Assembly: GCA_019246215.1 (NCBI GenBank)
Contig: JAFAQT010000357.1
Span: forward strand, 1 to 34,631
Length of the DNA: 34,631 nt
From: Verrucomicrobiota bacterium
GTDB taxonomy: Bacteria; Verrucomicrobiota; Verrucomicrobiia; Chthoniobacterales; JAFAMB01
Direction of reading: 5' to 3'
Within the stretch, counting starts at the first letter, position 1, and each line of letters opens with the position of its first letter. Below, one piece after another: positions 1 to 34,631 of this stretch. The position numbers were made by a program, and so were the translations under genes. The notes below the pieces were generated by a model. That model was not told where the DNA came from. It was given only the letters and a program-made list of their open reading frames with translations, and made no database searches.

Positions 1-214
1 AGAGCCCGCAGCGAATTTACCAACCCAGATCATTCCTGCGGCCGCAACCCAACAACAATGGTTGGAATCGCAACGCCCCAACATTAAGGCAGCCCTCGAG
101 CAGAGCCATGGGAAAATTTACGGAAAAGGTGGCGCTGCCGAACTGCTGGGATTACGTCCGACCACTTTGTCATCGCGCATCGCGGCGCTCGGGATGAAAC
201 GTAGGGCCATCTAG
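1..214 (+). CDS. Sigma-54 dependent transcriptional activator, C-terminal fragment (Fis-type HTH)
   Basis: Only the last 70 codons lie in the window. Reading from base 2, the frame is open to a TAG at 212-214. The final 45 residues have the shape of the Fis-type helix-turn-helix that closes bacterial enhancer-binding proteins: an IKAALEQSHGKIYGKGGAAE helix pair, then LLGLRPTTLSSRIAALGMKR. The phrase RPTTLSSRI-ALGM is very close to the recognition helix of FhlA/NorR-like regulators. Such proteins activate RNA polymerase carrying sigma-54 through an AAA+ domain, which would lie upstream of this window. The signal or receiver domain cannot be seen, so the regulated pathway is unknown. The 20 residues before the HTH (rich in P, A, T and Q) look like an interdomain linker. 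Confidence 0.85.
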   Translation, partial: EPAANLPTQIIPAAATQQQWLESQRPNIKAALEQSHGKIYGKGGAAELLGLRPTTLSSRIAALGMKRRAI

Positions 215-255
215 CTTTAGCTTAGCTCTCCAGGAATTGTGGCGCAACCGGCTGA

Positions 256-552
256 AGCGGGTTCAGCAACAAAGGGTTGGAAGATGCGCGTGAGCGCATG
301 AAGCCGCTCATTACCGACAAATCGCGATGCGAAAATCCGCCCAGGATTCCTGAAAAGATCCTGTGGTTAAAACCAAAACTCGTCGGCGAGGTATCTTTTG
401 CGGAATGGACTCAAGCTTCCTCAAGGACCGAAGCGGCGCGAATGGTACGTCCTGAACTTGAACTCTCAGCAATATTCTCTCTTTATCCCGAGGAATTGCC
501 ACGGATTGCTCGAGATCCCTTGGCCGAAAAGAAGGTAGATCTTCTGAAGTAA
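256..552 (+). pseudogene. Decayed fragment of ATP-dependent DNA ligase D (C-terminal OB-fold part)
   Basis: The frame beginning SGFSNKGLEDARERMKPL and running to LKPKLVGEVSFAEWTQ matches the end of LigD-type ATP-dependent ligases. There the OB-fold reads GTGF, then a helix with LRERL-PL, then SPF--PP, then W-(V/K)P-LV-EV-FAEWT. Known role of the family: non-homologous end joining together with Ku. Here the frame is closed upstream by a TGA at 253-255 and a TAG at 223-225. Similarity stops after EWTQ (about base 417), and the rest of the open frame to 552 is not recognisable. There is no adenylation domain and no upstream start, so this is a relic and not a working ligase. The call rests on remembered family motifs; a protein search with residues 256-417 would settle it. 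Confidence 0.6.
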
Positions 553-1138
553 CACTCCGGGAACACTGCTCGTTCGCCACATATTGCAGCGGATATGTTC
601 CTCACTTAGGCCTAGCATCGGACCTTTTGAAGGGAATGGCATGCTTCCCACTTATGAGACGATGCACCAGGATAAGGGCGCAAATCACAACTGCATGTCG
701 GACGCCGCTACTATGTCTCTGGCAAGGAGATTGCAGCCAGGCAACGACGAAAGGGATCGCAGAGCAAGGGGTTGATCTGGATTGCTCGCGATCAGGGAAC
801 TCGTGAGTGGGGCAGCAGAATTCTTCGGTTACACAAATGCCAAAGAATTAGTACTGCCAGGCGGAAGATTTCTGGTCCCATTCTGCACTTCCTGGAGTTC
901 TGCAACGCCGGTTTCTTGACTTGAGGTCAGCTTAAGGAGACCGAAACAGGGAAGGGATTATGAACGATAAAGGCTAGGCTAGTGGTCGGGTGCGGGACAA
1001 GGACTAGCAGTAGCCGGCAAAACGCTGAAGAAAGCGCATAGCTATTGTTAACACCCCTATTTATGGGATTTAGAACCAGGGAGGGGTTCTGCGGGAACTC
1101 GGGCCTTGCGGCGTTCGAGACAAGGAAAGGTAGTCCAA
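553..1138. other. Non-coding spacer with no recognisable gene
   Basis: I read all six frames across these 586 bases and see only short frames without family motifs. A small hairpin (AGAACC at 1072-1077 with GGTTCT at 1085-1090) is present but is not followed by a T run. Next to the ligase relic, this stretch may be further decayed coding DNA, but I cannot name its source. Confidence 0.5.
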
Positions 1139-1351
1139 TCAGTCTCTGACTACAAAGTGAGGCGGCCAGTCCAACCGACGACCATCGCGGTGCGCCTGCA
1201 GTAATGCGTCCGTGCAGAGCTGAAAAAAATGGCTTCGGTCCTTGAACCCAAAATCGCGAACGATTCGCTCTAATGTATCTAAATGTTCGAGGCGAACGCT
1301 CGTCGTGCGTTTACCATGTGTGTTTTGGGTTACCTCTGGTTCTGTATTCAT
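1139..1351 (-). CDS. Small ribbon-helix-helix (CopG/Arc-like) DNA-binding protein
   Basis: A 70-residue protein. Residues 14-22 (KRTTSVRLE) form a plausible beta strand, followed by helix A (HLDTLERIVRDFG) and helix B (DRSHFFQLCTDALLQAH). This is the strand-helix-helix order of ribbon-helix-helix repressors, with the usual hydrophobic spacing and a conserved-looking S after the turn. Such proteins are often antitoxins or autoregulators. No toxin-like partner gene lies on either side, so a toxin-antitoxin role is not supported. The start is the ATG at 1349-1351; no good Shine-Dalgarno sequence precedes it. The gene stands alone in a gene-poor stretch and could be an orphan regulator or a relic. 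Confidence 0.55.
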   Translation of the reverse strand: MNTEPEVTQNTHGKRTTSVRLEHLDTLERIVRDFGFKDRSHFFQLCTDALLQAHRDGRRLDWPPHFVVRD

Positions 1352-1460
1352 AGTAGCGATTCAGTGGCACGCATTTGCCGAGGGAAAATGCATCAGGCAC
1401 GAAAAAACCTACTCATGCAACAATGCGATTCGTACGTGAGCGTCACTTATTCAATTTCGG

Positions 1461-1466
1461 TATAAT
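1461..1466 (+). promoter_or_regulatory. Possible -10 element (TATAAT) for a plus-strand transcript
   Basis: A perfect TATAAT sits 190 bases ahead of a strong terminator, with no plus-strand gene in between. No convincing TTGACA-like -35 box is found 16-18 bases upstream (the hexamer there is GAGCGT), so it is only a candidate promoter for the RNA at about 1473-1687. Confidence 0.3.
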
Positions 1467-1472
1467 CTTACT

Positions 1473-1687
1473 TGTATCTTGTTAAGTTCCTGGTTTGCTG
1501 CCGAACAGATGTTCGTTCCATGCCATTACTGATCCTAACTGCACACCTTCTAAACGTTGGCGTTTAGCCCCTTCCGTGCTTGATGGCGAGCTACAGTCAG
1601 CGGGCAAGGGTTACGAGCAGTTAATCGGCCAAAAATCGAATACATTTAGAGAAAACCCTCCGCTGGGCGATCCGCAGAGGTTTTTTT
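1473..1687 (+). ncRNA. Candidate small RNA of about 215 nt
   Basis: This stretch has no convincing coding frame but does have the parts of a small RNA gene: TATAAT at 1461-1466, two compact hairpins and a terminator. Hairpin 1 pairs CGAAC (1502-1506) with GTTCG (1511-1515) across the loop AGAT. Hairpin 2 pairs CTAAACG (1550-1556) with CGTTTAG (1561-1567) across TTGG, a perfect 7-bp stem with a 4-base loop. The transcript would end in the T run at 1681-1687. I do not recognise it as 6S, tmRNA, RNase P or SRP RNA. One alternative is that the terminator closes a longer read-through transcript. A 69-codon frame (1495-1704) overlaps it but has no family motif and runs through the terminator. Confidence 0.35.
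1657..1687 (+). terminator. Rho-independent terminator
   Basis: CCTC (1657-1660) pairs with GAGG (1677-1680). After one C-A mismatch, GC (1662-1663) pairs with GC (1674-1675), and seven T residues follow directly at 1681-1687. Because no plus-strand gene ends nearby, it points to a non-coding transcript upstream. Confidence 0.6.
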
Positions 1688-1688
1688 C

Positions 1689-1877
1689 GCCCCGGAGCGG
1701 GTGATCGGGGGCCACGAGTGCGAGGTAAGGTCATGAGAATCTCACGAGAAGGAAATTCTCACCGGAGAGAGCAGACCTGTTGCTCTGCCTCACGTCTGTC
1801 GATGCAACTCGCAATGGAGGCAGCAGCGGCGGATCGGTGAACCTTGACCGTCGCGAGTTGGTCGAGGAAGCTGCGGA
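1689..1877 (+). promoter_or_regulatory. Structured leader in front of cca
   Basis: Between the terminator and the cca start codon lie three inverted repeats. TGAGAAT (1734-1740) pairs with ATTCTCA (1755-1761). AGAGCA (1768-1773) pairs with TGCTCT (1781-1786). The long-range pair is CAACTCGC (1805-1812) with GCGAGTTG (1853-1860), 8 bp. The last arm ends just before the purine-rich GAGGAAG that serves as ribosome binding site for the ATG at 1878. This arrangement could control translation of cca, or the stretch could be a separate structured RNA. No known riboswitch core was recognised. Confidence 0.35.
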
Positions 1878-3215
1878 ATGAGCCTGGCACTCCTCCGAGA
1901 CTCGAAGCTATATGAAGTTGCGGCGTCTATCGTAAGAAAGCTGCGAGAGCACGGATATGTCGCTTATTTTGCTGGCGGCTGTGTCCGGGATGCGCTCCAG
2001 GACATTCCACCGAAGGACATCGACATTGTAACCAGTGCAAAGCCTGACCAGGTACAACGGCTTTTTGAAAGGACAATTCCTGTGGGAATTCAATTTGGGG
2101 TGGTCCTCGTCCTTGCCGATGATATGGAAGTTGAAGTGGCGACCTTTCGTTCTGATGGGGTCTATCTGGATGGAAGGCACCCTTCAGAAATTCAGTTTAG
2201 CACGCCGGAACGAGACGCCATGCGGAGAGATTTCACTATCAATGGGATGTTTTATGATCCCGCAAACGGCAAAGTCATCGATTATGTGAATGGTCGAGAG
2301 GACCTGTCTCACAAACTGATCCGGGCGATCGGTTCGGCCTCCAAACGATTTGCAGAGGATCGTTTGAGGATGCTTCGAGCAATCCGGTTAGCTTCGACTC
2401 TGGGGTTCGAGATTGAGTCCGGCACGTGGTCGGCAATCAAGGCAGAAGCTCGGGAGATTTCGATGGTGAGTCCTGAACGAATCCGAGACGAGCTGCTCAA
2501 GATCCTGGTCAATCCGCATCGCCTCCGTGGCTTCGATCTGCTTGATAAGAGCGGAATTTTGGCGGTGATCCTTCCTGAGATCGAAGCGCTTAAAGGATGC
2601 GAACAGCCGGCACGATTCCATCCTGAAGGGGATGTGTTTGTCCATACTCGATTGATGCTGGGCTTGCTGGCGCCGGAAACCAGCGAAGCGCAGGTACTTG
2701 CCGTGCTGCTCCATGATATCGGCAAGCCACCGACTCGATCCTTTGATGCGGTTGACCAGAGGATTCGATTCAACGGGCACGACAAAGCGGGTGCAGAGAT
2801 GGCCGAAGCGGTGATGACGCGCCTTAGATTCCCGCGACATGAAATCGATCTGGTGATCGATGCTGTGCGCAATCATATGATTTTCAAGGATGTCAAGCAG
2901 ATGCGTCCAGCCAAGCTGCGACGTTTCATGGCGCGTCCGCATTTTGGAATTGAGCTGGAGCTGCATCGGCTAGATTGCGTCGGCAGTCATGGTGATTTGG
3001 AGAATTACCAGTTTCTCGTCGACAAAGCGTTGGAGTTTTCGGAGGAACCGCTGATCCCAGCCCCTTTGGTTCGCGGCGATGATCTGATATCGATGGGGTT
3101 GAAGCCAGGGCCAAAGATCGGCGAGCTGCTGGAGAGAGTCCAAACTGCTCAGCTAGAAGGCGAGGTCAAGACGCGAGCGGAGGCCATAGAATTGTTGAAG
3201 ACGATGATAAAATAG
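1878..3215 (+). CDS. cca: CCA tRNA nucleotidyltransferase / poly(A) polymerase family protein with HD domain
   Basis: 445 residues. It builds or repairs the 3'-CCA end of tRNAs from CTP and ATP; the family also includes poly(A) polymerases. Seen in the sequence: the nucleotidyltransferase signature GGCVRD at 33-38, the metal-binding pair D47 and D49 (KDIDI), RRDFTINGM at 116-124, and the nucleotide-selecting region EDRLRMLRAIR at 160-170. A C-terminal HD phosphohydrolase domain has LLHDIGK at 277-283. The length fits the HD-containing class II enzymes. The ATG is preceded by GAGGAAG at a normal distance. Class II CCA enzymes and poly(A) polymerases cannot be separated by eye, so the exact activity is slightly open. 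A degenerate repeat begins right at the stop codon. Confidence 0.92.
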   Translation: MSLALLRDSKLYEVAASIVRKLREHGYVAYFAGGCVRDALQDIPPKDIDIVTSAKPDQVQRLFERTIPVGIQFGVVLVLADDMEVEVATFRSDGVYLDGRHPSEIQFSTPERDAMRRDFTINGMFYDPANGKVIDYVNGREDLSHKLIRAIGSASKRFAEDRLRMLRAIRLASTLGFEIESGTWSAIKAEAREISMVSPERIRDELLKILVNPHRLRGFDLLDKSGILAVILPEIEALKGCEQPARFHPEGDVFVHTRLMLGLLAPETSEAQVLAVLLHDIGKPPTRSFDAVDQRIRFNGHDKAGAEMAEAVMTRLRFPRHEIDLVIDAVRNHMIFKDVKQMRPAKLRRFMARPHFGIELELHRLDCVGSHGDLENYQFLVDKALEFSEEPLIPAPLVRGDDLISMGLKPGPKIGELLERVQTAQLEGEVKTRAEAIELLKTMIK

Positions 3216-3435
3216 TTGCCAGTGTCAGTTCTCAGCGAAGATCTTTAACTCGAAAATATTTAGGAGGCGGTACACTAGAGCATGGGAAGCTTTCGCCGAA
3301 GGATCGCTGCTATTGGAACGGATTTGCCCGCTGGAAGTGACACTGGCCACTGGCAACTCCGTAATTAAGACTTACCGAAATGACGCTGCCATTGAGACCG
3401 ATCTCCCACTGCCAACTGACCCTGGCAGCTGGTCA
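3214..3435. repeat. Cluster of degenerate heptad-like repeats, three patches
   Basis: Three short patches made of units such as ACTGGCA, ACTGACA and their complements lie at 3214-3235, 3336-3358 and 3405-3435. The first begins at the cca stop codon and the last lies inside the amylase reading frame. Similar patches occur at 12342-12405, 20774-20793 and 33093-33141. They resemble the short heptamer repeats known from cyanobacterial spacers; whether they share an origin is unknown. The rest of the cca-amylase spacer (3236-3335) shows only a purine-rich AGGAGG at 3262-3267 with an ATG 14 bases downstream and a 28-codon frame that I do not consider a gene. Confidence 0.5.
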
Positions 3436-5566
3436 CCGGCATAGGCGAATTCTACTGGTCTCTCTGCTGCTAATATTAGCTTCTGTGGTCAGCCGTGGAG
3501 AGGACAGCTTTTTTCAAGCGAGTGCTCGATCGGTCCACCTGGGTGAGGTCATCTACTTTCTTCTGCCAGACCGGTTCAATGACGGCGATCTATCCAATAA
3601 TAACGGGCGGTCGGCCTCCGCCGACCCAAATGAGAGTGGATACGATCCGGCTAATCCGGACTTTTTTCACGGGGGCGATCTGCTGGGAGTTATTGCCAAG
3701 CTCGATTATCTTCGTCACCTTGGAGCGACGTCGATCTGGATGAGTCCGTTCTTTCGCAATCGGGCCGTGCAGCAATACGAGAACGGCGTTCCACCGAAAG
3801 CTGGCTACCATGGTTATTGGATTTTGGATTTTACAGATGTTGATCCTCATTTTGGATCGAAGGAGGACCTTCAACGTTTGATCGCGGACTCAAGAACTCG
3901 TGGAATAGGTATGATCTTTGATGTGGTCGTCAATCACACCGCGGACGTTATTCAGCCCAAAAACGGGATTCACACCTACCAATACAAATTTTCGAAACCT
4001 TACCTCGATGCGAATGGAAAACCATTCGATGATCGTGATTACATCAACGGGGCGGAGTTCCCCCAACTCGATGCCAACATCAGCTTCCCGGTGCCGCCCA
4101 TGTTCTTGAGCGATCAAGATAGGAAAATCAAGGTGCCTGACTGGCTAAATGATCCGACAGTTTATCACAATCGTGGCGAGGCCTCCACCGGCGGCGAGAG
4201 CGCCCAGTATGGAGATATCGCCGGTCTCGACGATCTGTTCACGGAACAACCCCGTGTAGTTCGTGGGATGATCGATATCTACACGAATTGGATCAAGGAG
4301 TTCAATGTCAGCGGGTTTCGCTTAGACACGGTGAAGCACGTCAACAACGAATTCTGGCAGAGTTTTATCCCTGCGATCCAGGAAGCCGCACAGAGATTCG
4401 GCCGCAAAGATTTCTTCATTTTTGGCGAAGTGTACGATTACGATCCTGCATTTCTGTCGGAGTTCGCACATCGCGTCGGCATGCCATCCGTGCTGGACTT
4501 TGGATTTCAACGAGCGGTACGCGGGTTCGCGTCGGGCGCTGATGCGCCTGCGAAGCTTGCCGAATTTTTCACCAAAGACGCCTATTATACGACGCCGACT
4601 GCCAATGCCTACGGCCTTGTTACTTTTCTCGGAAACCATGACCTGGGACGCATCGGCTACTTCTTATCTAATGACGCTAGCTCCGCTTCAGACGACGAGC
4701 TTCTTGCGCGGGACATGCTGGCCCATGCTGTGTTATTTTTCACCCGAGGTATTCCCGCAATTTATTACGGCGACGAACAGGGTTTTACGGGCAGGGGAGG
4801 AGACGTGGCGGCGCGTGAGGATATGTTCGGATCAAAGGTGCCCGAGTACGCGCAGGAAAAGCGAATCGGCGGCGGAGATGGATCAGCGCAAGCGTTCAAC
4901 GAAGACCATCCCCTTTTTCGTGCGATCCGCGAAATGATCTCGGTCAGAAAGCAAAACCCGACGCTGCAACGGGGTATTCAAATTGTGCAATATGCGGATG
5001 GGAAACCGGGGATCTTTGCAGTGTCCCGAATCGATCGAGAGAACCGGGAGGAAATGCTCGTGATTTTCAACAATTCGAGCGAAATGAACAAGGCGAACAT
5101 CAAGGTCTACTCATCGGCGGGCAACTGGGAACGGGTTTTCGCCTCTGGCGGGAAAGGAATAAGCTTCGGTCCTGGTCCTAACAATCAGTTAACCGTTGAG
5201 CTTGCGCCCTGGTCGACTTTGGTGCTGCGCAATCCGCAGCCGATAGAGGTCGGCATGGAACAACCAGGTGAACTGCGTTTGGAGGCGAACCGCAACAGTG
5301 AGATCGATGGGCGTTGGGAAGTGAAGGCCGAGGCGAGTTCGGACAAGGTCATGGCCGTATCCTTTGGGGTACGAGTCAAAGGCGAGACCAGCTACAAGTT
5401 TCTTGGCACCTCCGACTCGCCTCCTTATCGAGTTCTGCCGACTTGGGACGAAGTTCCTAACGCGGCGGGTCTCGAATTCAAAGCCGTCGCGCGAGATTTG
5501 TTCGGCCGCGAGCTGAAGGCGGAATTCGATTGGCAGCGGCGAGTCTCAAAACGGATCGGACCGTGA
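3380..5566 (+). CDS. Alpha-amylase family (GH13) glycoside hydrolase, exported or membrane-anchored
   Basis: 728 residues. It cleaves alpha-1,4 linkages in starch- or glycogen-like glucans. All catalytic GH13 regions are present: DVVVNH at 181-186, GFRLDTVKH at 312-320 with nucleophile D316, FIFGEVYD at 346-353 with acid/base E350, and FLGNHD at 416-421 with D421. A hydrophobic stretch at about 24-37 behind RHRR is a signal peptide or anchor, so it acts outside the cytoplasm. Residues from about 630 onward form an extra beta-rich, Ig-like tail. The ATG at 3380 is the only ATG before the signal sequence. It gives an unusually long 23-residue n-region, part of which is read from a spacer repeat. 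No transporter or other glycogen gene is adjacent. Confidence 0.9.
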   Translation: MTLPLRPISHCQLTLAAGHRHRRILLVSLLLILASVVSRGEDSFFQASARSVHLGEVIYFLLPDRFNDGDLSNNNGRSASADPNESGYDPANPDFFHGGDLLGVIAKLDYLRHLGATSIWMSPFFRNRAVQQYENGVPPKAGYHGYWILDFTDVDPHFGSKEDLQRLIADSRTRGIGMIFDVVVNHTADVIQPKNGIHTYQYKFSKPYLDANGKPFDDRDYINGAEFPQLDANISFPVPPMFLSDQDRKIKVPDWLNDPTVYHNRGEASTGGESAQYGDIAGLDDLFTEQPRVVRGMIDIYTNWIKEFNVSGFRLDTVKHVNNEFWQSFIPAIQEAAQRFGRKDFFIFGEVYDYDPAFLSEFAHRVGMPSVLDFGFQRAVRGFASGADAPAKLAEFFTKDAYYTTPTANAYGLVTFLGNHDLGRIGYFLSNDASSASDDELLARDMLAHAVLFFTRGIPAIYYGDEQGFTGRGGDVAAREDMFGSKVPEYAQEKRIGGGDGSAQAFNEDHPLFRAIREMISVRKQNPTLQRGIQIVQYADGKPGIFAVSRIDRENREEMLVIFNNSSEMNKANIKVYSSAGNWERVFASGGKGISFGPGPNNQLTVELAPWSTLVLRNPQPIEVGMEQPGELRLEANRNSEIDGRWEVKAEASSDKVMAVSFGVRVKGETSYKFLGTSDSPPYRVLPTWDEVPNAAGLEFKAVARDLFGRELKAEFDWQRRVSKRIGP

Positions 5567-5715
5567 CACTTTACTCAGCAAACTCATGGTAACAGGTAAA
5601 CCACAGGTTTCCGATTACTGAAGGCAAGAAGCTTTAGGGTGGCTGCGCGCCCGTAAAATTTCTCGTGGTATCCCGATTCTCCACTGAGGCTGACGCTGGC
5701 ACTGCCGACTTCTTC

Positions 5716-6228
5716 TTATCGAACGTGTACGCCCGGATCACGCGGCAGGGCGTTTTTACGCTGGGGCTTTTGGAAGGACGCAAGGATGAGCAAGCCGGCG
5801 GCGATGCAAATACAGGAATCTGCCACGTTAAAAGACGGCCAGGCATATTCGTTGATGTAGAAATGCAGAAAATCGGTCACCGCTCCGCGGCAGATGCGAT
5901 CGGTCAGATTCCCGAGGACGCCGCTGGCGAGTAATCCGAACGAGATTTTGGTCAGGCGACTCAGCCGCTGCTCTGCTTTGCGTGGGCGTGCGTCCCGTAC
6001 GAAAAGGAAGATGATCACTGCTAAGGCAGCCGCTGCCAGACCGATAAAAATGAAATTGTTTCCGGTGAACATGCTGAACGCGGCGCCCGTATTCGAAGCG
6101 TGGACGAGACTGAATAATCCGGGGATGATCGGGATTTCCGCGCCGTACGCAATATTCTGGCGCACCAGCCACTTGGTCAGTTGATCCAGCGCGAACAAGG
6201 GCAATCCGAGGAAAATCAGATATTTCAT
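5716..6228 (-). CDS. lspA: Lipoprotein signal peptidase (signal peptidase II)
   Basis: 170 residues from the ATG at 6228; the longer frame to 6264 adds 12 residues that the family does not have. It removes the signal peptide of prolipoproteins in the inner membrane, leaving the lipidated cysteine. Four hydrophobic segments are visible. The family signatures are NTGAAFSMF, GNLTDRICRGAVTDF and NVADSCI; the Asp of VTDF and the Asp of NVADS are the catalytic pair. The start overlaps the stop of ileS in an ATGA, so the two are translated together, a common pairing in bacteria. A substrate is likely the lipoprotein deacetylase encoded at 20831-22039. Confidence 0.95.
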   Translation of the reverse strand: MKYLIFLGLPLFALDQLTKWLVRQNIAYGAEIPIIPGLFSLVHASNTGAAFSMFTGNNFIFIGLAAAALAVIIFLFVRDARPRKAEQRLSRLTKISFGLLASGVLGNLTDRICRGAVTDFLHFYINEYAWPSFNVADSCICIAAGLLILASFQKPQRKNALPRDPGVHVR

Positions 6229-8957
6229 TCGTCTATGGCCGGCTCGCTGACAACTTCGGCGCATCGGTCACAAAGGCTTGGATGATCGGGTTGTAATCCA
6301 ACACTACATCTATGGCGCCAACACCGTTCGCAACGCGGATAGGGTGTTTTGGTGACGGCCGCCTTAGAGTCGCCATCTATCGCAACCACATCCAGGTGGC
6401 TGAGGATCAGAAACTCCTCGACTTCGGCGAGATGCAGCTGGTGGATTCGATGTTCTCGCGGCAATGAGAGGACAACGTGAGCCTCGAGTGAGTTTCCGAT
6501 CAGCTTTTGCTGGCGGGCTGTTTCAATGGATTGGGCAACCAGGGAACGAGCGGCAAGCAGAGCATCCACCATCTCGATGGCAGCGAGGTCAACTTGCGAA
6601 GGATCGGGCTCCGGAAGCCTTTCCAGGTGAACAGAGGTCGATTTACCCGAGAAGCTCCATGCCTCCTCGGCGGTAAAAACGAGAATCGGAGCGATCAATC
6701 GCACCAGGGTGTCGAAGGCTTTGTGGAGAACAGTCTGAGTCGCGCGCCGCCGGTGAGAGGAGGCAGCATCGCAATACATCCGGTCCTTGGTCATATCGAT
6801 GTAGAGGCTGCTCAGGTCGACGGCGCAAAATTGGTTCAACGCATGGTACACCTTGTGGAACTCGTACCTTTGGTAAGCCTCTGCGCATTGTTGAATCACC
6901 TGCTGAAGGCGCGATGCCGCCCAACGGTCGATCAGGGTGGGATCTGGCACCCGGTCTTTCGCTGGGTTGAAGTCGTGAAGATTTCCCAAAAGGATTCGCA
7001 GCGTATTTCGAATTCGTCGATAGGTGTCGGCCAATTGGCCGAATATCGTCTCCCCGAATGGAACCTCATCCGTGTAGTTGACGCTAGACACCCACAATCG
7101 GACAATATCTGCTCCGTATTTGTTGATGTAATGTTCTGCTTCGGTCGGTTTGGCATAACCGCCCTGGTCCGACTTGGAAATTTTTCGACGACTATCTACA
7201 TCGACCACGAAAGCGTGGGTGAGAACCTCTCGATAGGGAGCCTCTCTATTGAGAGCGATGCTCGTCAACAACGAGGAGTTGAACCATCCCCGATGTTGAT
7301 CGGTTGCTTCGATGTAAACGTCCGCAGGCCAACGCAACGCCGGATGCCTGCGCAGGACAGCCTCGTGGCTTACTCCCGAATCAATCCAGACATCGAGTGT
7401 GTCATTTCTCCGCTGGAACACCTCTGGCAAACCGAGCTCCTTTGCGAGTGCGGCGTCTCCCAGCTCATACCAAAGATTTGTGCCCCGGTGCTCAACAAGA
7501 TCGGCCATTTTGCGGATCCAGCCCGGATTAAGAATCGGTTTACGGCCATCGTAAAAGACCGGCAGCGGCACTCCCCAGCTACGCTGTCTCGAAATACACC
7601 AGTCCGGGCGCGACTCGACCGTCGCGTAGATCCGGTTTCTACCCCAGTGCGGAATCCAGGTGACTCGGTCGATCGATTGAAGTGCCGCCGACTTCAGGGC
7701 GTCGACACGGATAAAGAACTGTTCGATGGCGCGAAAAATGACGGGCGTCTTGGAACGCCAGCAATTCGGATAGGTGTGATGGTAATCATTAGCAGCAAGC
7801 AAACATCCCACTTCGACGAGCCGATGAATCACGTCCTTGTTTGCGTCGAAAACGTATTTCCCAACCCATTCGGGGATGCCAACTTCTTCAGTATAGCGAC
7901 CGTCATCGTCCACGGGAGATAGGAGAGGGAGTCCGTAGCGGAGGCCGATCTGGTAATCCTCCTCACCATGACCCGGCGCTGTGTGCACGCAACCTGTCCC
8001 GGCCTCAAGGGTGACGGTTTCGCTCAGTAGAACGATCGAGTTACGATCCAGGAAAGGATGACGGCAGAGCCATTTTTCCATGTCGGCTCCGGCAAAAACT
8101 CCGAAAGGTTCTCCGACTGGTCTCCAACCGGTCTCCTCTTGGAAATGACTTACCAGATCTGTCGCCATCAGCAGGACCCTTTCTTTCTCCTGTTCAGGAT
8201 GACGGAATTCCTGCACCAGATATTTGTAAACGGGGTGCACCGAGATCGCCAGGTTGGCGGGAATCGTCCAAGGAGTGGTTGTCCAAATGACGATCGAGGC
8301 CTTTCCCGAAAACGGTCCGGTCCGAATCGGGAACTCGACATAAATCGAAGGATCTGTCCGTTCCTTGTATTCGACCTCAGCTTCTGCCAGTGCGGTTTGT
8401 GCGCCGGTACTCCAAAAGACCGGTTTCTTGCTCTGATAAACCAACCCCTTTTCCACCAGTTCAGCAAAGACGCGAAGAATGATCGCTTCATAGGAAGGAT
8501 CTAGCGTCAGGTAAGGATGTTCCCAGTCTCCGAAGACGCCGAGCCGTCGAAATTGCCGCCTTTGAATATCGATGTACTTGCGGGCGTAGGCCTCGGAGCG
8601 TTTGCGAACCTCGAGCGGAGAAAGACCTTTGGATTCCTTGACGACTTTAAACTCGATCGGCAACCCATGACAATCCCAGCCCGGGATGTAAGGTGCTCTG
8701 AAGCCGGCCATTGCCCGGCTCTTTACGATCAGATCCTTCAAGATCTTGTTGAGCGCTGTTCCCATGTGAACATCGCCATTGGCGAAAGGGGGACCGTCGT
8801 GCAGAACAAACAGGGGACCGTCCTTTCGCACTTCTTGAATCTGCGCGTAAATATGCTCAGCATTCCACCGCGCTAGAATCTCCGGTTCCCGACTGGTCAG
8901 ATTGGCCTTCATCGGGAACTCCGTCCTCGGCAGATTCAATGTCTCTTTGTAATTCAT
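6225..8957 (-). CDS. ileS: Isoleucyl-tRNA synthetase
   Basis: 910 residues from the ATG at 8957; an upstream in-frame start at 9014 would add 19 atypical residues. It charges tRNA-Ile with isoleucine and proofreads valine. Class I signatures are visible: GDVHMG at 61-66 in place of HIGH, and KISKS at 592-596 in place of KMSKS. The editing domain contains WTTTPWTIPANLA from about 225 and GTGCVHTAPGHGEEDY from about 320. The end carries a zinc finger with two pairs of Cys (CERC and, after about 15 residues, CDRC), as in bacterial-type IleRS. It leads an operon with lspA and diverges from the M50 protease gene. A 12-base direct repeat lies in the divergent region. Confidence 0.97.
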   Translation of the reverse strand: MNYKETLNLPRTEFPMKANLTSREPEILARWNAEHIYAQIQEVRKDGPLFVLHDGPPFANGDVHMGTALNKILKDLIVKSRAMAGFRAPYIPGWDCHGLPIEFKVVKESKGLSPLEVRKRSEAYARKYIDIQRRQFRRLGVFGDWEHPYLTLDPSYEAIILRVFAELVEKGLVYQSKKPVFWSTGAQTALAEAEVEYKERTDPSIYVEFPIRTGPFSGKASIVIWTTTPWTIPANLAISVHPVYKYLVQEFRHPEQEKERVLLMATDLVSHFQEETGWRPVGEPFGVFAGADMEKWLCRHPFLDRNSIVLLSETVTLEAGTGCVHTAPGHGEEDYQIGLRYGLPLLSPVDDDGRYTEEVGIPEWVGKYVFDANKDVIHRLVEVGCLLAANDYHHTYPNCWRSKTPVIFRAIEQFFIRVDALKSAALQSIDRVTWIPHWGRNRIYATVESRPDWCISRQRSWGVPLPVFYDGRKPILNPGWIRKMADLVEHRGTNLWYELGDAALAKELGLPEVFQRRNDTLDVWIDSGVSHEAVLRRHPALRWPADVYIEATDQHRGWFNSSLLTSIALNREAPYREVLTHAFVVDVDSRRKISKSDQGGYAKPTEAEHYINKYGADIVRLWVSSVNYTDEVPFGETIFGQLADTYRRIRNTLRILLGNLHDFNPAKDRVPDPTLIDRWAASRLQQVIQQCAEAYQRYEFHKVYHALNQFCAVDLSSLYIDMTKDRMYCDAASSHRRRATQTVLHKAFDTLVRLIAPILVFTAEEAWSFSGKSTSVHLERLPEPDPSQVDLAAIEMVDALLAARSLVAQSIETARQQKLIGNSLEAHVVLSLPREHRIHQLHLAEVEEFLILSHLDVVAIDGDSKAAVTKTPYPRCERCWRHRCSVGLQPDHPSLCDRCAEVVSEPAIDE

Positions 8958-9012
8958 TCGAAGAACACCGAAGCTAACATCAATTGGATAGATCACAACG
9001 CGGCGAGGCCGC

Positions 9013-9040
9013 AACCAATTCCTGAATTAACCAATTCCTG
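9013..9040. repeat. 12-base direct repeat in the ileS / M50 divergent promoter region
   Basis: AACCAATTCCTG occurs at 9013-9024 and again at 9029-9040, separated by AATT, giving a 16-base period. It lies upstream of both divergent genes, about 55 bases from the ileS start and 90 from the protease start, a sensible place for a regulator site. No regulator is known to me for this sequence. Confidence 0.45.
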
Positions 9041-9128
9041 CAAGAATGCGAAACAACACTGGCAGAAGGTGTATCCGGCATGTGATATGCCCTTTCGCGG
9101 CACCAAGGGATGCGTCGCGCGTCGAGCG

Positions 9129-10232
9129 ATGAGATGGTCTTTTAAAGTTGCGCGGATTGGCGGAATCGATGTCCGGATACATGTCACGTTCTTTTTATTG
9201 CTGGCATTGTTCGCTTCCTTTTATGGCCCACAGGGCGGGTATTCCGGGACGCTGAAGGTGGTTATCTTTTTCCTTCTGGTATTCCTGTGCGTGTTATTGC
9301 ACGAGTTTGGCCACGCGTTTGCGGGGAAGGCTTACGGGATACGGACCGTGGATATCACTTTGCTTCCAATCGGCGGCGTTGCGCGCATGGAACGGATGCC
9401 GGAAAAACCGGCTCAGGAGTTGGTAGTAGCGATCGCTGGTCCGCTCGTGAACGTCGTCATCGCGAGTACATTGTTGTTTGTCTTAGCCGTGACGGGCAAT
9501 CTGGATTTCGGCGAATTGGTGGATCCGACGAGGTTCAACGCAATGTGGGCGTTGCTTTACACCAACCTCATGATGGTGCTCTTTAATCTGATTCCTGCTT
9601 TTCCTTTGGACGGAGGCCGCGTCCTTCGCGCGCTGCTCGCCACAAGGTTCAGCTACGAGCGGGCCACCCAGATTGCTGCGACGGTCGGTCAGGTGTTGGC
9701 GCTACTGATGGGAGTGTGGGCTCTCAGCAAGGGGCCGGCTTCGCTGGCGCTTATCGCCATTTTCATTTACATGGGTGCGGAAAGTGAGTCGTCCTTCGTG
9801 CAAATGCGACACGCGACGTCGGATATTCCGGTTGCGAGTGCGATGGTAACTCGATTCGATACCTTGAATTACCAGGCGACCCTGGATCAAGCAGTTGACG
9901 CCTTGCTCGGCAGCTCTCAACACGAATTTCCCGTTCTTGACACGAATGGCGGTTTTGCGGGTCTGTTGACAAAGCACGATCTGCTGGTGGCTTTGCGGAA
10001 GACCGGCTCTGATGCGCCAGTGAGCGACGTCATGATCAGGGGGTTGCCAACGCTGGTACCACAGATGAGTCTCGATCACGCGTTTTCCAAGATCAGAGAG
10101 GCGAATGTCTCCGCCTTACCAGTGGTCGACAGTGCGGGTCAGCTGATCGGGTTGTTCACCACAGAAAACGTTAGTGAATTGCTCATGGTGCAAAGCGCGC
10201 TTGCCAATAAACCGCGTCGTTTTCGGCGTTAG
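9129..10232 (+). CDS. Site-2-type intramembrane zinc metalloprotease (M50) with CBS domain pair
   Basis: 367 residues from the ATG at 9129; the frame is open from 9069 but the extra 20 residues look non-native. M50 proteases cut membrane-bound substrates within the bilayer. HEFGH at 58-62 supplies the two His ligands and the catalytic Glu. NLIPAFPLDGGR at 153-164 supplies the third zinc ligand, Asp161. The N-terminus (MRWSFKVARIGGIDVRIH) and the several membrane segments are typical of the SpoIVFB-like subgroup with CBS domains. The C-terminal part, about 235-355, reads as two CBS motifs (AMVTRFDTLNY and DVMIRGLPTLVP), which usually bind adenine nucleotides and would tie activity to energy state. 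No substrate is obvious nearby. Confidence 0.9.
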   Translation: MRWSFKVARIGGIDVRIHVTFFLLLALFASFYGPQGGYSGTLKVVIFFLLVFLCVLLHEFGHAFAGKAYGIRTVDITLLPIGGVARMERMPEKPAQELVVAIAGPLVNVVIASTLLFVLAVTGNLDFGELVDPTRFNAMWALLYTNLMMVLFNLIPAFPLDGGRVLRALLATRFSYERATQIAATVGQVLALLMGVWALSKGPASLALIAIFIYMGAESESSFVQMRHATSDIPVASAMVTRFDTLNYQATLDQAVDALLGSSQHEFPVLDTNGGFAGLLTKHDLLVALRKTGSDAPVSDVMIRGLPTLVPQMSLDHAFSKIREANVSALPVVDSAGQLIGLFTTENVSELLMVQSALANKPRRFRR

Positions 10233-10660
10233 CGCGAATTATCTAAAATCAAGGCGCTTCTGATATTTGCGCGCTGCAAAGCCGCTTGCGAAGCGGTTTG
10301 GGGAATGATTGGAAAAAGACGAATAGCGGGTCGCTGGTCAAGAAAGGGGACAGACTAAAGAGCCAGGACAACCTCGCGCCGTACCCTGAAGCTGCAGGGG
10401 GGGTCTTCGGCGGGGAACGACCCACGCTGAAAGCCGGAGCTAGCGCTTCCGGAGCCGAAAACGGCGCAAAAAAACTGCGCAATACGACTGTGCGGTCTTG
10501 CAGTGTGCGGGCGAAACGGGGCCTGTGATCTCTCGATCGCGGCTTGCTCGGCTCTATCTGTCCACCAAATCGGAACCGCACCCCAGAGAGATGAGGACGA
10601 GTTCAAGGAAGCGACTTTGTAGCGCGAATTGTGACAAGCTGGCGCTCGTAATATTTCGGG
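10233..10660. other. Non-coding spacer rich in small hairpins
   Basis: The 428 bases between the M50 gene and the acid-sugar cluster hold no convincing gene. Seen: CCGCTT-GCG-AAGCGG at 10282-10296, which could end the M50 transcript although no long T run follows; CCGGA with TCCGG around 10435-10455; GCGCA with TGCGC around an A7-type loop near 10465-10480; and GAAAGGGGACAGACTAAAG near 10342-10360. The last phrase resembles dispersed repeats seen near RAYT-type transposases in other genomes, from memory only. The spacer could be a repeat element or a transcribed RNA. No transposase gene is present. Confidence 0.4.
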
Positions 10661-11566
10661 CTAGCGGTTTCTGGCCACAGAGACGCCACTTACCTTTTCG
10701 AACAGCTTTACGATGGAGGCATCATCCTGATTTCCCAAACCAGAAGCGGCTGCGGCGAGAAAGAATTGGTGCGCAATCGCTGCCATCGGCAGTGGGAATC
10801 TTAACTCTTGCGCAACGTCCAGGACGATACCGAGATCTTTAACGAATATATTCACTGCGCTCAATGGCGTGAAGTCCCCCTTCAGCATGTGCGGCACGCG
10901 ATTATTGAACATCCACGAAGACCCGGCGCTATGTGAAATGACCTCAAAAAGCATCTCAGGATCGACACCAGCGCGGGTACCGAACGCCATTGCCTCGGCC
11001 GCAAGCACGATATGAGAGCCGGCCAGCAGCTGGTTCACGGTTTTGACAATCGAAGCTAGACCCGGTTCGGTGCCAATCCGATAGATTTTCGCTGCCATGG
11101 CCCGCAGAACCGGTTCGGCAGTTTCGAAAGCTTCATCACTCCCAGAGGCCATGATAGACAGACCTCCCGATTGGGCCCCGACCACTCCGCCGCTCACTGG
11201 GGCGTCGATAAAAAGGTGGCCTGATTTGCCAAGGCGTTTCCCGAGTTCTCGACTGAACGCTGGAGAAACAGTACTCATCGCAATGACGACCCCTTTCGGT
11301 CGAAGGCGCTTCAGCGCTCCTTCGCCGCCGAACAAAACAGACTCGATTTGTTCGGCGTTGAGGACCATTGCGACAAAAATGTCTGCATCGATTGCAGCGT
11401 CAGCGGGGGAGTCGCACCATTGGCCGCCTGCGTCGGTCCACCGTTCCTTGACCTCAGCGCGGGCATCCACTCCTGCTACCTGAAACCCTTTTTTAAGTAA
11501 TTGAGTCGCCATGCCCATCCCCATAGCGCCAAGCCCAGCGAATCCGACCTTATTTGCTTCAGGCAT
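10661..11566 (-). CDS. ltnD: NAD(P)-dependent four-carbon acid-sugar dehydrogenase (L-threonate dehydrogenase-like, 3-hydroxyisobutyrate dehydrogenase family)
   Basis: 301 residues from the ATG at 11566. The longer open frame to 11812 only adds antisense-like sequence lying over otnI. It oxidises the C2 hydroxyl of a tetronate, probably L-threonate or D-erythronate, to 2-oxo-tetronate. Seen: a Rossmann start (VGFAGLGAMGMGMA, residues 7-20), the substrate loop DAPVSGG at 121-127, and the catalytic Lys175 in KTVNQLL. The start overlaps the end of otnI by 8 bases, so the two are coupled. The four-gene context of dehydrogenase, isomerase, kinase and decarboxylase picks the acid-sugar branch over valine breakdown. 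Which stereoisomer is used cannot be read from sequence. Confidence 0.85.
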   Translation of the reverse strand: MPEANKVGFAGLGAMGMGMATQLLKKGFQVAGVDARAEVKERWTDAGGQWCDSPADAAIDADIFVAMVLNAEQIESVLFGGEGALKRLRPKGVVIAMSTVSPAFSRELGKRLGKSGHLFIDAPVSGGVVGAQSGGLSIMASGSDEAFETAEPVLRAMAAKIYRIGTEPGLASIVKTVNQLLAGSHIVLAAEAMAFGTRAGVDPEMLFEVISHSAGSSWMFNNRVPHMLKGDFTPLSAVNIFVKDLGIVLDVAQELRFPLPMAAIAHQFFLAAAASGLGNQDDASIVKLFEKVSGVSVARNR

Positions 11567-12338
11567 AAGATGTTTTAGCAAGCCAACCGAGACCGTCCTC
11601 AGTTCGTCCTTTCGGTCGGTATTCGCAGCCGATCCAGCCATCGTAATGAAGTGAGTCCACCAGATGGAACAAAAACGGAAAATAGACTTCGCCCGAATCC
11701 GGTTCGGCTCGATCTGGAACTCCCGCCACTTGGAAGTGCCCGATCTTCGAAAAAAACTTCTCCGTTCGTCGGACAAGATCGCCACCCGTGATTTGGGCGT
11801 GATACCAGTCAAATTGGATTTTCAGTGCGGGATGCGAAAGCTCCTGGAGGATGCGATCCGCCTGTTCAACGGAAGTTAAGTAATACCCGGGGAAATCCCG
11901 TACATTGATCGGTTCGATAAGAATAGTGAACTCGGAGTTTTCCGTCTTGTGTAAGGCGTATTCTAGGTTGGTCAAAAAGGTGCGATCCGCCTCTTTTTGA
12001 TCCCAGTCGCTGGTGATTCCCGACATGATGTGGATTCGCTTACAATCCAAGCTTTCCGCGTACTCGAGCGCTTTGGCAAACGTCTGGCGAAAGTTTCTTT
12101 CCCGTCCGGGTATCGCTGCCAACCCTCGTTCACCGGCAGCAAAATCACCTGGTGGCGCGTTGATCAATACCAACTCCTGGCCATTCGATTGAAGCGCCGC
12201 GCGGATTTCCGAGGGCGGGTGATCGTATGGGAACAAGATTTCGATCCCTGTAAATCCGGCGTTCGCGGCGGCTGCGAAGCGATCTAAGAACGGTTTTTCC
12301 TGAAAGAGCCAGGTAAGGTTGGCGTCGAATCTAAGCAT
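11559..12338 (-). CDS. otnI: 2-oxo-tetronate isomerase (hydroxypyruvate isomerase family)
   Basis: 259 residues, the normal length of the Hyi/OtnI family of TIM-barrel isomerases. It converts 2-oxo-tetronate to 3-oxo-tetronate between the dehydrogenase and kinase steps. Family features: the opening MLRFDANLTWLFQE, GFTGIEILFPYDHP, RIHIMSG, the metal-binding Glu in ILIEPIN, IQFDWYHAQ and the closing GWIGCEYRPKG. A plain hydroxypyruvate isomerase would look similar; the neighbours kinase and decarboxylase favour OtnI. The region directly upstream of its ATG is filled by a degenerate repeat and has no clear Shine-Dalgarno sequence, so the ribosome binding site may have been altered by the repeat. 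Confidence 0.87.
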   Translation of the reverse strand: MLRFDANLTWLFQEKPFLDRFAAAANAGFTGIEILFPYDHPPSEIRAALQSNGQELVLINAPPGDFAAGERGLAAIPGRERNFRQTFAKALEYAESLDCKRIHIMSGITSDWDQKEADRTFLTNLEYALHKTENSEFTILIEPINVRDFPGYYLTSVEQADRILQELSHPALKIQFDWYHAQITGGDLVRRTEKFFSKIGHFQVAGVPDRAEPDSGEVYFPFLFHLVDSLHYDGWIGCEYRPKGRTEDGLGWLAKTSYA

Positions 12339-12341
12339 ATG

Positions 12342-12405
12342 CAGTTGTAAGTGTCGGTGTCAGAGCAACAGCCGGTTCTCAGTACCAGTTGTCAGTAGCC
12401 AGCGG
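12342..12405. repeat. Degenerate heptad-like repeat between otnC and otnI
   Basis: On the minus strand this reads as units such as CTGACAA, CTGGTA, CTGAGAA and CTGACAC. It is the longest patch of the family seen at 3214-3435, 20774-20793 and 33093-33141. It splits an otherwise closely packed operon and reaches to within four bases of the otnI start. Confidence 0.5.
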
Positions 12406-12449
12406 TTCGTCGATGGTTGCACTTTCGCTAACGCGCGAAAATCTTGGTA

Positions 12450-13097
12450 TTACGATTCCCATTGTGCTCCAAATGTCTCGCGTAGCTCTTGTATCTGTGC
12501 AGCTTCCAACGTCCGGATTTTTTGGCCGTGCAGGAGGAGCATCAATTTGGACGTTTCCTCGAGTTCTTCGATCGCATACATCGCTGAATCGAGGTCATTA
12601 CCCGAAACTAGCGGTCCGTGGTTGGCCAGAAGGACAGCGGTATGCGTGTCCGCGTGCTTTGCGATTTCTGCTGCCAGAGCTTTGTCGCCGGGGCGAAAAT
12701 AAGGAATCAGCGGCAGTTTTCCGACCCGCATCACGAAATAGGGCGTAATTGGCGGGATGCAGCTTGCCGAGTCGAGTCCATCCAGGCAAGAGACCGCGGC
12801 GGCGTAGCTGCTATGGAGATGCACGATTGCGCCGCTCTGCAGGCGTTTTTGGTACATTGCGAGATGCAGAAAAGACTCTTTGCTAGGCTTGGCGCCGGAA
12901 ATAAGGGTTCCGTTCCAATCCAATTTGGAGAGAGTGCCCGGATCGAGTTCTCCAAGACAAGAATTGGTGGGAGTCAGCAACCAGCCATTTTCCAATCGAG
13001 CGCTGATATTACCACTGCTTCCTGGGCTTAAGCCACGCCTGTAGAGACTGCGTCCGATATCGACTATTCGCTCTCGAAGTTTCAATTCGGCGGTCAT
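12450..13097 (-). CDS. otnC: 3-oxo-tetronate 4-phosphate decarboxylase (class II aldolase family)
   Basis: 215 residues. It converts 3-oxo-tetronate 4-phosphate to dihydroxyacetone phosphate and CO2, the last step of the four-carbon acid-sugar route. The class II aldolase/adducin fold is shown by GSSGNISAR at 26-34, the catalytic Glu74 in KPSKES, HLH at 93-95 and NHG at 159-161; His93, His95 and His160 are the zinc ligands. The start overlaps the stop of otnK (ATGA), so the kinase and decarboxylase are translated together. An L-fuculose-phosphate type aldolase is the alternative, but the DUF1537 kinase next door makes the decarboxylase the better call. Confidence 0.87.
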   Translation of the reverse strand: MTAELKLRERIVDIGRSLYRRGLSPGSSGNISARLENGWLLTPTNSCLGELDPGTLSKLDWNGTLISGAKPSKESFLHLAMYQKRLQSGAIVHLHSSYAAAVSCLDGLDSASCIPPITPYFVMRVGKLPLIPYFRPGDKALAAEIAKHADTHTAVLLANHGPLVSGNDLDSAMYAIEELEETSKLMLLLHGQKIRTLEAAQIQELRETFGAQWES

Positions 13098-14362
13098 TTA
13101 GGTGTTCCGAGGAAACGCCATGCGTCCACAAAGAATTCTTCCGACCCGAAGTTCCCTGATTTCAAGGCGAGCGCAATTTCTCTATTGCTGCCAGAAGCTA
13201 ACGTCCAAGGTACTCCAGCAGCAATCTCCGGCCCGATGCGCAAGAGGTCCAAACCAAGTTTCGAAACGACTGCTCCGGAAGTCTCGCCCCCGGCCACGAT
13301 GAGTTGAAAGATTTCCTCGTTGACAAAGTTTTCGGCCACCTCTGCAAGAAAGCTTTCGCATAGGTCGCCCGCGCGATTGGCACCCAGACTTTTCTGATTC
13401 GACGCTACCTCATCAGGGGATCCGCTTGTATAGACGAGCAGCGGATCTGGATTTGAACGATGCTCTTTCGCCCAGCTTAGTACGCGTTCGAGCGTGGCAT
13501 CGAATTGGGCGGCAAGCTCCTCTGGGACGACCTTAAAGTGGGGATAGACTTTCTTAGCCGCTTCAATCTGCTTTAAAGTCATTCGTGAGCAACTGCCGGC
13601 CAAAATCGCACGCCGACCAGCTGGGGCGATCGCCTTGGCGGCGCGTCCCTTTTGCAATCCGAAGTTTTTGCCAAGTCCGATGGCGAGGCCGGAACCGCCA
13701 GTAACCAATCTTAAATGTCTTGCTGCGCCGGCCAAAACAACTAGATCTTCGTTTGAAGTCGCATCAGTAATAGCCACTGTCCCAGGCTGACCCTCGCGTG
13801 TATCAAACGCATGCGAAACCGCTTTCTCACCCTGCCGAACCAGATCGAGCCGGATGAGGCCCACCGTTAAACGCGTCTGGGCAGCCAAAACTCGAACGAT
13901 GTTCGGATCCGTCATCGGGGTGAGCGGATGATGCTGCATACCGCTCTCGTTCAAAAGTTGGTCATGAACAAAAAGATGGCCGCGGTATACCGTCCGCCCA
14001 TTGTCCGGAAACGCGGGAGAGGCAATCGTAAAGGAGGCGCCGATTTCCCGCAAAAGGAGCTCGATCACAGGGCCGATATTTCCGCGAGGAGTCGAGTCGA
14101 ACGTGGAGCAGTATTTGAAGTAGAATTGCCGGCAACCAATCGATTCCAGCCAATGGAGCGCCTCCTTGGATTCGCGCAGGGCCTGTTCGACGGGGCAGGT
14201 ACGAGTTTTGAGCGCGACCACCACGGCATCGATCTCTTCGAGCTTTGTAGCCGGTTTCGGGATACCGATCGTTTGAACGGTTCGAAATCCGCCTTTCACC
14301 AGATTATTGGCTAAATCGGTTCCGCCGGTGAAATCATCTGCGATGCAGCCTAGAACAGGCAT
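13094..14362 (-). CDS. otnK: 3-oxo-tetronate kinase (DUF1537 / four-carbon acid sugar kinase)
   Basis: 422 residues, full length for the family. It uses ATP to phosphorylate 3-oxo-tetronate at C4. The N-terminus MPVLGCIADDFTGGTDLAN carries the family hallmark DDFTG at 9-13, followed by VVVALKTRT and QFYFKYCSTFDSTPRGN, which form the sugar-binding N-terminal domain. The C-terminal nucleotide-binding domain includes VYTSGSPDEV, VAGGETSGAV and GVPWTLASG. It is the first gene of the minus-strand cluster and overlaps otnC by four bases. An inverted repeat 35 bases upstream is a good operator candidate. No regulator or sugar-acid transporter is adjacent, so uptake and control must be encoded elsewhere. 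Confidence 0.93.
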   Translation of the reverse strand: MPVLGCIADDFTGGTDLANNLVKGGFRTVQTIGIPKPATKLEEIDAVVVALKTRTCPVEQALRESKEALHWLESIGCRQFYFKYCSTFDSTPRGNIGPVIELLLREIGASFTIASPAFPDNGRTVYRGHLFVHDQLLNESGMQHHPLTPMTDPNIVRVLAAQTRLTVGLIRLDLVRQGEKAVSHAFDTREGQPGTVAITDATSNEDLVVLAGAARHLRLVTGGSGLAIGLGKNFGLQKGRAAKAIAPAGRRAILAGSCSRMTLKQIEAAKKVYPHFKVVPEELAAQFDATLERVLSWAKEHRSNPDPLLVYTSGSPDEVASNQKSLGANRAGDLCESFLAEVAENFVNEEIFQLIVAGGETSGAVVSKLGLDLLRIGPEIAAGVPWTLASGSNREIALALKSGNFGSEEFFVDAWRFLGTPK

Positions 14363-14396
14363 GGGATTTTTTGGGGGTGTTCAGATTCTAAGCATA

Positions 14397-14422
14397 ACTT
14401 CCAATGAGTGTCTTTTGGAAGT
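14397..14422. promoter_or_regulatory. Candidate operator: perfect 8-base inverted repeat upstream of otnK
   Basis: ACTTCCAA (14397-14404) and TTGGAAGT (14415-14422) are exact reverse complements, separated by ten bases, and lie about 35 bases before the otnK start. The half-site spacing (18 bases centre to centre) suits a dimeric repressor or activator. It is not followed by a U run in either direction, so a terminator is less likely. The remaining spacer up to the GNAT gene (14423-14625) shows nothing clear. Confidence 0.45.
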
Positions 14423-14625
14423 CTCTCCTTTGATTTCTTTTTGAGGCTGGAAGACCTGCAGGAAGCAACTTTCCTGATCAGGCCGTCGACGCTCGATTGT
14501 TGCTCGATGCTTTGTCCCGCCAGAAGTCTACTTACTAAGCGAGCACCACTGAGGCGTTCGAAGGCTCAGCTGCAGTGAAGATTTCAAGGCATGAAAATCC
14601 GGACGCTTCGATTACTGTTGATTTC

Positions 14626-15165
14626 ATGGTGCTCCAGGAAACGATCCGTACCGATCGGCTGATCCTCAGGCCGTTTGCGCTGACCGATGCGCAGCAGGTT
14701 AAGGTACTCGCCGGCGATGAGAGGATTTACGAGACAACCTTGTCTATTCCCTCTCCCTATGAGGACGGAATGGCGCAGTGTTGGATTGCAACACATCAGA
14801 GATGTTTCTACGAAGGGTCTGGAGTCGTTTTCGCAATTTGTCTATCGAGCGGACCCCTGATCGGAGCTGTCTCTCTGAGCGCGGACGGTCTGTTCAATCG
14901 CGCAGAGCTCGGTTATTGGATCGGCGTCGCCTATTGGAACTACGGTTATTGCACGGAGGCGGCGAAAGCCACAGTGGAATACGGCTTCAGGGTGCTGAGG
15001 TATCACAAGATATGCGCGAGGCATTTTGTCGGGAACCTTTCCTCCGGACGAGTACTGGAGAAAATCGGGATGGAGCGTGAAGGAGTTCTCCGGGATGAAG
15101 TGATGAAAGATGGAAAATACATCACGGTTGAACTCTACGGAATCACGAATCCGAGCGAAGAGTAG
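14626..15165 (+). CDS. GNAT-family N-acetyltransferase (RimJ/RimL-like)
   Basis: 179 residues from the ATG at 14626; a GTG at 14575 would add 17 residues. Members move an acetyl group from acetyl-CoA to an amine, for example a ribosomal protein N-terminus. The opening ETIRTDRLILRPFALTDA is the classic RimJ/RimL start. Residues AELGYWIGVAYWNYGYCTEA contain the acetyl-CoA-binding loop region, and the end VGNLSSGRVLEKIGMEREG matches the N-x-x-S-x-x-(L/V)-E-K-x-G-F/M motif of this subgroup. The substrate cannot be told. It stands alone, divergent from otnK and convergent with putA. No ribosome binding site is evident for either start. Confidence 0.85.
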   Translation: MVLQETIRTDRLILRPFALTDAQQVKVLAGDERIYETTLSIPSPYEDGMAQCWIATHQRCFYEGSGVVFAICLSSGPLIGAVSLSADGLFNRAELGYWIGVAYWNYGYCTEAAKATVEYGFRVLRYHKICARHFVGNLSSGRVLEKIGMEREGVLRDEVMKDGKYITVELYGITNPSEE

Positions 15166-15348
15166 TGCTGCGCAGGCGTTTTCGAGCGGCCCCGGTTCTC
15201 GTTTTGGACTGTTGGGGGTTACCCGATTACGTGAAACACGATAATAGCTGGTTGGTTGCGGGCGTCAAAGACGAGGACCTTGGCCGACCCGTCAAGGATC
15301 AATTCACAGTATCGGAAAAGGGGGATCGGGGAGTCGATCAGCCCTGTG

Positions 15349-18345
15349 CTATGGTTCGGTCGGCGTTTCCGGTGCGTAACCATGGCGCAGAGTGTTTTCC
15401 GTGACGACGCGGGGAAACATGAAGTTCACCAGGTAGTCTGTTCCGCCAGCTTTCGTTCCTCCGCCGGACATTTTGAATCCGCCAAATGGATGTCGGCCCA
15501 CTATTGCTCCTGTGATAGAGCGATTAATATAGAGATTCCCGACCAGAAATTCTGAACGTACCATCTCAATGTTTCGTGGGCTGCGTGAGTAAAGGCCACC
15601 GGTAAGAGCGAACGGCGTGTTATTGGCGATTCGGATGGCCGTCGACAGATCTTTCGACGTTATCACCGCGAGAACCGGCCCGAAGATTTCTTCCTGTGCC
15701 AGACGCGCGGTCGGTTCGACGTCTGTGAAGATAGCCGGCGCGATGAAATATCCCTCCAATCCAGCAGGCAATTGAGCCTGGAATTCGAGATGATGTTCCC
15801 GTTTCCCGAGATCGATGTATCTCTGAACCTTCTGGAATGAATTGTCGTCGATCAGCGGCCCGAGGTCCGTGTTTGGATGTTCCGGCAGCCCGATCTGAAG
15901 CGACGCAACCGCTTCCGTCAGACGCGGCATCAAGCGCTGGGCAACATCGCCCACCGTGATCAGCCGCGATAATGCAGAACATTTTTGACCCTGGAAACTA
16001 AAGGCCGACTGGATGATGCCCGGCACGGCTTCGTCGAGATCGGCGTCGGCGTCGATGATCATCGCGTTTTTGCCGCCCATTTCGCATATCACCTTCTTTA
16101 GGTTTCGTTGTTGTCGATGAGTGACTGCGGCCGTTCCCCAGATGAGAGTTCCGACTTCGCGTGACCCCGTGAACGCAATCAGAGAGACGTCGGGATGAGC
16201 AACGAGGAGTGAACCAACAATCTCTCCACTTCCGCTCACAAGATTGGCGACCCCATCGGGTAGTCCGGCTTGCTTGAGGAAATTCATGAAAATTGCCCCG
16301 AGCACAGAAGATTGTTCCGCTGGTTTGATGACGACTGTGTTTCCGGTGACCAGGGCGGCGACTGTCATCCCGCAGAGAATGGCGAGTGGGAAATTCCACG
16401 GAGCGATGATGGCGGCAACTCCTCGCGGCACATAGCTTTCGATGCTGACTTCTCCGGGCACGTCTTGGGTCAGCCGACCCTTCGCAAGGCGGCGCATCTC
16501 GTGAGAATAAAATGTGCAGAAGTCAATGGCCTCCACGACGTCCGCGTCGGCTTCCGACCAGGTTTTACCCACCTCGAAGACTTCCCAGGCGGCAAGTTCG
16601 TAACGTGCCGCTCGCATTCTGTCGGCCAGTCGCTCCAGGAACTTGCTTCGGAACTCCACAGGGGCTCTGCTCCATGTGGAAAAGGAGCTGCGCGCGGCAG
16701 CTACCGCGCGCGCAACGTCTTCAGCGGTACCCTGCGTTACGTACCCTATCACTTGTTTCGGTTCAGCCGGGTTGACTGAGATCCTTTGATTCGGTCCAAA
16801 GAACTCTTCCCCACCAATCACCAGCGGGTGGGTTTGTCCGAGCTTTCCACGGACGGCATCAAGGGCTTGGCCGAATTTGTCTCTTGCGAGGGCGACGGCA
16901 AAATCGGAAGGCGCTTGGTTTTGAAAGCAGGAATCCTCGCGAAGGGCTGCGCCTCGGACTTTCGCCGGCGATACACCGTCTGCGGACTCCACGGATTTCG
17001 GGGACGTCCGCTGTGGATCTGGAACAGGGTCGGCCAACAGCTCCGCGATCGATCTGTTCGCGCTGAACCTCGCCCGCAGGAACCCTTCATTGGAGGTATT
17101 TTCAAGGAGTCGTCGGACTAGATACGCCATTCCGGGAACGAGCTCACCGATCGGGCAATACTCCCGCACCCGATACCCGAGCCTGACGAGGGCACGCCTG
17201 ATCGGCGTTGCCATTCCGTACAACATCTGAAATTCGAAGTCGCCGGGATGAATGCCAAGTTCGCGCGCGTAAGTCGCGGCGTGAGCAATGCTGCGCACAT
17301 TGTGAGACGCAAATGCCGGGTAAACGATTGCACGATTCTTCAAAAGCAGTCGGGTAATTTGCTCGTAATTCGCGTCAGTCTCCGCTTTTGACAAGAAGAC
17401 CGGGACCTTCCAGGACCTTTGTGCGGCCATCACCTTCTCGAAGTCCCAGTAGGCGCCCTTCACAAGGCGTAATGTGAATTGGCGACCCTCGCTGCGAGCC
17501 CAATCAAGCATTTTTTCCGTGTCTGCGTAAGAGTCTCGCAGATAAGCTTGAATGACGAAGCCATGGCGAGGCGAATTCCCCAAAGTCGGCTCATTCGAAA
17601 GATTCTTGAAAAGGTCCAGGGTAAGTTCTTTCAGCCCATAGTGCTCCATATCGAGGTTGATCGACGCCCCCAGTTGCCCCGCGTGAGCCGCGATGCGTTG
17701 AAGACGCATCATGATGGTTGCGATACTGGCTTGCGGGTCCGATGGCTGGATCCGTGCGCAAAGAGCTGAGATTTTGACGGAAATATTGACGAAAGGCGGT
17801 TCAGTTGGACCCAGCGGTCCTTCCACTTTCCAAGTCCGGGTCTCCGCAGCCAGGAAATCAAGAAGTTCATCATACCTGGCCGCAAATTGGTCGGCTTCGC
17901 GTTCGCTTACGACCGCTTCTCCCAGAATATCGACGGTGAAGCGGGCGCCTTCAGCCCAGATCCGGCGAAGATTCTGAAACGCAGATTTAGCGTCCCTGCC
18001 GCAGATGAAAATATTGGCCATCGCACGCACATTATGGCGGATAAGACGCGCAGGGATCAGCGGAAGCAACCGGCCTAAGGTGAGCGCGCCCCGAAGAACG
18101 CGAGAACCCGGGGTCTTGACGCTACTCAGATATTCCGCCAGGTGTTTCACCACGTCTCTAGAAGAAGTCAGCGTCGGCAGGACGTCGACTAATCTGAACA
18201 TCTGAGTTTTGAATACCGGGTCTTGCATGGCCCACTCCATCAAGCGCCCATAGAAATCCTTGGCTCCAAAGAGGCTGGGAGCGCCCTGATCTTTGTCAAT
18301 CAGGTCAAAGATCTCACGCCCCAATTGCTCGATTTGCGATTGCAT
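15349..18345 (-). CDS. putA: Bifunctional proline dehydrogenase / L-glutamate-5-semialdehyde dehydrogenase (PutA)
   Basis: 998 residues, the size of a minimal PutA. It oxidises proline to glutamate in two steps with FAD and NAD, passing electrons to the respiratory chain. The proline dehydrogenase barrel spans about 110-430, with FVNISVKISAL at 185-195, LVKGAYWD at 294-301 and the substrate-binding REYCPIGEL at 394-402. After a linker, the aldehyde dehydrogenase spans about 500-985, with PWNFPLAI at 649-656, CEMGGKN at 754-760 (Glu755) and the catalytic Cys789 in FQGQKC. No N-terminal ribbon-helix-helix domain is present, so unlike the E. coli enzyme it is not its own repressor. It lies 37 bases downstream of dedA on the same strand. 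Confidence 0.96.
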   Translation of the reverse strand: MQSQIEQLGREIFDLIDKDQGAPSLFGAKDFYGRLMEWAMQDPVFKTQMFRLVDVLPTLTSSRDVVKHLAEYLSSVKTPGSRVLRGALTLGRLLPLIPARLIRHNVRAMANIFICGRDAKSAFQNLRRIWAEGARFTVDILGEAVVSEREADQFAARYDELLDFLAAETRTWKVEGPLGPTEPPFVNISVKISALCARIQPSDPQASIATIMMRLQRIAAHAGQLGASINLDMEHYGLKELTLDLFKNLSNEPTLGNSPRHGFVIQAYLRDSYADTEKMLDWARSEGRQFTLRLVKGAYWDFEKVMAAQRSWKVPVFLSKAETDANYEQITRLLLKNRAIVYPAFASHNVRSIAHAATYARELGIHPGDFEFQMLYGMATPIRRALVRLGYRVREYCPIGELVPGMAYLVRRLLENTSNEGFLRARFSANRSIAELLADPVPDPQRTSPKSVESADGVSPAKVRGAALREDSCFQNQAPSDFAVALARDKFGQALDAVRGKLGQTHPLVIGGEEFFGPNQRISVNPAEPKQVIGYVTQGTAEDVARAVAAARSSFSTWSRAPVEFRSKFLERLADRMRAARYELAAWEVFEVGKTWSEADADVVEAIDFCTFYSHEMRRLAKGRLTQDVPGEVSIESYVPRGVAAIIAPWNFPLAILCGMTVAALVTGNTVVIKPAEQSSVLGAIFMNFLKQAGLPDGVANLVSGSGEIVGSLLVAHPDVSLIAFTGSREVGTLIWGTAAVTHRQQRNLKKVICEMGGKNAMIIDADADLDEAVPGIIQSAFSFQGQKCSALSRLITVGDVAQRLMPRLTEAVASLQIGLPEHPNTDLGPLIDDNSFQKVQRYIDLGKREHHLEFQAQLPAGLEGYFIAPAIFTDVEPTARLAQEEIFGPVLAVITSKDLSTAIRIANNTPFALTGGLYSRSPRNIEMVRSEFLVGNLYINRSITGAIVGRHPFGGFKMSGGGTKAGGTDYLVNFMFPRVVTENTLRHGYAPETPTEP

Positions 18346-18382
18346 CGTCTCGCTGTTACTGATAAACGCACGGCCATAAACC

Positions 18383-19039
18383 TCAAACTTTCGGCTTCAA
18401 ACGTGAACGCCAACCCCGGAAAATTTCGAGCGCGGGCGGAATCATGGAGATGACGATTATCGCGAGAATCACCAAGGAGAAATTTTTCTGCACGTAGGGG
18501 ATATTCCCGAAAAAGTGTCCGAGCAAAACGACGCCGAAGACCCAGAAGAAGGCTCCGGCGACGTTGTACGTGAAAAATTTGCGATAACTCATTGACCCCA
18601 TCCCGGCGACAAATGGGGCGAACGTCCGAATCAACGGAATAAACCGCGAAAGCATGATCGTTTTGGCGCCATGTCTTTCGAAAAAGGCGTGTGTTTGCTC
18701 CAGGTGCTTGAGGTTGAAGATCCGGCTCCGCGGATTACTGAACAGCCTCTGGCCTATCTTGTTGCCGATCCAATAATTTGCGGTATGGCCAATGATTCCT
18801 GCGACGGTGAGCAGAAAAAGAATGAGCGGCAGATTCAAAGAGCCATTTCGGGCAGTCAAAGCTCCGATGGTAAACAAAAGCGCATCTCCCGGGAGAAAAG
18901 GAGTCACCACTAACCCGGTTTCGGAAAAGATGATCAGGAACAACAGGGCATAGATCCAGGGCCCGTAAGCATCGGCCAGGCGGTCGAGGTACAGATTCAG
19001 GTGCAAAATGACGTTCAGGAACTTTGCAGGCCACTCCAT
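18383..19039 (-). CDS. DedA-family (SNARE-associated/VTT domain) inner-membrane protein
   Basis: 218 residues from the ATG at 19039, the usual DedA length; the open frame reaches back to 19138 with 33 unusual residues. DedA proteins are inner-membrane proteins linked to envelope integrity, proton-motive force and lipid carrier recycling. Signatures: an amphipathic start, then FSETGLVVTPFLPGDALLF, IGNKIGQRLF, and ERHGAKTIMLSRFIPLIRTF with the conserved G-x-x-x-(I/V)-x-x-x-R-F-x-P-x-x-R. MSYRKFFTYNVAGAFFW then precedes the last membrane helix. It comes before putA on the same strand, but a functional link is not known. Confidence 0.92.
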   Translation of the reverse strand: MEWPAKFLNVILHLNLYLDRLADAYGPWIYALLFLIIFSETGLVVTPFLPGDALLFTIGALTARNGSLNLPLILFLLTVAGIIGHTANYWIGNKIGQRLFSNPRSRIFNLKHLEQTHAFFERHGAKTIMLSRFIPLIRTFAPFVAGMGSMSYRKFFTYNVAGAFFWVFGVVLLGHFFGNIPYVQKNFSLVILAIIVISMIPPALEIFRGWRSRLKPKV

Positions 19040-19239
19040 AGGCGAAAACGGCAAAATGAATCGGCCATAGGGAGAGCCTCTGCAACTGAAATCAAGCAGG
19101 GTGTTCCTGAGAAATAATTTAAACATTCCGAACTGCAACCGCGTCTATACCTTGAAACGTACAGTGTTTGGAATGATCGGGCGGTGTGGTGACGTTGGAC
19201 CTGACTGAGAGCAAGGGAATACTTGAAAGAATTGATTTT

Positions 19240-19413
19240 ATGAAGAGACGCAAATTGATAAATCGGCCGTTGTGCCTGGGAGACCTGATCTTAGCAGTCA
19301 GTTCCTATTCGGATTCACAAGAGGAAACAGCCGCAACAGTGGCTGATCTCCTTGCGTCGGGGCAGGTAAGACTGATGAATAACGGTCGGCAGGTCAGGGC
19401 ACGCGTCCGCTGA
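19240..19413 (+). CDS. Small conserved-looking protein of unknown function
   Basis: 57 residues from the ATG at 19240; a GTG at 19186 would add 18. The sequence reads MKRRKLINRP, CLGDLILAVSSYS, SQEETAATVADLLASGQVRL and a basic end NNGRQVRARVR. There is a basic tip, a central helix, a second helix with a LLASG turn and a short positive tail. I recall similar small proteins with (L/I)-x-(E/D)-L-I-x-A-V-S-S and V-x-D-L-(L/F)-x-S-G-x-V in Verrucomicrobiota and Acidobacteriota, but cannot name a function. No membrane segment or cysteine cluster is seen. It precedes purB by 63 bases and may share its transcript. Confidence 0.6.
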   Translation: MKRRKLINRPLCLGDLILAVSSYSDSQEETAATVADLLASGQVRLMNNGRQVRARVR

Positions 19414-19476
19414 TTCAGAGACAGAAATTTTTTAGAAAATGCTTTCCAAGCACTTTATGCGCCTTAACGTCAGTGG

Positions 19477-20769
19477 GTGATCCCACGCTATTCCCGACCC
19501 CGGATCCGGGAAATTTGGGACGACTCCTGCAAGTATTCGATCTGGCTGGAGATTGAAATCCTGGTGTGTGAGGCGATGGCGCACCTCGGGTTGCTTCCCG
19601 CAGCAGACGCCCAGGCCATCCGAGAGCGGGGGAAGTTTTCCGTTCCCGAAATTCTGGAGATTGAGAAACGAACAAACCACGAGGTAATTGCGTTCCTCGA
19701 GAATGTCGCTTCGTACATTGGACCTGAGGCCAGGTGGATTCATCAGGGTCTAACCTCCTCGGATGTTCTAGATACCGCACTCGCAGTCCAGCTCGTTCGA
19801 TCGTGTGACATCCTTTTGGAGGACGTGGCCCAACTGAAGGAGGTGGTTGGCCGCAAAGCACGACAGTACAAAAAGACCCCCATGATGGGACGCAGTCATG
19901 GTATTCATGCAGAGCCGATTACCTTTGGCCTGAAGATGGCATTGATGTATGACGAGTTCGGCAGGGCCGAGCAGCGACTCCAGGCTGCGCGCGAAGAGGT
20001 GGCGGTGGGGAAACTTAGTGGCGCGGTCGGCACCCACGCGCATCTTGATCCGAGGGTAGAGGCGATCGTTTGCGACAAACTGGGGTTGAAAGCGGATTCA
20101 TTGTCGACCCAGGTTATCCAGCGCGATCGGCACGCGCAGTTCAGTGCCAATCTCGCCGTGATCGCGTCGAGCGTGGATCGGTGGGCGACGGAGTTCAGGC
20201 ATCTGCAACGAACCGAAGTACTGGAGCTGGAGGAGTATTTCAGCCCCGAACAGAAAGGGAGTTCCGCGATGCCACATAAGAGGAACCCCATCACCAGTGA
20301 ACGGCTCAGTGGGCTGGCACGGATTATTCGCGGAAATTCGGTTGCTGCCTTTGAAAGCGTTGCCTTGTGGCATGAGCGAGACATCAGCCACAGCAGTGTT
20401 GAGCGTGTAATTTTTCCCGACTCTTGCATTTTGATGGATTACATGCTGGCCACATTGACCGAGCTGGTTGCGGGGCTTGAGGTGTATCCGGAGAATATGT
20501 TGAAAAATCTGGGGCTCACGAAAGGCCTCTTTTTCAGCCAATCGATTCTGCTGGAGTTGACGCGAAGAGGGCTCGAACGGAAGACCGCGTATGAGGCCGT
20601 TCAAGGTGCGGCGATGGCAACGTGGCAGAGCCAGAGCGATTTTTTGACCGAACTCAGAAAAGTTCCAGAGATCACCTCGGTCATCTCGCCGGCCGAGCTT
20701 GAAAAGCTTTGTTCGATGGAGCAACATTTCCGCTACATCGACCAGGCGTTTCGGAATGTAGGACTGTGA
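19477..20769 (+). CDS. purB: Adenylosuccinate lyase
   Basis: 430 residues. It acts twice in purine synthesis, releasing fumarate from SAICAR and from adenylosuccinate. The fumarase/aspartase superfamily signature SSAMPHKRNP is at 262-271 and carries the catalytic serine; GLTSSDVLDTA at 91-101 and GRSHGIHAEP at 138-147 (catalytic His141) complete the active site. The start is a GTG at 19477, supported by the family N-terminus IPRYSRP; there is no strong ribosome binding site. The purine role is not shared by neighbours, so it is likely a lone housekeeping gene. A short repeat patch follows its stop. Confidence 0.96.
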   Translation: MIPRYSRPRIREIWDDSCKYSIWLEIEILVCEAMAHLGLLPAADAQAIRERGKFSVPEILEIEKRTNHEVIAFLENVASYIGPEARWIHQGLTSSDVLDTALAVQLVRSCDILLEDVAQLKEVVGRKARQYKKTPMMGRSHGIHAEPITFGLKMALMYDEFGRAEQRLQAAREEVAVGKLSGAVGTHAHLDPRVEAIVCDKLGLKADSLSTQVIQRDRHAQFSANLAVIASSVDRWATEFRHLQRTEVLELEEYFSPEQKGSSAMPHKRNPITSERLSGLARIIRGNSVAAFESVALWHERDISHSSVERVIFPDSCILMDYMLATLTELVAGLEVYPENMLKNLGLTKGLFFSQSILLELTRRGLERKTAYEAVQGAAMATWQSQSDFLTELRKVPEITSVISPAELEKLCSMEQHFRYIDQAFRNVGL

Positions 20770-20773
20770 GGAA

Positions 20774-20793
20774 GTTGTTACACTGGCAACTGC
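20774..20793. repeat. Short degenerate heptad-like repeat after purB
   Basis: The 20 bases GTTGTTACACTGGCAACTGC, just behind the purB stop, match the ACACTGGCAACT units seen at 3336-3358. The 61-base spacer to the deacetylase gene holds nothing else recognisable. Confidence 0.4.
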
Positions 20794-20830
20794 TAATAGA
20801 ACGTGATATTCTGCCCGCTTAGTGACCGGT

Positions 20831-22039
20831 ATGCTTCGTAGTATTATCCCGCTGATCCTTGTCCTGCCGCTGTTAGTGGCGGGTTGTAAAAAAAGTTCGA
20901 CTCTCGCAAAACTGGAGGACAATTCGTCTGGTAAACCTCCAGTGGCTGCGGTAGCGCAGGCCACGGCAACTCCCACCCCGCCACCTGCGATCGATCGCTC
21001 GGCTAAAGTCATCGTGTTTTGCTATCACAGGTTCGAAGATAATCCGCGCGACACATTGGCCATCTTGCCGGCAGAATTTCGCGCACAGATGAAACAGCTT
21101 AAAGAGGACGGCATCGCGGTGGTAGGAATGAAAGATTTTCTGGCTTGGCGTCGGGGCGAAAAATCGATTCCTCCGAAGAGCGCCGTGATAACGATCGACG
21201 ATGGATATGCGTCTGGATACACCGTCGCGTGGCCGATCCTGAAGGAGTTTGGCTATCCGTTCACGATGTTTATTTATACGAACTATGTGAACGTAGGTGG
21301 CAAATCGATCACCTGGGCACAGCTAGAACAGATGCGTGATGCCGGGGTGGATATTGAGAGTCACACCATCTCGCATCATGACCTTCGACATGCGCCTCGC
21401 GGTCAGGATTATACTGCCTGGCTGCACAACGAAATTTTCGGTTCGAAAGATATCCTCGAGCAAAAGCTCGGGATCAATATCGTGGCATTCGCATTCCCTT
21501 ACGGAACTCACAACGAGACGGTTCGCAAAATGGCAATGGAGGCCGGATATCAGGCGCTGTTCACGGTGTACGGCCAGCATATGGGAATCGATGCTGCGGC
21601 CGATCAGCTTGGCCGCTATGCGGTTGAGTCGATGCACCCTGACGTCTTCAAAATGGCAGTCAATTTTGGCAACAACGATGGAGTCGACCCCGGCGTTGAA
21701 GCCGCACAGTTAGCGTCCGCAGCGATGGTCACTCAGCCGATGAACGAAGAGAGGATCCCCTATACTCGGCCGGTCATCAAAGCTAATCTCGCATCGATGG
21801 GTGAAGTAGAGCCGAACTCGGTGGAGATGCGAGTCAGCGGATACGGTCTTGTACCGGCGAAGTACGACCCGAAAACCAAACTGGTTTCATACGAGTTTAC
21901 TCAGAATCTGGTGCCAAAGACATATACTGTCATTCTCTCGGCCAAGGTTAAGGGCAGGAAACTGGAGACACGGTGGAACTTCACGGTGGATCCCACGGCA
22001 CCAGCGGCCGGCAAGCAGGCTGCCGTTCAGGGAGCATAA
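20831..22039 (+). CDS. Polysaccharide deacetylase (NodB/CE4) lipoprotein
   Basis: 402 residues from the ATG at 20831; a GTG at 20822 would add three. The first 19 residues form a lipoprotein signal ending in the lipobox LVAGC with Cys19, so LspA should process it. A flexible A/T/P-rich linker (about 33-55) follows. The CE4 domain shows VFCYHRF at 62-68, motif 1 TIDDGY at 121-126 with metal and base Asp123/124, and motif 2 SHTISHHD at 177-184 with His178 and His182. CE4 enzymes remove acetyl groups from peptidoglycan, chitin oligomers or exopolysaccharide. A C-terminal beta-rich domain (about 300-385) looks like an extracellular Ig-like module. ffh starts 2 bases after its stop. Confidence 0.9.
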   Translation: MLRSIIPLILVLPLLVAGCKKSSTLAKLEDNSSGKPPVAAVAQATATPTPPPAIDRSAKVIVFCYHRFEDNPRDTLAILPAEFRAQMKQLKEDGIAVVGMKDFLAWRRGEKSIPPKSAVITIDDGYASGYTVAWPILKEFGYPFTMFIYTNYVNVGGKSITWAQLEQMRDAGVDIESHTISHHDLRHAPRGQDYTAWLHNEIFGSKDILEQKLGINIVAFAFPYGTHNETVRKMAMEAGYQALFTVYGQHMGIDAAADQLGRYAVESMHPDVFKMAVNFGNNDGVDPGVEAAQLASAAMVTQPMNEERIPYTRPVIKANLASMGEVEPNSVEMRVSGYGLVPAKYDPKTKLVSYEFTQNLVPKTYTVILSAKVKGRKLETRWNFTVDPTAPAAGKQAAVQGA

Positions 22040-22041
22040 TC

Positions 22042-23370
22042 GTGTTTTCACAGCTTTCCGACAAACTGCAGGACATATTCAAGGACCTCCGGGGGCATGG
22101 CACCATCTCGGAGACGAACGTCAACGACGCCTTGCGGCTGGTTCGTCTGGCACTGCTGGAGGCCGACGTTCATTTTCAGGTCGCCAAGGACTTCATCGCC
22201 AAAGTAAAAAGCAAGGCCCTTGGTCAAGAGGTCTTGCGGTCGATTACACCAGGCCAACAGATCGTCAAAATTTTTCATGATGAGCTGACGCAGCTCCTTG
22301 GGGGCGATATCGAGCCGCTGAACCTGAAGAAGCCGGCTCGGATTATGATCGTTGGTTTGCATGGCGCAGGTAAGACCAGCTCTGCGGCGAAACTTGCCTT
22401 TTTATTGAAGAAGCAGGGCAAATCGCCCTTGCTCGTGGCGTGCGATCTGCAGCGACCGGCAGCCGTCGATCAGTTGTCGCAACTTGCCGAGAAGGTGGGG
22501 GTCCCAGTCTTTCGACCGGAGGCCGGTCAACGCGACGTCGTAAAGGTGGGGCTGGAATCGCTCGAGTGGGCCGAGACGCAGGGGGCCAATGTCCAGATTT
22601 TCGATACCGCTGGCCGACTGGAGATCGATCAACCGTTGGTCGAGGAATTAAAACGGTTGCGGGATGTTTTGCAGCCGCAGGAGATCCTTCTGGTGTGCGA
22701 CGCTGCTACCGGGCAACAAGCGGTCAACGTCGCCACGCATTTCCACGAAGCTCTCGGACTGACGGGACTAATTCTCACTAAATTAGATGGCGATGCGCGC
22801 GGCGGAGCGGCTCTCTCCATGCGAGAAGTGACGCAACGTCCGATCAAGTTTGCAGGTGTTGGTGAAAAAATCGATCAATTCGAGCCATTTTATCCCGAAC
22901 GACTTGCCGGCCGTATTTTGGGGATGGGGGACGTTATCAGCCTGGTCGAGCGAGCAGCAGAGTCGATCGACGAGGAAGAAGCGGCTCGACTCGAAAAAAA
23001 GATGCGGACGGCGAGCTTTGACTTCAACGATTTCCTCGCCCAATTCAAAATGCTGCGACGCATGGGTCCGCTGGAAAATATTCTTGGCATGTTGCCGGGA
23101 ATGGGTAATTTGAAAGGCTTTTCGGTTGACGAAAAACAGTTGAGTCGCATCGAAGCGATCGTGCTCTCCATGACTCCGAGCGAAAGGAAAAGCCCGCATA
23201 TCCTGAACGCCAGGAGGAGGCAGCGGATCGCTCGCGGCAGCGGAACTTCAGTCACCGAGGTAAACACGCTATTTCAACGGTTTAGCCAAATGCGAAAACT
23301 AATGAAAAACGCGGGACAACTGAAAAAGATGCTGGCCCGTGTCCCGCGGGCTGGAGGGGGTGGAATGTAG
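22042..23370 (+). CDS. ffh: Signal recognition particle GTPase Ffh
   Basis: 442 residues from the GTG at 22042, with GGAG 8 bases before it inside the deacetylase tail. The frame extends further upstream but loses similarity. Ffh binds SRP RNA and signal sequences of nascent membrane proteins and docks with FtsY. Seen: the N-domain with LRLVRLALLEADV (31-43), the P-loop GLHGAGKTSSAAKL (105-118, usually GLQGSGKTT), DTAGR, TKLDGDARGGAAL, and the methionine-rich M domain from about 290 with FLAQFKMLRRMGPLENILGMLPGMG. The ALLEADV motif and length confirm Ffh over FtsY. It leads the conserved ffh-rpsP-khpA order. Confidence 0.97.
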   Translation: MFSQLSDKLQDIFKDLRGHGTISETNVNDALRLVRLALLEADVHFQVAKDFIAKVKSKALGQEVLRSITPGQQIVKIFHDELTQLLGGDIEPLNLKKPARIMIVGLHGAGKTSSAAKLAFLLKKQGKSPLLVACDLQRPAAVDQLSQLAEKVGVPVFRPEAGQRDVVKVGLESLEWAETQGANVQIFDTAGRLEIDQPLVEELKRLRDVLQPQEILLVCDAATGQQAVNVATHFHEALGLTGLILTKLDGDARGGAALSMREVTQRPIKFAGVGEKIDQFEPFYPERLAGRILGMGDVISLVERAAESIDEEEAARLEKKMRTASFDFNDFLAQFKMLRRMGPLENILGMLPGMGNLKGFSVDEKQLSRIEAIVLSMTPSERKSPHILNARRRQRIARGSGTSVTEVNTLFQRFSQMRKLMKNAGQLKKMLARVPRAGGGGM

Positions 23371-23404
23371 GGTCAGACAGGGACGTTGTTCTCAAGATTG
23401 CTAT

Positions 23405-23668
23405 ATGGCTGTTTCGATTAGACTTAGGAGAGAAGGAACTAAAAATCGTCCTTTTTATCGGGTGGTGGTGGCGGACAAAAGAAGTCCACGCGACGGAAAA
23501 TTCATTGAAATGATTGGAGACTATGATCCTCGGGAAAGCGGTGATAATTTTCACCTGGATCTCGGGCGCGTTGATTATTGGATGACGCATGGTGCCCGGC
23601 CGAGTTTAACCGTCGCCAGCATGATCCTGAGGGCCCGCAAAAAAGCCGCTGCCGCACAGACTGAATAA
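23405..23668 (+). CDS. rpsP: Ribosomal protein bS16
   Basis: 87 residues from the ATG at 23405; the open frame from 23339 adds 22 residues read from the ffh end and is not native. bS16 is a 30S assembly protein. The family start MAVSIRLRREGTKNRPFYRV and VVADKRSPRDGKFIEMIGDY are exact hallmarks, followed by LGRVDYWMTHGARPSLTV. It lies 34 bases after ffh and 5 before khpA, the order seen in many bacteria. Confidence 0.97.
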   Translation: MAVSIRLRREGTKNRPFYRVVVADKRSPRDGKFIEMIGDYDPRESGDNFHLDLGRVDYWMTHGARPSLTVASMILRARKKAAAAQTE

Positions 23669-23673
23669 CCTGC

Positions 23674-23904
23674 GTGGAGACTTTTCTCGAGTTTGTCATC
23701 AGACAGCTTGTTGAAGCACCTGAAGAGGTTGTGGTGACAAAGATAGAGAAGGGACGCAAGTTGATTTTCAAGGTCGAAATGCGCAAATCCGATGTCGGCA
23801 AGGTGATCGGACGCAACGGACATACGATCACTGCCGTACGGAACATTTTAAACGCCGCGGCCTCAAGATCGGGGCAGCAAGTCTTATTGCAGATCGTTGA
23901 ATAA
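23674..23904 (+). CDS. khpA: KH-domain RNA-binding protein KhpA
   Basis: 76 residues, the full size of KhpA (YlqC). It is a minimal single KH domain that binds RNA and, with KhpB, tunes cell-envelope and translation genes in other bacteria. The nucleic-acid-binding loop GKVIGRNGHTI has the G-x-x-G at 46-49 (GRNG). The opening LEFVIRQLVEAPEEVVV is family-typical. The start is a GTG at 23674, five bases after the rpsP stop. In many genomes rimM, trmD and rplS follow; here a methyltransferase follows instead. Confidence 0.93.
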   Translation: METFLEFVIRQLVEAPEEVVVTKIEKGRKLIFKVEMRKSDVGKVIGRNGHTITAVRNILNAAASRSGQQVLLQIVE

Positions 23905-23957
23905 GTAAGTGATGCGACCGACCTTGGCGTGCCAAGCACGCCCTCGCATAATTTACT

Positions 23958-26993
<3,036 letters not shown>

Positions 26994-27025
26994 GACGCGC
27001 GTAATCCTGGGATAAGCGGTTGAAA

Positions 27026-27568
27026 TCACTTTCCCAGGATGAACTCCACGACTTCTTTAAAATCTTTTGCCACCAATGTAGCGCCGGATTCCATCGTGCC
27101 TACAGCGGCATTGGTGCCAAACAAAATCGACGCCCTCACGCCGGCCCGAATACCTGCCTGGGCATCCGACATTTTATTGCCGACCATGTAACTCTGCTCG
27201 AGATCGATGCCCAATTCTCTGGCCGCTTCGAACAGCATCCCCGGGTTCGGTTTTCTCCGTTCCGTCTCGTTTTGTGGTGTGTCGGCGCAGAAATAAGTAG
27301 CATCGATAACGCCCGCCCCGAGCTGTTTCTCGAGTTCCCGTTGAACGGACCAGAAATCTTCTTCAGTAAAGTATCCCCGTCCGATTCCACTCTGGTTTGT
27401 GATGATGACAATCTTGAAGCCGGCCTCTTTCAGCTTGGGAAGCAGTTTGCCAACCCCCTCCAGAAGTTCGACCTCGTCAGGTTTCGAACAATACCCGACG
27501 TCTCGGATCAGGGTTCCATCCCGATCAAGGAAAATCGCTTTCCGTACCGCTGGGTTCCTCTTAGCCAT
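27026..27568 (-). CDS. gmhB: D-glycero-beta-D-manno-heptose 1,7-bisphosphate 7-phosphatase (HAD family)
   Basis: 180 residues from the ATG at 27568, which overlaps the end of hldA by 8 bases; a start at 27598 would add ten. It removes the 7-phosphate from heptose bisphosphate in the ADP-heptose pathway. HAD motif I is FLDRDGT with Asp15 and Asp17, motif II IITNQSGIGRG, and the motif IV region KMSDAQAG. The loop between FCADTPQNETERRKPNPGM keeps only one Cys, whereas classical GmhB has a four-ligand zinc loop (C-x-H and C-x-C). This makes it a zinc-less variant, or possibly a related HAD-IIIA phosphatase. The position between hldA and kdsB supports GmhB. Confidence 0.88.
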   Translation of the reverse strand: MAKRNPAVRKAIFLDRDGTLIRDVGYCSKPDEVELLEGVGKLLPKLKEAGFKIVIITNQSGIGRGYFTEEDFWSVQRELEKQLGAGVIDATYFCADTPQNETERRKPNPGMLFEAARELGIDLEQSYMVGNKMSDAQAGIRAGVRASILFGTNAAVGTMESGATLVAKDFKEVVEFILGK

Positions 27569-28568
27569 TTCGCTGATGAAAACTTTCCAGCAGCTCATCC
27601 GGCGTGAGTGTTGCCGTGCCTAATTTCCCGACCACTACGCTGCTCGCATGGTTCGATATCTCTGCGGCTTCTATCGCTGAGGCACCGGAAGCCAGCGCGA
27701 GGGTGAAAAGCCCTATGGCTGTGTCGCCAGCCCCGGATAAGTCATAGACTTCACGAGCCCGAGATGGCACGTGGAACGGGGGATTGAACTGGTCGAAAAG
27801 GATCATCCCTTGTTCTCCGAGTGTGACTAGAAGCAGTTCGGGCTTCCAGGTTCGAAGCAATTCGGCCCCGACAAACAGTAAGTGACCGTCACGGAGGGGA
27901 TCCGGCTCCGGCTCTCGCCAAGGTTGATTTGCGGCGGCGAAAGCTTCGCTGCGATTCGGCTTTACCGCTGTGATGCCGCGCCAGATCAGTCGACTATGCG
28001 GGTTGGGATCGGCCGTTATCAATTTGCCAGCTTCTTTCGTCAAAGCGGCAATTTTGTCTACAAAGTTTTGTTGCAACAGACCTTTTCCATAGTCTTCGAA
28101 AATGACCGCATCTAGTTCAGGAAGCAGCTCACGGACTTTCGCTACACAGCGCAGCTGAGCTTCCTCACTGAGAGGTTGTGGTCGTTCCCGGTCGACGCGT
28201 ACCACCTGTTGCTGCCGTGCGATGATCCGAGTCTTCACGATGGTCTGAAAAGACGGATCATTCTGCACTCCCTCTAAGCTAATCCCGTTCTCATTGAGAA
28301 GCTCTCTTAATTTTCGGGCATAGCTATCTTCCCCAATTAAACCCATCACGAATACCGAAGGCGTGAACTCTCTGACATTGCGTGCGACGTTTGCGGCGCC
28401 TCCGGGATAATACGATTCCCGGATTACTTCGACTACGGGTACTGGTGCCTCCGGTGAAATTCTGGAAACTCTACCCCAGACGAACTCGTCGAGCATCAAA
28501 TCACCGATTACCAAAACGCGTTTATCAGGGAATTCACGCAGAAGTTCTTCGGCACGCTCGAGCTTCAT
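27561..28568 (-). CDS. hldA: D-glycero-beta-D-manno-heptose 7-phosphate kinase (PfkB family)
   Basis: 335 residues. It phosphorylates heptose 7-phosphate at C1 before GmhB acts. PfkB marks: VLVIGDLMLDEFVWGRVSRI near the start with SPEAPVPVVEV, the substrate motif GGAANVARNV, and the catalytic DLSGAGDTAIG. This corresponds to domain 1 of the fused E. coli HldE (RfaE). The adenylyltransferase domain is absent, so a separate HldC must exist outside the window. It opens the hldA-gmhB-kdsB-pyrG unit; the 151-base spacer upstream is shared with a divergent secreted-protein gene and holds only an AAGGAAA/TTTCCTT palindrome. Confidence 0.94.
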   Translation of the reverse strand: MKLERAEELLREFPDKRVLVIGDLMLDEFVWGRVSRISPEAPVPVVEVIRESYYPGGAANVARNVREFTPSVFVMGLIGEDSYARKLRELLNENGISLEGVQNDPSFQTIVKTRIIARQQQVVRVDRERPQPLSEEAQLRCVAKVRELLPELDAVIFEDYGKGLLQQNFVDKIAALTKEAGKLITADPNPHSRLIWRGITAVKPNRSEAFAAANQPWREPEPDPLRDGHLLFVGAELLRTWKPELLLVTLGEQGMILFDQFNPPFHVPSRAREVYDLSGAGDTAIGLFTLALASGASAIEAAEISNHASSVVVGKLGTATLTPDELLESFHQRNG

Positions 28569-28719
28569 TATCTCTCAAGCCATATTCATAAACTGCGTTT
28601 GCTCAAAGGAAAATTTCCTTCTAAGCTGGTGCGCTTGTTAAGGTTAAAACCAGACTTGGGACCGTAAATGAATTGTTTCGATTGGGTTGAGAACTGCACA
28701 GGACATGGAGAATGCCTGA

Positions 28720-29517
28720 ATGACTAAACATCTGGGTAGATTCATTTTCGCCGCGACATCTTTTCTCTTGGCCGTATCGGGTTTTGGCGAAGCACCCGCA
28801 AATCACATCGATCTATCCAAGTTCCCAGCGACGCAGCTCGACGATATTGTCGTTCCCTTACCGAGCGAGGTGTTCAACGTACTGGATAAACTGGGAACCC
28901 CCAATTGGCAGGAGCAACTGCGAAACCCGACTGTCAAGAATCGCGGCGAACGGGAACAAATTGCTCTGTTGCTGGGTTCTGTTGTGGCCGAAGGTTTTGT
29001 CGCTGTAGAGGCGGCCGACAAAGCTCGGGTCAAGCAGATTGGCCGTGACGTGCTGGAACTGGCGAGAGCGATTGGAGTGGAATCGACCGTTTTGGCACGG
29101 ACAAACTCGATCGTGACAAAAGCCGACTCCGGAGACTGGATTTTCGTCCGGCGAGAGTTGGACGGCGCCTTAACGGATGTGAAGAACGCCATGATCCAGC
29201 TCAAAGATGCCCAATTGGCGCACCTGGTAAGCCTCGGTGGATGGCTGCGCGGCACTGAGGTTTTAACTGCGGTGGTGCAAAAGAGCTATTCCTCCGACGC
29301 GGCAGATTTATTGAATCAGCCAGACTTGCTGAGGTACTTTCAGGAGCGGCTCGCCGGCATGCCGCCTCGAATGCGAAACAACCCTCTGGTGAATCGAATG
29401 CAAAAGGGCCTCGAAGAAATCTCTCCTCTGATCAACCAAAAACTCACGCCGGGTTCAGTCAGAAGAATCAACGAAATAACTGGTCAGATGGTGAAGGCGA
29501 TTAACTCCCGCGCTTAG
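28720..29517 (+). CDS. Secreted protein of unknown function
   Basis: 265 residues with a signal peptide: KHLGR, a hydrophobic stretch FIFAATSFLLAVSGF, then a likely cut near residue 22-24 (GFGEA). The mature part looks mostly helical. It carries LSKFPATQLDDIVVPLPSEV, GEREQIALLLGSVVAEGFVA and VKQIGRDVLELARAIG, and ends with a helix pair around INEITGQMVKAI. The phrases VAEGFVAVEA and GRDVLELARAIGV suggest a periplasmic helical bundle. No catalytic or metal motif is visible and I do not recognise the family. GGAG lies at a normal distance before the ATG. It is followed 12 bases later by a second secreted protein, likely the same transcript. Confidence 0.75.
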   Translation: MTKHLGRFIFAATSFLLAVSGFGEAPANHIDLSKFPATQLDDIVVPLPSEVFNVLDKLGTPNWQEQLRNPTVKNRGEREQIALLLGSVVAEGFVAVEAADKARVKQIGRDVLELARAIGVESTVLARTNSIVTKADSGDWIFVRRELDGALTDVKNAMIQLKDAQLAHLVSLGGWLRGTEVLTAVVQKSYSSDAADLLNQPDLLRYFQERLAGMPPRMRNNPLVNRMQKGLEEISPLINQKLTPGSVRRINEITGQMVKAINSRA

Positions 29518-29529
29518 CGGAAGCACTTT

Positions 29530-29952
29530 GTGAGACGATTGTTCATTCTATTGGGGTTTTGGGCGATCCTTAGACCAGCCCAGGCATCGATCGACGACGC
29601 GATCGCCAGTGCCCTCTCAGCCATTGATCAGTACGTCAAACAGGGATACATCGTCCGGGATGACGAGTGGGGCGGCGACCTCGGCTTAAGAGAACAAAAA
29701 GCGATACCGCATACCCTTTTCAAGGGAAACGATTACTGGTTTTGCATCGGCTCGGATGTAGAGAACGCCAGAGTTGCCATCCATCTATATGACAGCAGAG
29801 GAAAACTCGCGGAAAGTGAGTCGTGGCAGAGAGGCCGGTTTGCAGGGGCTCGAGTTCTCCCCGTTGGTACGGGAACCTATTATATCATTGTGGAGGTAAC
29901 CGGTTCGCCGAAAGAACGGACTACTTGGGCGATGGTGTACGCGTACAAATGA
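29530..29952 (+). CDS. Small secreted protein of unknown function, beta-sandwich-like
   Basis: 140 residues from a GTG at 29530, with GGAAG ahead of it. The signal peptide RRLFILLGFWAILRPAQAS ends near residue 20. The mature protein opens with a helix (DDAIASALSAIDQYVKQG), then alternates strands: HTLFKGNDYWFCIGSD, ARVAIHLYDSRGKLAES, ARVLPVGTGTYYIIVEV and WAMVYAYK. The pattern of G-D-Y-W-F--G, then H-L-Y-D--G and T-G-T-Y-Y--V resembles extracellular jelly-roll modules such as pre-peptidase domains, but that is only a shape likeness. It follows the other secreted protein by 12 bases, so the two may act together in the envelope. Confidence 0.72.
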   Translation: MRRLFILLGFWAILRPAQASIDDAIASALSAIDQYVKQGYIVRDDEWGGDLGLREQKAIPHTLFKGNDYWFCIGSDVENARVAIHLYDSRGKLAESESWQRGRFAGARVLPVGTGTYYIIVEVTGSPKERTTWAMVYAYK

Positions 29953-30077
29953 GGATCGTTTGCTGCACAATGCACGATTGCTTGGGTCGGTCACCGCAAC
30001 TTTTTTCGGGTCTGAAAACCTTCTTTGCTTATTCCCGACTTTGCGCTAATGCGTAAGGCCTTGCAATTACTGGCTTG

Positions 30078-31055
30078 ATGGTAGAATCCGAGACGCTTCA
30101 GTTTGACAATGCACGGACGCTCCAAAATCTGTACGCAAATGATTTCAAGCTATTGCAAGCGCTGGAGGAAAAATTGGCGGTAAAAGTGACCACGCGAGAC
30201 GGGTGGCTGCGTGTGGAGGGAGAGCGAACAAATATTGAGAAGACGCGTAAAGTATTTCATCAGCTCGAGGAGGCGCGTCAGCATGGGATCCAGATTAGAC
30301 GGCACGAATTCCAGTACGCGTTGGATTCGGTGACGGAGGGAAGCCGTCAGCCCTTGGGGCAGTTGGCAGGCCATAAGGTGCTCACACCCCCTCGTCGAGC
30401 TCCGATCATTCCCAAGAGCGAACAGCAGCTGAACTATGTCCAGGCGATACAAAAGTTCGACATAGTGTTTGGCATCGGTCCGGCAGGAACCGGAAAAACG
30501 TATCTTGCAATGGCAATGGGTGTCGACGCACTTAGAAAAGAGCGGGTTAAAAGAGTCATCCTGACGCGTCCCGCTGTAGAGGCAGGAGAAGCGTTGGGGT
30601 TTTTACCGGGCGACCTCCAGGAAAAGATTTTCCCGTATTTGCGTCCGCTCTATGATGCGCTGTATGATATGCTGGAGCCTGAGGAGATTCAGAGATACAT
30701 GGATCGGGGGGTCATTGAGATAGCGCCACTGGCATATATGCGGGGAAGGACTTTGAATCATGCTTTTGTCATTCTGGACGAAGCACAAAATACCACGGCC
30801 GAACAAATGTTCATGTTGTTGACCCGGCTGGGGGCGGACTCAAAATGCGTCGTTACTGGTGATCAAACCCAGATTGATCTTCCGCCGAAGAAGACCTCCG
30901 GTCTGATAGAGGCTATGCACGCGCTGGCGAATGTGTCCGGGATTCACTTTACGCTGTTTACGGAACGAGACGTGGTGCGCCACCCGCTTGTCCAAGCTAT
31001 CATCCATGCGTACAAGATCTATCGGGAGGAGCCCAGAGGTACGAGCGAGGGCTAG
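30078..31055 (+). CDS. phoH: PhoH-family ATPase
   Basis: 325 residues from the ATG at 30078, one codon after a TTG that also could start it. PhoH proteins are P-loop ATPases, linked to RNA handling and often next to ybeY. An N-terminal KH-like part (LQALEEKLAVKVTTRDGWLR) precedes the ATPase core. Walker A is GPAGTGKT at 134-141, Walker B is VILDEAQN, and TRPAVEAGEALGFLPGDLQE and VVTGDQTQIDLP are strict family signatures. It leads phoH-pgpH-ybeY, with an 18-base gap to pgpH. Confidence 0.95.
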   Translation: MVESETLQFDNARTLQNLYANDFKLLQALEEKLAVKVTTRDGWLRVEGERTNIEKTRKVFHQLEEARQHGIQIRRHEFQYALDSVTEGSRQPLGQLAGHKVLTPPRRAPIIPKSEQQLNYVQAIQKFDIVFGIGPAGTGKTYLAMAMGVDALRKERVKRVILTRPAVEAGEALGFLPGDLQEKIFPYLRPLYDALYDMLEPEEIQRYMDRGVIEIAPLAYMRGRTLNHAFVILDEAQNTTAEQMFMLLTRLGADSKCVVTGDQTQIDLPPKKTSGLIEAMHALANVSGIHFTLFTERDVVRHPLVQAIIHAYKIYREEPRGTSEG

Positions 31056-31073
31056 CCGGAGGAATCGAGAGGC

Positions 31074-32672
31074 ATGTTTGGATATTCACACCGTAAGAAA
31101 TTAATTAAGAAAGGGTTGGCCTGCCCGAAGACCCGCCGGAAATCCACTCCAAAAGAGTGGGTGCGAAAGCTGGAGTCGGAGCCCTGGGTGAAGACGGGCA
31201 TCTTTGGGATTTTTGTGCTGGTCCTTGCACTGCTGATCTTCTCGGGAGAACATCCCGACCCTGCGAAATACTTCCTGATCGGACTACTGGTCTTTCTGAC
31301 TGCGGTCGCCCAGCTCTGGATAAACCATCCGAACACCTTTCAAAAGAATTCGCGGGTGGGACTGGTGTTTGGGGTGATTCTTTTTCACTTGTGCGTGGCG
31401 AAGCTGGTTATGGTGTTCTCGACCCAGAGCCAGGGCGGGTTGCCAAAAGAGTTTGGCGTTTTATTGATTCCGTTCGCGTTTGCGCCGCTCGTCTTGTCGG
31501 TTTTGTTGGGCAAAAATGTCGGCATTTACGGCGCAATCTTCGTCAGTCTCTGGAGTTCGATACTATTTCGCGGTGTGGACGCATTCCTTCTTGTGATGAG
31601 CCTGATCAGCGGATTCATCTCAGTTTTTGTGACGATTCAAGTACGCCGCCGAAGCAGGCTATTGCGGGCCGGAGTTTACGTGGGATTAGCGACTTGGATT
31701 TTAGCCGTCTCATTCGGGATTATCATTATCCCGTGGCTACGATTAAACGACATGGATTTGAGTATGTTCTTGAAGCAGTCTGCAGCCGCGATCCTCACCG
31801 GCGTTGTCACGGCGATGGTTGTCAGTGGTGCCCTGCCGATGCTTGAAGCAGCGTTTAGGATTACGACAGATATGTCGTGGCTTGAAATGGCAGACCGCAA
31901 TCACCCTTTGCTGCTCCGACTCAGTCTCGAAGCCCCGGGTACTTGGCATCACAGTGATGTGGTTGCCGACTTGGCCGAAGTGGCGGCGAATAAGGTAGGA
32001 GCGAATGGCACGATGTGCCGGGCCTGCGCGTACTTTCATGACATCGGGAAGCTGGTGAAACCCAATTACTTCTCAGAGAACATGGTCGGCCATGACAATC
32101 CGCACGATGATCTTGCTCCGACAATGAGCGCTCTGATTATCATTTCTCACGTGAAAGAGGGGGTGGATCTGGCTCTGAAGTACGGGCTCAACCAGCGGGT
32201 CATTGATGTCATCCAACAACATCATGGAACATCCCTGGTCGCATACTTTTACAAAAGAGCAATCCAACAGCAACAGGACGCCCGCGAAGGCGGAAAGATC
32301 ATGAACATCCGGGAGGAGGATATTCCGGACGTACGCGAAGAAAGTTTCCGGTACAGCGGACCGAAGCCGCAGTTTAAGGAGAGTGGGATCATCAGCCTCG
32401 CGGATGCCGTTGAGAGCGCTTCCCGCAGCCTCGAGAAACCGACCCCGCAGAAAATTGAGCAGCTCGTAAGCGACATCATCAACCGACGAATTGCCGAGGG
32501 CCAGCTGGACGAGTGCGACCTCACTCTGAAAGAGTTAAAGATCATTGGAGAAACCTTCCGGTTCACTCTTCAGAACATGCTGCACACGCGCATCAAATAT
32601 CCGAAAGACGAAGAACGAGCGGAGCAGGAAGGCCGTCGTCTGCGTAATCTACCGCCTGCGACTGCCGCATGA
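31074..32672 (+). CDS. Seven-transmembrane HD-domain phosphodiesterase (PgpH/YqfF-like, c-di-AMP type)
   Basis: 532 residues. The family breaks down cyclic di-AMP. After a basic start, seven or eight hydrophobic segments lie between about 41 and 256. The HD domain follows, with LEAPGTWHHS at 285-294 (His292, His293), ACAYFHDIGK at 317-326 (His322, Asp323), IISHVKEGV and QQHHGTSL. Typical PgpH proteins of about 700 residues have a large extracellular sensor domain between the first membrane helix and the others; here that domain is absent. Input must come through the membrane helices or elsewhere. The stop overlaps the ybeY start in ATGA. A GGAGG-rich stretch precedes the ATG. Confidence 0.9.
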   Translation: MFGYSHRKKLIKKGLACPKTRRKSTPKEWVRKLESEPWVKTGIFGIFVLVLALLIFSGEHPDPAKYFLIGLLVFLTAVAQLWINHPNTFQKNSRVGLVFGVILFHLCVAKLVMVFSTQSQGGLPKEFGVLLIPFAFAPLVLSVLLGKNVGIYGAIFVSLWSSILFRGVDAFLLVMSLISGFISVFVTIQVRRRSRLLRAGVYVGLATWILAVSFGIIIIPWLRLNDMDLSMFLKQSAAAILTGVVTAMVVSGALPMLEAAFRITTDMSWLEMADRNHPLLLRLSLEAPGTWHHSDVVADLAEVAANKVGANGTMCRACAYFHDIGKLVKPNYFSENMVGHDNPHDDLAPTMSALIIISHVKEGVDLALKYGLNQRVIDVIQQHHGTSLVAYFYKRAIQQQQDAREGGKIMNIREEDIPDVREESFRYSGPKPQFKESGIISLADAVESASRSLEKPTPQKIEQLVSDIINRRIAEGQLDECDLTLKELKIIGETFRFTLQNMLHTRIKYPKDEERAEQEGRRLRNLPPATAA

Positions 32673-33136
32673 ATCCGGCTCTCGAGCTGTTCAATCGGCA
32701 GCGAAAGAAGAGAATTAATCTGGCCATGTTCCGCGCATTCGCGGAAGCGGCTATGGCGCAGGTCGCGCAACGGGTCAGATCAGTAGCCCTCCCCGCAGAA
32801 ATCAGCGTGGTCTTTGTTTCCGACGTCCGCATTGCCGCAATGCATCGCACCTTCCTGTCCGCAGACGGCCCTACCGACGTCATCACGTTTCGACACGGCG
32901 AAATAGTAATCAGTGTGGAAACCGCAGAGCGGCAAGCAAGAAAGTTCGATACCTCCTTCAGCCATGAGCTGCGGCTGTACTTTGTTCATGGTCTGTTACA
33001 CTTGGCGGGGTTGGATGACTTGACTGGTGACGACTTCCAAAAAATGGCGGAGACCCAAGAGCAAATCGTCGATGAGGTCGAAGCGCGGGCCGAAGTCAGG
33101 AGTCAGCAGGGGTTGGCAGTGACTCCCGACTACTGA
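32669..33136 (+). CDS. ybeY: Endoribonuclease YbeY, variant metal site
   Basis: 155 residues. YbeY is a single-strand RNase needed for 16S rRNA 3' end maturation and ribosome quality control. Family marks: PTDVITFRHGEIVIS at 68-82 and HGLLHLAGLDD at 107-117. The usual zinc motif is H-G-x-x-H-x-x-G-Y-D-H, with three His ligands. Here the third ligand position is Asp117 instead of His, with His107 and His111 kept. An H-x3-H-x5-D site occurs in some other metallopeptidase-fold proteins, so metal binding is plausible. The C-terminal 15 residues are read from a repeat shared with the converging M48 gene. The start is fused to the pgpH stop. Confidence 0.92.
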   Translation: MNPALELFNRQRKKRINLAMFRAFAEAAMAQVAQRVRSVALPAEISVVFVSDVRIAAMHRTFLSADGPTDVITFRHGEIVISVETAERQARKFDTSFSHELRLYFVHGLLHLAGLDDLTGDDFQKMAETQEQIVDEVEARAEVRSQQGLAVTPDY

Positions 33137-33141
33137 CTACC
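33093..33141. repeat. Degenerate heptad-like repeat across the ybeY and M48 stop codons
   Basis: AAGTCAGGAGTCAGCAGG followed by TTGGCAGTGACTCCCGACTACTGACTACC matches the family of spacer repeats in this window. It contains both stop codons of the converging genes and supplies the last residues of both proteins, so the 41-base overlap may have been made by insertion of the repeat. Confidence 0.45.
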
Positions 33142-34385
33142 ATTGCTGAGCTAGTTGCCTTAACCGCCTTCAGCGCCCGGATGCGGGCCAGTACCGGGGG
33201 ATGCGTGAAGTGTAAGCTGACGAGCAACGGGTGAGGTGTGAGATTCGATAAACTATCTCTACTCAGCCGTTTGAGCGCTTGGATCAATGGGTTTGGATCG
33301 CCCAGCGTTTCCGCAGCGAAACGATCTGCTTCGAATTCATCTCTCCTGCTCCAGTAATTCACCACGATCCCAAACAAGACTGACAAAGGCCGGACCAAAA
33401 CCAAATAGAGCGCCAAGCCAACGTAGTAAGATCTTGTTGATACGCCAAAGGCTGCGAAAAGCTCCGGACGTGAAATGCAGAACGATGCTCCGAGGAAAAG
33501 CAGAAACAGGTTGAGCTGGCCGATGATCAGATGTTTAACAATGTGATGCCTCTTGTAATGACCGATCTCATGCGCTAGGACCGCTAATAGCTCCGGCACC
33601 GTGTGACTGCTGATCAATGTGTCGTACAGTGCTATTCGCTTGTTCGGACCGAAACCGGTAAAAAATGCGTTTGCTTTGGAGGAACGCCGGGAGCCGTCGA
33701 TGACCAGGAGTTCTCGAATTGGGAACCGTTGGCGAAGAGAAAATTCCGTCACTTGCGTTCGCAAAGCTCCCTCCGGAACTGGGCTCAATTTAAAAAAGAG
33801 TGGCAGAATTACTCTCGGCGCGATGTAAACCAAAATGATCGACAGCGCCGCGGTGCAAATACAACCCACAAGCCACGCGGAAAGGCCGAATGCTTCGAAC
33901 AGGCTCAGGATAATAAAAGCAAAGCCGGCCATCAGCAGGCCGGATATCGACCATTCTTTTAGCCGATCTGTGACGAATGTAGCAACGGTTGTTCGGTTGA
34001 ACCCGTATCGCTGTTCGATGACAAATGTGTGATAAATGGCGAATGGCAGCATGAGAGCTTCTCGGCCGGCACACAGGATTCCCAGGTAAAGCAAACCGCT
34101 GAAGACCGCTGGCAAATGAAACCCGCGAATAAATTGATCCGATACTTCAAAGCCGCCGAGCAACCAAAATATCAGCAGTGCCGCAAGGTCGACGGTAGAG
34201 ACGAGCAGTTCGAACCAGGTGTTCGATCGTGTGTACTCCTGCGATCGCCGATACCGAGTAGCGTCATAAACATCCACAAATTCATTTGGGACCTCCGTTC
34301 GCAGACTCCGCAGATTGAGAAGTTTGGCCAGCGAGTCCAGGAGATAATATCCGAGCAATGTGCTGAGAACGAACGCGGCAATCAT
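33096..34385 (-). CDS. M48-family membrane zinc metalloprotease (Ste24 / CAAX prenyl protease 1-like)
   Basis: 429 residues with about seven membrane helices. Ste24-type proteases form a closed chamber in the membrane and cut lipidated or misfolded membrane proteins; in bacteria they act in envelope quality control. HEIGHYKRH begins at 272 with ligands His272 and His276 and catalytic Glu273; the third ligand is Glu352 in DEFEADRFA. SSKANAFFTGFGPNKRIALYDTL at about 235-256 is the strict Ste24 signature. The N-terminal part carries the family phrase YTRSNTWFELL. The tail SSRESLPTPADS comes from a repeat and is probably not part of the fold. It is convergent with ybeY. Confidence 0.93.
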   Translation of the reverse strand: MIAAFVLSTLLGYYLLDSLAKLLNLRSLRTEVPNEFVDVYDATRYRRSQEYTRSNTWFELLVSTVDLAALLIFWLLGGFEVSDQFIRGFHLPAVFSGLLYLGILCAGREALMLPFAIYHTFVIEQRYGFNRTTVATFVTDRLKEWSISGLLMAGFAFIILSLFEAFGLSAWLVGCICTAALSIILVYIAPRVILPLFFKLSPVPEGALRTQVTEFSLRQRFPIRELLVIDGSRRSSKANAFFTGFGPNKRIALYDTLISSHTVPELLAVLAHEIGHYKRHHIVKHLIIGQLNLFLLFLGASFCISRPELFAAFGVSTRSYYVGLALYLVLVRPLSVLFGIVVNYWSRRDEFEADRFAAETLGDPNPLIQALKRLSRDSLSNLTPHPLLVSLHFTHPPVLARIRALKAVKATSSAMVVSSRESLPTPADS

Positions 34386-34519
34386 ATCCTATACCAGTGC
34401 GAGAGAATCATCGATTATCCACCGAAACTTTCATACGGTGTTAGGGCGAAATCCCGATCGATATCTAAACTACCTTCAAAATCCAAGTTGCGGTTGACCG
34501 ATCGGTCCAGTATCTTTCA

Positions 34520-34631
34520 ATGCGAATGCGGTTGTGTGATTCCAAGCTGCGCCTGTTGCAGACTGCTCATGAACTTATCTGGCGGCGAAGCTATGGGTCA
34601 GTGGGGGTCGACCAGATTTGTGAGCAGTCCC
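34520..34631 (+). CDS. TetR-family transcriptional regulator, N-terminal fragment
   Basis: Only the first 37 codons are in the window; the frame is open to the edge. The start is the ATG at 34520, with a second ATG two codons on. The residues SKLRLLQTAHELIWRRSYGS match helix 1 of TetR regulators (usually R-x-x-L-L-x-A-A-x-x-L-(F/I)-x-x-x-G-Y). VGVDQICEQS matches the start of the helix-turn-helix (S-V-D-x-I-x-x-x-A). The effector domain lies outside, so ligand and target are unknown. It diverges from the M48 protease gene, 134 bases apart; no palindrome typical of a TetR operator was obvious in that spacer. Confidence 0.8.
   Translation, partial: MRMRLCDSKLRLLQTAHELIWRRSYGSVGVDQICEQS

Follow-up and report, generated by a model that had tools for sequence, protein, structure and literature searches.

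A leader RNA upstream of cca in a family of Verrucomicrobiota probably evolved as a ribosome-mediated transcription attenuator

The stretch of 34,631 nucleotides that was analysed here (positions 1 to 34,631 of contig JAFAQT010000357.1, Verrucomicrobiota assembly GCA_019246215.1), referred to as the window, raises the question whether a structured, terminator-ended segment near its left end acts on its own or belongs to a gene. The initial annotation had read this segment as an independently made regulatory RNA of about 215 nt closed by an orphan terminator. The 1.4 kb ahead of the terminator are indeed devoid of plus-strand genes, but the designation as an orphan is not supported; the plus-strand gene cca, which starts 190 bp past the terminator, had gone unweighed. 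The cca gene (1878..3215, +) is intact and encodes a tRNA nucleotidyltransferase of 445 aa with the Pfam domains PolyA_pol, PolyA_pol_RNAbd, HD and tRNA_NucTran2_2; the best NCBIfam match of the deduced protein is CCA tRNA nucleotidyltransferase, with a score under the model cut-off. The following gene in the window specifies an alpha-amylase, and genes of Trp or Cys biosynthesis are not evident downstream. Regulation of cca, the product of which is an essential enzyme for the synthesis and repair of tRNA ends, is little studied in bacteria, and a review on Bacillus states that cca expression under stress 'has not received much attention' (PMC5372718).

Taken alone, the elements of the window are individually modest with respect to the terminator scan and the shuffle z-scores. 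The intrinsic terminator (1656..1687, +) with its seven T residues (1681-1687) is present, but its stem CCTCCGC/GCAGAGG carries the internal mismatch C1661.A1676, because of which it was not listed by the mechanical scan; the segment 1645-1690 has a folding energy of -15.6 kcal/mol (z -2.1). The TATAAT hexamer (1461..1466, +) is found in the sequence as claimed, but it lacks a -35-like partner at sigma-70 spacing, is not listed in the promoter scan and varies among relatives, where AATAAT or AAAATT occupies this position and where it is not conserved in G002; as a possible -10 element of a leader promoter it is weakly indicated. The two hairpins that the initial annotation placed in front of the terminator, CGAAC-AGAT-GTTCG with 5 bp (1502-1515) and CTAAACG-TTGG-CGTTTAG with 7 bp (1550-1567), do exist, but each reaches a z-score of only -1.7 against shuffles and is confined to this genome, the same stretch being folded otherwise in the relatives. 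The 219-nt RNA of the window as a whole has a stability near that of shuffled sequences (z -0.9).

The genetic context of the segment was compared in the eight genomes of the family that cover the junction, which belong to four genera (G000, the window genome, and G001, G002, G004, G005, G008, G009 and G010). All eight share the order of a small divergent ORF, a structured leader, an intrinsic terminator, an ORF of about 55 aa and cca, and in each of them the terminator lies between the leader start and cca on the same strand. The short ORF follows the terminator within about 50-100 nt and precedes cca on the same strand; it is intact in the relatives and present as a broken remnant in the window (1733..1877, +). 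The respective proteins of 50-56 aa were found in all seven relatives (L051, L052, L054, L055, L056, L058 and L200) and gave no match in Pfam or NCBIfam. When the remaining loci retrieved were searched for terminator-type attenuators ahead of cca, only the family members G004 (record JAFAXJ010000508, Verrucomicrobiota) and G008 and one doubtful match, L074, came up. The predicted leader transcript of the window (1473..1687, +, with a putative 5' end) has 75-76% identity to regions directly upstream of cca in G001 and G002, both of which belong to the genus of the window genome. The structured RNA of about 215 nt with a terminator at its end, as described in the initial annotation, is conserved in the relatives, and the segment represents a genuine cis-regulatory RNA. 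The supposed free-standing small RNA is most likely the 5' leader of cca, and gene order points to cca as most likely the gene that this leader regulates.

A search for partners of the 5' half of the terminator revealed an alternative pairing. The best duplex partner in the window is strand 2 (TCAGCGGGCAAGGGTT; 1597..1612, +), which would form the 5' strand of an antiterminator with strand 3 (AACCCTCCGCTG; 1654..1665, +), the latter being common to antiterminator and terminator; the duplex has an energy of -19.6 kcal/mol and a joint probability of energy and site of 0.002. In all eight genomes the best partner of the terminator 5' half lies at one site, with its 3' end 23-38 nt upstream of the terminator, and the joint probabilities of energy and site per genome, estimated from dinucleotide shuffles, range from 0.000 to 0.052, with G004 as the weakest case (p 0.05). 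The terminator stem itself is perfect or near-perfect in the relatives. Strand 2 varies between genera (TCAGCGG-GCRA-GGGT, GGCGGT-A-GGGT and GCGGTG-A-GG) yet stays complementary to strand 3, the strand sequences of the individual genomes being as different as TCAGCGG..GGGT, GGCGGTAGGGT and GCGGTGAGG. When minimum-energy folds of the RNA left free by the ribosome were computed with a ribosome placed at the Trp/Cys codons of the leader frame described below and with RNA polymerase positioned before strand 4, strands 2 and 3 were paired in all seven intact copies, whereas a ribosome at the stop codon gave the terminator in all seven. In equilibrium folds of the full-length leaders the terminator beats the antiterminator in most cases, so that an attenuator model relies on kinetics, a reliance that is shared with other attenuators.

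Additionally, a leader frame of at least 33 codons is present in the seven relatives, and the last base of its stop codon is located 24-30 nt before the terminator. The putative leader peptides are MFSPSTIGDSNCIPSKRWCVRFAVLHGEVQSAGEGTSS in G001, MFVTNAITDHICTPPKLWCAVSAMFLGGQWSAGEVTSS in G002, VFRSLSMNHDADMPVKCWFVDVAIDAGDMSVRGAE in G004, MSVNLPKIKNRCWPRVNMCSRIDAVRLAWLLRR in G008, MFVNLTKYMIKQRCDFAQICGNMRADQLAWVAGR in G009 and MFVNLTKYMANQWCDFAQIRGNMRAHQLGWMAGR in G010, while the frame of G005 has the C-terminal end ...MPGSVWHDAIALCQCKRPLAVRTS; the leader starts are unsettled because G005, G008 and G009 offer further in-frame starts that would lengthen the frame, and the ribosome-binding sites ahead of the frame are weak. 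Cys codons occur in each of the seven frames, and Trp and Cys codons are adjacent in five of them, about 17-21 codons ahead of the stop. These candidate control codons are few, form no long run and do not constitute a strict pair, as G009 has CGG TGC at this site and G005 has W...C.C. Among shuffled leaders, a frame that ends at this place and spans 29 codons or more was observed in 6-10% of cases and one with adjacent Trp/Cys codons in 0.2-0.7%, values that are to be read with windows and codon choices set after inspection of the data and with genomes within a genus that are not independent. Both G001 and G002 contain an intact leader ORF of 38 codons, and between them the frame is kept with zero net indel though 21 of the 38 codons differ. 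All codon positions are affected by the differences (12/15/8 and 5/2/5), and purifying selection on the leader-peptide sequence is not visible from them; this pattern fits a leader peptide, without proving translation, and also a chance frame. A single plus-strand coding gene was considered for the segment as well and rejected, as indels break the window frame in the three-species alignment and a purifying pattern is absent.

The conserved layout, the alternative antiterminator and terminator pairings, the open frames and the positions of their stops are direct results of the computation. We infer in addition that the leader frame is translated and that stalling at its Cys/Trp codons provides the signal, and conclude, with a probability of roughly two in three, that the cca operon leader arose in evolution as a ribosome-mediated transcription attenuator. 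Such a device would consist of four competing strands, the first at the start of the leader-peptide frame, the second just before the stop codon, and the third and fourth as the arms of the terminator. With plentiful charged tRNAs, the ribosome would reach the stop codon and cover strand 2, whereupon strands 3 and 4 would pair and transcription would end at about 215 nt. A ribosome stalled at the Cys/Trp codons, which precede the stop by about 20 codons, would leave strand 2 free to pair with strand 3, and RNA polymerase would go on to transcribe the short ORF and cca. In an untranslated leader, strand 1 could pair with strand 2, and the terminator would form.

The fold of the upstream part of the leader bears on an alternative in which cca is attenuated without any translated peptide, strand 2 being controlled by the rod-like structure as a direct sensor of a ligand, of a tRNA or of a protein such as Cca itself or the small protein encoded nearby. 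In G002 the leader takes the form of a long rod that has a bubble at its centre and two hairpins at its apex, with a textbook terminator behind it, and this rod is very stable (z -8.55); the value for G001 is -3.3. Across the leaders of the window genome, G001 and G002, a block of 17 nt (TACGAGCAGTTAATCGG) is invariant, and the rod has 81% of its cells paired versus about 40% in slid versions. These pair counts favour the rod, but its covariation is weak among these three sequences (6 double-change pairs versus a shuffled mean of 4.1). The same three leaders were used to build the covariance model R1, which matches the structured part of the leader in the window, itself a model member, with 157 bits (1481..1650, +). 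Applied to a smaller search space, R1 also picked up a weaker copy in G004, at the corresponding position of the syntenic block (E 0.0015), and it misses G005, G008 and G010, so that the case for homology in these genomes is built on synteny, the terminator, the antiterminator and the ORF. The stability of the rod, the invariant block and the switch present in all eight genomes speak for a sensing rod, whereas the sequence of the rod is unconserved beyond the genus while frame and stop position persist, and neither a riboswitch nor a T-box family of Rfam matched at E values up to 10. We regard direct sensing by the rod as unlikely.

Appreciably less probable is an independent trans-acting RNA with an incidental placement upstream of cca, as originally proposed. 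The RNA is conserved, possesses its own terminator and has no Rfam match; the Rfam scan, run at gathering and at lax thresholds (E up to 10), returned no credible family for the leader, which agrees with the initial view that it matches no common RNA class; the G002 leader gave a sub-threshold match to His_leader (RF00514; 30.3 bits, E 0.003, gathering score 49). However, the R1 search of eleven family genomes at E values up to 1 yielded one copy each in G000, G001 and G002, always just upstream of cca on the same strand, and no further copies. Moreover, strand 2 complements the terminator in every genome, the frames end at a fixed place, and antiterminator and leader-peptide ORF lie in the same leader. 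A terminated leader of about 215 nt would also give a short northern band, so that the two readings cannot be told apart by a blot on its own.

A fixed terminator of the ordinary kind, insulating cca against transcription from upstream, with leader frame and antiterminator arising by chance, would be in keeping with the modest quality of nearly every part in the window; we consider it very improbable in view of the common pairing site in eight of eight genomes, the equal distance of the frame ends in seven of seven and the complementarity of strand 2 that is kept while its sequence changes. A divergent 6S RNA, suggested by the rod of about 200 nt with its central bubble and terminator in G002, deserves hardly any credence, as RF00013 does not match the leader at E values up to 10 and a separate 6S candidate exists elsewhere in the window genome and in most relatives. 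With this separate candidate at G000:C384:23737-23923 (L154; 24.5 bits against RF00013, cut-off 46.4), a 6S identity of the leader was rejected. The RF00013 scores of the relatives are stated in two ways, with four above the cut-off or with all family relatives below it, and Rfam represents the 6S RNA of this group poorly.

Within the attenuator reading, the nature of the signal was considered with regard to cca itself. The tRNA genes of G000, G001, G005 and G010 were inspected for an encoded CCA end. It is lacking in the tRNA-Trp genes of all four genomes and in the sole tRNA-Cys gene found; since 77 of the 122 tRNA genes overall (63%) lack it, this result discriminates little. The set is mixed in this respect, with the 3' CCA encoded in 45 of 122 genes, and a given isoacceptor may have it in one relative and lack it in another. 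A direct precedent for an action of Cca by way of a leader peptide exists in P. aeruginosa, where armZ expression rises when Cca is lost, via stalling on the leader peptide PA5471.1, the stall codons of which are read by tRNAs without a complete encoded CCA (PMC13041342). In Bacillus, a shorter tRNA-Cys species, probably without CCA, accumulates under mercury stress, and cca is located in an operon with bacillithiol genes (PMC5372718). A CCA-less tRNA-Cys or tRNA-Trp as the signal, which we infer as a possibility, is speculative and weakly supported. Tentatively, and at rather low probability, cca may be under direct feedback in this family, with a falling CCA-adding capacity or stress-damaged tRNA-Cys ends stalling the leader ribosome at Cys/Trp codons read by tRNAs without an encoded CCA and thereby switching cca on, a control that the window lineage would have lost.

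The copy of the window is most likely a decayed attenuator, with a partly broken leader. Alignment placed the remnant of the leader-peptide ORF at 1509..1624 (+), from ATG (1509-1511) to TAA (1622-1624); relative to G001 and G002, a deletion of 2 nt and an insertion of 1 nt have shifted its frame, and the former Trp-Cys codon pair (1558..1563, +), TGG TGT in those species, reads TGG CGT. Consequently, an intact leader-peptide ORF with control codons is missing from the window copy, where the old stop closes a frame of merely 13 codons, and deletions have broken the ORF ahead of the intact cca gene. With leader peptide, terminator stem and pre-cca ORF damaged, attenuation of cca expression is probably slight or absent, and the window copy would represent an example of a control element in decay. 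The frameshifts may also be assembly errors.

A comparison with known systems indicates that the leader most likely works like known attenuators and that the regulated gene, the phylum and a possible CCA feedback are new. The trp, his and leu leaders (Rfam His_leader RF00514) likewise consist of a leader ORF and strands 1-4 with mutually exclusive antiterminator and terminator and a stop codon beside strand 2, but they precede amino-acid biosynthesis genes, whereas the present leader precedes cca in Verrucomicrobiota and contains a Trp/Cys pair instead of a codon run. T-box leaders, which often precede tRNA-related genes, also switch between terminator and antiterminator. Theirs is a tRNA-linked switch, whereas the cca leader has a leader ORF and no T-box match in the Rfam scans. 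The PA5471.1-armZ system of P. aeruginosa (PMC13041342) is likewise based on leader-peptide attenuation with read-through raised by the absence of Cca, but its output is armZ/mexXY with Cca acting from elsewhere, while the output here would be cca itself. Leader peptides of actinobacterial cys operons (PMC1262725) are likewise short upstream ORFs with Cys codons, which differ in having Cys runs near the stop, no conserved intrinsic terminator and a different gene downstream. An attenuator of cca was not reported in the literature searched, a survey of premature terminators (PMC2965389) does not mention cca, and a full-text literature search returned no paper on leader-peptide attenuation in Verrucomicrobiota. 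If true, the attenuator before cca would represent a simple and testable sensor of tRNA-end integrity and would extend leader-peptide attenuation to Verrucomicrobiota.

Regarding the flanking region, positions 2-214 (+) of the window encode a Fis-type DNA-binding domain (HTH_8), the C-terminal part of a regulator whose gene is truncated, and no recognisable gene was found between 240 and 1100. The contigs G003:C455 (record JAFAJU010000354, Verrucomicrobiota), G007:C79, G009:C74 and G006:C212 terminate within or next to the block that extends from the divergent ORF to cca, which perhaps reflects assembly difficulty there. The divergent ORF of this syntenic block (1139..1351, -; 70 aa in the window) is conserved in the family, with deduced proteins of 69-75 aa that are 51-96% identical, and among 197 genomes of the order only 9, each of them from this family, contain it. 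The 70-aa protein gave no match in Pfam or NCBIfam and possibly resembles a small DNA-binding protein of the ribbon-helix-helix type.
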